Assembly (NCBI RefSeq): GCF_013283785.1
Contig: NZ_JABCPZ010000034.1
Span: 1 to 64,000 of the forward strand
Direction of reading: 5' to 3'
Origin: Nonomuraea antri
GTDB lineage: Bacteria > Actinomycetota > Actinomycetes > Streptosporangiales > Streptosporangiaceae
DNA: 64,000 nt
Position 1 is the first letter of the stretch; each line of letters starts with the position of its first letter. A program made the translations under genes and the position numbers. A model generated the notes under the pieces. It had not been told where the DNA came from. It was given only the letters and a program-made list of their open reading frames with translations, and ran no database searches. Positions 1-64,000 of the stretch are shown here, one piece after another.

Positions 1-1
1 A

Positions 2-1207
2 TTCACCCCCAGCCCCACCCTGACCTGCGTCCGCACAGACGTCCCGATGACCACACCCCCACCCATGACCCAAGCCGCAGGTTGGCGTATGGCCGTGGCA
101 TTCACCGACGGCAACCCCACCGACCTCGCCACCACGCACGACGGACAGGTCTGGGTCGTCGGCAAACGCCAGACCAAATGCGCCACGCCCAACCCCGGCA
201 GCACGATCAGCGACAGCATCATCAGCGGCGGCCACAACACCACCAGCGGTGCCGACAACACCATCAGCGATGCCGACAACACCATCAGCGATGCCGACAA
301 CACCATCAGCGGCGCGGTCTGGCACTACAACGGCCGCGAATGGCGCTCACTCCCCGCGCCCGACTGCGCCACCGAACTGACCCGCGTCCTCACGACGACC
401 GCGGGCGCCGTGTGGGTGCTCGGCGAAGGAAGCAAGACCGGCTGCTCAGCCCGCTGGAACGGCACCACCTGGACCGACGAGAGCACCCTGACCAGCGACA
501 CGGTCCTGGCGGCGTTCGGCACCGACGGGCTCTGGCTCAGGAAGGGAACCGCCCTCGTCCGCCGTTCCGGCCGCTCCACCCGCAAGTACGAACTCGGCAT
601 GACCCCGCAGACGGTCAGCGTCCTGGGCCCGAACAAGGCCTGGGCAGTCGGTTTCCGCCGCCCGGCCGACAAGGAGGCGGAACAGTACACGGCCGCGGAG
701 AACGTCCCGCACTTCGCCCGCTGGAACGGCCGAGTCTGGGACCCCATCCCGTCCCCCGAACTCGACCTCCCCAAGGACGCCCGCCGCTCCTGGCTGTTCC
801 TCACGGACCAGTTCGCGTCCGCCCCCGACGACGTCTGGGCCGTGGGCCGGGTCGGCTCCAAGATCCCGCCCCCGGCCTGCACCCCCATGGAGGACGAAAC
901 CTGCGTCCAGGCCCGCCTGCTGATCCTGCACTGGAACGGCACCACCTGGTCCCAACACCTCGGCAAACCGGTGGCCTGGGACATCAGCGGCCGAATCGCC
1001 CCGGACGGAACCGGCGGTTTCTGGCTCCCGGAAGCGGACGGCAACAAACTCGCCCACCTGTCGCACGGACGCCTGACCCCGGTCCACCTCCCCGGCGACT
1101 TCACCCGCCTCACCGCCATCGCCACCCAACCCGGCACCACCCACACCTGGCTACTGGGCTGGTCCGGCGCCGCCCCACCCAACTGGATCCTCTGGTCCAC
1201 CAAATGA
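2..1207 (+). CDS. Beta-propeller-like protein, probably 5'-truncated by the window edge
   Basis: The frame is open back to the first bases of the window, and no ribosome binding site precedes the first ATG at 47, so this is probably the 3' part of a longer gene. From position 47 it encodes 386 residues. Recurring segments such as HYNGREW, ARWNGTTW, ARWNGRVW and LHWNGTTW alternate with VWVVG/VWVLG/VWAVG blades, the look of a beta-propeller of the extracellular or lipoprotein type common in actinomycetes. Residues ~56-88 are a low-complexity insert built on ADNTISD units. There is no catalytic motif. Function is unknown; a secreted or cell-surface sensor or binding protein is inference. The stop lies just before a transposase relic. 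Confidence 0.6.
   Translation, partial: FTPSPTLTCVRTDVPMTTPPPMTQAAGWRMAVAFTDGNPTDLATTHDGQVWVVGKRQTKCATPNPGSTISDSIISGGHNTTSGADNTISDADNTISDADNTISGAVWHYNGREWRSLPAPDCATELTRVLTTTAGAVWVLGEGSKTGCSARWNGTTWTDESTLTSDTVLAAFGTDGLWLRKGTALVRRSGRSTRKYELGMTPQTVSVLGPNKAWAVGFRRPADKEAEQYTAAENVPHFARWNGRVWDPIPSPELDLPKDARRSWLFLTDQFASAPDDVWAVGRVGSKIPPPACTPMEDETCVQARLLILHWNGTTWSQHLGKPVAWDISGRIAPDGTGGFWLPEADGNKLAHLSHGRLTPVHLPGDFTRLTAIATQPGTTHTWLLGWSGAAPPNWILWSTK
251..313 (+). repeat. Three 21-bp in-frame tandem repeats
   Basis: Three consecutive 21-bp units begin at 251, 272 and 293, each starting GCCGACAACACCATCAGC. Each encodes ADNTIS plus D or G. A more diverged HNTTSG unit precedes them. They look like a recent slippage expansion in a linker between two propeller blades and may vary in copy number. 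Confidence 0.85.
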
Positions 1208-1237
1208 AAGCCACACCGTCCCTCCCGACCATCGAGC

Positions 1238-1611
1238 TGTAGGCCAGACGGGAGAGCCGGTAGCGGGTCAGCACGCGGTGCACGGTCGAGGGGCGCAGGT
1301 AGGCGATGCACGCCGGCCCCACCGGCGGGCCAGTCGCACCTCGATGATGCACCGCTCGGTGCGGGTGGGTGTGCGGCGCGGACGGTGGTGCGGACGTGAG
1401 GAGCGATCAGCCATGCCGGCTGCTCCGTGCCGGCGGTAGCGGTCTGCCAGCGCCGGGCGGTGGTGACGGCGACCTGGAAGCGTTCGGCGGCGCGGCACAG
1501 CGGCAGCCGTCCTCGACGATGCAGCGGGCCAGGCGCAGACGCCCGATTTCGGTCAGCGGGGCGTTGCGGTGGGGCATGAAGCCTTCTGGTTCAGGTGCAG
1601 ATGTCACAATC
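1238..1611 (-). pseudogene. IS481-family transposase N-terminal relic, frameshifted
   Basis: Read on the minus strand, the classic IS481 transposase start MPHRNAPLTEIGRLRLARC begins at 1577. The text then moves through other frames: ALADRYRRHGAAGMADRSSRPH, then TRTERCIIEVRLARRWG, then PSTVHRVLTRYRLSRLAY. Only about 110 N-terminal residues (the helix-turn-helix part) remain and the DDE catalytic domain is missing. At least two frameshifts make it non-functional. The TGTGACATCTGCACC-type sequence just upstream (to ~1611) may be the residual inverted-repeat end. Family assignment rests on my memory of IS481 N-termini. Confidence 0.75.
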
Positions 1612-2210
1612 CACACCGAACCGAAGGCCCTCACCTTTTCACAAGATCATCCGAGTCGTGTCGTCCCGTACCTAACCTCTGTGGTCAGTACGGCCAGAGC
1701 CTGGCACGCCACCGTTCAGCTCATTCAGCGGGCAAGGCGCAGCAGGCGTGACTCGCCTTCGGCCACCATGACCAGGTCGGCACCCGCGAGCGTCGGCCAG
1801 GTACGGCTGGGTCTCCTCCCTGCGAGGAGGGACCAGCAGACCAGCCAGGGGAGGAAGGAGCCAGCCGGTCAACGGCCCGTCGCCTTCGATCCCGAAGCGC
1901 TACCCCCGCACCACCGGCAGGCGTGGTCTCTCGGCCGATTTCGACCCGTCTCCGGAAAGCTACGAGACCGAGCTCCACCTCCGGGGCCGGTCACGTGGTC
2001 AAGACTCCTCATCTCAACCACGTGACCCCACTCCAGACAGCTCCTCATGGTCACGAGGCCTCCGAATCACGGGTTCTTCTTGGCTGGCGAACCCCTTTCA
2101 TCAGAGACCTCCCCCGCGACCCGCCCACAACACACCCTGGCTACTCACGCCCCAAGATCAGGCTGTCGGCACGCCGTGGGCGTCATTGCCACGATTAATG
2201 ACGAGTCGGG
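1612..2210. other. Region without a recognisable gene
   Basis: About 600 bp between the IS481 relic and the next gene. Open frames on both strands give arginine/proline-rich text without domain character, so I call none. The only structure noted is the inverted repeat at 1989-2027. Confidence 0.5.
1989..2027. repeat. Perfect 11-bp inverted repeat (GGTCACGTGGT/ACCACGTGACC)
   Basis: Arms at 1989-1999 and 2017-2027 are perfectly complementary around a 17-nt loop. No T-tract follows. It could be an operator, a terminator-like hairpin or a decayed mobile-element end. Confidence 0.6.
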
Positions 2211-2486
2211 CTAGTTGAATGTTTCAGGCGGAAAGATCCTGAACCGATTATGCAGGTCGGTGCGCAGTTCGGAGAGATGGTCGTGCATGTGCTGACGAAG
2301 CCCGCTGAGTTCGTCGAGGAGCACGGCGAGGTCCTGAACCACCTCGTCGCGCGTACTGGTGAGCTCGATCAATGCCTCAGCGATTCTGGCCACTGTTGAG
2401 AGGGTGAGCGCCTGGATGGTCTGGACTCTTGCCTCCAGTACCCGAAGTCGCGTCACCAACTCGAGGATCTGTGCCTCAGCGTTCAC
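2211..2486 (-). CDS. Small coiled-coil protein of unknown function
   Basis: The likely start is a GTG at 2486, with AGGA 4 nt upstream; the frame further upstream is rich in Cys/Pro and does not look coding. The 91 residues have strong leucine/valine heptads (ILELVTRLRVLEARVQTIQA, LAVLLDELSGLRQHMHDHL) and should form one long helix or coiled coil. No catalytic motif or signal peptide is visible. It has no close neighbour on its strand. Function is unknown; a helical accessory or phage-like protein is possible. Confidence 0.5.
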   Translation of the reverse strand: MNAEAQILELVTRLRVLEARVQTIQALTLSTVARIAEALIELTSTRDEVVQDLAVLLDELSGLRQHMHDHLSELRTDLHNRFRIFPPETFN

Positions 2487-3043
2487 GCATTCCTGCCTTT
2501 GTACAGCTAGGAAGGGAATCCCCGCGCCGCTGGGAGGGGCTCGGGGCTGACGATGAGCACAATGGCAGATGCTGCAGATCGTCGCTGGACGCGGCCGATC
2601 GCCAGGTGTGCTTTCTTCCCCCGGCACCCGGTGTGTTTCTCCCGTGGGAGGTACTTGGAACGCTCCGACCTCCACGAGAAAGCCGCCGTTGCGGAGAAAA
2701 GGCTGCAGACCAGGCAGGCTCAGGGGACAACATGACAGGGGTAGATCGAAGGGCAAGCACAGCCACCGCACCCGGTATCTCCTCAGCGTCCGAAAAGCCC
2801 AATGGCCTCCCAGCGTGATGCTGAGGATGTCTCGACCTCACCCCGGCATTACCGACATCGGGGTGTCGTAGGACAGCCACGCACTCCCGGCCGCGTCGGC
2901 CCGTCAACGCCGAGCCTTCCGCGCTCCACCGTACGGCTGCTCGGTGGGGCAAACCGATATGAGCCGCGGCCCGACTGACATACCGCGCCTCGACGCGATG
3001 ATTCACCAGCGAGACCCCGGGAACGCCGTCTACGCTCGCGCCC
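2487..3043. other. Intergenic region, nothing recognised
   Basis: About 560 bp between the coiled-coil gene and the lipoprotein gene. The open frames on both strands lack domain character and change identity every few dozen codons. The promoter of the lipoprotein gene must lie here but no clear -35/-10 pair stands out. Confidence 0.4.
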
Positions 3044-4021
3044 ATGCGAAAAGTGAGTATGGCGCTGACCGCGCTGCTGGTCCTGACCGGATGCGGGCAG
3101 AACGCCGGCGAAGATGGCCTGATGGACGCGATGGCCGCCGTGTCCGGAGAGGGACCCGCCGCCGCGTATTTCGAATACGGCGAACCGGCTTGGTGGCGTG
3201 AGCTGGGCGTCAAGGCGGGTGCCGGCGAGGCTCGCCGTTGGTTACCCGCGGCCGTCTCCGGCCTGGGCGACCTCGCCCCGGCCGCGGCGGCCCTGCCCGA
3301 GGCCACGGGGATGACCCCCGAGGCCGGTACGCGGGCGATCTCGATCGGCGTGCCTCCCCGGCAGGCGTTCCGGTTCGACGGTGACGTCGATTCGGACGCC
3401 GTCCGCGAGAAGCTGGCCGCCCGCGGCGCCAAGCCTCGCGAAATGGGCGGCCACGAAGGGCTCTCGTTCTTCCCCGGCGACGAGATCGACCTGTCCCGCG
3501 CGCTCGTTCCCGGCGTGACCAACCAGCTCAACCAGGTGGTGGTCACCGATTCCCTGGTGGCGGCGGCCTCGACCCCCGAACTGCTCACGGACGTCCTGGG
3601 CGGGGAGACGGCGCTGGCCGATAAGCCGGCGTACGCGGCCGTGGCCGCCTGCCTCGGCGACGTCGCCGCCGCCACGATCATGGCCCCGTCCCCTGCCGGT
3701 GGCACCGTCACGCTGTACGGAGTGGGGCTGCGTCGTCCAGCCGATCTGAACGACCGGCCCGTCAACGTCATCTGCGTGCTGCCGGCGACATCCGCCGCCG
3801 CCGACGTCGAACGCGCCCTGACGACCCGCCTCGTCCCGACGGGAAGCATGAGCAACGGCGGGACGTACGGAAAGCACGCCCAGGAGATCGCGCACGATCG
3901 GGTCAGCTCGGACGATCACACGGTGCTGCGGGCCGTCCTGACCCTGAACAGCACCACGAACGTGATGTTCGCCAACCAGATGCTGGTCCGGGGCGATCTC
4001 CAGACCTTGGCCACCTCATGA
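3044..4021 (+). CDS. Putative lipoprotein of unknown function
   Basis: The 325-residue protein begins MRKVSMALTALLVLTGC: a short basic n-region, a hydrophobic core and a lipobox LTGC with Cys17, so it should be exported and lipid-anchored. The mature part is Ala/Gly/Asp-rich and mixed alpha/beta, with no enzyme motif I recognise. Text such as FRFDGDVDSDAVREKL resembles actinomycete substrate-binding-like or anti-sigma-associated lipoproteins, but that is only an impression. It stands alone, with intergenic DNA on both sides. Confidence 0.7.
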   Translation: MRKVSMALTALLVLTGCGQNAGEDGLMDAMAAVSGEGPAAAYFEYGEPAWWRELGVKAGAGEARRWLPAAVSGLGDLAPAAAALPEATGMTPEAGTRAISIGVPPRQAFRFDGDVDSDAVREKLAARGAKPREMGGHEGLSFFPGDEIDLSRALVPGVTNQLNQVVVTDSLVAAASTPELLTDVLGGETALADKPAYAAVAACLGDVAAATIMAPSPAGGTVTLYGVGLRRPADLNDRPVNVICVLPATSAAADVERALTTRLVPTGSMSNGGTYGKHAQEIAHDRVSSDDHTVLRAVLTLNSTTNVMFANQMLVRGDLQTLATS

Positions 4022-4492
4022 GGCAAGAGGCGACGAGCCCCGGCGCACGCGCGTCAAGCTGACACGAAGATGACCAGAAGGGCGGCGCACTGTCACCGGC
4101 AGGCCGGCGGCACACCGGGGGCGTAAAGCAGGCGAACCGGCGCGGCACGGTAGACAGCGACCGATGGATGGCTGAGAGCCGGGCACGTGATCGACGATCG
4201 ATGGGCGCCGCCCGCCATTCTGCCCGCCGTCGACCGCGTGATTCTCACGTCGCGTGATTCGCGCCTGCGCCGAGTGGTGAGGCGTCGCCTTCCTGGTAAT
4301 CGCCCCAGGCGCGAGAAATCTTTCCCCCGCTTTGAACGACTCCGAACAGGCGAGCTCAAGCACTCATGCGTGCGCTTTCCACCGAGAGTGACCTGGTGCT
4401 TATAAAGCCTGGATCTCCGCCGGACGCGTAGCTACTCTTCAACAGAGTGTGGTGATCGGTTGCGAAGCGTCACTGGAGGAGCTGGAGGTCCA
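4022..4492. other. Intergenic region upstream of the nurA-herA operon
   Basis: About 470 bp with no convincing open frame. It should contain the promoter for the NurA-HerA pair. The Shine-Dalgarno-like GGAGGAGCTGGAGG lies just before the chosen GTG start. Confidence 0.4.
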
Positions 4493-5617
4493 GTGGAACA
4501 GCGTGACGCGCAAAGCCTCGCCGACATCCTGTCGGTTGCGCCATGGATGGAGCTCGAAGAATATGTCGACCACCTGCGGGAGCGGGTGGACACGGCCGTT
4601 CTGGCCTCCCACGAGCGGCGGGAGCAGCTCCGCGCCGAGATATTGGCGGAGAATCCAGATCTGAGCGCCCAGATACGTCGTCCGCCGCTTGAGAAGACGC
4701 AATGGGCCAAGCATCTGCTACGCACCGGAGTCGTCGCCGCCTCCGATGGGACGCTTGCCGCCGTACCCCTCCTCAGCGGCACGAAGATCCAGGTCGGCGT
4801 GGTGATCGTCACCAACACCGGCGAATCCGTCGGCCTCGTGACAAGGGTCTTCGAGCACGAGCTGACCACCACCGGCGACACGGCCAGAGAGTTCTTCGAC
4901 AATCTCCGCAAGGTGCACGGCACCTCGAACCTGGCCAGCCGTGCCCTCATGCTCTTCGGCGAACGCAAACTCCTGCTCGCGCAAGAGGCCGACTGGCGGA
5001 TGATCCACGGCGAGCTGATTCCCTTCGAACTTCGTACCGGCGTGGGACATCCGGGCGGGAATCTGCCGCCCGTCTTCGATCTCGTCCGCCACTACATCAA
5101 GGACCAGCGGTTCATCGCGGTCAGTGAAAGCCCCGAAGACCTGGACGTGCTCAACGCCGGCATAGTCCTGGAACCGGGGGAGTTCATCGAGCTGCGCACG
5201 CTGGCCGACGACCTCACCGGCTTTTTGGACGGCGACGAGAGGTCGGGAGGGACCAAGGCCCTTTTCAACCGGATGGATCAGGCGAATTTCCGCTCCTTCA
5301 TCGCGGAGGTCGGGCCGGAGGTGACCATTCTGCTGATCAAGGCCGGGCATCGTCCGTTTCTCCTGGAGTGTCACCGGGAGCGGGTCGAGGAGGCGGCGGC
5401 GCTCTTTCTCGCCGACGCGCTCTGGACGCGAGGCCTGCCCGACACCGGCGCACCCGCGACCGCGCGCGGCTTTCCCTTCCACATCGACCTCGCCGACAAC
5501 GTGGCCCGCACGATGTTCAAGGGCGGGGAATTCCGGACGTTCATCGAAACGCGCTTGATGGAACTCGGAGTGGAGCACGGACTCACCGATCTGGACCCGC
5601 GGAGGACACGAGGATGA
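4493..5617 (+). CDS. nurA: NurA-domain nuclease, partner of the HerA ATPase
   Basis: I chose the GTG at 4493 because GGAGGTCCA sits directly upstream; a TTG at 4460 is a less likely alternative. The 374-residue product has the NurA layout: a helical N-terminus, an acidic motif SDGT at residues 84-87 followed by a beta strand, a central ALMLFGERKLLL segment, a WRMIHGELIPFEL strand corresponding to the second NurA acidic motif, and a C-terminal region ending LADNVARTMFKGGEF. NurA proteins are 5'-3' exonucleases and single-strand endonucleases that work inside the HerA hexamer in DNA-end resection. Its stop overlaps the start of herA (ATGA), indicating translational coupling. NurA identity is by motif and context; the sequence is divergent. 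Confidence 0.7.
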   Translation: MEQRDAQSLADILSVAPWMELEEYVDHLRERVDTAVLASHERREQLRAEILAENPDLSAQIRRPPLEKTQWAKHLLRTGVVAASDGTLAAVPLLSGTKIQVGVVIVTNTGESVGLVTRVFEHELTTTGDTAREFFDNLRKVHGTSNLASRALMLFGERKLLLAQEADWRMIHGELIPFELRTGVGHPGGNLPPVFDLVRHYIKDQRFIAVSESPEDLDVLNAGIVLEPGEFIELRTLADDLTGFLDGDERSGGTKALFNRMDQANFRSFIAEVGPEVTILLIKAGHRPFLLECHRERVEEAAALFLADALWTRGLPDTGAPATARGFPFHIDLADNVARTMFKGGEFRTFIETRLMELGVEHGLTDLDPRRTRG

Positions 5618-7410
5618 GCTCGGACACCGAGATCGAAGCCGAGGTCGAAGAATCGCTGGAAGGGCCGGAAGACCAGCACGACGCGCCTGCCCCCGCGGAA
5701 CAGGAGATTCCTGCCGAAGACGTGGAGGCCGCCGAAGCCAGCCTCGCCCGATCGCTGATCACCCTCGGTTTCGTCGCCTTCGACGGGCCGGGAACGGACA
5801 ACACCAGCAGTGGCGTCATGGTCTCGGAACAACTGCGCCGCCATTTCCGCCGCGACGCATACGTGGGCGTTGACGACACCGAACAAGGCATCGTCTTCCT
5901 GGGACGCGTCGTCGAAGGCCCCTTCCACAGCCCACACGAGATCAGCCCCGATTCGGCCATCAGCCGTACCACACTGCTCCATCCGGAACGCACCCAGTTC
6001 CGGCCCACCTACTACGCCGCCGGCACGATCGAGATCCTCGGTGAGGTCACGCCTACGGAGAACGTTCTCCCCACCTCGACCCGCCCCCGCCCGTACTCCC
6101 AGGTGTTCATCTATCCCAGCGACCGGCTGCGCCGGATGCTCGGCATCGAAGGCGACATGCAGTTGGGCTCGCTGCTCGGCTACGACGATGTGAGAGTCGA
6201 GGCGAATTCGGCGAACAAGGGTTTCCTGCCGCGTAACGCCGGCATATTCGGCACCGTCGGATCGGGCAAGTCCAACACCACCCAGGTGCTGATGGAGGAA
6301 GCCATTCGCGCCGGCTGGGCGGTCGTCGCCATCGACGTCGAGGGCGAATACGTACGGATGGACGAGGGAAACGACGAGCCCCACCTCGCCCGCCTGCTGG
6401 AGGAACGTTTCGACGAGCGGCGTCCGCGCGGCATCCCGGACTTCCGGGTGTACGTGCCGAACGCCGGCATGACGGACGCACCCGATCCGCTGCCTTTCAA
6501 GGTGCCGATCGCCGACGTGCCCGAGGAAATAGTCGCCGACGTTCTCGAATTCACCGAACCCCAGGTGAGAATGTGGGGTGCCATCACAGGCCAGGCCCGG
6601 CGCAACGCGGAGAGGACCTCCCGGCCGGGCAAGATGGGCGCCCTCGCCGCCCCCGCACCGCCTTCTCCCGCTCGCCCCTACGATCTCAGCGACCTGATCG
6701 ACGGCTTGCAGGAGGACCCGACCACGGGCGGCATGCCCCTGCTCTCGCCCGGGCTCCTTTCGATGGAGAAGGCCACCGCGTCGACGCTGCGGAACAAGCT
6801 GTACAAGCTCGGCAGATCCGAGATGCTCGACTGGCGGCCCACCAGGAATACGCCGTACCTGGACGTGGACGAGCTTCTCGTGGAGCGGCGCCTGAGCGTC
6901 TTCGACGTGAGTGAGACCAACGACAGCGCCCGCAACATCGCCATCTCCTTCCTGCTGCAGGCCCTGTTCGACCGGGTGATCGCGGTGGCTCGCGGCGAAC
7001 CCATCGGCAAGGACGGCCGGCCGCGGCCGCCGGTGCTGGTCGTGATCGAGGAGGTGCACACGTTCGTCTCACGGGCCAGCGCCGGCAGGATGCGAGCGGT
7101 ACTGGACCAGTTGCAGGTCATCAGCCGTCGCGGCCGCAAGCGCTGGATGGGTCTGGTGCTGGTGTCGCAGCAGCCCGGACATGTGCCGGAGGAGTTGTTC
7201 GAGCTGGCGAACACGCGATTCATCCATCAGCTCAAGTCGGCCGGAAACCTGGCTCCGGTGCGTGCCACCACGGGCGGCGTGCACGAGGCGCTGTGGTCGA
7301 CGGTTCCCGCGCTGGGGCAGGGACAATGCCTGCTGACGGGCTCGGTGTTCCGCAACCCGGTCTTCGTGCAGATGCGCCCGGCGCGTTCCCGTCGCATGCA
7401 CACGGCGTGA
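5614..7410 (+). CDS. herA: HerA-type hexameric ATPase / DNA translocase
   Basis: Starts at the ATG overlapping the nurA stop. The 598-residue protein opens with an acidic low-complexity stretch (residues ~1-50), then a HAS-barrel-like beta domain. The RecA-like core follows: Walker A GTVGSGKS near residues 213-220, a GWAVVAIDVEGEY strand, Walker B VLVVIEEVH near 474-481, an LVSQQPG sensor segment and a C-terminal arginine-rich tail. HerA translocates DNA for NurA and, in many bacteria, for other effector nucleases in antiphage operons. No Mre11 or Rad50 gene lies nearby. A hairpin right after the stop may end transcription. Confidence 0.88.
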   Translation: MSSDTEIEAEVEESLEGPEDQHDAPAPAEQEIPAEDVEAAEASLARSLITLGFVAFDGPGTDNTSSGVMVSEQLRRHFRRDAYVGVDDTEQGIVFLGRVVEGPFHSPHEISPDSAISRTTLLHPERTQFRPTYYAAGTIEILGEVTPTENVLPTSTRPRPYSQVFIYPSDRLRRMLGIEGDMQLGSLLGYDDVRVEANSANKGFLPRNAGIFGTVGSGKSNTTQVLMEEAIRAGWAVVAIDVEGEYVRMDEGNDEPHLARLLEERFDERRPRGIPDFRVYVPNAGMTDAPDPLPFKVPIADVPEEIVADVLEFTEPQVRMWGAITGQARRNAERTSRPGKMGALAAPAPPSPARPYDLSDLIDGLQEDPTTGGMPLLSPGLLSMEKATASTLRNKLYKLGRSEMLDWRPTRNTPYLDVDELLVERRLSVFDVSETNDSARNIAISFLLQALFDRVIAVARGEPIGKDGRPRPPVLVVIEEVHTFVSRASAGRMRAVLDQLQVISRRGRKRWMGLVLVSQQPGHVPEELFELANTRFIHQLKSAGNLAPVRATTGGVHEALWSTVPALGQGQCLLTGSVFRNPVFVQMRPARSRRMHTA

Positions 7411-7431
7411 CCAATCCGGGGGCGCCGCAGG

Positions 7432-7454
7432 CGGCATGCGCTTCGAGCATGCCG
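7432..7454 (+). terminator. Hairpin after herA
   Basis: An 8-bp stem (CGGCATGC paired with GCATGCCG) with a 7-nt loop begins about 20 nt after the herA stop. No U-tract follows, as is common in actinomycete terminators. Confidence 0.45.
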
Positions 7455-7641
7455 GCAGATTGATGGCATACGGGCATAGGACGGCTGCTTGAGCGGCGGC
7501 GTGACGTGGGCTCATCATCGGTCCGATAGACCACGTTGTTGAGCGCATGACCACGGGTGCGAATCTCGGCGTTGCTGACCCTGCTCCAGTACAGGCTCAG
7601 TCATCCGGGAGGCCCGCGATCAGGAGCGCCGGCCTGAGGTT

Positions 7642-7726
7642 CTACTGCGTCTTCCGGCCGATCTTCTCACGGATCCCTTCCATGACCTGCTCCGCCTCGG
7701 CTTCGCTGATTTCAACGAGATCTCGG
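7642..7726 (-). pseudogene. Duplicated C-terminal remnant of the putative immunity gene
   Basis: On the minus strand this encodes DLVEISEAEAEQVMEGIREK and then IGRKTQ before a stop. It closely parallels the C-terminus of the small gene at 7974-8225 (LVELSEAEAERVMERFRTMF). The upstream part of the frame does not match, so only the last ~25-30 codons of a paralogue remain. The region between 7727 and 7973 has no other gene I can support. Confidence 0.55.
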
Positions 7727-7973
7727 CCGGGGGGGAGAGAGAAAGGTCGAGAAAGTGTCTCCCCTGATGGCGGCGAAGTGCGAGGAGCTGTTTCCGCCGG
7801 ACCCTCCGGAGTTCCGCACACGCAATCAGGGCTGCCACAGACTCTACGGCGGCTGAGGCATTGAAGGCATCAGGAACCCATGACCCTCCGTTCCTAGCCA
7901 TCCTGGCTTGCAATCTCAGGGAATGTTTGGAGGGGCCACAAGATTGGGTGGAAAGGACTGGCCTCTTGCCGAC

Positions 7974-8225
7974 CTAGCCGAACATCGTCCGAAACCGCTC
8001 CATGACCCGCTCTGCCTCTGCTTCGCTGAGTTCGACAAGCCTTTCTGTCGACTCGCCACGCCTCCAGCTATCGATGATGTCACTTTCACGCCATTGGAGA
8101 TCTCTCCGAAAGGTTTCGTCGATGATGCCGCCATCCGACAGGATGCGTCGCCGTGCCAGGCCGCTCGGAGAATCGCGAGTGTCGTCGGTGAACAAGAGGC
8201 CGTAGTACGTGACCTGCTCTTCCAT
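7974..8225 (-). CDS. Small putative immunity protein of the RelA/SpoT-like toxin
   Basis: Start chosen at the ATG at 8225 (MEEQVTYYGLLFTDDTRD), just after the toxin stop; a TTG two codons upstream is also possible. The 83-residue acidic protein has no signal peptide. It follows the toxin gene with almost no gap, the usual place for a cognate immunity gene, and its tail is duplicated further downstream. I recognise the YYGLLFTDDTR...SEAEAERVMER pattern from small proteins coded beside actinomycete ESX-type toxins, but a family name would be a guess. Immunity function is inferred from position. Confidence 0.6.
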   Translation of the reverse strand: MEEQVTYYGLLFTDDTRDSPSGLARRRILSDGGIIDETFRRDLQWRESDIIDSWRRGESTERLVELSEAEAERVMERFRTMFG

Positions 8226-8227
8226 GG

Positions 8228-9610
8228 TCAATCACTTTCCGTGTATTCGGGGATGTCTCTTGCTCCGCGTGGTACGGGGACAGCCTCGAAGATCTGCTTC
8301 TCGTACTCCTCCAAGCGTGCCCGGTCCTGAGGCGATAGCTTCTTCTTGTACTCGTAGACTTCGTGCGTCACTTCCTTCGCCCACAGACTCGATGGCGTGT
8401 GTATCTGCAGTTCGAATAATTGCCCATCAGGTCCCCGCCACCTCGTGTTGACCCCCTTATACTTGCCGGGCTCACTCCAGTTCGGGATCTGCTGGACCAA
8501 CTCGAACCCACGCTGCTCCAATGCCTTCTTTGTATCCGCGACGCCCTTCGCGTAGCGATCTTCACTGAAGGTGAAGGTGTAGCGGATTCCGTCGTGCAGT
8601 TTGGCGCTGAGATCCTCCGGTGTCCTGTGAGGGTTGTTCTCCATCGCCTTCGCGAGCTTTTCCTTGAATCGGTCCGGGCCTTTGAGCACATGCTCGGGGA
8701 AGCCCGACATTTCGGCTCCGAGGTCACCCGCCGCAGCCTGCACCCCCGACGATATCTGTGGCTCGACCGCCCGCATCTTGGCGAGCCTGCGGTCTGCCAC
8801 ACGGTTGGCCTCCGGGCTCAGGGTCAAGTTCTTCCACTCCCAGCTGCCATCCGACTTGATTCGGGCAGGGGCGACGGCTGAGCCTGCGTTGGCCTTGGCA
8901 ACCTTGAGAAGCTCGTCCATCTTGCTGACGACCCGGGCCATCCTGCTCGCCACGGAGGCGGCGCCGCCGAGGCCGCCGGTGGCGGCGCCGATCAGAATGT
9001 CGGGCCCAAGCCTGCCCAAAGCGCGGTTGGGATTGTCGACCCAGGTCTCCCAATCCACGATCCCCTTGAGGAACTCCCAGGGATTCTGCACCCCGGCGAC
9101 GATCCCGTCCTTGGTGTCCTGGGCTTGGCGCAGCCATCCGTCGCGGTCGATGAGCCGACGTAGTTCGGAGTAATCCCACATCGTGCCCGCGAGACCGGCT
9201 GTGCTTTCCACCGCGCCCTTGGCCATTTCCGCCATAGGGTTGCCGGAGTTCTGATCCAGATCGAAAGTGGACTGCACGTCCTGAAGGAGCCGGTCCCACA
9301 CGCCGCCCACCGTGGGCAGCGGCCGGCCGTCGAACATCTCGGGTTTGATGAACACCGGCAGGTCGGGCTTGACCTTGGGATCGTGCGCCACCAGGCGCTC
9401 CAGCAGCAGTACGCGCCGATGGAGGTCGGGCATCTTGGACCCGGCCCAGCCGCCCATCCTGCGAATCGTGTCGGCATGCGCGGTGGCGAGCCCGACACCC
9501 AGCAGCAGGCTCCACAATTCGTTGCCCGCGGACTCAAGGGTGCTCTGCGCTTTGCTCAGTTCGTCCTTGAGTGCGCGGACGCCGTCAGGGACCATGCCGT
9601 CGAGGGCCAT
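8228..9610 (-). CDS. ESX-type polymorphic toxin with a RelA/SpoT-like (p)ppGpp/(p)ppApp synthetase domain
   Basis: The ATG at 9610 follows the WXG100 gene stop by 4 nt. The 460-residue protein has a helical WXG/LXG-like N-terminus (~1-100), a Gly/Ala-rich hydrophobic segment near 205-225 (IGAATGGLGGAASVASR) and a C-terminal domain from ~residue 300. That domain shows RelA/SpoT synthetase hallmarks: KLHDGIRYTFTF (~337-346), KYKGVNTRW (YKG at ~384-386), GQLFELQIHT (to ~405) and an H..YEYKKK helix. This is the fold of small alarmone synthetases and of toxins such as Tas1, which pyrophosphorylates adenine nucleotides. N-terminal export modules plus a C-terminal effector is the polymorphic-toxin plan. 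No hydrolase domain is present. Whether it makes (p)ppGpp or (p)ppApp or modifies tRNA cannot be told here. Confidence 0.75.
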   Translation of the reverse strand: MALDGMVPDGVRALKDELSKAQSTLESAGNELWSLLLGVGLATAHADTIRRMGGWAGSKMPDLHRRVLLLERLVAHDPKVKPDLPVFIKPEMFDGRPLPTVGGVWDRLLQDVQSTFDLDQNSGNPMAEMAKGAVESTAGLAGTMWDYSELRRLIDRDGWLRQAQDTKDGIVAGVQNPWEFLKGIVDWETWVDNPNRALGRLGPDILIGAATGGLGGAASVASRMARVVSKMDELLKVAKANAGSAVAPARIKSDGSWEWKNLTLSPEANRVADRRLAKMRAVEPQISSGVQAAAGDLGAEMSGFPEHVLKGPDRFKEKLAKAMENNPHRTPEDLSAKLHDGIRYTFTFSEDRYAKGVADTKKALEQRGFELVQQIPNWSEPGKYKGVNTRWRGPDGQLFELQIHTPSSLWAKEVTHEVYEYKKKLSPQDRARLEEYEKQIFEAVPVPRGARDIPEYTESD

Positions 9611-9614
9611 GCCA

Positions 9615-9848
9615 TTACCCCTGAGTTCGGGCCAGCAGGCCACGTAGGTCGTCGACCACGCCGGTGCACGCGGTCAGCAGGGCCTGCCTCTGCGCGGCCA
9701 ACTCGGCGCCGAACTGGTCGGCTGCCGGCCCGGTCCACACCGGCTGGCCCATCAGCCCGAGAGCGCGGTCCAGGGAACCGCGTACCTGATCGGTCAGTTC
9801 TTCGGCTCGCCGCAGCGCCTGCTCCACCTGCTCACGCGACATCGGCAT
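9615..9848 (-). CDS. WXG100-family ESX secretion partner protein
   Basis: Start at the ATG at 9848 (MPMSREQVEQALRRAEELTD), preceded by AGGGA. The 77-residue protein is two helices around a central PVWTGPAAD turn, the W-x-G motif of EsxA/EsxB-type proteins, with no signal peptide. Such proteins dimerise and guide partner export by type VII secretion. It is followed by the toxin gene after a 4-nt gap, so the two are probably co-translated. The 71-bp element upstream is shared with the second ESX cassette in this window. Confidence 0.75.
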   Translation of the reverse strand: MPMSREQVEQALRRAEELTDQVRGSLDRALGLMGQPVWTGPAADQFGAELAAQRQALLTACTGVVDDLRGLLARTQG

Positions 9849-9876
9849 GTCAGGGATCCCTTGTTCTTCATGGGCA

Positions 9877-9947
9877 GCTATCCCGTAGACCCACGTGACG
9901 ATAAAGGGAGAATTGCGGCCGGTCGAGTGAACTTGCCGAACTGGCAT
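9877..9947 (-). promoter_or_regulatory. 71-bp upstream element shared by two ESX cassettes (copy A)
   Basis: Read on the minus strand it begins ATGCCAGTTCGGCA, has CTCGAC at offset ~20, TATCGTCAC at offset 44 and GGGATAGC at offset 63, ending 29 nt before the WXG start. The second copy (17848-17918) has the same four blocks at identical spacings. The fixed geometry suggests promoter elements or a shared activator site; GGATAG near the gene could be a -10-like box. Confidence 0.65.
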
Positions 9948-10104
9948 ACGGCATGAACCGAACTGACCGCGCGTGCGTATCCCCTGATGGTGGCCGCGCC
10001 GCGTCGGCCTATTGTTCGTCTCTCGCTGCCTTCCGGGCGAAAGATAAATTCAGGAAGGGCATGGCTGAGCTTTGCCACTAGCGCTGAACCTGTGCCAAGA
10101 GAAG

Positions 10105-10768
10105 TTAGATGGTTGGGCCAGGTCGCCCAGACTGTTTGTGGTCAGACGCCCTCGCGTTTCTCGGTGGAGTTGCGCCCGGAAACACATCAATCTTCAGATG
10201 CTTCTTGATGAGGTGTTTGAGCTCGGCTCGGTTGATCAGAGTGATCCTGTTGCGCTGGGCGAACTGCTCACTGGCGCGGCCGAACCACGACGTGGTGACC
10301 AGGACGCCGATGGTCGCGTTGTGGTCGGCCATGACGCCGGTGAGCGCGTGCACCGCCTCTAACCCGACCAGCCTTGACCACCGCTTGGCCTGAATGAGGC
10401 AGACGCCGCTGAAGAAGAGGTCGTCGCCGGTCGCCACGGCGTCCACGCCACCGTCCTTGGACGGGATGGTGGTCCAGGCCTCGGCGTCCATGGCCACGAA
10501 CAACTCCCGTACCAGGTGCTCGAACGCGGTCGGTGAGAGCTTGAGCAGGTTGCGCCGCGAGTCCAGCCCCGACAGGACGTTCATGTCCTCCGACAAGCGA
10601 AACCGCTTGAGATCGACGGTGATGAACGGCTCGATGGCTTCGAGATTGTAGGGGTTCGGCGAGACGAGCGCGTTGAGCCGTTTCAGGTAGGCCACTGGGT
10701 TGACGTCGGCCCGGACGAGGTCCTGAAACTCGGCCCGCTCGGCCTCCATTCTCAACAGGTGGGGGCTG
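10105..10768 (-). pseudogene. Truncated Mrr-type restriction endonuclease (C-terminal half)
   Basis: Encodes about 216 residues nearly identical in text to the C-terminal half of the 532-residue protein at 19823-21421. It keeps the PD-(D/E)XK core (KDGGVDAVATGDDLFF then LIQAKRW). Homology stops abruptly near 10768, at the sequence matching ~20480 of the full copy, and IS5-type transposase sequence begins there. There is no proper start codon, so the N-terminal coiled-coil region has been lost. An isolated catalytic domain could be expressed from a cryptic start, but the simplest reading is a pseudogene created by an IS-associated rearrangement. Confidence 0.75.
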
Positions 10769-10769
10769 C

Positions 10770-11088
10770 CGGCCGTCCCGTACCTGGCCGAGTGCGGTCG
10801 CCGCCGACAAGGCCTACTCCTCCCGCGGTGACCGAGCTCACCTGCGCCGGCGCGGCATCAAGGCGGTGATCCCGAAGAAGAGAGATCAGGCTGCCAACCG
10901 CAAGAACAAGGGCTCCGCGGGCGGACGGCCTATCGACTACGACGCCGATCTCTACAAGGAGAGGAACACCGTTGAGCGCCTGATCAACAGGCTCAAGGCA
11001 TGACAAGACTCCGGACAGCTACCTGGCCGGCCTCCACCTGCGCGCCTCAATGATCTGGATCAAAGACCTCACCAGGACCACGTCTTGA
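10770..11088 (+). pseudogene. IS5-family transposase C-terminal relic
   Basis: In one frame it reads SAVAADKAYSSRGDRAHLRR, RGIKAVIPKKRDQAANRKNK and YKERNTVERLINRLKA, then stops. In the next frame the text resumes as YDKTPDSYLAGLHLRAS and MIWIKDLTRTTS to a stop at 11086. This is the last third of an IS5-group DDE transposase (DKAYSS is around the second Asp, NTVERLINRLK around the Glu). A small deletion of the CIATRYDKT region removed the junction and shifted the frame. No inverted-repeat end is evident. Confidence 0.8.
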
Positions 11089-11410
11089 ATACGACTCGAT
11101 ACGCGGCCTAGAGCCTGTACGGCGATCAGAGGGATTGCCTGCGGTCTGCGCTGCGAGACCAAAGATCGTCAGGCCCAGGCTGAGGAATGGAGCTGGTCGG
11201 CGAGAACGGGCTGATGTAGGTGGCGTATACGCCTGGGTTCGAGGTCTGACGGCTACCAGAACGGGTTGATGTATGGACGATGTTTTATCCGGTCATAGAT
11301 GCGGCGCAACCACGGCTGCTGAACCGCTGGTAATCGCTCCAGCGTGTTGAGGAACACCCACGCATTAGTACTCCAGCTGCACTTCTCCCCGGAGTAGGTG
11401 TGCTTAGGCA

Positions 11411-11450
11411 TGCCTGGGCAGACCCAGTACTGCCTGGGTCTGCCCAGGCA
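11411..11450 (+). repeat. 17-bp perfect hairpin inside the IS701 element
   Basis: Arms TGCCTGGGCAGACCCAG (11411-11427) and its perfect complement (11434-11450) flank a 6-nt loop. It lies between the IS left end and the transposase start, so it could act as a terminator or leader structure that shields the transposase from outside transcription. Confidence 0.75.
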
Positions 11451-11527
11451 AATCCCGGATTAAAGGGGAACGGCCACCGCTGTGATCATTCAGGTGTGAT
11501 GGATCTGAAGATCATGCGGTGGCCGCG

Positions 11528-12826
11528 ATGGCCAGGGTAGAACATCTCGACGCCACCCGTCTGCAAGCCGGTCTGGATGCCGCGTTCGCGCTGGTGGCGG
11601 GACGCTTCAAACGACCCGAGGTGCGGCGGCGGGCACGTGCTTGCCTGGAGGGCCTGCTGTCCGGGCTGGAGCGTAAGAACGGTTGGTCGCTGGCCGAATA
11701 CGCCGGCGAGAGCACTCCTGATGGCATGCAGCGGCTGTTCAATGCCGCCAAATGGGATGCCGATGGCGTGCGCGACGACATCCGCGCCTATCTGATGCAG
11801 CACTTGGGCGAAGCTGATGGAGTCCTGGTCGGCGACGACACCGGCTTCGCCAAGCAGGGGGCCTGTTCAGCGGGAGTGCAACGGCAATACACCGGCACGC
11901 TGGGCAAGGTCGCCAACTGCCAGATCGGGGTGTTCCTCGGCTACGCCTCCGGCCGCGGCCGGGCCGTGCTGGACCGGGAGCTCTACCTGCCCAAGGACTC
12001 CTGGATCGCCCAGCCCGAACGCTGCGCCGCCGCACAGATCCCCGAGCAGACCGGCTTCGCCACCAAACCCCAGCTGCTGCAGGCCATGATCGAACGAGTG
12101 CTGGCCGCGGGGGTGCCGTTCGGCTGGGTGACCGCCGATGAGGCCTACGGCGACAACGGTCCGCTACGCCGCTACCTGGAAGAACACCAGGTCGGCTACG
12201 TGCTCGCCGTCTCCCGCGCCCACCAGATCACCACCGGTGCCGGCAAGGTCCGCGCCGATGTCATGGCCGCCAAGGTGCCCAAGAGCGGCTGGCAGCGCCT
12301 GTCCTGCGGGCCGGGCGCCAAGGGCGAGCGGCGCTACGACTGGGCACTGATCGCCACCGCTGGCCCAGCCCACCGCCTGCTCATCCGCCGCTCCCTCAGC
12401 AATCCCACCGACCTGGCCTTCTACCTGTGCCACACGCCCCGACCGGTGCCGTTACAGCGCCTGGTGCAGGTGGCCGGAGCCCGTTGGACGATCGAGGAAT
12501 GCTTCCAGACCGGCAAGAACGAGGCCGCCTTCGATCACTACCAGGTCCGGCTCTATCCCGCCTGGTATCGCTATGTCACCCTGGCCATGCTCGCCCTGGC
12601 CTTCTTGGCCGTCACCCGCGCCACTCTCCGTCCCGAACCTGCCTCACCTGCTGGCACGGGTCAGCTCGTCGCGATCTCTTCCAACGAGATCCGCCGCCTG
12701 TTCGCCCTGCTGACCCGTCCACTCGTCGACGTGGAGCACATCCTGCATTGGTCGCGCTGGCGACGACGTCATCAAGCCCGCGCCCGGCAAAGCCACTACC
12801 AGCGACGACCGCTCAAAGATCGATAA
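11528..12826 (+). CDS. IS701-family DDE transposase
   Basis: I use the ATG at 11528 (MARVEHLDATRLQAGL); a GTG three codons upstream is equally possible because neither has a strong ribosome binding site. The ~432-residue protein shows the IS701 catalytic motifs: VGDDTGFAKQG (first Asp), WVTADEAYGDN (second Asp) and ARWTIEECFQTGKNEAAFDH (Glu), followed by the Y..VTLAMLALAFL hydrophobic tail. Length and motifs fit an active enzyme. It is the only gene of the IS. Confidence 0.9.
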   Translation: MARVEHLDATRLQAGLDAAFALVAGRFKRPEVRRRARACLEGLLSGLERKNGWSLAEYAGESTPDGMQRLFNAAKWDADGVRDDIRAYLMQHLGEADGVLVGDDTGFAKQGACSAGVQRQYTGTLGKVANCQIGVFLGYASGRGRAVLDRELYLPKDSWIAQPERCAAAQIPEQTGFATKPQLLQAMIERVLAAGVPFGWVTADEAYGDNGPLRRYLEEHQVGYVLAVSRAHQITTGAGKVRADVMAAKVPKSGWQRLSCGPGAKGERRYDWALIATAGPAHRLLIRRSLSNPTDLAFYLCHTPRPVPLQRLVQVAGARWTIEECFQTGKNEAAFDHYQVRLYPAWYRYVTLAMLALAFLAVTRATLRPEPASPAGTGQLVAISSNEIRRLFALLTRPLVDVEHILHWSRWRRRHQARARQSHYQRRPLKDR

Positions 12827-13839
12827 GTGCGGCTGGAGTATTAGGGCGGAAAAGAGAGTTCGGCAGTAGTGGGGGCGGATCGTCGCGGCGAACGCCGGCG
12901 GGCATCCCGTACGCCGCCGGTAAGAGCCGCCGATCGTCGTGGAAGGCCAGATACGTCCACACATCTGCGGCCAGCGGGACCACTGCTCCTGCCTCGCATG
13001 GCCATACCTCGCCGGTCTGCGGATGCCGTGGTACCAGGGCGATGTCGGTGATGGCGGCGGGCAGGCCGGGCCCGGCCAGGACGAGGTGTAGTTCCGGTGG
13101 CCCAGGAGGGAAGAGAGCGTCGATCGCCTGACGAAACACCTCTGCGACAGGCCCATCGGGGACGGCCACCTGTTTACCATCCGAGACCGTCAGCAGGTGC
13201 GCCAGTGCCACCGCGACCGAAGCCTCCCACTGTGGACTCCAGTAACCACGCTGGTCAACGGGTGGCGTGCTCGATAGGTCCTCCCAGTCCATCACGCGCT
13301 GGACGGGGCCGGCGACGGCGACGGGGCGCACGGCGTCCGGCTCCAGCCACACCACCTGCCAGAACCCGCAGTCGTCGACACGGGTCGCCACCGGATGGCC
13401 GCACTTTGCGCACGCGAGGTTGGGGCCGTATTGGCCGTCCCACCCGCAACAGCAGCCGCCCAGCCGCTCCCAGATGAAGACCGTTCGCCGGACGTCGCCC
13501 GGCGCAATCCCGATCCTGTCCGCCGGGCCCGTGATGCAGTACCTCATTAGCCGGACGCCATATATTTCCGGTTCGGGCTGCAAGGGTTGCCAAGGCCGGC
13601 CGTCTCCAGGGTCCACGGCGTATGTTCCTGGCTCCAGAAGACTGGGGAGCAGGCCATAGCCGTACTTCTGGCCGGCGTGGTCGGGAAGCGCCACTCGCGC
13701 CACTCGCGTGGTCACCACGGCGCCACATTCTGCGCAGGCGAAAACGACCAAGCAGCCTCCCCTTGCCGAAATGATGCGACAATCGTGGCATAAATCTCGC
13801 TCTAGAGTTCAGACTTATGAACGCGGATGATCTCGATCG

Positions 13840-14784
13840 TCAATCGCGTCTGTAGACGCCCTCGGTAACGTCCAGCCGGCGCTCGGGAATGGGGAAGACG
13901 GGCGTGGTCGACCAGGGCGGACGGGTACGGCCCGCCAGGATGGCGACGATCCCGGCCCCCAGATCGAGGTGGCTCAGCAGGCAGCGCAGCCACTCGTCCC
14001 GCATCAGCTTGTCGGCGTGGATCAGGCTGTCCGCGTCGCCGATGGCCTCGCCGAAGAAGGCTTCATGGGTGTCGAACAGCAACACGATGCGCGCATGCTC
14101 TTCGGCGGCGTCGTTCAGATCCTTGGCGAACAGGCGCGGCAGCTCGTGCAGCAGGTCCGGTTCGGGCACCAGCGTGAGGATCTGCTCGGCATCCTCCTGC
14201 GGCATGCGGCGCTGCATCCGCCTCCGGGTAAAGACCTCGTCCATTCGTGAGTTCACCAGCTGGAACAGCTGCTGGCCCACGCGCAGGACAGGAAGCGTCA
14301 TGACAGCGTCGGCGAGATCCAGGGCGATGCCGGTTTCCCTCCGAGGGAACAGCTCCGGAACCCGGTGCGCGATGTCGAAGCCGAGCTTGTGGAGGTAGGT
14401 GATCGCGGCGAAGTCGAATCGCGGAGTCGTGATCCGGTACCGGGCGAGCTGGCGTTTGATCATGAACAACGCGGAGAACGCCTCTTGCGGCCGATTCTCA
14501 CCCCCCGGCCGCGCCCCGAAGTCGATCCTGGCCACCGGCACCTGCTCGCCGTGCTCGCCCAACCGCTCCAGCAGCTCAACGTCAGAAGCCTCGCGAACGG
14601 CCGTCCACTGGTCCGTGCGCAGGCAGCAACGCTGCTCCAGGTGCCGCAGCAGCAGTCCTGTATTGCACCTGTACAGGTTGTCCTGGGAGTCCGGTCTCTG
14701 TTCCCGTCCTGGCAAATTGGCTAGAAAGTATGCGTGATGTAGTGGATGGTCCTTGCCAGAGTCATTCTTTGCGGTATATGTCAT
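13840..14784 (-). CDS. ATPase-like protein fragment lacking a canonical P-loop
   Basis: Start ATG at 14784. The 314-residue product contains NTGLLLRHLEQRCCL where a GxxGxGKS/T-LLRHL P-loop would be expected, VPVARIDFGARPGG, and a Walker B-like strand RIVLLFDTHEAFFGE. It ends soon after GIVAILAGRTRPPW. This resembles the NTPase domain of large actinomycete STAND-like proteins with C-terminal repeats, here without a consensus P-loop and without the C-terminal half. It may be a decayed or truncated gene rather than a working ATPase. It lies between the IS-split gene and the second ESX cassette, on the same strand. Confidence 0.5.
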   Translation of the reverse strand: MTYTAKNDSGKDHPLHHAYFLANLPGREQRPDSQDNLYRCNTGLLLRHLEQRCCLRTDQWTAVREASDVELLERLGEHGEQVPVARIDFGARPGGENRPQEAFSALFMIKRQLARYRITTPRFDFAAITYLHKLGFDIAHRVPELFPRRETGIALDLADAVMTLPVLRVGQQLFQLVNSRMDEVFTRRRMQRRMPQEDAEQILTLVPEPDLLHELPRLFAKDLNDAAEEHARIVLLFDTHEAFFGEAIGDADSLIHADKLMRDEWLRCLLSHLDLGAGIVAILAGRTRPPWSTTPVFPIPERRLDVTEGVYRRD

Positions 14785-14935
14785 ACCTGCCAGGTCGGAT
14801 CACTCGCTGCCACGGAAAAGCCTTTGACTCGCTGCATTCCGGATGGCGGGGCCATATGGCGTAGCAGGACGGCGACGGATCCCATGTTGGGGTTTTGATT
14901 CTGGTAGAGGCCGGCGCAGACGTCTGAAAATGGGC

Positions 14936-15484
14936 TCACGAGAGAAGAAGCGACCGCAGCTGTCGTGCGAATTCGATGACGTCCGCTCGGTGATCTCTTC
15001 CTGGTGCCCCGCGAGCTATGTAAATAGAAAGAAGCTTCTTGCCTTCTTGTGTCCAAGCTAGCGCTTTTGCTCCAACGACATTCCCGTCGGCGTCTTTTAT
15101 GGGAGCGCTGTAGCCAGGGCCTGCGCCAGAGGGGAGGTCGATCCCTTTATCCTTTTCCTGCGTGTATTCTAGGCTTTCCAGTGTGGAGTCGAATGGGTTG
15201 TACAGTTCGATGGACATCAGTGCGCTGGTGTCTGGCTCTGGAGATTTGTTGATGATGCAGTGCGAAAAACGGGTTACTGACGTCGAACCACTCGCGAGGA
15301 AGTTGTTCAGTCCCAGAGCGCGAGCTATGGCTTGGCGGGAGACGACTCCACATTCCAGTGGCGGCACTGTCACGCTCGCCAAGGGATGTTGATCCTTAGG
15401 GAGAGGCGAAGAGGAAGGCGTGCAGGCTGCTAGGGTGGTGACTAGAACTACCAGCATTACCCCTGTCGTACGACAAGGTTTCAA
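14936..15484 (-). CDS. Lipoprotein coupled to the second ESX cassette
   Basis: The likely start is a TTG at 15484, which overlaps the stop of the preceding gene (TTGA). From it the protein reads MKPCRTTGVMLVVLVTTLAA followed by Cys, a good n-region, hydrophobic core and lipobox LAAC. The 182-residue mature part is mostly polar and has the pattern LECGVVSRQAIARALGL...CIINKSP seen in small actinomycete lipoproteins. Overlap with the large ESX-type protein makes it the third gene of a translationally coupled operon. A role in protection or surface display for its partner is inference. Confidence 0.7.
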   Translation of the reverse strand: MKPCRTTGVMLVVLVTTLAACTPSSSPLPKDQHPLASVTVPPLECGVVSRQAIARALGLNNFLASGSTSVTRFSHCIINKSPEPDTSALMSIELYNPFDSTLESLEYTQEKDKGIDLPSGAGPGYSAPIKDADGNVVGAKALAWTQEGKKLLSIYIARGAPGRDHRADVIEFARQLRSLLLS

Positions 15485-17532
15485 TCTTTGGCCTCCTCGT
15501 ACTTTGGAACAGGCCTCTGGAACCCCTGCTCGACATTCTGGGATACGCTGGCGAAGATGCCCGAAGCCTTCGAGTGCTTCAACCACTCCTCGTACGCGGC
15601 CACCTCGGTCTCGGTCATTTGGCTGCGCGGCTTGATCAAACCTCCCTCGAGAAAATCGCCTTCCGAGCCCTTTGCGGAGTTTCCGAATGCGTGAGGATGG
15701 GTTCCATCTGATGCGGCTTCCTTTCCAAACAGGCCGTATCGCATCATGATGTTTGCGGTTACATCCTTGAAAAGATTCTGACTCTGGAGCAGCTTGCTCT
15801 CTCCTTGATCGCGCGCCTTATCGCCTTCGTTGAACTTTATTTTGTCACTGACAAACCCTTCGGCAAACTCGAAGATCGCGGCGGGCGCGTTTCCGAACGG
15901 CGTGAGCGCCAGCTTGGTGGTTCTTGCAAGGCCTTCTGAGAAGGCTTTGTTTCGCTCATCCTTTCTATCGGCATCGTTGATGCTGGCCATATTGCCGGCG
16001 TCGGTCACGAAGTAGAGCGATTTGCTCAAGGAGAACACTTGGGCCTTGAAGAAATCTCCCGGGCTGCCGGCCATGCTGTCCTTCAAAATCTTCTCACGAT
16101 AGGCACTCTGCTCGGCTTTCGTGGCTTCAGGGTGGCGTCTCAGCCAGGCGGTGAACTCGCCGTTCACTTCTTTCGCGACCGCTGCTGCACGTGCATCCAA
16201 CAGCTTGAGGCTGTACTCTCCGTGGCCTTCAACGATGGCACTGAATGCCTTCGGATCCTTTGCCGCCCAGGTCATCGCCTTCATTAGGTTTTCTCTGTCG
16301 AAGCGGGCACCATGAGGTTGGTTGCCGGGGAGGTTGGGGTCCGTATCTGGCAGTGGATGAACCCCTGGCTTCTCGGAGGTAGTGCCGTTGGCGACACGAT
16401 GAACGTCGCTCATATAGGTGGAGAAGATGCGAGCGGCACTCTGTCGGCTATCGGCAAGGGCGGCCTGAGCTTTTGGATCCGACCAGAAGTGGCCGGCCCA
16501 CGATGCGATGAGCGCCGACTTGTATCCGCGTGAAGTACCTGGAGGCTGACCATGGTCGCGGTATGTCCGAGTGGCGGCCTCGATCGCACGGCCGAGCGCC
16601 GCACCACGGTCGCTCCAGTGGGTCTCTCTCATCAGGAAGGCCAGGGGCTTACGCACAGGATCGGTGAAGAAATCCTGAGCGACCCTTGGATTCCTCGCCA
16701 GCGCAGTCGCCAGTCCGGAACTGAACGCGATGACGTCCGCGCGTTCCGAGGCTGGCTTCTGCGCGTTGTCGAAGACTTTGTTGGCGATGTCGCGAAGAAA
16801 CGCGTCGTCGAAGGTGCCGTACTGCAGGAGCTTGTCAACGATACGGCCGTCTACCGCAGCCACAGATCCGTCGGTCGCTATCAGCTCATCGGTGTACCCC
16901 TTGGGCAGCCTCATGTCGCCGACGCCTCGCGAGGCTGTTCCGAGGGTCACACTCAAGGTTTTCAGCAATCGATCCAGGTCTGAAGACTGTGGTCCTGCAC
17001 CATCCTTGACCATAGGGTTGCGTACTGAGCCATGAAGATCACCTAAGAGAGCCTTGAGTTCCTTGGGAGGAATCTCCTTCATGAGGGCGACGGCGAAGTA
17101 CGGATCGTGCTGGTGCCGCTCCAAAAGATCAAGGGTCTCGCGGCTCAGTACCATCGGGCCCCCGGCTTCCGTAGCGTCCTTCCTCGCCTTCCGCAACTGG
17201 TCGGCGACGGACTTGGCCGCTGCCGCACCACCCGCAGGCGAGTTGGATGCCCAGAGCGTTTCGTCTGCCCAGACCACTCCCTTGTCCAGTCCGATCTTCT
17301 GGGTATTGATGATGAGGTCGAGGCGTTGCTGCAGCCTGGGTACCTCTCTCGCGACCTGGAACCCGATGTCCTTCAGAAGACCAGGGCCGGAGATCGTCGT
17401 ACCGATCGAGCGCAAGGCATTGTGGATTTGGACGTCAACATCAGACCATGATCCCTCTAGGCGCTTCATCTCGGCGATGAGTTGCGTCATCAGCGCCGGA
17501 TCTATGCCGACTCGGTTCGCCGGCGAACTCAT
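15481..17532 (-). CDS. Large ESX-associated secreted protein (683 residues)
   Basis: Start ATG at 17532, overlapping the stop of the small WXG-like gene (ATGA). The N-terminus MSSPANRVGIDPALMTQLIA is the helical region of WXG/LXG-type proteins. The remainder is alpha-helical and polar without transmembrane segments, with a central PPKELKALLGDLHG region. It resembles long actinomycete proteins annotated as DUF6571 (from memory). The C-terminal ~90 residues (LIKPRSQMTETEVAAYEEWL, ending VPKYEEAKD) lack a recognisable nuclease or other toxin motif. Export by a type VII system is likely; the activity is unknown. Confidence 0.65.
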   Translation of the reverse strand: MSSPANRVGIDPALMTQLIAEMKRLEGSWSDVDVQIHNALRSIGTTISGPGLLKDIGFQVAREVPRLQQRLDLIINTQKIGLDKGVVWADETLWASNSPAGGAAAAKSVADQLRKARKDATEAGGPMVLSRETLDLLERHQHDPYFAVALMKEIPPKELKALLGDLHGSVRNPMVKDGAGPQSSDLDRLLKTLSVTLGTASRGVGDMRLPKGYTDELIATDGSVAAVDGRIVDKLLQYGTFDDAFLRDIANKVFDNAQKPASERADVIAFSSGLATALARNPRVAQDFFTDPVRKPLAFLMRETHWSDRGAALGRAIEAATRTYRDHGQPPGTSRGYKSALIASWAGHFWSDPKAQAALADSRQSAARIFSTYMSDVHRVANGTTSEKPGVHPLPDTDPNLPGNQPHGARFDRENLMKAMTWAAKDPKAFSAIVEGHGEYSLKLLDARAAAVAKEVNGEFTAWLRRHPEATKAEQSAYREKILKDSMAGSPGDFFKAQVFSLSKSLYFVTDAGNMASINDADRKDERNKAFSEGLARTTKLALTPFGNAPAAIFEFAEGFVSDKIKFNEGDKARDQGESKLLQSQNLFKDVTANIMMRYGLFGKEAASDGTHPHAFGNSAKGSEGDFLEGGLIKPRSQMTETEVAAYEEWLKHSKASGIFASVSQNVEQGFQRPVPKYEEAKD

Positions 17533-17822
17533 CGGCGAACCCCGTCAGGGGGTGGAAAGAACGGAGGCCCGGTCCAATCAAGCGGATTCTTCATCTCCGG
17601 GCGCGCGGGGATGGATTCGACTTGTGCGAGCGCCCGACGAAAGACATCCCGGTAGGCAGCTTCCCAGCCCTGGCAATCCTGAATGAGCTTGTCCGCGGCC
17701 TTGCCCTTCATCGCTCCGCTTTCGAGCAGGCCGATGAGCTTGCGCACGTCGTTCGCGTGCTGGTCACGTAAGAGCTCGATCGTGCGTCGAGCTGCATTGA
17801 TCTCTTCCTGCGTCGCCATCAT
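17529..17822 (-). CDS. Small helical WXG100-like protein
   Basis: Start at the ATG at 17822 (MMATQEEINAARRTIELLRD), with GGAGGAA 5 nt upstream; the ATG three bases later is an alternative. The 97 residues form two predicted helices separated near SGAMKGKAADK, matching the ESX partner fold although the W of WxG is missing there. A proline-rich tail contains DWTGPPFFPPP. The stop overlaps the start of the large ESX-type gene. The shared 71-bp element lies upstream. Confidence 0.6.
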   Translation of the reverse strand: MMATQEEINAARRTIELLRDQHANDVRKLIGLLESGAMKGKAADKLIQDCQGWEAAYRDVFRRALAQVESIPARPEMKNPLDWTGPPFFPPPDGVRR

Positions 17823-17847
17823 CCGGGTTCCTCCGGACCTTAAGACG

Positions 17848-17918
17848 GCTATCCCTGGGATCAATGTGACGATATGGGGTGGACGCAACCTCGTCGAGGA
17901 CAACTGCCGAACTGGCAT
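17848..17918 (-). promoter_or_regulatory. 71-bp upstream element shared by two ESX cassettes (copy B)
   Basis: Same length and block order as 9877-9947: ATGCCAGTTCGGCA, CTCGAC, TATCGTCAC, GGGATAGC, at identical spacings, ending 26 nt before the start codon. The bases between blocks are largely different, as expected for a conserved regulatory site rather than a recent duplication. Confidence 0.65.
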
Positions 17919-17937
17919 GAGCTCACAAGTTAGGTGC

Positions 17938-17990
17938 CAGGCTTGATCAGGTTTGACGGAGATCCGAGATCAGGGTTTCGTCCTCGGGAA
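17938..17990 (+). mobile_element. Terminal remnant of an IS3-family element
   Basis: The sequence GGCTTGATCAGGTTTGACGG and the following bases to CCGAGATCAGGG match the right terminal region of the IS3-family element that interrupts cas1 (inverted copy ending at 32917), with scattered mismatches for about 50 bp. No transposase reading frame remains. It marks an old insertion or deletion event between the ESX cassette and the MazG-like gene. Confidence 0.6.
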
Positions 17991-18338
17991 GGAATCTCAA
18001 TGATTGAGTCAAGCCGTCTGTGCGAGTGGCGGGGAGGGGTGTAGAGCCGCTTGTCGCAGCATGGCCCACAGCATGCTCGGCGGTAGGCGCCGATGGCGTG
18101 ATCCCTCTTGACGCTCCATGGCCGGGCCCAGTCGCCGATGACGACATCGTTGACGAGCGTGCCATCTGGGTGGGGGTCGCTCCACGGCCAGCAACAGCCG
18201 ACGGTCACGGGCGGTGCCAGCCCCGAGGCGAGAATGGATTCGAGCTCTTGCGCGCCTCGGCACGTGCCCAAGCTCGCAGCCTCCCGGTTGGCTCCTGACA
18301 TTCAGCAAGCGGATTTCACGCTGGCGAAGGCGTGGGTG
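17991..18338. other. Region without a supported gene
   Basis: About 350 bp. A minus-strand frame of ~120 codons crosses it and ends inside the IS3 remnant; its Trp/Cys-rich text has no recognisable domain. It may be the 5' part of a gene truncated by the old IS event, but I cannot support it as a gene. Confidence 0.4.
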
Positions 18339-18638
18339 TCACGCCAGGTAGAGCCGGTTACGGAACGCGCCGCGTTCCTCTCTCTTGGCCGCCGCCACTT
18401 CTTCGACCGCCGTCCAGTCATGCCCATGTACCGCGGCCAGCGCGCGGAGGACCTCGTACACGTCGGCGATCTCTGCGGTGACCCCGGCGGGGGAGGCTTC
18501 GTTGAGCTCAGTGGCCTCTTCGAACAGCTTCGTCAGTAGGGCTTTGCGGTAGTCGGCTTCGTCGAGCACGGTGACGATCGGTTCTTCGCCGTTGCGACGG
18601 ATGATGTCCGGAATGTTGTCCCGCACCAGCTTGCCCAC
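18339..18638 (-). CDS. MazG-like nucleotide pyrophosphohydrolase
   Basis: GTG start at 18638 with AGGA nearby. The 99-residue protein begins MGKLVRDNIPDIIRRNGEEP and contains KLFEEATELNEAS and EIADVYEVLRALA. The E-E-x-x-E...E-x-x-D arrangement is the metal-binding signature of the all-alpha NTP pyrophosphatase (MazG/phosphoribosyl-ATP pyrophosphohydrolase-like) superfamily. It probably hydrolyses (d)NTPs to monophosphates for housekeeping or, in accessory regions, for phage or alarmone nucleotide control. It is a single-gene unit, divergent from the HNH gene. Confidence 0.85.
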   Translation of the reverse strand: MGKLVRDNIPDIIRRNGEEPIVTVLDEADYRKALLTKLFEEATELNEASPAGVTAEIADVYEVLRALAAVHGHDWTAVEEVAAAKREERGAFRNRLYLA

Positions 18639-18767
18639 GCTTCATATCCTTCGCTCTTCCAAGGTCTCCCCGTAGAGCTCAAAAGCCTATCCAGGCTCAG
18701 TGACATCGCCGGTGATCGCGAACTACTCTGAACCGGTCGATATCGCGATCAAGACTGGCATATACGG

Positions 18768-19778
18768 ATGACTCTGGAGTTCTTCCGCGAAGAGCCCACC
18801 GCCCGCTCCTCCTGGCGGCTGGCCGTGCTCATGGGCGCCAACGTGCGTACCTACAAGTTCGCCCTGGGCGAGGCGTTGCTGGGGGCCGCCGCCGAAGGCC
18901 GGGCCGACATCCTGCTCAGAGACTTGGCCAAGCCGTACGCGATGAGTCTGGTGGAGCATCTGGCTCATGCGCCGCAGGCGTCGACGAGGGGCACCCCCCG
19001 CGAGTCGGATTTTCTGTCCGTGGCGCAGAAGGAGGCCGCCGAGTCCGTCCGGCTCGGTTCCCCGACCGAGAAACTGCTGGCCGCTGCGATGAAGTCGATG
19101 CCCGAGATGGTGATGCAGAAGTTCCACAACCTGCGCGGCGAAGGCGCTGAGGTGCCTCACCGCTTCTACGAAGTGACTGGCACTTCCCGGGAACGGGTGG
19201 TCAGGTTGACCGCTCACCTTCGCGAGGTGGCACTGTCGGAGCAGCAGTCCGGTTTGCAGGCGGAACTGGTCGCGCGATGGAGCATCGTCGAGACGTCCTT
19301 CGCCGCCGGAGTAGGGCGAAGCCTGGTCGAGGAAGGCGTCGCCGTCGACCTGGAGGCGCTGCAGATCACCGACAAACAGCGCCGACGCTCGGTCACAGGG
19401 GTTACCGAGGCCGTCATCGGGTTCCAGCATGGCCGATGCATCATCTGCGCTGAACCGCTCATCCTTGGTGTGGACGAAGTCGCCGTGGACCACGTGTTCC
19501 CGTATTCGTTCAAGCGGCTACTGCTTGGCGCGGACATAGATCTGGACGCGATCTGGAATCTGGCACCCGCGCACAGGGACTGCAACGGGCAGAAGAGCAA
19601 CCGTCCGCCCACAGACGGCCAGCTCACCCGTCTAGCTCTGAGAAACGAGGCGATCATGAAATCGCCTCATCCGCTGAAGCGAACCCTTCAACTGTCCTTG
19701 AAACGCCACGGCGTTGCAGAAGGACGCGCCGACGGATGGTGGAAATTCATCCAGGAGGTGCGCCATAAAATGAGCTAG
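18768..19778 (+). CDS. HNH endonuclease
   Basis: The 336-residue protein has a helical N-terminal ~210 residues of unknown fold. A C-terminal HNH nuclease follows: C224-x-x-C227 (CIICAEPL), VAVDHVFPYSF with the D241-H242 pair, and NLAPAHRDCNGQKSNRPP with C272 and the N of HNH. The layout fits a type IV or defence-associated restriction nuclease or a Cas9/McrA-like HNH protein. It sits head to head with the MazG-like gene and tail to tail with the Mrr-type gene. The target specificity is unknown. Confidence 0.8.
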   Translation: MTLEFFREEPTARSSWRLAVLMGANVRTYKFALGEALLGAAAEGRADILLRDLAKPYAMSLVEHLAHAPQASTRGTPRESDFLSVAQKEAAESVRLGSPTEKLLAAAMKSMPEMVMQKFHNLRGEGAEVPHRFYEVTGTSRERVVRLTAHLREVALSEQQSGLQAELVARWSIVETSFAAGVGRSLVEEGVAVDLEALQITDKQRRRSVTGVTEAVIGFQHGRCIICAEPLILGVDEVAVDHVFPYSFKRLLLGADIDLDAIWNLAPAHRDCNGQKSNRPPTDGQLTRLALRNEAIMKSPHPLKRTLQLSLKRHGVAEGRADGWWKFIQEVRHKMS

Positions 19779-19822
19779 CGCATCTGATAGAACACGTGCG
19801 CATCACAGATTCACATATCGCG

Positions 19823-21421
19823 TCAGATAGTGGGCCCAGGGCGGCCGGTTTGCTTATTGTCGGAGGCTCTCAAGTTGCGTGGGGGTGTGGTGCCTGGAAT
19901 GACATCGATGTTCAAGTGTTTCTTGATGAGATGTTTGAGCTCCGCACCGTTGATGAGGGTGATCCTGTTGCGCTGAGCGAACTGCTCGCTGGCCCGACCG
20001 AACCATGAAGTGGTGACCAGGACACCGGTAGTTGCGTTGTGATCGGCCATTACGCCGGTGAGGGCGTGAACAGCTTCGAGGCCGACCAGATTCGCCCATC
20101 GCTTCGCCTGGATGAGACAGACACCTCCGAAAAAGAGGTTGTCGCTTGTTGCCACGGCGTCAACACCGCCGTCTTTCGAGGGGATGGTCGTCCATGCCTC
20201 GGCGCCCATAGCCACGAACAGCTCTCTCACCAAATGCTCGAACTCCGTGGGCGAGAGTTTGAGCAGGTTACGCCGGGAATCGAGCCCCGACACGACGTCC
20301 ATGTCCTCGGAGAACCGGAAGCGCTTGAGATCGAAGGTAATGAATGGCTCGATGGCTTCAAGATCGTACGGGTTCGGTGACACGAGAGCGTTGAGGCGTT
20401 TCAGGCATGCCACCGGATTGACGTCGGCGAGGACGAGGTCTTCGAACTCAGCCCGTTCGGCCTCAACGCTCAGCAGGTGAGGGCGAACCTTCTTGCCTGT
20501 CGCCTGATCGACGGTGTTGAGGCGTCCGTTGAACACGACCGCTTCGACGAGTTCACGGGGTGTCGAGGTGAAGATCTCGTGCAAGGTGCGGAGCGCAACG
20601 TCGGCGAGGAGCTTGGCGTATCGCTGCTTCACTTCCGTCTGCGGCCGCGGAATCGGGTCGATGGTGTCCCGAGCTTTGACGTACTTGTACGCACGTACCT
20701 CCGGCACGACGCTCTGCGGCGGTAGCTCGAATTCGACGACCAGATCGCGGTTCTCGGGGCGATATGCCACCTGGAAGAGCTTGGGGAATCCCGGCGGGTA
20801 CGTCGATCGTTCCAACACCTTCGTCGCGAACCACTCCAACGCTTCCGGACGGCCAGCGTCGAAGTCTGCACGTATCTGGTTGAGCTGAGCGTTGGCTTCT
20901 GCGACCTTCCTCTTCTCCTCGGCCACCCGGCGGTCGTAGGCGCTGCGAGCGGCATTCAACTCGCTCAGCCGTTGTTGCACACGCTGCTGATAGCTGTCAG
21001 TTGCTCTGTTGTAGCGGGCGCGGGCTTCGGTCAGGGCTCGTTCGTAGCGAGCCTTGCCTCCGAGGAGCTTGCCCACGCTGGATGGTGGGGAAGGTTGGTA
21101 AGCCGCCCAGTCGGGAGCCGACTCGGAGACGGTCAGGCGGGGATCTGGCGCGAACGGCGGTATGGAGCTGGCCACTCGCATCTGATCGAAGGAGAGAGGG
21201 CGGACTCCCAGCGCCGAGACCAAGACCTTGTCTAGTTCTCCAATGCGCTGGGCGACCTCGGCGGACTTCCGCTCGGTGCTGGATTGCTGACGTTCGAGGT
21301 GTTGGCGTTGGCGCTCACGTTCCTGCTCTTTGGCGGCCTTCGCAGCTTCGCGGGCTTGTCGTTCGGCTTCGCGGCGAAGAGCTGCCTGGCGCCGTTCCCA
21401 CTCGCTGCGACCACTCGCCAC
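19823..21421 (-). CDS. Mrr-type restriction endonuclease with coiled-coil N-terminus
   Basis: The 532-residue protein begins with a charged Ala/Arg/Glu/Gln coiled coil (residues ~5-65) and a second coiled coil near 125-190. A beta-rich middle domain follows (YPPGFPKLFQVAYRPENRDL). The C-terminal Mrr_cat domain reads LSPTEFEHLVRELFVAMGAE and KDGGVDAVA (D421), then LIQAKRW (Q438, K440) of the PD-(D/E)XK fold. Mrr-type enzymes cut methylated or foreign DNA. A truncated duplicate lies at 10105-10768. The 3' end faces the HNH gene. Confidence 0.85.
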   Translation of the reverse strand: MASGRSEWERRQAALRREAERQAREAAKAAKEQERERQRQHLERQQSSTERKSAEVAQRIGELDKVLVSALGVRPLSFDQMRVASSIPPFAPDPRLTVSESAPDWAAYQPSPPSSVGKLLGGKARYERALTEARARYNRATDSYQQRVQQRLSELNAARSAYDRRVAEEKRKVAEANAQLNQIRADFDAGRPEALEWFATKVLERSTYPPGFPKLFQVAYRPENRDLVVEFELPPQSVVPEVRAYKYVKARDTIDPIPRPQTEVKQRYAKLLADVALRTLHEIFTSTPRELVEAVVFNGRLNTVDQATGKKVRPHLLSVEAERAEFEDLVLADVNPVACLKRLNALVSPNPYDLEAIEPFITFDLKRFRFSEDMDVVSGLDSRRNLLKLSPTEFEHLVRELFVAMGAEAWTTIPSKDGGVDAVATSDNLFFGGVCLIQAKRWANLVGLEAVHALTGVMADHNATTGVLVTTSWFGRASEQFAQRNRITLINGAELKHLIKKHLNIDVIPGTTPPRNLRASDNKQTGRPGPTI

Positions 21422-21787
21422 CTCAATCAGCCCTCCGCTCTACACCGGAACAGCCGGACACGGTCAACCCATCGGCAGGCCGGCCCGCGGTCCACCCCTG
21501 TGACGTTCAGTTCAGAGTAGATCGACTGTTCGTGTTCGTCACGGGGATTAACCGGCAAGGTGGCGTCCGCGCTCGACCTGGTGCAATCGCTGGGCTTCAT
21601 GGAGGCGGTCCGGCTGAGACAGGGACTCGACGTGCGGAAACAACGTCAAGATCATCCCGTGCATATCCCGTGATCAAGGTCCTATGGCTGCATGCGCCTG
21701 CTCTCGGTGGCCTATCCGGGTCTGGAAAGCAAAGACCTGCGGCTGAGAAACCGCAGGTCAGAAGGCGAATCGCTTGGTGGAGAAGAG
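21422..21787. other. Intergenic region between mrr and the tRNA fragment
   Basis: About 365 bp. No gene is visible on either strand. It contains the promoter side of the Mrr-type gene and leads to the tRNA 3' fragment. Confidence 0.4.
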
Positions 21788-21830
21788 TGCCCCCGGCAGG
21801 ATTCGAACCTGCGGCACCCGCTTTAGGAGT
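21788..21830 (-). tRNA. 3' half of tRNA-Arg(CCT), probable att-site remnant
   Basis: On the minus strand it reads CTCCTAA (anticodon loop with CCT), a variable region, the TPsiC arm GCAGG-TTCGAAT-CCTGC and the acceptor 3' strand CGGGGGC plus discriminator A. The sequence before the anticodon loop cannot form the D-arm or the GCCCCCG 5' acceptor strand, so only the 3' half is present. Such 3' fragments are left where integrative elements insert in tRNA genes. It is not a functional tRNA. Confidence 0.75.
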
Positions 21831-21952
21831 CAGCCAAACAGCCTGGCCGTTTCCCCAGGTCAGAGGGCTGAGCAGAGGCGAGCCGGACGAGAATTGCGCA
21901 CGTATTTGGCACGGCTCGGTCGTTCATCTACTGCACTCGATCAACGATCGAT

Positions 21953-23246
21953 AGCCGGGGAGCACACCTTGAAGGGGACGAACTCGCGGTTGCGATTGGG
22001 ACCATCCCCGCGTGCGCGGGGAGCAAGCCGCCGGCCTGATCGACCCGCGCGCCCCCAAGGGACCATCCCCGCGTGCGCGGGGAGCACAAGGGCGCGGAGA
22101 AGACCACGATCCCGTGCGAGGGACCATCCCCGCGTGCGCGGGGAGCACCAGTCCGCGTTGGCTCTTGTGCCGGAGCCCGAAGGACCATCCCCGCGTGCGC
22201 GGGGAGCACGGTGCGGGTGTCGGTCATTAGACGGTCCTGACGGGACCATCCCCGCGTGCGCGGGGAGCACCCGTCCGTGGTGAAGAAGAACACGCCGGGC
22301 TCGGGACCATCCCCGCGTGCGCGGGGAGCACGGCGCGGCGGCGGTCGAGTTCGGCGAGGTGCCGGGACCATCCCCGCGTGCGCGGGGAGCACAGGCGGAC
22401 CGGCCGGGCGACCCTGATCACACTGGGACCATCCCCGCGTGCGCGGGGAGCACGGATGGATCTACACCGAGCGCGGCATGGGATCGGGGACCATCCCCGC
22501 GTGCGCGGGGAGCACACCCGGTAGGCGTACCCCTCCTCCACGTACACGGGACCATCCCCGCGTGCGCGGGGAGCACACCGGCGAGGTGACCCTGCTGCGC
22601 TGGACGTCGGGACCATCCCCGCGTGCGCGGGGAGCACGATCCTGTGGCGCGCGGCAAGGCGATGTACATGGGACCATCCCCGCGTGCGCGGGGAGCACCA
22701 GTTGATCTCAGGAAAGTGTCACAGCCCGCTAGGACCATCCCCGCGTGCGCGGGGAGCACCCAGCCCCCTGTCATTCGGTGGCGCCGACGGCGGGACCATC
22801 CCCGCGTGCGCGGGGAGCACCGGGTTCGGGCGTGGAAGCTGCCCTACGACGTGGGACCATCCCCGCGTGCGCGGGGAGCACATGGCGTTGTCCAGCGTGG
22901 TGATGAGGACCTGGGGACCATCCCCGCGTGCGCGGGGAGCACGTCGCCGTGGTGCGCGCCCTGCTGGACTTGCTGGGACCATCCCCGCGTGCGCGGGGAG
23001 CACCCCGTACAGACTTTTCCCCTGGTGGAGCGGGGGGGACCATCCCCGCGTGCGCGGGGAGCACGACGGCGGCCAGGCCCTCGGGGCTGAGTTTGCGGGA
23101 CCATCCCCGCGTGCGCGGGGAGCACAACACCGCCGCTCAGGTGGCGGAGCTGGCCAAGGGACCATCCCCGCGTGCGCGGGGAGCACGCGAGCGGGGAGGC
23201 CCGGCGCGCGCTGCGGGGGGACCATCCCCGCGTGCGCGGGGAGCAC
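21953..23246 (-). CRISPR. CRISPR array 1, type I-E, 21 repeats
   Basis: Twenty-one 29-bp repeats lie at an exact 61-bp period from 21998 to 23218, with 32-bp spacers. In transcribed orientation (minus strand) each begins GTGCTCCCCG and ends GGGGATGGTCCC, with the CCCCGCGcaCGCGGGG hairpin of type I-E. A degenerate partial repeat (to 21965) marks the leader-distal left end. The leader is on the right, next to cas3. All spacers are different from one another by eye. Confidence 0.97.
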
Positions 23247-23315
23247 TCTCCCTGACCTGCGACGTTGTCAGCGTCTGGGCCTGAAAATGAGCACTTTCAC
23301 AGAAAAGGACATGGC
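23247..23315 (-). promoter_or_regulatory. Leader of CRISPR array 1
   Basis: Abuts the last repeat. In transcribed orientation it ends GCAGGTCAGGGAGA before the first repeat and carries GAAAGTGCTCATTTTCA further upstream. The same blocks precede array 2. It should contain the pre-crRNA promoter and the Cas1-Cas2 integration signals. Confidence 0.7.
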
Positions 23316-23440
23316 TGGACATTTCGGTTATCAAGTTGACTATCTAGTCGTTCCAGGCTGCAGTACCTAGGAGTGTTGGGCAACCCGGCCCTGCTCTCCA
23401 GGGGCCGGCCGACTCTCGTTGGAGCTTTGTTGCCGAAAAG

Positions 23441-26395
23441 ATGGCAACGCAGCGAGTCTCATGCACTTTAATAGCTCTCGTGCTCAACGAAGAGTCGCAA
23501 CCCGCCGCATTCGTTGATGGTTTGTCCGTATATGCCCGTACTGTCTGGGCGAAGCATGATCGGGACACCGATGGGTGGTTGCCGTTGTGGCGGCACTTCG
23601 CTGACAGCGGCGCAGTGGCGGGGCTCCTCTGGGACCGATGGCTGCCATTACAGGTTAAACGAGTAATCGCCGCAGGACTTCCCGACGGTTTGAAAGACGG
23701 TCGTCGACTGGCGATATGGCTGGCGACCATTCACGACATCGGCAAGGCCAGTCCGGCTTTTGCGTGTCAGGTGGAATCGCTCGCCGACGCGATGCGAGCG
23801 GCGGGTTTGGAAATGCCGCCCCATAAAGCATTCCTGGATCGGAAACTAGGTCCGCATGGTCTCGTCGGTCAGGTGCTCCTGCAAGCATGGCTGATCGAGC
23901 GGTTCGGCTGGTCACGGTCTGAGACGTTGCAGTTGGGTGTCATCATCGGGGGTCATCACGGGGTTCCGCCGACGGCCTCGGACATCAAGGCGCTGAATGA
24001 CCACCCAGACCTCGTACGGACCGCGGAGTGTGCTTCTCTGTGGCGGGACGTGCAGTGGGAACTCTTGGACCGCTGCGCAGAAGCGTGCGAGGTGAGTGCA
24101 GCCCTGGTCGGCTGGCGGGAAATACGACTCTCGCAGCCCGCCCAAGCACTGCTGACCGGCCTCGTCATCGTGGCCGATTGGATCGCCAGTAATCCGGACC
24201 TGTTTCCGTACTTCCCCGACGCCGAGCACGTCAGCGACCGAGACAGGGTGGAGTCGGCGTGGCGCGGCTTGGACCTGCCGAGTCCGTGGCAAGCATCCGA
24301 ACCGAAGGGCTCTGTGCAGGAGGTCTTCGAGTCACGGTTCCGGTTGCCGGTCGGAAGTCGTATCCGACCCGTGCAAGAGAGTGCGGTGCAACTGGCTCGG
24401 AGCATGCTGACGCCCGGGCTGCTCATAGTCGAGGCGCCCATGGGAGAGGGAAAGACGGAAGCGGCACTGGCTGCGGCCGAAGTGTTCGCTGCGAGGTCTG
24501 GCGCTGGTGGGTGTTTCATCGCCCTGCCCACCATGGCCACGGGCAACGCGATGTTTCCACGGATGCTGGAATGGTTGAAGCGCGTTCCGGACCTGCAGCC
24601 GGCCCCGGGAAGGCGGTCAGTTCTGCTGGCGCACTCCAAGGCTGCGCTCAACGACGACTTCGCCGCGTTGATGCGGGCCGGCAGTCGAAACGTGCGGGGT
24701 GTCGAACTGGACGGTGAAGCCGGTCGATGGCGGCCAAATGCCGACCAGTCGGTGGCGCCGGCCGAACTCGTCGCGCACCAGTGGCTCCGCGGACGTAAGA
24801 AGGCGATGCTCTCGTCGTTCGTCGTTGGAACGATTGATCAGCTTCTGTTCATGGGGTTGAAGAGTCGCCATCTCGCGCTGCGCCACCTCGCATTGGCGGG
24901 CAAGGTCGTCGTCATCGACGAGGCACACGCCTACGACACCTACATGAACTCCTACCTCGATCGAGTGTTGTCGTGGCTGGGCTCGTACCGGGTACCGGTC
25001 GTGGTCCTGTCGGCGACGCTTCCGGCCATGCGCCGCCGCGAGTTGGCCAAGGCGTATGCAAGCAAGGGGGCGGATGCCGATCTCGACGCGGTGGCGGAGG
25101 CCCGAGGGTATCCACTTCTCACGGCGGTCGAGCCGGACGGCAGGATTCTGCCTGAGACGCCCGCGGCATCAGGCCGCGCTGTTCGCGTCCATTTAGATCG
25201 CCTGAGCGATGATCTGCCCAGCATGGGAGACCGGCTTAACCGGGAGTTGGCAGACGGAGGATGCGCGCTCGTCGTTCGTAATACCGTAGATCGTGTCCTG
25301 GAGGCTGCGGCATATTTGCGTGGCTTGTTCGGCAGCGAGAATGTCACCGTGGCACATGCCCGTTTCGTGGATATCGACCGTGCCGACAAAGATGCAGATC
25401 TTTTGAACCGCTTCGGACCTCCCGAAAAAAGTGGAGTCCGTCGGCCTGCCGGTCGTCATATCGTCGTGGCGAGCTCCGTGGCGGAGCAATCCCTGGACAT
25501 CGACTTCGACTTATTGGTTTCCGACCTCTGTCCCGTGGACCTTCTCCTACAGCGGATGGGACGGCTTCACCGGCACGTACGCGGCCTGAATCAGAGCGAT
25601 CGCCCGAAGAAGCTCCAGACAGCGCGTTGCCTGCTCACGGGTGCGGATTGGGATGTGACACCGCCCAAGCCGGTGAGGGGCTCCACGCTGATCTATCGCG
25701 ATCACGCCCTGCTGAGATCGGCGGCAGTCCTCGAACCGTTCCTGTCCGGCGAAGCCGAGAACGGGCACGTCATCCGGTTGCCGGAGGACATCAGCCCTCT
25801 GGTTCAGGCCGCCTACGGCAGCGGTGCGGTGGGGCCTGACGAGTGGCAGGACGAGATGGCCAAGGCGGCGGCTGCTCAGGAACTGCATCAGGCCAGACAG
25901 GAAGAGGCCGCGCAGGACTTTCAGATCAAGGATGTCGGCCGGGCCGGTCGCTCGCTGCTCGGCTGGATCGATGCCGGTGTAGGAGACGCGGACGACACGC
26001 GACGAGGCCACGCCCAGGTGCGTGACAGCCGCGAGACGCTCGAAGTGCTTGTGGTGCAACGCCGGGCCGATGGCACCTTGGCGACCTTGCCGAACCTGTC
26101 CAGACGGCGCGGCGGGTTGGAGCTGCCGACGGACGTCGTCCCGGAGTCGCGCCTCGCCAGGATCGTCGCAGGTTGCGGGCTGCGCCTGCCCTACCACTTC
26201 TCCTTCCCCGCCGTCCTGGACAAGGCCATCGACGAGTTGGAGCGCCACTACATCCCCGCCTGGCAGGCCAAGGAGAGCTACTGGCTGGCCGGCGAACTGA
26301 TCCTCGTCCTTGACGAGAATTGTCGTACCTCGCTGGCAGGCTACGACCTGCGCTACACGTCCACGGACGGTCTGGAGGTGTCTCGTGCCCAGTGA
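23441..26395 (+). CDS. cas3: CRISPR-associated nuclease-helicase Cas3 (type I-E)
   Basis: The 984-residue protein has an N-terminal HD nuclease domain (ATIHDIGKAS with H98-D99, later GGHHG) and an SF2 helicase: Walker A APMGEGKTEAA near 333-343, VVIDEAHAYD (DEAH box at ~493-496), VVLSATLPA and a C-terminal domain with VASSVAEQSLDIDFD and RMGRLHRH (motif VI). It degrades target DNA recruited by Cascade. The ATG at 23441 is used; a TTG near 23522 (LSVYAR) is a possible later start. The stop overlaps cas8e by 11 nt. Confidence 0.95.
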   Translation: MATQRVSCTLIALVLNEESQPAAFVDGLSVYARTVWAKHDRDTDGWLPLWRHFADSGAVAGLLWDRWLPLQVKRVIAAGLPDGLKDGRRLAIWLATIHDIGKASPAFACQVESLADAMRAAGLEMPPHKAFLDRKLGPHGLVGQVLLQAWLIERFGWSRSETLQLGVIIGGHHGVPPTASDIKALNDHPDLVRTAECASLWRDVQWELLDRCAEACEVSAALVGWREIRLSQPAQALLTGLVIVADWIASNPDLFPYFPDAEHVSDRDRVESAWRGLDLPSPWQASEPKGSVQEVFESRFRLPVGSRIRPVQESAVQLARSMLTPGLLIVEAPMGEGKTEAALAAAEVFAARSGAGGCFIALPTMATGNAMFPRMLEWLKRVPDLQPAPGRRSVLLAHSKAALNDDFAALMRAGSRNVRGVELDGEAGRWRPNADQSVAPAELVAHQWLRGRKKAMLSSFVVGTIDQLLFMGLKSRHLALRHLALAGKVVVIDEAHAYDTYMNSYLDRVLSWLGSYRVPVVVLSATLPAMRRRELAKAYASKGADADLDAVAEARGYPLLTAVEPDGRILPETPAASGRAVRVHLDRLSDDLPSMGDRLNRELADGGCALVVRNTVDRVLEAAAYLRGLFGSENVTVAHARFVDIDRADKDADLLNRFGPPEKSGVRRPAGRHIVVASSVAEQSLDIDFDLLVSDLCPVDLLLQRMGRLHRHVRGLNQSDRPKKLQTARCLLTGADWDVTPPKPVRGSTLIYRDHALLRSAAVLEPFLSGEAENGHVIRLPEDISPLVQAAYGSGAVGPDEWQDEMAKAAAAQELHQARQEEAAQDFQIKDVGRAGRSLLGWIDAGVGDADDTRRGHAQVRDSRETLEVLVVQRRADGTLATLPNLSRRRGGLELPTDVVPESRLARIVAGCGLRLPYHFSFPAVLDKAIDELERHYIPAWQAKESYWLAGELILVLDENCRTSLAGYDLRYTSTDGLEVSRAQ

Positions 26396-28079
26396 GGAGC
26401 CCACTGCGGCCTCGTTCGACCTGACCCGGCAGCCATGGCTGCCGGTCCAGCGCCGCGACGGCAGCGAGGACGAGCTGTCACTTCGCGAAGTGTTCGCGCA
26501 GGCGGACAACGTGCGACGGCTGGTAGGCGACGTGCCGACCCAGGAGTTCGCGCTGCTGCGGCTCCTTCTGGCCATCCTGCACGACGCTGTCGACGGGCCC
26601 GCGGAACTCGCCGACTGGCAGGAACTGTGGGACGACGGGTTGCCCATCGAACGCATCACCAACTACCTGGACGAGCATCGCGACCGATTCGATCTGCTCC
26701 ATCCCAGCCAGCCCTTCTACCAAACGCCAGAGCTGCGGACAGCGAAAGGCGAGGTGAACGCCCTGGACCGGATCGTCGCCGATGTGCCGAACGGCCTTCC
26801 GTTCTTCACCATGCGTGGACGCGGAGCAAACCGTCTCACCTTCCCGGAGGCGGCTCGCTGGCTGGTGCACGCGCACGCCTTCGACACCTCCGGTATCAAG
26901 ACGGGCGTCCTCGATGACCCCAGGGTGAAGGGCGGACGGGCGTACCCGCAGGGTGTGGCATGGGCCGGGAACCTGGGCGGCGTCTTCGCCGAAGGAGAGA
27001 CGCTGAGACAGACGTTGCTCCTCAACCTGATCGCGTTCGACACGGACAATCTCCGTACCAAGCCGGATCAGGACCGGCCGGCCTGGCGACGCCCGCCGGA
27101 CAAGCCAGGCGAAACCAATGTGCTGGAGCTGAGCCGCAGGCCAGCCGGCGTCAGAGACCTCTACACCTGGCAGTCCCGCCGGGTACGGCTCTTCCACGAC
27201 GGCCAGGCCGTCACGGGAGTGATCCTCACCTACGGCGATCCGCTGACTCCAGGTAACAAACATCAGCATGAGCCGATGACGGCTTGGCGACGCAGTCCGG
27301 TTCAGGAGAAGAAGCTCGGGCTCGCCCAGGTCTACCTGCCCCGTGAGCATGACGTCAGCCGCAGCGCCTGGAGAGGTTTGGGGGCCCTGGTCGCCGGTCG
27401 TGTGGCTGGTGCCGAGCAGCGTGCTGAAGCTGCACGCATCGTCCGCCCTCGGATCCTTGACTGGGTCGCGCGCCTCACTGTCGAAGGTGACCTGCCGACC
27501 GGCTACCTCATCCGGGCGCACCTGATCGGCGCCCGATACGGGACCCAGCAATCCGTCATCGACGAGATCGTGGACGACTCTGTCGCCATCCCCGTAGTGC
27601 TGCTCCATGGTCGGGATCAGCCGCTGGGGATGGCGGCGATCGATGCGGTCTCCGACGCGGAAAGCGCCGTCACAACCCTCGGAGACCTGGCGGCCGACCT
27701 GGCCCGGGCCGGCGGCGACGAGGCGGAGTCTCGGAAGGAGATGGCACGCCACCGAGGATTCGCCATGCTGGATGGAGCGTTCCGCACCTGGCTGGCCGCC
27801 ATAAGGCCTGAGGACGATGCCAAGGAACGCAGAGCGGCATGGCAGCGGGAGGCGCACGAGATCATCAGCCGTCTTGGGAACGAGTTGCTCCGTGAGGCAG
27901 GGGATGCGGCCTGGGAGGGGCGGGTGATCGAGACAAGGAAGGGTCAGAGTCTGTGGCTGACCGCCTCCCACGCCGATCTGCTCTTCCGCGCTCGGTTGCG
28001 GTCCGCACTGCCGACAGTGGTGCCGAAAGAACCTGAACCCCTTCCGGCGAGCACCGAGGCCATGGAGGCCACATCATGA
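26385..28079 (+). CDS. cas8e: Cascade large subunit Cas8e (Cse1/CasA)
   Basis: Start GTG at 26385, 5 nt after GGAGGTG and inside the end of cas3. The 564-residue protein begins MPSEEPTAASFDLTRQPWLP, the typical FDL..QPWLPV Cse1 opening. It contains PFYQTPELRTAKGEVN, WLVHAHAFDTSGIKTG and the C-terminal four-helix bundle region. Cas8e recognises the PAM and recruits Cas3. It ends in an ATGA overlap with cse2. Confidence 0.93.
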   Translation: MPSEEPTAASFDLTRQPWLPVQRRDGSEDELSLREVFAQADNVRRLVGDVPTQEFALLRLLLAILHDAVDGPAELADWQELWDDGLPIERITNYLDEHRDRFDLLHPSQPFYQTPELRTAKGEVNALDRIVADVPNGLPFFTMRGRGANRLTFPEAARWLVHAHAFDTSGIKTGVLDDPRVKGGRAYPQGVAWAGNLGGVFAEGETLRQTLLLNLIAFDTDNLRTKPDQDRPAWRRPPDKPGETNVLELSRRPAGVRDLYTWQSRRVRLFHDGQAVTGVILTYGDPLTPGNKHQHEPMTAWRRSPVQEKKLGLAQVYLPREHDVSRSAWRGLGALVAGRVAGAEQRAEAARIVRPRILDWVARLTVEGDLPTGYLIRAHLIGARYGTQQSVIDEIVDDSVAIPVVLLHGRDQPLGMAAIDAVSDAESAVTTLGDLAADLARAGGDEAESRKEMARHRGFAMLDGAFRTWLAAIRPEDDAKERRAAWQREAHEIISRLGNELLREAGDAAWEGRVIETRKGQSLWLTASHADLLFRARLRSALPTVVPKEPEPLPASTEAMEATS

Positions 28080-28732
28080 CGACCGCATCTCCATCACAGA
28101 CGGCGACTGCGCCGCGTCCGGTCCAAGACCTCGTCGGCGAGGCGGCTTCCACCTATGTCAGCGCCTTGCAGAGGGGCTACCGGGCGGACACCAGCGCCGC
28201 CGTCGCCGCATTGGCGCAGCTGAGACGAGGAGCCGGGAAGCTGCCCGAAGAGGTGCCCGAGCTCTGGGGCATGGCGGGGACGGAACAGCTCTACGGCGAA
28301 CAGTCGCTGTCGGAGCGGGAGGCGCTCAAGGCCGAGTTCGCGTTGTTCTCGGCCATCACCCTGTACGCCCTCCACCAGCAGTCCAAACCCGGCCAGGACA
28401 TGCATCAGACGGGAACGGAGTTGGGTACCGCTGTGCGCCGGCTCATGCCCAGCGCGACGCTCGACGAGCCGATCCGCCGCCGCTTCGTCCGTCTGGGCAC
28501 CGCGACCACGCCGAAGGTGCTCACCGAACGCCTCCGCGAAGTCGTCATCCTGCTGCGCAACGCCTCGATTGCGCTCGACTACGGGATCCTGTCCCGGCAG
28601 CTGTACCAGGCGCAGGACCCCGATGGCATGCGGCAGGTGCGGCAGCGCTGGGGCGGCAGTTTCCACTCCTACCGTCCTGCCGCTCCACGAGCCGATGCGG
28701 ACCCGGCAGCTACCCCCGACAAGGACACCTGA
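28076..28732 (+). CDS. cse2: Cascade small subunit Cse2 (CasB, Cas11e)
   Basis: The 218-residue mostly helical protein contains DTSAAVAALAQLRRGAGKLP and the Cse2-typical IRRRFVRLGTATT plus RLREVVILLRNASIALDYGI. Two copies line the Cascade belly and stabilise the displaced strand. It overlaps cas8e by 4 nt and cas7e by 1 nt (TGATG). Confidence 0.92.
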   Translation: MTTASPSQTATAPRPVQDLVGEAASTYVSALQRGYRADTSAAVAALAQLRRGAGKLPEEVPELWGMAGTEQLYGEQSLSEREALKAEFALFSAITLYALHQQSKPGQDMHQTGTELGTAVRRLMPSATLDEPIRRRFVRLGTATTPKVLTERLREVVILLRNASIALDYGILSRQLYQAQDPDGMRQVRQRWGGSFHSYRPAAPRADADPAATPDKDT

Positions 28733-29925
28733 TGACTCGGACCATCCTCGAAGTCCACGCGCTGCAGACCGTCCCTCCGAGCTGCTTGAACCGCGACGAC
28801 ACCGGGACGCCCAAGACGGCGACGTACGGTGGCGTGCGCCGGGCCCGGGTATCGAGCCAGGCGTGGAAGCGAGCGACCCGGCGGGGCTTCCAAGGGCTCC
28901 TGGATCCGAGCGAGCTCGGCGTGCGAACCCGGCGGGTGGCGGAACTGCTCGCCGAACGCATCCGCAAACTGGACGGTTCGATCGAGCAGGCCGATGCGTG
29001 GTCGCTCGCGGCGGAGACCGTTCAAACCGCTACAGGGTCAAAGATCGAGGTCCCGAAGAGAGGTCGTAATGACGCGGCTGCGGGTGCCGCGGCTCCTGAA
29101 TCGAAGTACCTCATGTTCCTGAGCGCTCATCAGCTCGATGGTCTGGCAGAGCTCGCGGTCAAGGCTCACGGTTCGGGCAGCAAGGACTACTTCAAGGACA
29201 AGGCCGTCAAGGACCAGGCCAAGCGGATCGCGAACACGCACCACTCCGTGGACATCGCACTCTTCGGCCGGATGATCGCGGACGGAGCGGACATCAACGT
29301 CGATGCTGCGGCCCAGGTGGCGCACTCGATCAGCGTCCATCGGGTGGACAACGAGTCCGATTACTACACGGCGGTCGACGACTACAAGGAACGCGAGGAC
29401 GACGACCTGGGCGCCGGCATGATCGGCACGGTCGAGTTCAACTCCGCCACCCTCTATCGCTACGCCGCGGTGGACGTCGACCTGCTCCGCCGCAACCTCG
29501 GTGCCGGACTCCGAGACGACGAGCCGGTCACTGAACCCGTCCGCAGGGCGGTGGAAGCGTTCGTTCAGTGCTTCCTCACATCGCTGCCCACAGGGAAGAT
29601 CAACACCTTCGGTAACCACACCCTGCCCGACGCCGTCGTCGTGAAGCTACGAAGCGTACGGCCCGTCAACCTCGTGGCGGCATTCGAGGAGCCCTGCCGG
29701 GCCGATCCGGAGACGGGCGGCCACATGAAGCAGGCGACCGAGGCGCTCGTCTCCTATCTCAGCGACGTCGAGACCGCGTACGGCATCGGAGACAGCGATC
29801 CCACGTGGGTTCTGCGGGTGGGCAAGAGCACCGAAGCCCTGACCAGGCTCGGCTCCAGCATGCCCATGCCCGATCTGATCGCCGCCGTGGGCGCGGAAGT
29901 CGCACGGAGGCAGGGCGAGGCATGA
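28732..29925 (+). CDS. cas7e: Cascade backbone Cas7e (Cse4/CasC)
   Basis: The 397-residue protein starts MTRTILEVHALQTVPPSCLN and carries RDDTGTPKTATYGGVRRARV-type text plus SSQAWKRATR, hallmarks of Cas7e. Later it has NTHHSVDIALFGRM, AAQVAHSISVH and GTVEFNSATLYRYAA. Six copies form the crRNA-binding backbone. It ends in a 4-nt overlap with cas5e. Confidence 0.95.
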   Translation: MTRTILEVHALQTVPPSCLNRDDTGTPKTATYGGVRRARVSSQAWKRATRRGFQGLLDPSELGVRTRRVAELLAERIRKLDGSIEQADAWSLAAETVQTATGSKIEVPKRGRNDAAAGAAAPESKYLMFLSAHQLDGLAELAVKAHGSGSKDYFKDKAVKDQAKRIANTHHSVDIALFGRMIADGADINVDAAAQVAHSISVHRVDNESDYYTAVDDYKEREDDDLGAGMIGTVEFNSATLYRYAAVDVDLLRRNLGAGLRDDEPVTEPVRRAVEAFVQCFLTSLPTGKINTFGNHTLPDAVVVKLRSVRPVNLVAAFEEPCRADPETGGHMKQATEALVSYLSDVETAYGIGDSDPTWVLRVGKSTEALTRLGSSMPMPDLIAAVGAEVARRQGEA

Positions 29926-30623
29926 GCGTCCTGCTGTTGCAGCTCGCTGGACCGCTTCAGTCCTGGGGATCGACTTCGCGCTTCGCCCGCCGGTCCACAG
30001 AAGCTGCGCCGACCAAGAGCGGCGTGATCGGGTTGCTGGCGGCCGCCCTCGGGCGAGAGCGCTCGGACGACCTCGACGACCTGGCGGCCATGCGCTTCGG
30101 CGTCCGAGTGGATCAGCCGGGCACGATGCTGCGCGACTTCCACACCGCCCACCACTTCGTCACCGGCGAAGCCGCGCCCGTGTCGGAGCGGTTCTATCTG
30201 GCGGATGCGGTGTTCGTGGCCGGGGTCGAAGGCGACGACACGCTCATCGACATGCTCCGCTTGGCGCTGCATGCGCCGGTCTTCCTGCCATACCTGGGAC
30301 GACGCTCTTGCCCGCCGTCCCGGCCGGTCTATCTCGGAGTTCGAGAGAACGGCCTGGTGGAGGCTCTGCGCCGGGAGCCGTGGCGCGCTGCTCGCTGGTA
30401 CCAGCGACGGCGGCGCAACGAGCACCAGGTCAAGCTCGAAATCCTTGTGGAAGCTGTCGAGGAGGACGGGCCGGTGGACAGCTTGCGCGACCAGCCGGTG
30501 AGCTTCGACCCCCTGCACCGCCAGTACCGGCTTCGTGGTGTCCACCGGCCCCGCCCTGCCACTGTGACCAATCCCGCGGCCGGCCCCGCCCACGATCCCA
30601 TCGCCGCTCTCGGGGGCGCATGA
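29922..30623 (+). CDS. cas5e: Cascade subunit Cas5e (CasD)
   Basis: Start ATG at 29922, in the ATGA overlap with cas7e. The 233-residue protein opens MSVLLLQLAGPLQSWGSTSR, the standard Cas5e N-terminus, and contains TKSGVIGLLAAALG, the TxHH-like DFHTAHHFVTG and PVFLPYLGRRSCPPSRP. It caps the 5' handle of the crRNA. The stop overlaps the cas6e start. Confidence 0.95.
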   Translation: MSVLLLQLAGPLQSWGSTSRFARRSTEAAPTKSGVIGLLAAALGRERSDDLDDLAAMRFGVRVDQPGTMLRDFHTAHHFVTGEAAPVSERFYLADAVFVAGVEGDDTLIDMLRLALHAPVFLPYLGRRSCPPSRPVYLGVRENGLVEALRREPWRAARWYQRRRRNEHQVKLEILVEAVEEDGPVDSLRDQPVSFDPLHRQYRLRGVHRPRPATVTNPAAGPAHDPIAALGGA

Positions 30624-31309
30624 TGTTCCTGACCAGGTTCCGCTTCAACACCGCGCGGCTCGGCGCCCGACGCCTGCTGTCCTCGCCACAGCGGTTGCAC
30701 GCCGCGGTCATGTTTGCGTTCGCAGAGCCCCTGCCTCAGGACGGCGGCTCCCGGGTTCTCTGGCGGATCGACCGCAACAGCCGCTCCGAGACGTTTCTCT
30801 ACCTCGTAAGCCCAGACAAACCGGACCTCACCCATCTGGTGGAGGAGGCCGGCTGGCCGGAGACCGGGCGATGGCAGACCCATGACTACAGTCCCCTGCT
30901 GTCCCGGCTGGCCAAGGGAGACGTCTGGTCGTTCCGCCTGACTGCGAACCCTGTTCACAGCATTCGCAGAAACGCCGATGAACCGACCAAACTCACAGCG
31001 CACATCGGACAGCGTCATCAGATGCACTGGCTTCTCCAACGACAGGAGAAGGCGGGCTTCGCGGTCCTCGAAAAGCCGCAGGAGCAACGCCTGCACGATG
31101 AACTCGATCAGTACGAACTCGTCGTGCGCGATCGCAGGCAACTCGAATTCGCCAAGACCGGCCACCGAAAGCCCGTCACCCTCGTCACCGTCACCTTCGA
31201 CGGCCGCCTGCAGGTGACCGACCCTGACGCCTTGCGCCATACCCTCACCCGCGGGCTGGGCAAGGCGAAGGCCTACGGCTGCGGTCTGATGACTCTCGCT
31301 GAGGCGTGA
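30620..31309 (+). CDS. cas6e: crRNA-processing endoribonuclease Cas6e (CasE)
   Basis: Start ATG at 30620 in the cas5e overlap. The 229-residue protein begins MMFLTRFRFNTARLGARRLL with the conserved LHAAVMFAF segment, which provides the catalytic His in Cas6e. It has WSFRLTANPVHSI, and near the C-terminus the Gly-rich ALRHTLTRGLGKAKAYGCGL, the GxGKAKAYGCGLLTL Cas6 signature. It cuts the repeat hairpin of the pre-crRNA and stays bound. cas1 begins 3 nt after its stop. Confidence 0.95.
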   Translation: MMFLTRFRFNTARLGARRLLSSPQRLHAAVMFAFAEPLPQDGGSRVLWRIDRNSRSETFLYLVSPDKPDLTHLVEEAGWPETGRWQTHDYSPLLSRLAKGDVWSFRLTANPVHSIRRNADEPTKLTAHIGQRHQMHWLLQRQEKAGFAVLEKPQEQRLHDELDQYELVVRDRRQLEFAKTGHRKPVTLVTVTFDGRLQVTDPDALRHTLTRGLGKAKAYGCGLMTLAEA

Positions 31310-31676
31310 AAGATGGCCACCGTAGGCCAGCGAGGCCAGTCCTCGCCTCACGAACTCGTGCGAATGGGAGACCGCATCTCCTTCATCTATCTGGAACGCT
31401 GCGTCCTGCACAGAGAAGACAATGCGATCACGGCCGAGGACGCCCACGGCACCACTCACATCCCGGCCGCGACGATCGGCACCCTGCTCCTGGGCCCAGG
31501 TACCCGAGTGACTCATCAGGCGATGAGCCTGCTCGGCGACAGCGGAGCCGGCGTGGTCTGGGTAGGTGAGCAGGGCGTTCGCTTCTACTCCGGCGGGAGA
31601 TCGCTCAATCGTTCGTCGTCCCTCGTGGAGGCGCAGTGAGCTTGCTCCGCTTTGACGGACACCATCGTTGTGGTGG

Positions 31677-32549
31677 TCAGGCCGCGCGGGCGGCCTCGTA
31701 GTCGGCAGGGCTACGGTAGCCCAGGCTGCTGTGCAGCCGGTGCAGGTTGTACCAGCTTTCGACGAACTCGAAGATCGCTCTGCGGGCGGCAGCTCGGGTG
31801 GGCCAGGGCCGGGTATCGAGGAGTTCGCCCTTGATGGTGGCGAAGAACGACTCGGCCAGCGCGTTGTCCCAGCACTGCCCGGTCCGTCCGACCGACAACC
31901 GCACGCCGAGCCGTGTGGCCAGCTCGGCGTAGGCGGCGCTGGTGTATTGACAGCCGCGATCGGAGTGGAAGATCACCGGCCCGGCCGGGCGGCGGCGGGC
32001 GCAGGCCTGCTGCAGGGCTTCGGCGACCAGGCCGGTACGCAGATGATCGGCCGTCGCCCAGCCGACCACCCGCCGGGAGGCGATGTCGATGACGGTGGCC
32101 AGATACAGCCAGCCCTCCTCGGTGGCGATGTAGGTGATATCGCCGCACCAGCGCGTATCGATAGCCGCCGCGTCCGGTGTGAAGTCACGCTCGATCAGGT
32201 CCGGCCGAAGGCTCGCCTGCGGGTCGGGGACCGTGGTCTGCCGCCGGCGTCGCTGATACCGTCCGGCCAGGCCCAGCGCGCGCATCAGCCGGGCCACCCG
32301 CCGCCGTCCGCACCGCTGCCCGTCCTGCCGCAACTGCGCGTGCACCCGCGGCACCCCGTAGCTGTCGCGTGAGCGCGCGTGCACCACGGCGATCCGCTCG
32401 GCCAGTTCGGCATCGCGCACCGCACGCGGACCGGGCACTGCGGTACGGCGGGCGTAGAAGGCGGCACGGGAGACTCCCAGCAACTCACACGCGCGCTTGA
32501 CGCTGTGACCACCCTGCTTCTCCGCCTCGATGAACGGGTGCACGCTCAC
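31677..32549 (-). CDS. IS3-family transposase OrfB (DDE catalytic subunit)
   Basis: GTG start at 32549, overlapping the orfA stop (GTGA). The 290-residue protein has an N-terminal HTH_21-like region (LLGVSRAAFYARR), RVARLMRALGLAG and the rve integrase core: DTRWCGDITYIATEEGW (D1), VIFHSDRGCQYTS (D2) and CWDNALAESFFATIKGELL (E). It ends with the usual NLHRLHSSLGYRSPADYE. It appears complete. Confidence 0.95.
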   Translation of the reverse strand: MSVHPFIEAEKQGGHSVKRACELLGVSRAAFYARRTAVPGPRAVRDAELAERIAVVHARSRDSYGVPRVHAQLRQDGQRCGRRRVARLMRALGLAGRYQRRRRQTTVPDPQASLRPDLIERDFTPDAAAIDTRWCGDITYIATEEGWLYLATVIDIASRRVVGWATADHLRTGLVAEALQQACARRRPAGPVIFHSDRGCQYTSAAYAELATRLGVRLSVGRTGQCWDNALAESFFATIKGELLDTRPWPTRAAARRAIFEFVESWYNLHRLHSSLGYRSPADYEAARAA

Positions 32550-32863
32550 CGGGTCTCCCTCACGAAGAAAGCCGTCGCCCGCTTGAGAACGTCGACGTCC
32601 TCGCGCAGCCGCCGGTTCTCCCGCCGCAACGCCGCCAGCTCCTCCCTCTCACTGCTGGTCAGCCCATCCCGATGCCCCTCGTCGACCTCGGCCTGGCGCA
32701 CCCATTGCCGCACCGCCGTCTCGGTCAGGTCGAAGTCCTTGGCCACCTGGCCGACCGAGCGGTCACCACGTCGGCACAGCTCGACGATCTCGGCCTTGAA
32801 CTCCGGTGTGAACGAGCGGCGAGGACGCGGCTTCTTCTTCCCCATGCTGTCCATCATGGGCAT
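32546..32863 (-). CDS. IS3-family transposase OrfA
   Basis: I chose the ATG at 32863 (MPMMDSMGKKKPRPRRSF); a longer frame upstream is possible. The ~105-residue protein has an HTH_Tnp_1 domain (FTPEFKAEIVELCRRGD, VGQVAKDFDLTETAVRQWVR) and a C-terminal leucine zipper (ELAALRRENRRLREDVDVLK). It overlaps orfB by 4 nt, so OrfB may be made by coupling as well as by the usual -1 frameshift. Confidence 0.9.
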   Translation of the reverse strand: MPMMDSMGKKKPRPRRSFTPEFKAEIVELCRRGDRSVGQVAKDFDLTETAVRQWVRQAEVDEGHRDGLTSSEREELAALRRENRRLREDVDVLKRATAFFVRETR

Positions 32864-33549
32864 CCTTTCGGGGGCGAACCCCTGATCTCGGATGTCCGTC
32901 AAACCGGATCAAGCCCACAGGCGGCCAAGTGGGCCAACCGCCGAACCCGGCTTGAGGTAGCTCGGGAGATGTACCGCATGCGTTTTCCGGGAGAGGATCC
33001 GTCAGCGTTGACCCGGCACGAGCTCCTCGGGAGAGAGGGACGCCGGGTCAAGGAGCACTACCGCAAGGAAGCCGACCGCGTCGGGCTTCCGTGGAACGGC
33101 AGGGTCTACATCCCTGGCGACTTCAACGCGGGCGACCCCCTGAATCAGGCGATCACGGCTGCGGCACAGTGCATGTACGGCGTGGCTCAGACCACGGTGG
33201 CGGCGCTCGGTTGCTCGCCTGGGCTGGGCTTCATTCACTCTGGGCATGAGCTCGCGTTCGTCCTCGACATCGCAGACCTCTACAAGACTGAAATTGCCAT
33301 CCCGGTCGCCTTTGAAGAAGCGGCGCACAGTCCGGATGACGTCGGATCACGAACCCGTCGTGCCGTCCGCGACAGGATCAACAAGGTCGGTCTACTCAAG
33401 CGGTGCGTGGGCGACATCAAACGCCTGCTTCTGACCGGCGATACCGCTGAGACAGGCGCCGTCGACGAGGACGTCGACCGAGTGCTCCTACAGAGCGATC
33501 ACGGCATCGAGCTGGAGTCAGGGCGCAACTACGCGGATGAGGTGCCCTG

Positions 33550-33906
33550 GTGACCGTCATCGTGCTCACCCGATGCCCGGTCGGTCTGCGCGGGTTCCTG
33601 ACCCGCTGGCTCATGGAGATCTCTCCCGGCGTGTTCATCGGGGGACCGTCAGCGCGTATTCGAGAGCAACTCTGGCTGCAGGTCCAGCAGTACGCCGACA
33701 CCGGCAGGGCACTTCTTGCGTACACCACGGACAACGAGCAGGGGTTCGCCTTCGAGACACATGATCACAAGTGGCACCCCATCGACCACGAGGGACTCAT
33801 CCTGCTGCGCCGGCCGAAGGAGCGGCAGGAGCGGACCTCATCGGAAGCGCCTCGTAACTGGAGCAAGGCGGCGAAGCGCCGTCGATACGGGAGAGCTGAT
33901 CAATAG
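33550..33906 (+). CDS. cas2: CRISPR adaptation protein Cas2e
   Basis: GTG start at 33550, overlapping the cas1 stop. The 118-residue protein begins MTVIVLTRCPVGLRGFLTRW and has the Cas2e pattern EISPGVFIGGPSARIREQLW and QQYADTGRALLAYTTDNEQG, followed by a basic tail. It pairs with Cas1 in spacer integration. Being distal to the interrupted cas1, it may suffer polarity as well as lacking a partner. The array begins ~45 bp downstream. Confidence 0.93.
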   Translation: MTVIVLTRCPVGLRGFLTRWLMEISPGVFIGGPSARIREQLWLQVQQYADTGRALLAYTTDNEQGFAFETHDHKWHPIDHEGLILLRRPKERQERTSSEAPRNWSKAAKRRRYGRADQ

Positions 33907-33951
33907 ACGTAGCGAAGAGTGGCGGTGCCCGCACGAGTTGGCTGGCGATCT

Positions 33952-36486
33952 CCGGGTGCTCCTTGTGTGCGCGGGAGCACTTTGGCCAGGAGTGCAGCTC
34001 GCAAGACGGAACGGGACCATCCCCGTGTGCGGGGGAGCGCAGGACAGCGGGACAAGCTGCGCGACCTGGCCGAGGGACCATCCCCACGTGCGCGGGGAGC
34101 ACACGGCCGGTACGAGGGCGCGGGGCCGTCCTTGGGGACCATCCCCGCGTGCGCGGGGAGCACTCCGCCATCGGCAAACCCTCATCCAGCAGCACCGGAC
34201 CATCCCCGCGTGCGCGGGGAGCATCCCGGAAGCTCGACCACGTCACCCCGCACGTAGGGACCATCCCCGCGTGCGCGGGGAGCACATGGAGAACCTGTCC
34301 CTGGGCGTGGCGGGCGCGGGACCATCCCCGCGTGCGCGGGGAGCACCGTGCCGGGCGGGTATTTCCCGTCTTGGATGCGGGACCATCCCCGCATGCGCGG
34401 GGAGCACGAGGCGGTGAAGGTGTGCGAGACCCGGCGCGCGGGACCATCCCCGCGTGCGCGGGGAGCACGACCACGAGGACACCCCCGGCAAGGTGCACGA
34501 GGGACCATCCCGGCGTGCGCGGGGAGCACCCAGAGAAGAGCCTCTTCAGGTACTCGTACGCGGGGCCATCCCGCGTGCGCGGGGAGCACACCCGGCTGAG
34601 CTCGTGCTCAGCCGGGTCAACGGGACCATCCCCGCGTGCGCGGGGAGCACGGCGTGCCCGAGGAGCGCGGCGTGATCGAAGTGGGACCATCCCCGCGTGC
34701 GCGGGGAGCACCTGCGGGGCGGCCGGTCGACGGAGCATCCGGAGGGACCATCCCCGCGTGTGCGGGGAGCACACCCGGCTGAGCTCGTGCTCAGCCGGGT
34801 CAACGGGACCATCCCCGCGTGCGCGGGGAGCACACGACCTGTCGTTTCGGGCACGCGATCACCGTAGGACCATCCCCGCGTGCGCGGGGAGCACACCTCG
34901 TCCTGCAGCTCCAGCCGACGCCACTCGGGACCATCCCCGCGTGCGCGGGGAGCACTGAGCTCGACGTGAAGCCAGATGCCAAGCCGACCAGGAGGGACCA
35001 TCCCCGCGTGCGCGGGGAGCACTGCGGAAACTCTCGCAGGCGATCCAGGGTCAGGGGACCATCCCCGCGTGCGCGGGGAGCACAGTCCGCGATGCGCGCC
35101 ATCATCCGCTCCACTGGGACCATCCCCGCGTGCGCGGGGAGCACTCCGACATAGGTGTGGTTCAGCACCCGCCCGGAGGACCATCCCCGCGTGCGCGGGG
35201 AGCACCGTCAGCGGCAAACTCAGGCGCTTCCAGGCATGGGACCATCCCCGCGTGCGCGGGGAGCACAACCCCAGGTTGAAGCCCTGCAAGCGCGCATCAG
35301 GACCATCCCCGCGTGCGCGGGGAGCACGTCTCCCGCAGCGCCACGCTGGACATGTACGGGGGACCATCCCCGCGTGCGCGGGGAGCACGAATAGGCGTCC
35401 GCACCCTCGCGCGTTTCCAGGGGACCATCCCCGCGTGCGCGGGGAGCACCGCTCAGGGCCATGGTGAACAGCTCGGGGATCGGGACCATCCCCGCGTGCG
35501 CGGGGAGCACGGGGCTCGTCTATACCAAGCGGAGTCTCGGCAGGGACCATCCCCGCGTGCGCGGGGAGCACAGCGATGCCGACGGCGACGGGGAGGAGGG
35601 CGCGGGACCATCCCCGCGTGCGCGGGGAGCACCCGGTCGACCCGACGACGCTCATGGACACGCTGGGACCATCCCCGCGTGCGCGGGGAGCACAGCGTTC
35701 TAACAACCCCCTTAAGCAAGTCCCTGGGACCATCCCCGCGTGCGCGGGGAGCACGCGGTGATGTCCACTGCGGCGCCGCCCAGGCTGGGACCATCCCCGC
35801 GTGCGCGGGGAGCACTCGCTCACGGTGCGCGGGCGGTCGTGCAGGTCGGGACCATCCCCGCGTGCGCGGGGAGCACTGCTGGTCCTCGCGCGGCATCTCG
35901 TGCTGGTAGGGACCATCCCCGCGTGCGCGGGGAGCACTTCTCCGCTTCGGGCACGGCCGGTAGCGCCACGGGACCATCCCCGCGTGCGCGGGGAGCACCT
36001 CTCCTTCAGCTCCCGCAGCGCGATCCGCGAGGGACCATCCCCGCGTGCGCGGGGAGCACACGCGGACCGAGGCTCTGCGCAGCGAGGTGCGGGGACCATC
36101 CCCGCGTGCGCGGGGAGCACGATTCAATTTCGAGCACGGACCCCTTGCTGAGGGGACCATCCCCGCGTGCGCGGGGAGCACACGGCCACCACGGGCACGA
36201 CCACCCCGGCCACGGGACCATCCCCGCGTGCGCGGGGAGCACACGCGCTCGATGTCGGGGAGTACGTCGCGAGCGGGACCATCCCCGCGTGCGCGGGGAG
36301 CACATCGTCCTGCCGCCCTTCGGGGCGTTCATCGCGGGACCATCCCCGCGTGCGCGGGGAGCACGGCTTCACGCTCTGACTTCAGCTCTGCCTGAAGGGA
36401 CCATCCCCGCGTGCGCGGGGAGCACTTCCCCCCGTTCCCCCAGACGCCGCATGATCGGGGACCATCCCCGCGTGCGCGGGGAGCAC
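33952..36486 (-). CRISPR. CRISPR array 2, type I-E, 41 repeats
   Basis: Forty-one 29-bp repeats lie between 34013 and 36486 with the same consensus and orientation as array 1. A further degenerate repeat is at 33952-33980. The left, leader-distal part is decayed: variants at 34013, 34074, 34196, 34501 and a 1-bp deletion at 34562. Spacers are 32 bp except one of 38 bp (34956-34993). The spacer at 34590-34621 recurs exactly at 34773-34804. Confidence 0.97.
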
Positions 36487-36555
36487 TCTCGCCGACCTGC
36501 ATGTTTACTGGGAGCCGAGGCCGTTTTGAAGCACTTTCGTGAAATCGGACATTGC
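36487..36555 (-). promoter_or_regulatory. Leader of CRISPR array 2
   Basis: Next to the right-most repeat. In transcribed orientation it ends GCAGGTCGGCGAGA and has GAAAGTGCTTC about 35 nt further upstream, matching the leader of array 1. This fixes the direction of transcription (right to left) and the newest spacers at the right end. Confidence 0.7.
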
Positions 36556-36702
36556 GGGCTCCCCGGGGCCGGATGCGGAGGCGGCGGCTTAGCACATCTG
36601 AGTGTGGCACGCTCCGAGTGGGATGCAGGCTGTCTACGGTGCCATCGATAAATGATCATGTCACGCGATGGGCAAGCTTCTCGGCAGCGCGCAGGAAGCG
36701 CG

Positions 36703-37602
36703 CTATGGCACGGCTGTCCAGGACCACGGTCTTGGTCCACGCTCGCCACGCAGGCACGCCAGCCTCAGCACCGCCTCGTCGCGCCGGGCGGGATTCTCTG
36801 CTGCCACCTGGGCGGCCATGCAGGTCATACGGAACTCTCGGATGTCCCGTAGGGTCTCGAAACCAGCCCACGAGGTGACGTCGTGCCCGTACGCCCGGAC
36901 GAAGGCGTCGTAGTCCTCGGTCGTGATGCCGGCCAGAGTGAACGCCTTCACCGCCGTGGAGGTCAGGTCCCATTCGGGTGGGCCGGCTGAGCAGCGCTCC
37001 AGATCCAGCAGCACCGCCTCGCCGTCGTCCGTCCTCACTACGTTGCCGATCCACGCGTCCCCGTGCACGACGGTTTTCGGCAGGCCCTTGGGCAGCTCCA
37101 CCCACCGGGCCTCCAGCTCGGCGAGGTGGGCGCGCATCCAGGAGCGGTCCCGCTCGTCGAGGGTGACGGCGCGGTCGATCCGCTCCGCCAGCCGGACGAA
37201 CGGGTCCAGCTGGCCGATGGCGAAGCCGGTCGGCGGTGGGAGGTCGTGGAGGCGGCGCAGGGCGGTCGCGACCAGCGGCGCGGTGCCGTGCCGGTGGAGT
37301 GGCAGCTCTCGCCACCAGGTGACCGCCCGGCCGTCGACCTCCACGGGCTGGTCGACGTCCGGCCATGCCCGTACGGCCGGCACGTGGTTGGCTTCGAGCC
37401 AGCGCGCCACCGCCACCTCCCGCGCCGCGGCGGCGAGTTGGCCGCTGCGCGATACACGGGCGACGATGCCGCCGGGCAACCGGTACAGGGCGTTCTCGCC
37501 GAGCCGCATCAGCTCGGCGCCGGCCGGGTCGAGTCCAGCACGGCGGCAGGCCGCATCCAGCGTGGTCCTGACCGTCGTCTCGGCGCTGCTGGTCTGCGTC
37601 AT
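36703..37602 (-). CDS. Aminoglycoside phosphotransferase-like kinase
   Basis: Start ATG at 37602 in an ATGA overlap with the upstream regulator gene. The 299-residue protein has the APH/choline kinase fold: a GENALYRLPGGIVARVSR nucleotide loop and Lys-equivalent region, the catalytic loop VVHGDAWIGNVV (HGDxxxxN), the metal-binding AVLLDLERCSAGPPEWDL (DLE in place of DFD) and a C-terminal GPRPWSW. The substrate is unknown; such kinases are widespread in actinomycetes and not evidence of resistance. It is co-transcribed with the regulator. Confidence 0.8.
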   Translation of the reverse strand: MTQTSSAETTVRTTLDAACRRAGLDPAGAELMRLGENALYRLPGGIVARVSRSGQLAAAAREVAVARWLEANHVPAVRAWPDVDQPVEVDGRAVTWWRELPLHRHGTAPLVATALRRLHDLPPPTGFAIGQLDPFVRLAERIDRAVTLDERDRSWMRAHLAELEARWVELPKGLPKTVVHGDAWIGNVVRTDDGEAVLLDLERCSAGPPEWDLTSTAVKAFTLAGITTEDYDAFVRAYGHDVTSWAGFETLRDIREFRMTCMAAQVAAENPARRDEAVLRLACLRGERGPRPWSWTAVP

Positions 37603-38930
37603 GTCTGGACGGCCTCCCGGATGCGGTGGCGCAGGACGGCCACGGGCGTTCGGCTCCGGTGGGGGAGGGCGAGGCGGGCGAGCTCCTTCATGTCGTCCTG
37701 TGCTCGGCGGGAACGTACCGTCCCCGCGTCCGTGACTGCCCGGCCGCCTATGGAGGCGGCTTCCTCGGGATCTCCTGCGGCCATGGTGAGCGAGGCGAGC
37801 TTGATCCCGCTGATCGCGCGGGATCGGACGTAGGCCGCGGTGTGGCCGGCTACCGCGCCGGCCAGTCTGGTGGACGCCTCGTCCAGGTATCTCCGATCGA
37901 CCGATGGGCCATGCACATCGATGACCAGGTCGAACAAGGCATGACCGGTGTCTCCTGAGTGCTGGGCGGCGTCGTAGTACCGCATCCACGGCTTCTCTTC
38001 GCCGGGGCAGATGCGGCCGAACTCGGTGTCCGCGTCCTCGACGGCCCGCCACGCCTCCGCCACCCTGCCGAGCTTGGCGAACGCCCGCGCCTGGGCCGAC
38101 CGGAGCATGGCGCGCTCGCCCGGTGTCAGCCGGTCCGCCCGCACCATGGCGAACTCCACCAGGGTCAGCCCGTTGTCAGGGTCGCCGCACCAGATGGCCT
38201 GCCGCGCCATCGCGGAGAGCACCTTGGCGCGCAGGTGCCAGTCGTTCGCCTGCTCGGCGCAGGTGAGAGCGAGGGTGAACATCTTCCGGGCGTCGTCGTG
38301 CGCGTACGCGTCGAACGCCATGAACGCCGCCGTGTGCGCCAGCCAGCCGACAGCCGAGTACAGGGGATCGTGCAGCTTGGCCGGGCAGCGAGACTGCTTC
38401 AGCAGGCCCACCGCGAAGCGGAGTTGGCCGGCGACCGCTTCACGGACGAGGCAGCCGCCGTACGTGTGATCCCACGTGGTGAAGACGTTGGCGATGGTGC
38501 GCAGCTCGGCGATGTCGGAAGGGTGGACGACCGCGGGTGGGGCGATGGCCTGGGCGGGCAGGGCCAGGTCGGCGAGCGGGACAGCGGCGACCGCGCCCAG
38601 GGCGGTGCGGATGAAGCCTTTCCGATCCACGTCTGCCACGGTAACGACCGAGGTCGCGCGCCGTGATCGGGTGAATCCAAGGTCCCGGTCACGTTCCGCG
38701 CCGAGAATGGTGCGGAACGCCTCGCGGTAGTCGCGGTTCGGCCAGCGCACTTCGCCGCGCTCCAGCTTCCCGACGTACTCCTGTGTCAGGCCGCCCTGAC
38801 GGTTGCGGTTCTCGTACAACCAGGCGTTGACCAGGTCTGCCAGCTCCTGGCGCGAGGCGTGCTCACCTGGAACGCCGGGGGACGGCAATCGTTCTCGCGC
38901 CTGCTGCAACAGCAGGTTGGGCTCGGACAT
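37599..38930 (-). CDS. XRE-type regulator with a TPR-like C-terminus
   Basis: Start ATG at 38930 after GGAGGGAGACAGCCG. The 443-residue protein has an N-terminal HTH-like region (SRQELADLVNAWLYE, GLTQEYVGKLERGEVRWPN), a linker with a hydrophobic Ala-rich segment (FIRTALGAVAAVPLADLALP), and a helical repeat region (LTCAEQANDWHLRAKVLSAM and similar). This is the common actinomycete XRE-TPR regulator plan. It is divergent from the thymidylate-synthase operon and probably controls it through the repeats between the two starts. Confidence 0.8.
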   Translation of the reverse strand: MSEPNLLLQQARERLPSPGVPGEHASRQELADLVNAWLYENRNRQGGLTQEYVGKLERGEVRWPNRDYREAFRTILGAERDRDLGFTRSRRATSVVTVADVDRKGFIRTALGAVAAVPLADLALPAQAIAPPAVVHPSDIAELRTIANVFTTWDHTYGGCLVREAVAGQLRFAVGLLKQSRCPAKLHDPLYSAVGWLAHTAAFMAFDAYAHDDARKMFTLALTCAEQANDWHLRAKVLSAMARQAIWCGDPDNGLTLVEFAMVRADRLTPGERAMLRSAQARAFAKLGRVAEAWRAVEDADTEFGRICPGEEKPWMRYYDAAQHSGDTGHALFDLVIDVHGPSVDRRYLDEASTRLAGAVAGHTAAYVRSRAISGIKLASLTMAAGDPEEAASIGGRAVTDAGTVRSRRAQDDMKELARLALPHRSRTPVAVLRHRIREAVQT

Positions 38931-38967
38931 CGGCTGTCTCCCTCCGTCCGCATCGTCGCACAGCGGC

Positions 38968-39023
38968 CTGACTGAAAGGCCGCCGAACTGACCGTGATCT
39001 GACCGCGGGCTGACTCTTGACTG
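38968..39023. promoter_or_regulatory. CTGAC repeats at 11-bp period in a divergent promoter
   Basis: CTGAC occurs at 38988, 38999 and 39010, with CTGCC at 39021, exactly 11 bp apart, plus another CTGAC at 38968. They lie between the divergent starts at 38930 and 39106. One-turn spacing places all copies on one face of the helix, as in operators for oligomeric regulators. Confidence 0.5.
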
Positions 39024-39105
39024 CCTGGCTCGCTGGTGTTCCCGGCAGAGCCGTACGAATCCAGGGTGGAAGGGAATCGTCACCGTACGTGAGGAGCGGC
39101 ACACG

Positions 39106-39465
39106 ATGCAGGCTCTGGATGCGGATCACCGCCACGCCTTCGCCAACCCCGCCGGAACGCCCGTGTTAGCGGGCCGATCGGTCCTGCTCGCCCTGCGCGT
39201 CTCGACTGACAAGGGGAGGACGTGGCGGGCCAGCGGCGCGCTCAACCTGCCCACCGACCGGTACGAGGCCGCCGCGCGGCTCTTCCTCATGACGGCGATG
39301 AGCACGACGCCCGAGGACCTCGGCGCGGACGTCGTGTGGCAGGTGCAGGCATGGCTCGTCGACGAGGGCGAAGACGTCGCCGCCGGTGCGCCTCCGCTCG
39401 TGTCGCTCCGTAGTGACGGCCGGCTCCCGAGCGCGGACGTCTCTCAGCCGCTTCCCCCTCCCTGA
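39106..39465 (+). CDS. Small unknown protein, first gene of the thymidylate-synthase-like operon
   Basis: ATG start with GAGGAGCGGC upstream. The 119-residue protein has a beta-strand-like SVLLALRVSTDKGRTW and LGADVVWQVQAWLVDEGED, and a Pro-rich tail. No motif, signal peptide or membrane segment is seen. It precedes the second small gene by 20 bp. Function is unknown; its place at the head of the operon suggests an accessory role. Confidence 0.65.
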   Translation: MQALDADHRHAFANPAGTPVLAGRSVLLALRVSTDKGRTWRASGALNLPTDRYEAAARLFLMTAMSTTPEDLGADVVWQVQAWLVDEGEDVAAGAPPLVSLRSDGRLPSADVSQPLPPP

Positions 39466-39485
39466 CAACCATCCGAGGCACGCTC

Positions 39486-39824
39486 ATGACCACCGACTCT
39501 CCACGGCTCGGGCTCGTTCCGGACGAACTCGGGGCCGCTCACCTGCAGTGGCACCTGCGCAGCCAGTGGCTCGTGCTCTGGGAGCCGGGCAGCCGGCAGT
39601 TCACCGCCTTCTACCTCGGGGACACGGTCGAGGGCGGCGCCTGTCGCAAGGCCGGCACTCTCCGAGGGCTGGGGGAGCGGATTCTCAGGTTCGACCCCTT
39701 GCGTCCGCACCCGGACCTGGCTGCATCAGCCGGTCCCGTGGTCACCCCTCCGTCCACACAATCGCGTCCGGACCTCTTCGCAGACCGTACGAGCGAGGTC
39801 CGCAACCGAAGGAACCCCCCATGA
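39486..39824 (+). CDS. Small unknown protein, second gene of the operon
   Basis: The 112-residue protein (MTTDSPRLGLVPDELGAAHL...LVLWEPGSRQFTAFYL) has a short Trp-rich beta region and a disordered Pro/Arg tail. The stop overlaps the thymidylate-synthase-like start (ATGA). No domain recognised. Confidence 0.65.
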   Translation: MTTDSPRLGLVPDELGAAHLQWHLRSQWLVLWEPGSRQFTAFYLGDTVEGGACRKAGTLRGLGERILRFDPLRPHPDLAASAGPVVTPPSTQSRPDLFADRTSEVRNRRNPP

Positions 39825-40831
39825 CACCTGATCGCGCAGAGACGTTCCACGAGGCGTACATCGAAGTGTTGCGGCAGGTAACGACGAGCCCCGAGTACCG
39901 CATCTCCACGCGCGGAAACACCTCGCTGGAGCTGCTCGACGTGTCCTTCCGCATCGCCGACCCGACGCAGCGCGTGCCCTACCTGACCAGCCGGCCGATC
40001 AACCTCGCCTACAACTGGGCGGAGGTGCTCTGGTACTGGTCCGGCCGCGCCGACCTCGACATGATCGGCTACTACGCGCCTATGATGCGGGCCGGCAGCC
40101 ACGATGGAAGCACACTCACGGGCACGGCCTACGGTCGCAGCCTGTTCACCCCCGGGCCGGACGGCCGGACCCAGTGGCAGCGCGTGCTCGACCTGCTGGG
40201 CAAGGACAACGACACCAAACGCGCCGTCCTGTCGATCTTCAGTCCAGCCGAGCTGGCCGTCGACGACAACCCGGATGTGTCCTGCACGATCGCCGCCCAG
40301 TTCTTCCTGCGCGAGGACCGGCTGCACCTGACGTGCTACATGCGAGGAAACGACGCGTTCATGGGTTTGCCGAGCGACGTCTTCTCCTTCACCGTCCTGC
40401 AGGAGCTGGCTGCCCACCAGCTCGGCGTCCAGGTCGGGCACTACAGCCACCACGTCGGGTCGATGCACGTCAACCTGCCCAACCGGCCCAAGGTCCGCAA
40501 GATCCTCGCCGAGGTCGGCGCGGACGGCTACCAGCCGCCGGCCTTCCGCTTCGCGGCCATGCCCGCCGACGCCTGTCTCACCTGGCTGCGCCTGCTCGCC
40601 CAGGAGGAGGCCGGACTGCGGACCAACGCTCATCAGCACACCGTGGCCAGCATCGCCGCGACCGGCCTGGCACCGTACTGGCAGCAGGTCCTGCTGGTGT
40701 GGGAGGCGTACCGGCAGATCTCTCACACCGACCAGCCCGTCAGCACGGAGATCCTGCAGGCGCTGGTCCCGAGCTATCGCTGGCTGGTCGAACGCCGCTG
40801 GCCGAACCGGATGCCGCAGGTGGCGGCATGA
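39821..40831 (+). CDS. Thymidylate synthase-family enzyme with a dCMP/CMP-type motif
   Basis: Start ATG at 39821. The 336-residue protein aligns with the thymidylate synthase fold. It has an RxxTSRPINLAYNWAEVLWY-like substrate region, the catalytic Cys155 in NPDVSCTIAAQFF, YMRGNDAFMGLPSDVFSF (the Arg of the QR motif kept, then GLPSD with Asp186), QLGVQVGHYSHHVGSMH, and a longer C-terminus. Canonical enzymes have GLPFN; Asn to Asp at this position is the known change in phage dCMP hydroxymethylase and CMP hydroxymethylase. A cytosine nucleotide substrate is therefore inferred. It overlaps the next gene by 4 nt. Confidence 0.8.
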   Translation: MTPDRAETFHEAYIEVLRQVTTSPEYRISTRGNTSLELLDVSFRIADPTQRVPYLTSRPINLAYNWAEVLWYWSGRADLDMIGYYAPMMRAGSHDGSTLTGTAYGRSLFTPGPDGRTQWQRVLDLLGKDNDTKRAVLSIFSPAELAVDDNPDVSCTIAAQFFLREDRLHLTCYMRGNDAFMGLPSDVFSFTVLQELAAHQLGVQVGHYSHHVGSMHVNLPNRPKVRKILAEVGADGYQPPAFRFAAMPADACLTWLRLLAQEEAGLRTNAHQHTVASIAATGLAPYWQQVLLVWEAYRQISHTDQPVSTEILQALVPSYRWLVERRWPNRMPQVAA

Positions 40832-41355
40832 CCGGGCAGCCGACGACGCCGCCGGGTGGCTGGGGCTACTGGACGGTCGTCATGTGCAAGCCCGACGCCA
40901 CCGAGCGCGGGCTGGTCGGGCCGATCCTCGAATGGATCGCCGGCACCGTGACCATCGTCCAGACCCGCGAAGTGGTGGTCACCGCCAGGCAGATCCTCGC
41001 CCACTACGCCGACATGCTGGAGCTGCAGCACCGCTTCCCGTTCGACGTCCGCGCCGACCTGATCGACCACTATGTGGGCTCGACCGTGACCGTCGCGCTC
41101 GCCCGCGGTTGCACCGACGACACCGCGCAGCGCGTACGGGACCTGCTCGGCCACTACGACCCGTCCCGGGCACCGGCGATCACCATCCGCGGCTACTACG
41201 GCAATGACAGCGCCGAGCAGGCCGCGGCCGAGGGCCGGTTCATCCGGAACCTCGTCCACGCCAGCGACAACGTCGCCGACGCCGCGGCCGACTTCATGAT
41301 CTGGTTCGGCGAACCGTACCGGCACATCCTGACCCAGGAGGCGCACGCACGATGA
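40828..41355 (+). CDS. Nucleoside-diphosphate kinase-like protein
   Basis: Start ATG at 40828 in the ATGA overlap. The 175-residue protein has the NDK signature VVMCKPDATERGLVGPILEW and the active-site RNLVHASDNVADAAADFMIW-F-G with His144, followed by YRHIL. It is slightly longer than canonical NDK (~140). It would phosphorylate a (modified) nucleoside diphosphate. The stop overlaps the radical SAM start. It is a second, dedicated kinase rather than the housekeeping ndk, inferred from the operon. Confidence 0.85.
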   Translation: MTGQPTTPPGGWGYWTVVMCKPDATERGLVGPILEWIAGTVTIVQTREVVVTARQILAHYADMLELQHRFPFDVRADLIDHYVGSTVTVALARGCTDDTAQRVRDLLGHYDPSRAPAITIRGYYGNDSAEQAAAEGRFIRNLVHASDNVADAAADFMIWFGEPYRHILTQEAHAR

Positions 41356-42599
41356 GCAAGCCCCTCTTCACCGGCCCCGGAAAGCTGCCCCTCATGCCCG
41401 CCGCCCAGCAGGCGACGCTCGACCCGTACATGGCGCAGATCATCACCAACCGCAAGTCCGGGCTCAGCCTGAACCACATCATCGGCTGCCCGCTGGACTG
41501 CGCGTACTGCGTGCGTCACTTCTGGGGGAACTTCGACCAGAAGATGCCCCAGCTCCTCGTCCCCACGGACGAGGCGGTGCAAATGCTCACCGCGCATCCC
41601 GAGTTCGTGCCGCACACCACGCCGGTCCAGCTCTTCAACAAGGCCACCGACCCGATGCTGCCGGGCGTGAAGCCGCACACCTTCGCCGTGCTGGAGGACC
41701 TCGACCGGCGCGGCCTGACCAACCTGGTGCTGGTCATCACCCGCTTCCACGTCACCGAGAACGACATGGCTCGGCTGGAGCGCCTCAAGCACGTGCGGCC
41801 GACCCTGCTGTTCACCTACTCCGGCATCCGGGACGACCGGGTCGAGCCGATCGCCAAGTCCACCATCACCGTGGACTCCATCGTCACCGCGGCCCGGCAC
41901 AAGCGCCGCACGAAGGTGATCCTCTACTGGCGGCCCATCGTGCCCGGCTGGAACGACGACTGCGCCTCGATGGCGCACGTGCTCGGCGTCGCCGCCGACG
42001 CCGGCGTGGACGCGCTCGTGTTCACCGGCTACTACCACAAGGAGGAGAACGCGGCCCACCTCAAGAGCCTGGGCGTCCCGGTGCCGTACGGCGAGAACTG
42101 GCAGCGCCGCAAGATCCTCCCGCAGGAACTGGACGCCCGAGTCGTTCAGGCATGGCGCGAATCCGGCATCTCGATCCCGCTGTTCCGTAAGACCTCGTGC
42201 GGGGTCACGTACGGCTGGCAGCTCCCCGACTACAACGGCCACCTCGGGGTGCCCGAACTGTGCGACATCTGCCCGCCCGAGCAGGTGGCGCGCTGCGCCG
42301 CGGCGCTCTCGCCGCCGACGACCGAGGAGATCCGGGTCGCGCTGGACTCGTTCGGGTTCGACCCGGACACGCCGTTCCTGATCGAGGACGGCCACGTCCT
42401 GACCGCCAAGCTGGGCGAACAGCGCCGATACGCCCTCCAGCACCTGTTCGGCTTCCAGTTCTGGGAGGTCGAACACCCGCACGTGCACACCGCACACGGC
42501 CGGGCCCTGGAAGGCTACGAGCTGAGCGCCGAGGACCGGGCGCTGCTCGACGGCGCTCGCGAACGGCTGGCGTCCGCCGCCCGTCACGAAGACGACTGA
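41352..42599 (+). CDS. Radical SAM enzyme, spore-photoproduct-lyase-like
   Basis: Start ATG in the overlap with the kinase gene. The 415-residue protein carries C46-x3-C50-x2-C53 (GCPLDCAYCVRH) for the [4Fe-4S] cluster, VQLFNKATDPMLPG and FTYSGIRDDRVEPI as in SPL-type radical SAM proteins, and a second Cys cluster CDICPPEQVARC near residues 300-320 that may bind another metal or cluster. It probably acts on a nucleotide or nucleic acid. The next gene starts 20 bp later. Confidence 0.85.
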   Translation: MSKPLFTGPGKLPLMPAAQQATLDPYMAQIITNRKSGLSLNHIIGCPLDCAYCVRHFWGNFDQKMPQLLVPTDEAVQMLTAHPEFVPHTTPVQLFNKATDPMLPGVKPHTFAVLEDLDRRGLTNLVLVITRFHVTENDMARLERLKHVRPTLLFTYSGIRDDRVEPIAKSTITVDSIVTAARHKRRTKVILYWRPIVPGWNDDCASMAHVLGVAADAGVDALVFTGYYHKEENAAHLKSLGVPVPYGENWQRRKILPQELDARVVQAWRESGISIPLFRKTSCGVTYGWQLPDYNGHLGVPELCDICPPEQVARCAAALSPPTTEEIRVALDSFGFDPDTPFLIEDGHVLTAKLGEQRRYALQHLFGFQFWEVEHPHVHTAHGRALEGYELSAEDRALLDGARERLASAARHEDD

Positions 42600-42619
42600 A
42601 CCGACCTCTGGAGCACCCC

Positions 42620-43267
42620 ATGCGAGACCAGACGTGGACGGCCGCCGAACTCGTCGCGCTCGACCTCGAAGGCACAGGCGCGCAGGACCGCCAGGACGAG
42701 GCGATCCTGGAGATCGCGGTCGTCCCGCTGGCCGAGGGCCGGCCCGACATGGGCGCGGCCTGGCACAGCCTCATCAACCCGGGCCGCTGGATCCAGCCCC
42801 GCCCCTGGATCTCGCCCGGCCTCTCCGGTGCCGCCCTGACCGGCGCCCCCAGCCTCGACGCGGTCCGCGCCACCATCGCCGAGAAGCTGAACAACCGCAT
42901 CCTGGTCGGCCACAACATCGGCGTCGACTGGCGGCTCATCCACCTGCGCCTGCCCGAGGTCGAGCCCGCCGGCCTGATCGACACCGCACGGCTCGTCCGC
43001 CACCTGCGCCCGGACATCAAGCGGTGGAACCTGACCGGTCTGCTCGCGCAGCACGAACTGGAGGGCGAGGTGAAGGCGCTGGTCCCGGACGGGCAGCCGC
43101 ACCGCGCGCTGTGGGACGCGGTAGGCGCCGCCCTGCTCCTGGCCGAGCTGGTCGATCAACTCCCAAACGCCGGTATGGCGACCCTCCAGCGCACAGCCGG
43201 TGTCCCTCACCAGCCGGAACGGGGCAACGACGATCAGCTCGCCCTTGATCTGCAGGGGGAACCATGA
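42620..43267 (+). CDS. DEDD-family 3'-5' exonuclease
   Basis: Start ATG at 42620 with GGAG 9 nt upstream. The 215-residue protein shows ALDLEGTG (Exo I, DxE), LVGHNIGVDWRLI (Exo II with NxxxD) and PHRALWDAVGAAL (Exo III, HxxxxxDA), the DEDDh layout of DnaQ/RNase T. It could trim nucleic acid or hydrolyse a nucleotide product of the operon. Small C-terminal tail ends DLQGEP. Confidence 0.85.
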   Translation: MRDQTWTAAELVALDLEGTGAQDRQDEAILEIAVVPLAEGRPDMGAAWHSLINPGRWIQPRPWISPGLSGAALTGAPSLDAVRATIAEKLNNRILVGHNIGVDWRLIHLRLPEVEPAGLIDTARLVRHLRPDIKRWNLTGLLAQHELEGEVKALVPDGQPHRALWDAVGAALLLAELVDQLPNAGMATLQRTAGVPHQPERGNDDQLALDLQGEP

Positions 43268-43291
43268 TGGCCGCGACGCCTGGAGCGGTGG

Positions 43292-43651
43292 ATGACGACC
43301 CACGCTGAATCCAAGAGGCAAGGGTGCGAACCGACGAGTCCGGAGACGGACACCTGGTCATGTCCCGGGCACTCGCCGCACCCGCCCCTCCGAGCCGGTC
43401 GCCAGGCGCCTTCCCTCGACTGGACCACCGACGAACCCTCCCAGAGCCGGACGCTCAAGCACACGTGCCCGTGTCGGCCCACCGTCTACGAGTTCCTCGC
43501 CACCGGCGGCTGCTATCGGATCCGCCGTACGGATCGGGACACGTTGCCTCGGGAGGTCTATGCCGGCCCATGGCGTCGCCGGGTGGCAGAGGACATATGG
43601 GAATCGATCCTCACGGGCGACGTCGGCTTAGGTCGCCTGCCTGACCACTGA
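43292..43651 (+). CDS. Small conserved-looking unknown protein
   Basis: Start ATG at 43292 after GGAGCGGTGG. The 119-residue product has a Cys/His/Pro-rich N-terminus and an ordered C-terminus, TVYEFLATGGCYRIRRTDRD and RRVAEDIWESILTG, a pattern I have seen in small actinomycete proteins of unknown function. The 5' arm of the following hairpin overlaps its last codons. Confidence 0.5.
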   Translation: MTTHAESKRQGCEPTSPETDTWSCPGHSPHPPLRAGRQAPSLDWTTDEPSQSRTLKHTCPCRPTVYEFLATGGCYRIRRTDRDTLPREVYAGPWRRRVAEDIWESILTGDVGLGRLPDH

Positions 43652-43670
43652 AGCCATCGGTCAGGCAGGC
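43635..43670 (+). terminator. 12-bp hairpin ending the thymidylate-synthase-like operon
   Basis: Perfect arms GCCTGCCTGACC (43635-43646) and GGTCAGGCAGGC (43659-43670) with a 12-nt loop, at the stop of the last gene. Lacks a T-tract but is the strongest hairpin here. Confidence 0.65.
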
Positions 43671-43746
43671 GCCCGGACCCAAGCGGACCCTGCTCATGAC
43701 CGCGTCGTCCTAGCCTTGGTCTGATGTTGCTCGGCAAGGGAGCCCC

Positions 43747-44232
43747 ATGACTCAAGGCAAAGCTCAGCCCACGTACGTCACGCTGGCCGGCGATCTGCGC
43801 AGCCGGATCGAGGCGGGGGAGTACCCGCCTGGATCGATGATGCCGTCCGAGTCTGCTCTGACGGCCGAGTTCGGCGTGGCCCGCGGGACCGTACGGCAGG
43901 CGCTCGCCGAGCTGGAGCGCGAGGGCCTGGTCGTCAGCCAGATGGGCCGGGGCCGCCGGGTGCAAGGCCAGCCCACGGCGGACACGCCGGCGAGTACCCG
44001 CTACGAAGACGTGGCGAACCAGCTCCGCACCGCCATCAAGGCCGGCGAGTTTCCACCCGACGTCCGACTGCCTGGTGAACCTGTCCTCGCCGCAAGGTTC
44101 GGCACGGCACGCATCACGGTACGCAAGGCCCTGGAACTGCTTCAGCAAGAGGGCCTGATCGTCGTCGTCCCCAGCAAAGGCCGCTTCGTGGCCGCCCAAT
44201 CACCACCTTCGGATACGAACAGCGAGGGCTAG
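43747..44232 (+). CDS. Regulator with two tandem GntR winged-helix domains and no effector domain
   Basis: The 161-residue protein has one GntR winged helix at residues ~9-72 (YVTLAGDLRSRIEAGEYPPG, GTVRQALAELEREGLVV) and a second at ~85-150 (YEDVANQLRTAIKAGEFPPD, ITVRKALELLQQEGLIV). No UTRA or FCD ligand domain follows. The two copies may bind two half-sites in one chain. It is followed after 3 nt by a phosphotransferase gene, likely its operon partner. Confidence 0.85.
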   Translation: MTQGKAQPTYVTLAGDLRSRIEAGEYPPGSMMPSESALTAEFGVARGTVRQALAELEREGLVVSQMGRGRRVQGQPTADTPASTRYEDVANQLRTAIKAGEFPPDVRLPGEPVLAARFGTARITVRKALELLQQEGLIVVVPSKGRFVAAQSPPSDTNSEG

Positions 44233-44235
44233 TCC

Positions 44236-45150
44236 ATGACGGAGACCCACACCGCGCGAGGCTTCTCCCTGCAAGATGCCCACACGGCGCTCGTCGCGGC
44301 ATGCGCCGAGGTCGGGCTGGACAGCCGGGACGCGGTCCCTCTGCGTGTGGGTGAGAACAAGCTGTTCCGCCTCACGTCCGCGCCGGTGGTGGTGAGGATC
44401 GCTCGCAGCGTGGATCTTCTCGCCGACGTCCGCAAGGAGGTGGCGATCGCGGCCTGGCTGGAAGAGGCGGGCTTCCCTGGCGTGCGGCTCTTCCCGGACT
44501 GCCCCCAGGCGCTCGTCCACGAGGGCCGGGTGGTGACGTTCTGGCAGCTCGTGGAGAGCGCCGATCCAGCCCCGGGCTTCAAGGACCTCGCGGTGATGCT
44601 GCGAGAGCTGCACGCGCTGCCCAAGCCGGTGGATCTGGTCCTTCCGCTGTTCGACCCGCTGGGCCGGGTGGAGGACCGCCTGGACTGCGCGCCGAGCGTG
44701 CCGGACAAGGACATCGAGTTCCTCCGGCGGCGGATCAAGGAGCTTTACGCGGAGTACAACGCGCTGGAGTTCGCGCTTCCCGCCGGCCACATCCACGGTG
44801 ATGCCCACAAGGGCAATCTGATGCGACGGACGGACGGGAACGTCATCCTCATCGACTTCGAAAGGTTCGCCTTCGGCCCACGCGAGTGGGACATCAGTAC
44901 CGCGGTCGGGATTCCGTACCAGGGCTTCCGCTGGATCGAGGACGAGGCGTACGCACAGGCTGTGGACGCCTACGGCTTCGACATCGCCCGGTGGCCTGGG
45001 TTTCACACATTGCGCCGCATCCGGGAGACTGCCATGACGACATGGCTCATGCAGAACGTAAACCACGGATCTGATATCCGCGTTGAGTTCGACCGCCGTA
45101 TGGCCTCACTGCGACATGATGTCCTGCCGCGCGCTTGGCGGCCCTTCTGA
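44236..45150 (+). CDS. Phosphotransferase of the APH/homoserine kinase-like family
   Basis: The 304-residue protein has a VGENKLFRLTSAPVVVRIAR N-lobe, the catalytic loop GHIHGDAHKGNLMRR (HGDxxxxN) and VILIDFERFAFGPREWDI (DFE). It starts 4 nt after the GntR stop. Substrate unknown; possibly a small metabolite or nucleoside, given its neighbours. It is a different subfamily from the phosphotransferase at 36703-37602. Confidence 0.82.
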   Translation: MTETHTARGFSLQDAHTALVAACAEVGLDSRDAVPLRVGENKLFRLTSAPVVVRIARSVDLLADVRKEVAIAAWLEEAGFPGVRLFPDCPQALVHEGRVVTFWQLVESADPAPGFKDLAVMLRELHALPKPVDLVLPLFDPLGRVEDRLDCAPSVPDKDIEFLRRRIKELYAEYNALEFALPAGHIHGDAHKGNLMRRTDGNVILIDFERFAFGPREWDISTAVGIPYQGFRWIEDEAYAQAVDAYGFDIARWPGFHTLRRIRETAMTTWLMQNVNHGSDIRVEFDRRMASLRHDVLPRAWRPF

Positions 45151-45180
45151 CTGGCTACGCCAGGATCACGAAGATCGAAG

Positions 45181-45678
45181 CTAGTCCAAGAAGTCCATTC
45201 CTTCATTTCCGGTCGGATCGGCGCCGAGGAGACTCTCATGCAATCCGCCCATTGATCGGCCGACAGAATTCCTATCACTGTCTACCTCTAGAAGCCTCCA
45301 TCCCGGCATACCGCTCATCGTATCATCATGGCCGAGATCCAGCAGGTAAAGTAGACCGAACACAGTTTCGTAGGAAATCTCTTGAGCGAGGCTCTTCAGA
45401 TCGTTCAAGTCTACGCCCTGGTCCACCAAGCGCTCAATTGCTCGCAATCCGCGTAGGTTATCATTTTCCGACCACGATCTAATCAAAGTCAGCCAGATTC
45501 TCCTGAGCAGGAGAAATCGTGCAAGCTCCGGAGCGCCTTGATCCAATTCGCTCCAGATAACTCCCCGTAGGTCTTCCGTAGAACCCAAATCGGCGACCTT
45601 TATCAGCATTGCATGAGCAACTTCCCGCTCCTCGCGAGGGAGTGCGGCGCACCACTCTTCCCATTCGGATTCGTTCAT
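45181..45678 (-). CDS. Putative immunity protein for the RHS toxin
   Basis: ATG start at 45678. The 165-residue acidic, helical protein (MNESEWEEWCAALPREEREV...LKSLAQEISYETVFGLLYLL) has no signal or membrane segment. It lies directly downstream of the RHS toxin on the same strand, and its local GC content is visibly lower than that of its neighbours, both usual for toxin-specific immunity genes. The family is not recognised. Confidence 0.6.
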   Translation of the reverse strand: MNESEWEEWCAALPREEREVAHAMLIKVADLGSTEDLRGVIWSELDQGAPELARFLLLRRIWLTLIRSWSENDNLRGLRAIERLVDQGVDLNDLKSLAQEISYETVFGLLYLLDLGHDDTMSGMPGWRLLEVDSDRNSVGRSMGGLHESLLGADPTGNEGMDFLD

Positions 45679-45924
45679 TGAGCTGGTACTCCCCTTTCCT
45701 GTGTATTATCCGATGGAGGGGAGAGTTCGCAGTCCTTCGATGAGGGAAATATAATCGCAACAACACGAACCCCGTTCAGATCATAGCAGAGCAGTCATAC
45801 CTCTGCATCCTGTGGCAGGATGTGATGGATCCCGCCCTGCCGGCGATCCGTGAAACGATTTGCTGTCATTGGCATTCTAGGAATTGGTGGAAGTCGCGGG
45901 GGCTCGAGAGTGCTTTCTGGGGTT

Positions 45925-48900
45925 CTAGCCCAGGAGTCCGTCTCGTAGCTCTCGCCTCAATTGTGCCAGTATTTCGATTGCCTCACTTCGTGATCTGGCC
46001 ATGCTCAGCGCGTCGTTGACGGAGTCATAGTAGGTGTTCGTGTGAACCCTGGAGTGAGGAATGGATCCTCCGGGATTTGGCTTCTTTGATCCACCAGGGA
46101 GCCAGACGCCATTTACTGCGTCATTGATATCGATACCGAATTTGTCCAGCGCCTTTCTCGCTGGAGCCGCTCTGAGGTCCTTTCCCGCTACGATATGGTG
46201 AGCGGCTTCCCCTGGTCCGCCTCTATGTCCTGCCTTTTCAAGGTTCTCACCAAGAGTTTTCGAGCAAGGCCCACTGTTGTGGACCAGAACCGGCGTAGCG
46301 TCTGCCAGAACATAGTACGTTTGCAGGTGCTCGACTGTTATGTTGTGGACCCGTTTGACAGCAGTCCACCGCTTGATGGCCGAAATTTGAACATGGGTTC
46401 CCGCGGAAGTGCGTAGCCACATGCCTCTCTCGAGGTCCCCGGCGCGGATCCACTTACGGAGATCGCTCGCCCAGAAGGGGTGAGCCTCTGTGGAGATGAC
46501 CACGCGGACCTTGCTGTCGCTTGTGCTGTCCGTGGTGACGGTCACCTCGACCAGGTTCTTGGCGCCCTCGCCGCGAATCAGCGCCTCGACGCGTTTCGCA
46601 GCCGACTTACCGTTCGCTGGGTCTGTCGCGAGAACCTTATCTCCGACTTTGACGGTCTCGATCGCCTTGCTGGTCCCGTCAGCCATGAGGATTTGAGTGC
46701 CGGGAACGAAGCTGTTGCATTTCCCGAGCGCCTTCAATTCACCTGCCAGGCTGTCCAGCTTTTGCTTGGACAAGGCCCGATATTTGGAGATAGATGTGTG
46801 GAACACCGGGAGAGTTCCGAATCCATTGTCGGATATCCCGCCCTGCTCCACCTCGCCCAGCCAGCGGAGCGCTTCAGTGTTTTCCTTTCTAACCCCTGGG
46901 TTTTTGTTCCAGTCCCTTCCGCCGAGGATCTTGCGGATGAGTTCGTCTCGTTTGCGCTCGGTTTCGCGTTTCCGCTTAAGATCGTCGTACTCCTTATGGC
47001 GCTTCTTGTAAATGTTGCGTTCGCGGGCGGTCTTCTTCTTGCCGCTGGTGTGGTGGGTTTCGGCGAACCTCGCGTCAGATTTCCGGCTGCCGGTGTCGAC
47101 GCGGCGGCCGTCGGGGTCGGACATGTCGATCGGGTTGTTGGCAGCGTAGGAATAGGGGTTGGCCCATTCGGGGGTGCGCAGGTCGAGTTCGGGGTCGACG
47201 GAGATGAACCGGGCGATGGCCGGGTCGTAGTAGCGGGCACCGAGGTAGGTCAGGCCAGTGGAGGCGTCTTCGGTCTTGCCGAGGAAACCACGGTCGGTGA
47301 AGGGCAGGTCGTCGCCGCCGCGGCGCTGACCGAAGGGCAGATAGCGTTCACGGCTGACGGTGCCAGTGGCGTCGTTGATCGCCAGTTGGGCGCTGCCGTG
47401 CATACCGGCGAGCAGCCAGGTGACGCCGCTGGTCTCACGCAGAGCGATCAGGGAGCCGTCGCTAGCGGTGTAGTAGCGCTTGGCGGAGACCTGTCCGGCG
47501 GACAGGCGTAGTTCCATAAGGCCGAGGTAGAGGATTGTGCTGCCGTCAGGATCACGGCGGAGGAGCCGTTCGCCCTCCGCGTCATACACCATGCTGGTTT
47601 GCTGGCTGTCGATGGTGGCTCGGTCGAGTTGGCCGAGCGGGTTCCAGCCGAAGGTGGCTTGTTTGTCGGCGACGGTGCGGGCGGCAAGTTGGCCGGCGTT
47701 GTCGTAGGCATAGGTGTCTGTGCCGGTGGGGCGAGTGATGGTGGTGACGGCATTGGGACGGACCGCGGTCGGACCGGGGGCGGGATAGGTGTAGGTGGCG
47801 GTCTGGCCGTTGTCGGTCAGACTGGTGAGGTTGCCGACCTTGTCGTAGGCGTAGGCCTGGCTGTAGGGGTCGGCGCCGTGGGCGTCGCCGGTTCCGGTGC
47901 ACGAGCTGGCGGTGGTGGTGTAGGCGGTCTTGAGGCGGAGCAGGCCGTCGTAGGTGAAGCATTCGGACTGGCCGTCGTTGCTGCCGGGGACGGCTGAGGC
48001 CGCGTCTAGGACGCGGGCGATGTTGCCGGCGATGTTGTAGCTGTAGCGGTCGTCTTGGACGGTGTCGGGGCTGGGCGTGTCCGCCTTGGTCTGGGTGGTG
48101 ACCCGGGACAGCCAGTCGGTGGTGGAGTTGCGCTCCAGGGTGCGCTTGAGCTGGCCGTTGCCGCCCAGCAGACGGCTTTCCAGCTTGCCCGTGGCCGTGA
48201 AGGCGGTGTCCTTGACGTAGATGGAGCCGCCGAGGTCGCTGGTCAGACTCTTGGCGAAGCCGAGGTCGGTGTAGCTATGGGTGAGCGTTTCGGCAGCCAG
48301 GCCACCGGCTGCGGGCAGGCCTTGTTGGCGAAGGTTCCCCGCGGCGTCATAGACGGAGGTGAAGGTGTATTCGCTGGCCAGAGCGCCTTCAGCAGCCGGG
48401 ATGGTGACCTTGGTGGTGGTGGGCCGGTAGTCGCTGTCGTAACCGGTGACCGTTCGGGTGTAGGGCTGGCCACCGGTGTAGCGGATGGCGGCGCCGGGAT
48501 GGCCCTTGGCGATGGTGTCGTAGGTCCAGTCGGCGAGCTTGGTGCCGGTATTGGGTTCGCCGGCCCATTGGCTGGTACGGCGGCCGAGATCGTCGTAGGT
48601 CGTGGAGATCTTCTGGCCGTTGCCATCGATGCTCCAGATTTGGCGGCCAGCCGAGTCGTAGCCGTGGCTAGAGGTGCCGGCGTCCGGGTCGGAGGAGGCG
48701 GTGCGCCGGTCCAGCCAGTCGTAGGTGTAGGTGCGTACGTTGCCGTTGGCGTCCGTCATACGGGTGAGGTTGTCGTTGAGGTCGTAGCCGTAGCTGCTGT
48801 CGGCGTGGTTGCTGGCGTCAGACCATTCCTCGACCTTGACGACCCGGTCGAAGACGTCAGTGACGGTGGCGGTCTTGCCGCCGACGGGCGGAGTGGCCTC

Positions 48901-51900
48901 GGTGCGCTCAACGCCGGGGTAGGCAGTGGTGGTGCGGCGCAGTTCGGTGCCTTCGTGGTAGGCGATGGCGGCTGTGGGCCGTTCCAACCCGTCGTAGAGG
49001 GTCTTGGTCCACTGCGGCAAACTGGTCAGCGTCGGATTGAGGAGTCCGCTGCCCGGAGCCTGGCTGTTGTAGACCGGTTCGGAGACCGCTTCGGCGAGGC
49101 CGCGCGGGTTGTAGGTGGTGGCCAGGACGATCCGGCCACCTCCCGGGGAAGCAGTCTGGGACTCGCGAGCGCGGCCGAGGCCGTCGTCGTAGCTGTGAGT
49201 TGTGGTCCATTTGGCCGCAGTGCCGGTGCCGGTCAGCAACTGCTTGATCGTGGTTTTGATTGGCGCGGTGGGCTGGCCGAGCGAGTTGTCGAACGGAATG
49301 TCGTAGGCGACTGTGGCGCTGGGAGTGCCGCCGCTGCGCGGCTGGCCCGGCCTCCACAACGCGGTGGTGCGGCCCAGCCCGTCGTAGTCGGCCTCGGTGA
49401 TCTTGCCGTTGGCGTCGGTAACCGAGGCCGGTTCGCCCAGCGTGTGCGAAAGCCGGGTGGTGACAATGTGCTGAAGTGGGTTGGTGACGGTGATGCCGTC
49501 CTTGGGCCAGCCAACGGCCGGGATGTAGGTGGTCGTGGTGGTCTTGTTCAGCGGGTCGGTCGCAGTCCGTGTCCGGCCGTAGTCGTCGAAGGTCGCCTTG
49601 GTGGTGGAGATGGTGGAGGCGTCGGCGTAGGAGCGGATCTCGGTGGGGTTGCCGTCGCTGGGCTTGTTGGTGGCTGGGTCGGAGCCCCCGTCGTACAGGG
49701 TGACGGCCTTGCCGACCAGGGTGCCAGTGGTGCAGTTGTCGCCGGAGCGCCTTTCCACCACTGAGGGGAAGGCGACGAGCCATTGGCCGGGGTCGGTGTT
49801 GCGGGCGTATGTGGTGGTGGTGCAGGAGTTGTCGGTAGTGACGCCATCCTCGCCGTAGTCGTTGACCTTGATAGGTAGCCCGTCGGCGTTGTAGGCAGTG
49901 CGTTCGTCGGTGTAACGCCAGGTGCCACCGGTGACCTTCTGCCGGGAGCGCTCTCGGGTCTGCAGGACGTAGGCCGGATTCTGCCCGCCGGGGCCGGTGC
50001 CGGTGGATTGGAGCGTGTACTCCCAGCGGGTGGAGTCGACCTCGGTATAGGCGCGCGGGCTGAGGGAGGTCATCTGCCAGGTCTGCTCCTGCAGCACCTC
50101 GCCTTGCAGCAGCGGCGCGTCGCTGATCGCGGTGCCGTCGAAGTCCATGACCTGCAGCCCGCTGCCGCGCAGGAACGTTTGCGTGGTGACGGTGTAGCCA
50201 GTTGGGTCGCTGCCTGAGCCCTTCACGGTGCGGACCTGGCCGTAACCGCGCCAGTCCGAGCCTGAGGGTGCCAGGCCAGGCTCGGCGGTCTGTGTCGGGT
50301 TGGCCCAACGTGGGCTGCCCAGGAACTCGTAGCTGTGCACCACGTCCGGCGAGCCGGCAACCATGTCCCGCTCTATTACCTTGGTCGCCAGTTGCTTGTA
50401 ATAGCGGGCCCAGGCCTCATAGCCGCCTTCGGGGTCGCTGCCCATATCGACCTGGTAGCAATCACCGCTCTGGTCGCTGTGGTAGTTGGAACCGTCGCGA
50501 CCCTTGCCGCCCCCGCAAGGGTCGGCTTGGCCGTAGGTGACCTCGATCCGGCCGCCCATGCCGTTCTTGATCGCGGCGATTCGCGGCACCATCCGCCACG
50601 ACAGCTGATCGGGCCAGTCGGAGTTGTTGATGTAGTCCATCCGCCCGGCCAGCATTACCGCGTCGAAGTCCAGCGGCGGCAACACTACGTTCGGGCTGGC
50701 GGCTTGCCCGGTCTGTTGCACGGTGTCCAGCCACATCGCCGCGTCCCAGGGCAGGCCCTGGTCGGTCCGCTGATAGACCCAGGTGTGGGTTAAGTCCAGC
50801 CGGTCCACCGGATCCCAAGCCGCTGAACTCGGGTTGCGGGATTCGGTGCGGATGGTGGTGAGCTTGCGGGTGGAGTAGAACGCGATCGCGTCATTGACGC
50901 ATCCGGTCGGCTGCGCGCAGTGCAGGTCGGTCGGCACGTCATCGCCGTCCCGGGCGAGGGTGGTGAACAGGGTGCGCGCCGTCGGCGTGCTACCGGTCAC
51001 CTGCGTGTTGTGTCCCCATGAGACTGAAGCCAGGAAGCCGCCCCGATCATAGGGAAGTACCTGGTAGACCTCATCGACGCAGGAGGGCAGGCAGAAGTAG
51101 TTGGTCTCCCGGTTGTAGGAGTAATCGATCACGTTCTCGTTGCGGTCGACCTCTTGGTCCAGGTTCCACCGCCACACCCCCGTGCAGGTGGGCGGGATGG
51201 CGTTGTTCCAATACCGGTCAAAGCACGGCTCGCCGTTCTCGTCGCCAACATAAGGGACCTGCCACTGGGCGTCCTTAGTGGCGCCGAATCGCCAGATCTG
51301 CCCCTCCCGATCGGTGATCCTCCAATACGCGTTTCCGTCCGCGCCCCCGGCCACCTGCTCGATCTTCCAGCCGAAGTCCGGTACCGTCCTCCAGGCCCCC
51401 GCAGTGGTCTTCACGATCTGCGCCGACCGCCCGCCTGCGTTCAGCACCAACTCCGACTGCGTTCGGTCGGCGCCGACGGCGGTCTCGTCCGGCGACTCCC
51501 AGCACAACGCGCGCCCGACCTTGCTCTCATCGGCGATCCAAATCAGCTCGGCTGTGTTGTCGTCGTAGTAGGTCCACACGTCACAGCGGCGGAAACGCCG
51601 CTCATGAACCCCGCGCTCAGATCCCAGCCTGCTCCCACCACACCGGACTGGTTGTTGGTCCACGATCCCTGACCGTCCACCGACGAGGCACTGTATTGAA
51701 GCGACAAGCTCGGACCGCTACCAGCTGGCGACGGCGGCTCTGGCAACGGAACGTCATAGTCGAACCCACCACCCGATGTACCCGCCTGCCACGTCCCCGA
51801 CGGCTTGAGATCGGTCGCGCCCCAGTTGCCGTCCGGCCCGGTCAGATCACCCGCCAGCAGATACACCGAGCCTGCCGCCAACTGCGCTGCCAGCACCGCC

Positions 51901-52608
51901 TCAGATGCCTTGATCGCATCCGTCTTACGGTCCTTGCCTAGCGTCGGTGCCTTGACCGCTGTCATGGAGGCGTTGGCGGGGGACACCTCCACCTCCGCGA
52001 TCAATGTCCCAGCCTTGCGATCGTTGACCGTCGGCACCACCGATGGCCGCACTACACAGCCGCGTGGACGCGGCTGCTGCACCACGCACGCGGGCAGCCT
52101 CAGCACCTGCAGCCGACCCGAGAACTGGCCGCCGTAGGCATCACGGAAGTCGGCATAGGAGAACGCAGCTCGCACCTTGCCCGGTGTAGTCCCGCCATCG
52201 GCCCGCACTAGCCGGGCCACCATCCCCACTCCGCCCAGCTTCGCAGTGGCCTCCGGGGAGAGAGTCTCCACCATGACCTTGTCCAGCCCGGCACCCTGAG
52301 CTCGGCCCACCTGCACCGGCAACCCCCCCTGCCGCAGCCAGTTCGCCAGATTCGGGCACGTTCACTTCAGCTTTGCCCGGCCGTGGCCATACCGGCTTGG
52401 CCCGCGTCAGCTTCGGCGTTGTCTCCTCCGCGCCCTTGGCCGCTCGTTTCGCTGGCACCGGCTGGGCATCCACCGACTGTTCGGGATCAGGCGCAGCCGC
52501 CGCGGCCATGGTGATCAGTTGATCCGAAACTCCGACGCTGGCGATCAGTACCATTGCCGCCAGCCCGACGACGAAAACCACCAACCGCATCCGTAGACGA
52601 GCGCGCAT
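45925..52608 (-). pseudogene. RHS-repeat polymorphic toxin with HINT and AHH nuclease domains, frameshifted
   Basis: The gene starts at ATG 52608 (AGGAG upstream) with a signal peptide (MRARLRMRLVVFVVGLAAMV). A frame change near 52330-52380 and a second at ~51603, where one base appears missing between GGTTCAT and GAGCGG, separate three long frames. The last frame (1912 codons) contains YD-repeats, the RHS core end RYYDPAIARFISVDPELDL, a HINT self-processing domain (CNSFVPGTQILMADGT to TPVLVHNS, ~46270-46725) and a C-terminal AHH-type nuclease (GEAAHHIVAGKDL, HSRVHTNTYYD). Repaired it would be about 2230 residues. It may be a real pseudogene or contain sequencing errors. Confidence 0.85.
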
Positions 52609-53112
52609 CCTGAACTCCTTTGTGGCACGCTGACGCAGGCCCCGGGCAAGAGGGCCTCCAGGCGCCTAGGCAGGCATAAGGACGATCGCTCTGTTTATGA
52701 TCGAGGAACGACGACCGGTCAACGATGGGAGCGTCGCTTACCCAACACGCCCAGTCAGGAACTGTTGAAGTCCTTGCCAGTCTGGCCTGGTCAAGTCGGA
52801 TGTCAAGGCTCCGTTTAATGACACCGGCAAGGGGAGTGTGATCTGCATCACATGTCTAACTTCGAGATGGATGGTTCGTGCTGTGATCTTTCTCTTTTTT
52901 CGTGAGGCTATCGGAACCAAGTGTGACGGACCGCAGCACAATCAACCCTGGCAGGTCGGAAGCAATCGGTGGCTCGGAGAGGGCATGGCTGGCCTCTGCA
53001 GTCGGGACCTGGTGGCTCCTGTTTTGGGTACCGGCTCCTGTGAAATGAATGTTGCAGTTATAGTTGCGAATATTTCGGCCGCTGAATCCGTTGTCGTGTC
53101 CGACTACTCGCA
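52609..53112. other. Intergenic region, no gene recognised
   Basis: About 500 bp between the RHS gene start and the end of the NsdA-like gene. Short frames lack coding character. Its left part should hold the RHS promoter. I searched it for a tRNA fragment marking the AICE edge and saw none. Confidence 0.4.
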
Positions 53113-54495
53113 TTACTTTGCTGCTTCCGCCTCTGAGCGGGCTCGGGCCAGCCTCGTCTCGGCGAATGTTTGAAACTCGTGCACCCTTTGATCGTTCCTG
53201 AAGCGAGCGAGTTGCTTGACGAAGTCCCGTACATAGCGTCGAGTCCGAGCCGATCGCAGGTCGGCCACGGTGGTCACTACCTCGCGCGCTACGGCAAGTC
53301 CATGTTCGAGCTCGCCGCTGGCGACGTGGCTCGTGGCAAGAATGGTGCGTACGAAAGACAAGCTTCGGACGTAGAGACTGTCGGCAAGTTGAACGCTTTC
53401 CATCACGCAGTCGCGGGCACGGCGGTGGTAGCCGAGGTCGTGAAAACAGTGTGCGAACTCGGCCGCCAGCTCGGCCTCGTCGAAGTACCTGAGCCACACC
53501 GGATCGTCCTCGGGCCTGCGTCGCTCGAACCACCGTTCGGCCTCGCCCAGTGCGCGGCTGCAGCCGGCCTCGTCGCCCTGTGACGCCAGTGCGCGGGCCT
53601 CCATCGCGTTGAACAGCGCCATGGCGGTGGGCGTGGCCGCGCCCTCGGCGCCCATGCGGGCCGACCTCGCCAGGTTGGCGGACATGCCGTAATGGCCCAG
53701 GTAGTTGGCCTGGTGGCTCATGCCGGCCAGGATGCGGCCGCCGAGCATCCGGTCGCCGGCTTCGCGGGCCAGCGCGAGGGCTTTGGTCATGTACTGCTGG
53801 GCCAGGCCGTGGAGCCCCGTGTCGTACGCCATCCACGCGGCCAGTCGCAGCATGGCCGCCGTCTCCGAGAGAAACTGCCGGCCGAGCGCCGTGTCCGCGC
53901 GGACGTGCTTGAGCAGCGGTTCGATCTCCATGGCGATGTACTGGACGACCGTGGAGCGGGCGTGACCGCCGCCGAACCGGTAGTCGAGCTTGGCGAACAG
54001 AGCGGTCGTCTCGCGCACGGCTTCGACGCTGCCCGCAGTGATCAGCTGTCCGGCGGAACGTGACCGGGCCGAGGCGCCAGGGGCCACCAGCCACGTGACC
54101 ATGGAGTCGTTCCAGGCGTTCGAGGACACCTCGCTGTCGACCACCCGAGGGTTGGCCGACAGGTCTCCCGAGATCAGAACCGAAACACCGGCAGCGCAGC
54201 TCTCGGCGCGCTGCGAGGACCGGGCGACGAAGGGCGTGGCTTCGGCGTACATCATGCCGATGTCGCGCACGCTGACCCGTTCTCCGAGGCGGCTCAGAGC
54301 CTCGGCGATGAAGTGTGGGGTCATGCCGCGGGGGTGCATACCGTCCAGCCAGCGTTTCACCGACACGTGATCGCAACGGATGTCCACGCCGTGACGTGCG
54401 GCCATGTCCTGCACCCGGCGCGCCAGCCCCTTGTTCGACGTGCCTGCCCGTGCCATCACCGCCGCGAGCTGGTGGTTCGGCTCTCGGAGCTTCAT
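53113..54495 (-). CDS. NsdA-like regulator (XRE-type HTH plus TPR-like region)
   Basis: Start ATG at 54495. The 460-residue protein opens MKLREPNHQLAAVMARAGTS and NKGLARRVQDMAARHG, then HVSVKRWLDGMHPRGMTPHF, resembling the N-terminal DNA-binding region of NsdA-type sporulation and antibiotic regulators. A long helical repeat part follows (LALAREAGDRMLGGRILAGM and similar). It is divergent from the AICE genes; it could be the element's own repressor or the host gene at its border. Assignment is by resemblance. Confidence 0.7.
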   Translation of the reverse strand: MKLREPNHQLAAVMARAGTSNKGLARRVQDMAARHGVDIRCDHVSVKRWLDGMHPRGMTPHFIAEALSRLGERVSVRDIGMMYAEATPFVARSSQRAESCAAGVSVLISGDLSANPRVVDSEVSSNAWNDSMVTWLVAPGASARSRSAGQLITAGSVEAVRETTALFAKLDYRFGGGHARSTVVQYIAMEIEPLLKHVRADTALGRQFLSETAAMLRLAAWMAYDTGLHGLAQQYMTKALALAREAGDRMLGGRILAGMSHQANYLGHYGMSANLARSARMGAEGAATPTAMALFNAMEARALASQGDEAGCSRALGEAERWFERRRPEDDPVWLRYFDEAELAAEFAHCFHDLGYHRRARDCVMESVQLADSLYVRSLSFVRTILATSHVASGELEHGLAVAREVVTTVADLRSARTRRYVRDFVKQLARFRNDQRVHEFQTFAETRLARARSEAEAAK

Positions 54496-54678
54496 GGCAC
54501 TCCCGGCACTACGGGGGCTCTGCAACCCACAGTGATCACTTCGTCGCTGTCAGTTTGCACCCCTGCCCGGCGGTCGTGCACCCCCCTTTGCTGAATTGCA
54601 CCGCCTTTTGAACACTGCCGCACCCCCTGACCTGCGCGGTTTTCTGGTGCCACGAACACGGCGGGTCCCGAAAGGAGC

Positions 54679-54716
54679 TTGACGGACTTGCAGGACCTGT
54701 TCTATACCTGTACAGG
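54679..54716 (+). promoter_or_regulatory. Probable promoter of the AICE operon with an overlapping palindrome
   Basis: TTGACG (54679-54684) and TATACC (54703-54708) are 18 bp apart, a good primary-sigma match. The 10-bp palindrome CCTGTACAGG (54707-54716) overlaps the -10 box and could be an operator. The first small gene begins ~75 bp downstream. Confidence 0.6.
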
Positions 54717-54788
54717 ACAGAGTTTCCACTTGGAAGCCTGCCACCAGGAAGAACAGGCCCGACCAAGACCAGAAGGGATCACCACGAC

Positions 54789-54956
54789 ATGCCTGTTCTT
54801 CGACCTCGACGCTTCCTTCCCACGGTGCTGATGATCCTCGCGGCCTTCTTCGTGGTGACTCAGCCGCACAAGGCCGCAGTGGCGGTGAACGCCGCCGTGG
54901 ATGGCATCCAGACGATCACCAAAGCCCTGACCACGTTCAGCAACGGTCTCGGCTGA
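54789..54956 (+). CDS. Small membrane protein, first gene of the AICE operon
   Basis: A 55-codon frame, MPVLRPRRFLPTVLMILAAF and on to FVVTQ, then a polar tail ending TFSNGLG. One transmembrane helix after a basic N-terminus fits an exported or membrane peptide. It is the first gene after the promoter and is followed by a strong hairpin. Function is unknown. Confidence 0.55.
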   Translation: MPVLRPRRFLPTVLMILAAFFVVTQPHKAAVAVNAAVDGIQTITKALTTFSNGLG

Positions 54957-54972
54957 CCTGCCAAAACGAAAA

Positions 54973-55017
54973 GCCGGGGCGTGGCCCAAAGTCGCCAAAC
55001 CTGATCCACGCCCCGGC
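54973..55017 (+). terminator. 12-bp hairpin between the first two AICE genes
   Basis: Perfect arms GCCGGGGCGTGG (54973-54984) and CCACGCCCCGGC (55006-55017) around a 21-nt loop. It may be a terminator or attenuator between the first small gene and the zinc-ribbon gene. Confidence 0.6.
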
Positions 55018-55042
55018 ACCCCTTGAGAGAGGTATCTCCATC

Positions 55043-55246
55043 ATGCCCTTCGGGCCTGACCACGTACTGCCTGAGTCCGATCTCCAGCCCATCACCGTCC
55101 TGTACGCGCAGTGGACCTGCCTGGTCTGCGGCGGCATGGAAGAAATCGCCTCCGATGAGGAGGCGCCGACTCCGCCGATCTGCCCCTCATGCCACCGGCT
55201 CGCCGTGGCCGAGGCGCTCGCCGCTCTGGCGGTGGTGCGGCGATGA
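55043..55246 (+). CDS. Small zinc-ribbon protein
   Basis: The 67-residue protein has TCLVCGG and ICPSCHR, a CxxC...CxxC zinc ribbon typical of small proteins coded in actinomycete mobile elements. Its stop overlaps the next gene start by 4 nt (ATGA). Role unknown. Confidence 0.7.
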   Translation: MPFGPDHVLPESDLQPITVLYAQWTCLVCGGMEEIASDEEAPTPPICPSCHRLAVAEALAALAVVRR

Positions 55247-55560
55247 CCAAGAGGAACGCCGCTCGCCTGAGCGACAGGCAACTGTCAGACCTCCGGGACG
55301 AGGTGCTCAACTCCGACCCGGCCTGCGAGACCGGCGACGCCGAGCTGTTCACCGGTCCCGATCTGTTCGAGGAGGAACCGGAGGACGAGCGGCAGGCCCG
55401 CGAGGACCGGGCCAAGGCCGTATGCGCCACGTGTCCCGCCCAGACCGCCTGCCTGACGTACGCGCTGGCCGTACGCCCGCAGACGGGCATCTGGGCCGGC
55501 CTGACCGCAGCCGAACTCCGCGCCGTCCGGAGGCGGGCCAGCCGCAGGGGAGCTGCCTGA
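55243..55560 (+). CDS. WhiB-family iron-sulfur regulator
   Basis: Start ATG at 55243. The 105-residue protein has the four cluster-ligating Cys of WhiB proteins: C28 (PAC), C61-x2-C64 (CATC) and C70 after x5, followed by GIWAGLTAAELR (the G[I/V]W motif) and a basic tail. WhiB-like proteins bind sigma factors and control transcription; copies carried by AICEs are common. It overlaps its neighbours by a few bases. Confidence 0.88.
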   Translation: MTKRNAARLSDRQLSDLRDEVLNSDPACETGDAELFTGPDLFEEEPEDERQAREDRAKAVCATCPAQTACLTYALAVRPQTGIWAGLTAAELRAVRRRASRRGAA

Positions 55561-55727
55561 TGGCTCGCTTCCAGTGCTCTGACTGCGGCAATCGCTCGCG
55601 CAGCGCCATCCGCTGCCGCCGCTGCGGCACCAGCCGCCAAGTGGAGGTCTGCACCTCCCACGGCACTCGCGGCCTGTCCGGCTGCCGCCGGTGCCGCATC
55701 CTCGTCCGTTCCCAGTCCGGCCGCTGA
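55560..55727 (+). CDS. Small Cys-rich zinc-ribbon protein
   Basis: The 55-residue basic protein MARFQCSDCGNRSRSAIRCR has CSDC, CRRC and HGTRGLSGCRRC-type pairs. The start ATG overlaps the preceding stop by one base. Probably a zinc-binding accessory protein of the element. Confidence 0.55.
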   Translation: MARFQCSDCGNRSRSAIRCRRCGTSRQVEVCTSHGTRGLSGCRRCRILVRSQSGR

Positions 55728-55737
55728 AGGAGGAGCC

Positions 55738-55893
55738 ATGCATCACTCGCCTTGGCCGACCACGCGCTGTCCACGTTGCTCGGCACTGCTCGACGGAGGA
55801 CCCGTGCAGTTCTACTGCTCGCCCTGCCGGCGAGCGGTGTTCGCCGCGGACCTCGACCACGAGACCCACGCCCCATCGAGGAGGGCCGCATGA
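55738..55893 (+). CDS. Small Cys-rich protein
   Basis: A 51-codon frame starting at the ATG after AGGAGGAGCC: MHHSPWPTTRCPRCSALLDG, then YCSPCRRAVFAADLD. Two CxxC pairs suggest one zinc site. It ends in an ATGA overlap with the next small gene, so it is part of the coupled chain. Confidence 0.6.
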   Translation: MHHSPWPTTRCPRCSALLDGGPVQFYCSPCRRAVFAADLDHETHAPSRRAA

Positions 55894-56111
55894 TCTCAGT
55901 CCTGCTCTACCTGTTCACGTTCAGCGCCGGATGGCTCGCCTGCGAGCTCGTGCGCATTGCCCAAGAACGCCACCGCCTGCGTCAGGCCGCACGCTTCACG
56001 GTCCAAGCGGCGGGGTCACCGGACATGGTGCTTCGCGCCTGGTCCAGCCACGTGGCGAACCGGTGCAACCGGCCGGGCTGCCCGCAGTGCCGGAGGCGGT
56101 GGGGCCGATGA
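55890..56111 (+). CDS. Small single-pass membrane protein
   Basis: The 73-residue protein MISVLLYLFTFSAGWLACEL begins with a transmembrane helix, then a basic cytosolic part and NRCNRPGCPQCRRRWGR with Cys pairs. Starts and ends in overlaps with its neighbours. Likely an element-specific transfer accessory; function unknown. Confidence 0.6.
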   Translation: MISVLLYLFTFSAGWLACELVRIAQERHRLRQAARFTVQAAGSPDMVLRAWSSHVANRCNRPGCPQCRRRWGR

Positions 56112-57220
56112 CCGCGGCCGAAACCATGAGCTGCGGGCCGCGCCCGCTGACCGAGGGGGAGCACACCGCCGTCTCGGTCACGACGGCCGCCGTGGCCCTC
56201 CTGGGACTGTTCGGATTCGTCATCAGCTTCGCCACCGTGGCCAGGGCCGCGGCGCCGTCCTTCGGGGCGATGGCCTGGATGGTGCCGCTCGGCATCGACC
56301 TGGGCATCGCCGTCTTCTCGGCGCTGGACATCGTCCTGGCGCGGCTCGGCATGCGGATACGCGTGCTGCGGCTCGTCCCGTGGTCGCTGACGGGGGCGAC
56401 CGTGTACCTGAACGTGGCGAGCGAGAGCACGCTCTTCGGGATGGTCGCGCACGCCATGCTCCCGCTGCTGTGGGTGGTGGCCGTGGAGGTGGGCGCGTAC
56501 GCGGTTCGCAAGCGGGCCGACCTCGCCAAGCCTGACCGCATGGACTCCATCCGGCTTTCCCGCTGGCTGCTGGCCTTCCCGTCCACGCTCGCACTGTGGC
56601 GCCGGATGGTGCTCTGGGAGATCCGTTCCTACCCGAACACGCTCAGGCGCGAGCGTGACCGCATCCTCGCCCGCACCGACCTTCAGGACCAGTACGGCTG
56701 GCTGTGGAGGTTCAAGGCCACTCGTCGCGAACGTGCCCTCTACCGGCTCGGCGAACTCGCACCTGAAGGCGTACGACTCGTGCCCGAGACCAAGCGGGCA
56801 GCCTTGCCGAAACCCGTCATCACCAGGACCGGACGGAAGGGCCGGCGGCGCCCGCCCGCGGCTCGCGGTGACGTGGACGACCTGATGCAGCTCGGCTGGC
56901 AGATCGCCACCGATCACCAGGCCCAGGGCGTGCAACTCACCCGGGACCGGCTCCGCGACGCCATCCGGCAGACCGGCCGGTCGATCTCCACCGACCGCGC
57001 CGGAACCCTCCTCGCCCGCCTGCGGACCGAGGCTCCACCGGACCGGCTCCCGACCGCTGACCCTCAGGCGGACGGACCGCAGGGCTCGACCGCCGGTCCG
57101 CTGCCGGACGAGCAGCGGTCCGACCACTCACCGCAGGGCGCGGCCCCCACTCCGCCAAGAACAGTGGCCGCGCCCCGCACCCCGGCAACCGTCAAGGCAC
57201 ACGAGGTGTACTCATCATGA
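56108..57220 (+). CDS. DUF2637 membrane protein, Spd-like
   Basis: Start ATG at 56108 in the overlap. The 370-residue protein has four probable transmembrane helices in residues ~20-140 (VALLGLFGFVISFATVARAA, WMVPLGIDLGIAVFSALDIV, PLLWVVAVEVGAYAV), the layout of DUF2637 proteins. These accompany TraB in AICEs and Streptomyces plasmids and are linked to intramycelial spread. The C-terminal part is helical then disordered (Pro/Arg-rich). It is immediately followed by the TraB gene, with a 4-nt overlap. Confidence 0.8.
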   Translation: MTAAETMSCGPRPLTEGEHTAVSVTTAAVALLGLFGFVISFATVARAAAPSFGAMAWMVPLGIDLGIAVFSALDIVLARLGMRIRVLRLVPWSLTGATVYLNVASESTLFGMVAHAMLPLLWVVAVEVGAYAVRKRADLAKPDRMDSIRLSRWLLAFPSTLALWRRMVLWEIRSYPNTLRRERDRILARTDLQDQYGWLWRFKATRRERALYRLGELAPEGVRLVPETKRAALPKPVITRTGRKGRRRPPAARGDVDDLMQLGWQIATDHQAQGVQLTRDRLRDAIRQTGRSISTDRAGTLLARLRTEAPPDRLPTADPQADGPQGSTAGPLPDEQRSDHSPQGAAPTPPRTVAAPRTPATVKAHEVYSS

Positions 57221-59430
57221 CCCACGATCCACACGAACCCGGCAGGCGGCCGGTCCCCGGACGCGAGCTGGAGGGCTTCGAGTGGCCCGACGCGGAAGAT
57301 GAGGGCACGGCCGAGGTCGTTCCGCTCGACTCCCGTCGTCGTGCCCGGCCGGCCGAGGAGGTCCAGGACGAGGACGAGTTCTTCGACCGCGAGACGATCG
57401 CTGTCACCGATCGCGTACTCGGACCGCCGGTGGACCCTCCGGACGAGGACGTCATCCCGCAGGCCACCCGGACCGCACAGCGCAGGGCGCCGATCGTCCC
57501 GGTCTGGCTGCGCACCTGGCAGTCCGTCCGAACCATGGTCGTCTGGCAGGCCCGCGACGCGGGCTACGTCCTCGGCTACCACTGCGTGCGCGCGCCGAAG
57601 TACCTCGCCAAGGTGCTGTGGTACGCGATCCCCGGTCTCTTCATGGGCATCGGCCGCGCGCTGCACTGGGCGACGGCGGAAGAGGGCAACTGGGCGCTTC
57701 GCCAGTACGCCGCCGATCGCAACGACGCCGAGACCTGGCTCAAGCTGGACAAGCAACGTCAGCGGCAGTCCCGCTGGCGCTGGACGGTCCTGCTCACGCT
57801 CAGTGTGCTGGCCCTGGTCGGGTTGCTGGCCTTCCTGGTGGCCGACCTGCCCGACTGGGTGTGCCTCGCCACGTTGCTCGTCGCCGTACCGGTGCTGGCG
57901 CGGTTCGGCCGTCCCAGCGACAGGCCCATCACGGACCGCGTGAGCGAAGCCCCGCGCTATCGGAAGCTCACCGCCGAGCTGGTCCGCCGGGCATTGCTGG
58001 CCTGCGGCATCTCCGGCATCACCCAGGCCGTCAGCAAGGATCCGAACGCGATCAGCTTCCCGCAGGAGATCCACCGGGACGGCCCCGGCCACCTGGCCAT
58101 CATCGACCTGCCGTTCGGCGTCGAGGCCGCCGAGGTGGTGGCACGCCGAGGCCGCCTCGCCTCGGCCATGCGGCTCCCGCTGGACCAGGTCTGGCCCGAA
58201 CCGGCCGCCGGCCACCCCGGACGTCTCGCCCTGTGGGTCGGCTACGAGCCCGCCTCGCAGATGAAGCAGCCGCCCTGGCCGCTGCTGCGAGACGGCCAGG
58301 TGGACGTGTTCAAGCCGTTCCCGTTCGCCACGACACCACGCATGGAGACCGTCGACGCCGAGCTGGTGTTCCGCAACTGGCTCGTCGGCGGACAGCCCGG
58401 CTCCGGCAAGACGTTCGGGCTCAGGCTCGCCGTCCTGGCCGCCGCCCTCGACCCGCGCGCCGAGCTGCGCATCTACGAGCTGAAGGGAGTAGGAGACTTC
58501 AAGGTCCTGGAACCCGTCTGCACCGAGTACGGCAACGGCTTCGATGACGAGACGATCGCCCGGTGCGCGGCGATGTTCGCCTGGCTGTACAAGGAGTGCG
58601 AACGCCGCTCCAAGCGCATCGCCCACTACCACGGCCTCGGCAAGGCGCCCGAGAACAAGGTCACTCCTGAGCTGGCCTCGCTCAAGGGCTCGGGACTGCA
58701 CCCGCTGATCGTGGCCGTGGACGAGGTCCAGGAGCTCTTCCTGCACCCGCAGTACGGCAAGGAAGCCGGGGAGATCTGCGAAAAGGTCATCAAGCTCGGC
58801 CGCGCCCTGGGCGTGATCCTGCTCCTGGGCACCCAGATCCCGGACAAGGACAGCCTGCCGACCGGCATCACCCGCAACGTCAACACCCGCTACTGCATGA
58901 GCGTCGCCGACCAGGTCGCCAACGACATGATCCTCGGTACCTCGATGTACAAGCAGGGATACCGCGCGACGGTGTTCGAGCCGGTGACCGACGCCGGATG
59001 GGGCATCCTCGTCGGCCTCGGCAAGGCTGCCGCCCGCCGCTCGTACTACCTCGACACCCGCGACGCCGAGAAGGTCATCGCTCGCGCCATGCGGCTTCGC
59101 GGCCTGGCCGGCACTCTTCCCGAACCCGGCACCCAGGCCCGCGAGGACGCGCCGGTCTTCGACGTCCTGGCCGACCTCGCCGAGATCTGGCCCGCCGGGG
59201 AGAGCGCGGCCTGGAACGAAGCCCTGTGCGCCCGCCTGACCGAACTCCGGCCCGACGTCTACACCGGCTGGAAGTCCGAACAGCTCACCAGCGCGCTCAA
59301 GCCGCACGGCCTGCGCGTGGGCGACATCGGACGCCGCATCGACGGCAAGCCCGTCACCCGACGCGGCATCCGGCTCGACGACCTCACCGGGGTCATCGCC
59401 GAGCGTAACCGCCAGAAGCGTTCCGGCTGA
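57217..59430 (+). CDS. traB: TraB/FtsK-type conjugative DNA translocase
   Basis: Start ATG in the overlap. The 737-residue protein has an acidic N-terminus (~1-90), two transmembrane segments near 120-230 (LWYAIPGLFMGIGRAL; WTVLLTLSVLALVGLLAFLV), and a FtsK-like ATPase: Walker A GGQPGSGKTFGL near 390, Walker B LIVAVDEVQELF near 500. The C-terminal region ITNGWKSEQL-type (TGWKSEQLTSALKPHGLRVG) is a winged-helix-like DNA reader that should recognise clt repeats. TraB moves double-stranded DNA between mycelia. Confidence 0.88.
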   Translation: MTHDPHEPGRRPVPGRELEGFEWPDAEDEGTAEVVPLDSRRRARPAEEVQDEDEFFDRETIAVTDRVLGPPVDPPDEDVIPQATRTAQRRAPIVPVWLRTWQSVRTMVVWQARDAGYVLGYHCVRAPKYLAKVLWYAIPGLFMGIGRALHWATAEEGNWALRQYAADRNDAETWLKLDKQRQRQSRWRWTVLLTLSVLALVGLLAFLVADLPDWVCLATLLVAVPVLARFGRPSDRPITDRVSEAPRYRKLTAELVRRALLACGISGITQAVSKDPNAISFPQEIHRDGPGHLAIIDLPFGVEAAEVVARRGRLASAMRLPLDQVWPEPAAGHPGRLALWVGYEPASQMKQPPWPLLRDGQVDVFKPFPFATTPRMETVDAELVFRNWLVGGQPGSGKTFGLRLAVLAAALDPRAELRIYELKGVGDFKVLEPVCTEYGNGFDDETIARCAAMFAWLYKECERRSKRIAHYHGLGKAPENKVTPELASLKGSGLHPLIVAVDEVQELFLHPQYGKEAGEICEKVIKLGRALGVILLLGTQIPDKDSLPTGITRNVNTRYCMSVADQVANDMILGTSMYKQGYRATVFEPVTDAGWGILVGLGKAAARRSYYLDTRDAEKVIARAMRLRGLAGTLPEPGTQAREDAPVFDVLADLAEIWPAGESAAWNEALCARLTELRPDVYTGWKSEQLTSALKPHGLRVGDIGRRIDGKPVTRRGIRLDDLTGVIAERNRQKRSG

Positions 59431-59440
59431 CCCATCGCCG

Positions 59441-59530
59441 GGCTGCTAGCGCTAGTAGCCGACCCTGCTAGCGCTAGCACCCCCGCTAGCACCCGAAAAT
59501 ATGCCCTGGCCAGGCCGTTAGCGCGCTAGC
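59441..59530. repeat. Cluster of GCTAGCGCTAGC-type palindromes after traB
   Basis: Near-perfect palindrome GGCTGCTAGCGCTAGTAGCC (59441-59460), perfect TGCTAGCGCTAGCA (59466-59479), half-site CGCTAGCAC (59484-59492) and near-palindrome GTTAGCGCGCTAGC (59517-59530). They lie within 90 bp of the TraB stop. In AICEs and Streptomyces plasmids, clt sites lie next to traB, so this may be the transfer locus or an operator cluster; that role is inference. Confidence 0.7.
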
Positions 59531-59573
59531 GGCCCTCCTCGACCACGCCAGAAAACCGGCCCGGGAGGCCATC

Positions 59574-59792
59574 GTGCACCCTGCCCTGCTCGCCACTATC
59601 GCCCTGTTCGTCAGCACGCTCTGTTACGCCTCGCGGTGCTACCTGAGCCCGTTCGGAAGCTGCCGCAAATGCCAGGGCAAGCGCCGTCGCGGCCCTCGTC
59701 ACTGCCGCCGCTGCGACTCGACCGGCCTGCGCCTGCGCGTCGGCCGCCGCCTCTGGAACTACGTCCGCCACCTGCACCACGACGGCCGCTGA
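59574..59792 (+). CDS. Small membrane protein with a Cys-pair tail
   Basis: GTG start at 59574 after GGGAGG. The 72-residue protein starts with a transmembrane helix (MHPALLATIALFVSTLCYAS) and has SCRKCQGKRRRGPRHCRRCD, a basic, zinc-ribbon-like tail. It lies between the palindrome cluster and the Prim-Pol gene. Function unknown. Confidence 0.6.
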   Translation: MHPALLATIALFVSTLCYASRCYLSPFGSCRKCQGKRRRGPRHCRRCDSTGLRLRVGRRLWNYVRHLHHDGR

Positions 59793-59800
59793 CCGTGAAC

Positions 59801-59838
59801 GGCCCCGGCGCACAGCCACCAAGCACGACGCCGGGGCC
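59801..59838 (+). promoter_or_regulatory. 10-bp hairpin whose loop carries CACAGCCACCAAGCAC
   Basis: Arms GGCCCCGGCG (59801-59810) and CGCCGGGGCC (59829-59838) enclose a loop with CACAGCCACCAAGCAC. It ends 55 nt before the Prim-Pol start. The same loop sequence is in a similar hairpin at 62292-62321, so it may be a regulatory RNA element or protein site, or a terminator. Confidence 0.6.
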
Positions 59839-59893
59839 CTTGCCCCAACCGATCAACGGCCCCGCGGGGCCGACTCAAGGAGCAACCACCAGC

Positions 59894-60811
59894 ATGACAT
59901 CTCGCCCACCCCATCAGCCGCTGCCCTATGCGCTGGCTGCCGCCGCCCGTGGCTGGCACGTCTTCCCGCTCACGCCGGGGGACAAGGTGCCGCTCAAGGG
60001 CTGGAAATGGAAGGAGCACCACACGACCGACCCGGACACCATCCGCCGCTTCTGGACCGGCGCCGCCTGCAACATCGGCATCGCCACCGGCCCGTCCGGC
60101 CTCGTCGTCATCGACCTGGACACCCCGAAGGACGGCGAGCAGCCGCCACCACCATGGGACCTGCCGGGTGTCAACGACGGCGCGGACGTCCTGGCCCTGC
60201 TGTGCGAGCAGGCCGGCCAGCCGCTGCCGCTGGAGACCTTCCAGGTCAGGACCCGGCGTGGAGGCACCCACCTGTACTTCACCGCTCCCGAAGGGCTGAC
60301 GCTCGGCAACACCTCCGGCGTCAAGGGCCAGGGACTGGGCTGGCTGATCGACACCCGGGCCTGCGGCGGCTACGTCGTCGGGCCGGGCAGCTTCGTCGAC
60401 CTCCCGGACGGCACGGGCTCCTACGAAATGATCCACACCGCCGATCCAGCGCCGCTGCCGTCCTGGCTGGCAGAACGACTCACCCGCTCGGACCACGACC
60501 ACCAGCCGGTTCGAGTCTCCGACGTCCTGGCCGCTCTCGGAAACCAGTCCAAGGGCTACGCGACGACCGCACTACGCAACGAGCTGCAGCACGTCCTCGA
60601 CGCCCGGCCAGGCACCCGCAACCACACACTCAACGCCGCCGCCTTCGCCCTCGGCCAGCTCGTCGCGGCCGGCCTGCTGCCACACCGCCTGACCGAGGAC
60701 GCCCTGCACACCGCCGCCCAGGCCATCGGCCTGTCCTCCCGAGAGGCGGCAGCCACCATCCGCTCCGGCCTGACCGCCGGAGCACGCCAGCCACGCCGGG
60801 GGATCGCATGA
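59894..60811 (+). CDS. Bifunctional primase-polymerase (Prim-Pol)
   Basis: Start ATG at 59894 after AAGGAG. The 305-residue protein has the archaeo-eukaryotic Prim-Pol pattern: the ALAAAARGWHVFPLTPGDKV entry, KEHHTTDPDTIRRFW, GIATGPSGLVVIDLDTPKDG (the D-x-D metal motif), TRRGGTHLYF (s-x-H) and GLGWLIDTRACGGYVVGPGS. The AICE uses it for replication together with the next gene. It overlaps the DUF3987 gene by 4 nt. Confidence 0.9.
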   Translation: MTSRPPHQPLPYALAAAARGWHVFPLTPGDKVPLKGWKWKEHHTTDPDTIRRFWTGAACNIGIATGPSGLVVIDLDTPKDGEQPPPPWDLPGVNDGADVLALLCEQAGQPLPLETFQVRTRRGGTHLYFTAPEGLTLGNTSGVKGQGLGWLIDTRACGGYVVGPGSFVDLPDGTGSYEMIHTADPAPLPSWLAERLTRSDHDHQPVRVSDVLAALGNQSKGYATTALRNELQHVLDARPGTRNHTLNAAAFALGQLVAAGLLPHRLTEDALHTAAQAIGLSSREAAATIRSGLTAGARQPRRGIA

Positions 60812-62145
60812 CCAACCCGCTCGACGCCAACACCATCCTGGAGAACCTCGACGCCCATGCCGCCATCACCCGCCTGCACCGCGACCAGTCCGGCGACCTG
60901 ACCATCGGCCTGCCGGTCCCGCCCCCGGCCGCCGATCCGTCGATGTTCTACGGCCTGCCGGGGGAGCTGGTGCAGGCCGCCGATCCGTCCACCGAGGCCG
61001 ACCCGGTCGGCGTCCTGATCTCCGCCCTGGCCGCCTGCGGCGCGGTCATCGGTCCTGGCCCGTTCGTCCAGATCGGCAACACCCGTCACCCGCTCCTGAT
61101 CTGGCCCTTGCTGTTCGGCCGCACCGGCTCCGGCCGCAAGGGCCAGGCCACCGACACCGCCGAGATCTTCCTGCACCACGCCGGCATCGGCTACGCAGAC
61201 CTCTGCGTCACCGGCCTGTCCTCGGGCGAAGGGCTGATCGAGCGCATCCGCGACCCCGACAGCCCGGATGACCCCGGCGGCACCATGGACAAGCGCCTGT
61301 CGGTCACCGAGCCGGAGTTCTCCACCGTCATGGCCCGCGCCAAGCGCGAGGGCTCCACGCTCGGCACGATGCTCCGCCAGGCATGGGACGGCCGCACGCT
61401 CGCCGTGCTCACCCGCAACGCCTACCGGGCCTCGAACCCGCACATCGCGATCATCGGCCACATCACGCCCAAAGAGTTCCGCCTACGGGTTGCCGAGGCG
61501 GACATGGCCGGCGGCTCCTACAACCGCTTCCTGCCCGTCTACGTCGAGCGCTCCAAGCGCCTGCCCATCCCGGAAGGAGTCGCACCCGACCTGCTGGCCA
61601 GTCTCAGCGGCAGGCTGCACGACGCCATCAAGGCCGCCCGCCAGATCAAGCGCATCGCCCTCGACGAGGACGCCCGCGCCTTCTGGTCGGCCGAGCTGTA
61701 CGAGGAGTTCACCGCCGCAGACGACGAAGACCACGCCTGGACTGAGTTCACCCGCCGCTCGGCCCCGTACTGCCTGCGCATCGCCGCCCTGTACGCCGCC
61801 CTCGACGCCCGCACCCACATCACCACCACCGACCTGGGAGCAGCCGCAGCGCTGGTTCGCTACTCGATCGCCTCAGCCGTGTTCGTCCTGGACAAGCAGA
61901 TGCGAGACCCGAAGATCGACCGCATCCGCCGCGCCCTCGACCAGGCCGCTGACACTGGCCTGACCCGCTCGGAGATCAGTGGCCTGTTCTCCCGCAATGT
62001 GCCCAAGCAGACCTTGGACGAGCTGCTCACGAGCCTGACCGCCACCGGCCAGTACGAAACCTTCACCACGCCCACCGGCGGCCGCCCATCCGTCCGCTAC
62101 CGCCGCACCAGTCACGACGAACAAAGAAGAAACAAGCCCTCATGA
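60808..62145 (+). CDS. DUF3987 replication protein (helicase/primase-like)
   Basis: The 445-residue protein starts in an ATGA overlap with Prim-Pol and has a Walker A-like GRTGSGRKGQA, FSTVMARAKREGSTL, HIAIIGHITPKEFRLRV and a C-terminal wHTH-like RSEISGLFSRNVPKQT. DUF3987 proteins accompany Prim-Pol in actinomycete mobile elements and probably act at replication initiation. The P-loop lacks canonical GKS/T (GRK), so ATP binding needs caution. Confidence 0.75.
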   Translation: MTNPLDANTILENLDAHAAITRLHRDQSGDLTIGLPVPPPAADPSMFYGLPGELVQAADPSTEADPVGVLISALAACGAVIGPGPFVQIGNTRHPLLIWPLLFGRTGSGRKGQATDTAEIFLHHAGIGYADLCVTGLSSGEGLIERIRDPDSPDDPGGTMDKRLSVTEPEFSTVMARAKREGSTLGTMLRQAWDGRTLAVLTRNAYRASNPHIAIIGHITPKEFRLRVAEADMAGGSYNRFLPVYVERSKRLPIPEGVAPDLLASLSGRLHDAIKAARQIKRIALDEDARAFWSAELYEEFTAADDEDHAWTEFTRRSAPYCLRIAALYAALDARTHITTTDLGAAAALVRYSIASAVFVLDKQMRDPKIDRIRRALDQAADTGLTRSEISGLFSRNVPKQTLDELLTSLTATGQYETFTTPTGGRPSVRYRRTSHDEQRRNKPS

Positions 62146-62291
62146 CCCACACCGCCAAACACTCAGCAGCGAAAACGCCCATGTCGAAGGACAGCCCTTC
62201 TTTCGTCCGCCACGAACGAAGCCGATCACCACCATCCCGGCTCCACCACGCGCCGGCCCGTTCTTTCTTCTTCTTTCGTCCTGATCAACAC

Positions 62292-62321
62292 CCGGCCCAC
62301 AGCCACCAAGCACGGGGTCGG
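62292..62321 (+). promoter_or_regulatory. Second hairpin with a CACAGCCACCAAGCAC loop
   Basis: Arms CCGGCCC (62292-62298) and GGGTCGG (62315-62321, one G-U pair in RNA) enclose the same CACAGCCACCAAGCAC (62298-62313) as the hairpin at 59801-59838. It is 34 nt before the excisionase start. The region 62146-62291 has no gene I can support. Confidence 0.55.
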
Positions 62322-62355
62322 ACACCCAACCGCCTGATCCGCAAGGAGACGCCCA

Positions 62356-62553
62356 TTGGCCACCGGCCTCAACCAACGAGGAATGCTCACCCTCGCCGAC
62401 CTCTGCGCCGAACTCCAAATCTCTCGCTCGACCTTCTACGACTGGCGTGCCAAGGGCCGCGCCCCGCGTTGCCTCAAGCTCCCCAACGGCGACCTCCGCA
62501 TCCGCCGCACCGACCTCGACCGCTGGCTCGCGACGATGGAGGAGGCCGCCTGA
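62356..62553 (+). CDS. xis: Excisionase-like MerR-type HTH protein
   Basis: A TTG start at 62356 has AAGGAGACGCCCA upstream; the ATG at 62383 is an alternative. The 65-residue protein MATGLNQRGMLTLADLCAEL has LQISRSTFYDWRAKGRAPRC and RIRRTDLDRWLATME, the winged-helix AlpA/Xis pattern. It overlaps the integrase start by one base (TGATG), the standard AICE xis-int order. Confidence 0.88.
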   Translation: MATGLNQRGMLTLADLCAELQISRSTFYDWRAKGRAPRCLKLPNGDLRIRRTDLDRWLATMEEAA

Positions 62554-63956
62554 TGAACGACATCACCTACGACGTACGCGTCTACAAGACCGAGGTCTAC
62601 CGAGGAAAGACGACCACGACCTACTACGTCCGCTGGAAGGTCGGGGGCAAGCCCTGGCGCAAGCCGTTCCGCAACGCGGCTCAAGCCGACACCTACCGTG
62701 GCGAACTGCAGTCCGTCGCACGCAGGGGAGAAGCCTTCAGCCGGAGCACCGGCGAGCCGGTCTCCTGGAGCCGCACCCAACGCGCCGACATGAGCTGGTA
62801 CGACCTCGTCTGCAAGTTCGTCGACATGAAGTGGAAGGCCGCCGCGCCGAAGTACCGCCAGGACATCGCCCGCGCGCTCACCGCCGCCACACCGGCCATG
62901 TACAGCACGACGCGGGGCAAGCCCGAAGACCGCGCCCTTCGCACCGCCATGCACCGCTGGGCCTGCAACAGCAAGCAACGAGACGAGGCGCCCGAGGAGA
63001 CCGCTGACTTGCTGCGCTGGCTGGCATACAACACCAGGCCGGTCTCCGCCCTCACGGACGACCCCGGCCTCGTCCGCGACCTGCTGGACGCGGCCACGTC
63101 CCTGCTCAACGGCCAGCGTGCCGCACCGAACACCGTGCGCAAACACCGAATGCTGCTGTCCAACGCCCTCGACTACGCCGTGGAGCTCAAGCTGCTGCCC
63201 GCCAACCCGCTCAAGACCTTGAAGTGGAAGCCTCCGGCCGGCTCCTACGAGGTCGACCGGCGAAGCGTCGTCAACCACACCCAGGCCAAGGCGCTGCTGG
63301 CCGCGGTGAAGGCGCAACAGCCCAGCGGTGAACGCCTCGTCGCGTTCTTCGCGCTGATGTACTACGCCGCTTTGCGCCCTGAGGAAGCGATCAACCTGCG
63401 ACGCGACAACATCACCCTCCCACCCCTCGTCAAGAACTCAGAGTCCGGCGAGATTGAAGAGCCTGCGAACGCCTGGGGCGAACTCCATCTGATGAAGGCC
63501 GCGCCCTACTCGGGCCGGGAATGGACCGACACGGGCGCTCCGAGAGAAGAACGCGCGCTCAAGCACCGAGCCGCAGGCCATGGTAGAGCGGTGCCGATCC
63601 CGCCGCCGCTGGTCCGCATCCTTCGAGTGCATCTCGCGGAGTTCAGCAAGGGCCCGGACGGCCGAGTTTTCTACGGAGTGCAGGGCGGCGAGCTTCCGTT
63701 CATCACGTACCGGCGCGCCTGGCGCGCCGCGCGGAAGGCGGTGCTGATGGAGAAGGAGTTCGCATCTCCTTTGGCGGCCCGGCCGTACGACCTGCGGCAC
63801 GCTTGCGTATCGACCTGGCTCAACGCCGGCGTTCCTGCTCCGCAGGTGGCCGAGTGGGCAGGGCACAGCGTCGAGGTGCTTTTGCGCGTCTACGCCAAGT
63901 GCATCGTCGGCCAGGACGAAGCCGCCAAGCGCCGCATCACAGAGGCGCTGATGTGA
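62553..63956 (+). CDS. int: Tyrosine integrase of the AICE
   Basis: Start ATG at 62553. The 467-residue protein has an AP2-like N-terminal arm-binding region (TTTTYYVRWKVGGKPWRKPF), a SAM-like core-binding domain, and the catalytic domain with R275 (AALRPEEAINL), YDLRHACVSTWLNAGV (RH, ~415), WAGHSVEVLLRVYAK with the nucleophile Tyr (~444). It inserts the element in a tRNA gene by site-specific recombination. The expected attachment site would lie just beyond the window. Confidence 0.92.
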   Translation: MNDITYDVRVYKTEVYRGKTTTTYYVRWKVGGKPWRKPFRNAAQADTYRGELQSVARRGEAFSRSTGEPVSWSRTQRADMSWYDLVCKFVDMKWKAAAPKYRQDIARALTAATPAMYSTTRGKPEDRALRTAMHRWACNSKQRDEAPEETADLLRWLAYNTRPVSALTDDPGLVRDLLDAATSLLNGQRAAPNTVRKHRMLLSNALDYAVELKLLPANPLKTLKWKPPAGSYEVDRRSVVNHTQAKALLAAVKAQQPSGERLVAFFALMYYAALRPEEAINLRRDNITLPPLVKNSESGEIEEPANAWGELHLMKAAPYSGREWTDTGAPREERALKHRAAGHGRAVPIPPPLVRILRVHLAEFSKGPDGRVFYGVQGGELPFITYRRAWRAARKAVLMEKEFASPLAARPYDLRHACVSTWLNAGVPAPQVAEWAGHSVEVLLRVYAKCIVGQDEAAKRRITEALM

Positions 63957-63973
63957 CCACATGCAGATGGGAG

Positions 63974-64000
63974 AGGCGGCTTTCAGCAGCAAGGCCGCCT
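63974..64000 (+). terminator. Hairpin after the integrase gene
   Basis: Arms AGGCGGC (63974-63980) and GCCGCCT (63994-64000) with a 13-nt loop, at the very end of the window. Anything after it is cut off. Confidence 0.5.

Follow-up and report, generated by a model that had tools for sequence, protein, structure and literature searches.

An IS3-family element splits cas1e in the type I-E CRISPR-Cas locus of Nonomuraea antri

The type I-E CRISPR-Cas locus of Nonomuraea antri lies in the window, by which we mean the whole stretch of 64,000 nucleotides analysed here, and its cas1e gene is divided by an element of the IS3 family. We consider it very probable that a single such element recently entered codon 108 of cas1e with duplication of CAG, that no whole Cas1 is made and no new spacers are added as a result, and that Cascade and Cas3 may continue to use the old ones. 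A missing Cas1 would deprive the cell of the Cas1-Cas2 integrase, and the existing spacers would still be transcribed and used by Cascade and Cas3 if the interference genes are expressed. Since the transposition removes an integrase subunit, spacer acquisition should be off; judged from sequence, its loss is likely, and working interference is what we infer. In Escherichia coli, acquisition needs both Cas1 and Cas2, according to the available part of PMC4762764.

The inserted element (31637..32917) is 1281 bp long, has TG...CA ends and is bordered by imperfect terminal repeats (31637..31661 on the plus strand and 32893..32917 on the minus strand), which are identical at 22 of 25 positions. Copies of the CAG target duplication flank it at 31634..31636 and 32918..32920. 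Both of its genes are on the minus strand. The upstream gene, orfA (32546..32902), encodes a helix-turn-helix protein of 118 aa (PF01527, 51.6 bits), which matches the N-terminal part of the IS3 transposase model NF033516, while orfB (31677..32549), overlapping it by 4 bp, encodes an rve/DDE transposase of 290 aa (PF00665, 94 bits; NF033516, 335 bits with a cut-off of 160 bits). The gene pair, the rve transposase, the TG...CA ends and the 3-bp duplication are shared with actinomycete IS3-family elements, among which this one is ordinary; the sole notable point is cas1 as its target. An IS on a Streptomyces plasmid aligns to bases 38–1318 of the query window:31600-32960, which is exactly 31637–32917. 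As its first and last bases are the same, the borders of the element are defined independently of the reading frame. Identity to plasmid relatives was 79–82% over 94–95% of the query among the eight matches listed. The N. antri genome contains two more full-length copies, both 88% identical and flanked by 3-bp duplications (GTT and AGT). A short stretch of the window at 17940–17986 is 89% identical to one end of the element and is possibly a remnant.

The 5′ piece of cas1e (31313..31636, plus strand) comprises 108 codons, ends in one of the CAG copies and, when read onwards, meets a stop within the IS. It matches positions 2–98 of the Cas1e model TIGR03638 with 109 bits, which is under the cut-off. 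The 3′ piece (32921..33553, plus strand) matches positions 97–268 with 216 bits, so that the two pieces follow each other in model order. Joining the flanks with a single CAG yields an uninterrupted frame of 957 bp, made up of 318 codons and the terminal stop. Compared to the Cas1 of Nonomuraea longispora, the 5′ piece is 94% and the 3′ piece 85% identical, and relatives carry an uninterrupted cas1 at the same place. The dN/dS values against N. longispora, strain G033, N. aridisoli and N. pusilla range from 0.03 to 0.06 for the 5′ piece and from 0.05 to 0.10 for the 3′ piece; pairs without the window gave 0.03–0.08 and 0.05–0.14 for the corresponding parts. With dS at about 0.5–1.7, close to saturation, these comparisons have low power, and a brief relaxed period would stay invisible in them. 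Neither half contains an internal stop and dN/dS is not above that of the relatives, and for these reasons the insertion looks recent. The original prediction, which had been made from the letters alone, thus holds in its core: an apparently recent IS3-family element with 25-bp terminal repeats and CAG on both sides cuts cas1, and its removal restores the gene.

The genes of the locus follow the order cas3-cse1-cse2-cas7e-cas5e-cas6e-cas1e-cas2e as assigned with NCBIfam models, with cas1e in two pieces, so that the intact Cas1e of a type I-E system is missing. All genes are on the plus strand. In cas3 (23441..26395) we found the HD, GxGKT, DEAH, SAT and QRxGRxHR sequences, which we take to be the motifs of Cas3. 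It is followed by cse1 or casA (26388..28079; TIGR02547, 252 bits), cse2 or casB (28076..28732; TIGR02548, 113 bits), cas7e (28732..29925; TIGR01869, 288 bits), cas5e (29919..30623; TIGR01868, 157 bits) and cas6e (30620..31309; TIGR01907, 77 bits). The GTG start of cas2e (33550..33906; TIGR01873, 61.5 bits, cut-off 33.15) overlaps the cas1 stop, and because the IS in addition stands between cas2 and the operon promoter, cas2 may be poorly expressed. All seven genes other than cas1 are free of internal stops and each scores above the threshold of one or more appropriate NCBIfam models, which agrees with the earlier claim that Cascade, Cas3, Cas6e and Cas2e are open. Among named relatives, Nonomuraea aridisoli has the most similar Cas7e (89%). 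The locus does not belong to the I-E variant in which tnsB/tnsC replace cas1-cas2: the inserted genes are IS3 orfA and orfB, and both cas1 pieces and cas2 are present.

Two CRISPR arrays with 29-nt repeats and 32-nt spacers flank the operon. Both are read on the minus strand and have their leaders at the high-coordinate ends. Array 1 (21998..23246) has 21 repeats and its leader end adjoins cas3; the leader-proximal 70 nt (23247..23316, minus strand) contain a motif common to the leaders of relatives. Array 2 (34013..36486) has 41 repeats, the last of them with 8 mismatches. Its degenerate end adjoins cas2 and its leader is at the far end, where the proximal 70 nt (36487..36556, minus strand) are close to the leader of a third large array on contig 29 (L186, 154–3057). 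The latter has 48 repeats and two spacer duplications, and the contig to which the window belongs has a few degenerate repeats at its end. The predicted total of two arrays with 62 full repeats is therefore right for the window, apart from the degenerate last repeat of array 2, and too low for the genome. An identical palindromic, hairpin-like spacer occurs twice in array 2, at 34590–34621 and 34773–34804, three spacers apart. Phage records yielded no spacer match for either array; a few weak matches span repeats (MT451982.1, 34638–34795; JX006077.1, 15684–15904) and may reflect repeat-like phage sequence.

The orientation of array 2 differs from that in relatives. In all nine cas2-bearing relatives compared (L042, L046, L048, L052, L054, L055, L056, L147 and L161), the first array past cas2 runs on the plus strand and has its leader adjacent to that gene, whereas array 2 points away from the operon. 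Four of the nine (L046, L054, L056 and L161) have an extra minus-strand array farther out. By its direction, array 2 corresponds to this outer array, and the plus-strand leader and array are absent here. The anatomy of the locus suggests that this absence may be a second, separate change on the adaptation side.

Spacer 7 of array 1, counted from the leader (22821–22852), matches its own genome at 32 of 32 positions at two sites, on contigs 236 and 156. Both sites fall within aptamers of c-di-AMP riboswitches (RF00379, 84.8 bits), and two further riboswitches match the spacer with 2 and 4 mismatches. Coexistence of such perfect self-matches with open interference genes could mean that the locus as a whole has already fallen silent or begun to decay, the IS in cas1 being just one visible sign of it, and that interference is dead as well. 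Of 82 distinct loci examined, four (L047, L058, L060 and L144) have losses on the interference side and on the adaptation side alike. However, the interference genes in the window are all open and over their cut-offs, with dN/dS as low as in relatives, and at the PAM place the self-matches carry GCC, not AAN, which PMC12231136, in the part available, gives as the PAM for Streptomyces avermitilis. The self-match fits both inactive interference and a non-permissive PAM. We regard a locus that is silent as a whole as rather unlikely, and prefer the reading in which adaptation alone has been lost.

The insertion is known from a draft assembly alone (580 contigs; estimated completeness 100, estimated contamination 5.56%), in which it could have arisen as an artefact, or only some cells of the culture could carry it. 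Against this stand the exact ends of the element and the 3-bp duplication within a contig of 64.4 kb. A near-identical copy of the IS that could cause a misjoin was not found elsewhere in the assembly either, the best others being 88% identical. An artefact or a mixed population is accordingly very improbable. No other Cas1 was detected in the whole assembly at E ≤ 10: TIGR03638 yielded the two cas1 pieces and two noise matches of about 11 bits, and TIGR00287 yielded the two pieces only. Pfam PF01867 gave no match at all, missing even the known pieces (20.3 and 16.0 bits, cut-off 22.3), and since it is a weak test for this reason, we rely on the two TIGR models. The draft thus lacks an intact Cas1, as an interference-only locus would, and the second intact gene that could have overturned the original prediction was not found there; a Cas1 on unassembled DNA of the strain is possible. 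Continued acquisition by a Cas1 acting in trans or by a split or chimeric Cas1 is hardly credible, because no other Cas1 was found in the assembly and the potential chimeric frame of 293 aa (32672..33553, plus strand), which runs from the antisense strand of the IS into the C-terminal part of Cas1, lacks the N-terminal domain, even though it reaches the Cas1e cut-off alone (216.2 vs 215.6 bits) and the 3′ piece retains E, H and D positions that we take to be metal ligands.

To place the cas1e insertion in a wider context, related genomes were surveyed. Cas7e was found in 18 of 54 genomes of the genus, at 20 places. The adjacent cas1e is full-length at 16 of these, split over two contigs at one and broken at three, namely in the window, in N. 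montanisoli (G021) and at the second locus of strain G015. In N. montanisoli the cas1 match ends after codon 65 and is followed directly by the first CRISPR repeat, so that an array of 13 repeats (L045, 12749–13510) continues straight from the stump; cas3 to cas6 are intact, and the locus has neither cas2 nor a leader. The second locus of G015 (L144, 9521–9911) consists at this end of an 82-codon cas1 stump, the last 14 leader bases, identical to the end of the leader in N. pusilla, and three repeats. It lacks cas3; a further I-E locus in this genome is whole. Strain G297 (L210, 11817–12482) has a cas1 with in-frame stops, matched to residue 186 and then followed by repeats, with cas2 not detected. 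The mirror image of adaptation loss was found in strain G013 (L165, 8979–9793), in which cas6 is preserved only from codon 37 on and borders directly on a minus-strand array; the interference genes upstream are absent, and cas1 and cas2 are whole. N. aridisoli (G030, L041) had appeared as a further case of a broken cas1; the gene continues in frame across two contigs whose ends overlap by 8 bases, and it was therefore counted as an assembly break rather than a gene break.

In 298 genomes of the family, 127 exceed the cut-off for Cas7e and 111 that for Cas1e. Both proteins pass in 110 genomes, Cas7e only in 17, spanning 10 genera, and Cas1e only in one (17 vs 1, two-sided exact test 1.4e-4, uncorrected for kinship). 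The count is conservative, since the genome of the window is among the 110 because its 3′ piece alone passes, as are some other broken cases. Another Cas1 exceeds the TIGR00287 cut-off in 7 of the 17 Cas7e-only genomes, where it might serve in trans; the other ten have none over it, one of them with a fragment. Cas7e neighbourhoods were taken for 15 of the 17 (the stretch of G281 held no cas7, and G103 was left out). Within these, cas1 was undetected in 13, reduced to a stump in N. montanisoli and internally deleted in G307, which is also the only one with a detectable cas2. Read by eye, repeats follow shortly past cas6 in six of the 13 (G185, G238, G239, G286, G305 and G316; cas7 of G238 is damaged), and no repeats lie within about 420 bases of cas6 in the other seven. 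With respect to tnsB/tnsC, no transposase domain was found in 10 upstream ORFs of seven loci; the ORFs downstream of cas6 were read by eye only.

A gene-by-gene count covered 82 distinct loci, comprising 80 named loci (two of them identical), L161, L144 and the window. Adaptation alone is broken in six (L045, L092, L106, L116, L119 and the window), interference alone in two (L049 and L059) and both in the four given above; eight are cut short by the end of a contig, and no break was scored in the remaining 62. Because the window and L144 had been added as loci known to be broken, they can be set aside; without them the numbers are five, two and three. Three adaptation-only cases (L106, L116 and L119) are single cas1 frameshifts in draft genomes. 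These, and a frameshift seen by eye in L112, which passed the 85% rule of the count, may be sequencing errors. Eleven divergent loci of the genus (L150–L159 and L166) were left out because the references are too distant; their Cas1e is full-length. Thermobifida fusca NBRC 14071 (L060) was considered as an interference-only locus on account of a cas1 stump beside its array, and was rejected as decayed since cas3 and cas6 are damaged.

Taken together, these loci allow a tentative proposal, which we consider possible rather than probable: in the family of the host, type I-E systems could repeatedly end up without adaptation but with interference, an outcome that may be favoured. Deletions would often bring it about by joining the array directly to cas6 or to what is left of cas1. 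The array would then form the end of the cas operon, fixed in content, without a leader and perhaps transcribed from the cas promoter, and the IS described here would represent the youngest stage. Two explanations remain for why adaptation is lost first. One is selection, in that a frozen memory avoids self-derived spacers; the other is geometry, in that cas1-cas2 adjoin the array and deletions starting there reach them first.

Cas loci hit by an IS have precedents, and so have type I-E loci that lack adaptation. The available part of PMC12231136 summarises work on Actinomycetota, Streptomyces among them, whose type I-E loci have no cas1-cas2 (Faure et al. 2019; Shmakov et al. 2018). As in N. 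antri, these loci combine interference-type genes and an array without a working adaptation pair; as described there, however, the genes are absent, with tnsB/tnsC instead or with cas3 also missing, whereas here cas1 is interrupted and cas2 and cas3 stay. For the cas locus of Mycobacterium lacus, the accessible text of PMC10333696 describes an IS3-family transposase sequence upstream of cas1. It is thus likewise an actinomycete cas locus with such a sequence, but cas1 and cas2 are kept and the disturbance lies upstream, while in N. antri cas1 itself is cut. The I-E system of S. avermitilis has the same order of eight genes and, unlike here, an intact cas1; in the part of PMC4762764 at hand, its interference is stronger than its adaptation and its array II is split by transposase genes. 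In the open-licence literature, we found neither an IS inside a Nonomuraea cas1e nor an array that continues directly from a truncated cas1.

According to the same part of PMC4762764, adaptation in S. avermitilis is weak although cas1 and cas2 are both present, which suggests that its loss may cost actinomycetes little. For N. antri, the cell probably retains its old immunity and no longer learns. Acquisition should be off in this natural strain while the interference genes are whole, so that the cost and use of old spacers can be addressed without engineering. In the family of the host, it is more often the adaptation gene than the interference gene that is absent. This suggests that the insertion in cas1 is not a lone accident, and makes the question of why the memory is frozen testable across pairs of relatives.
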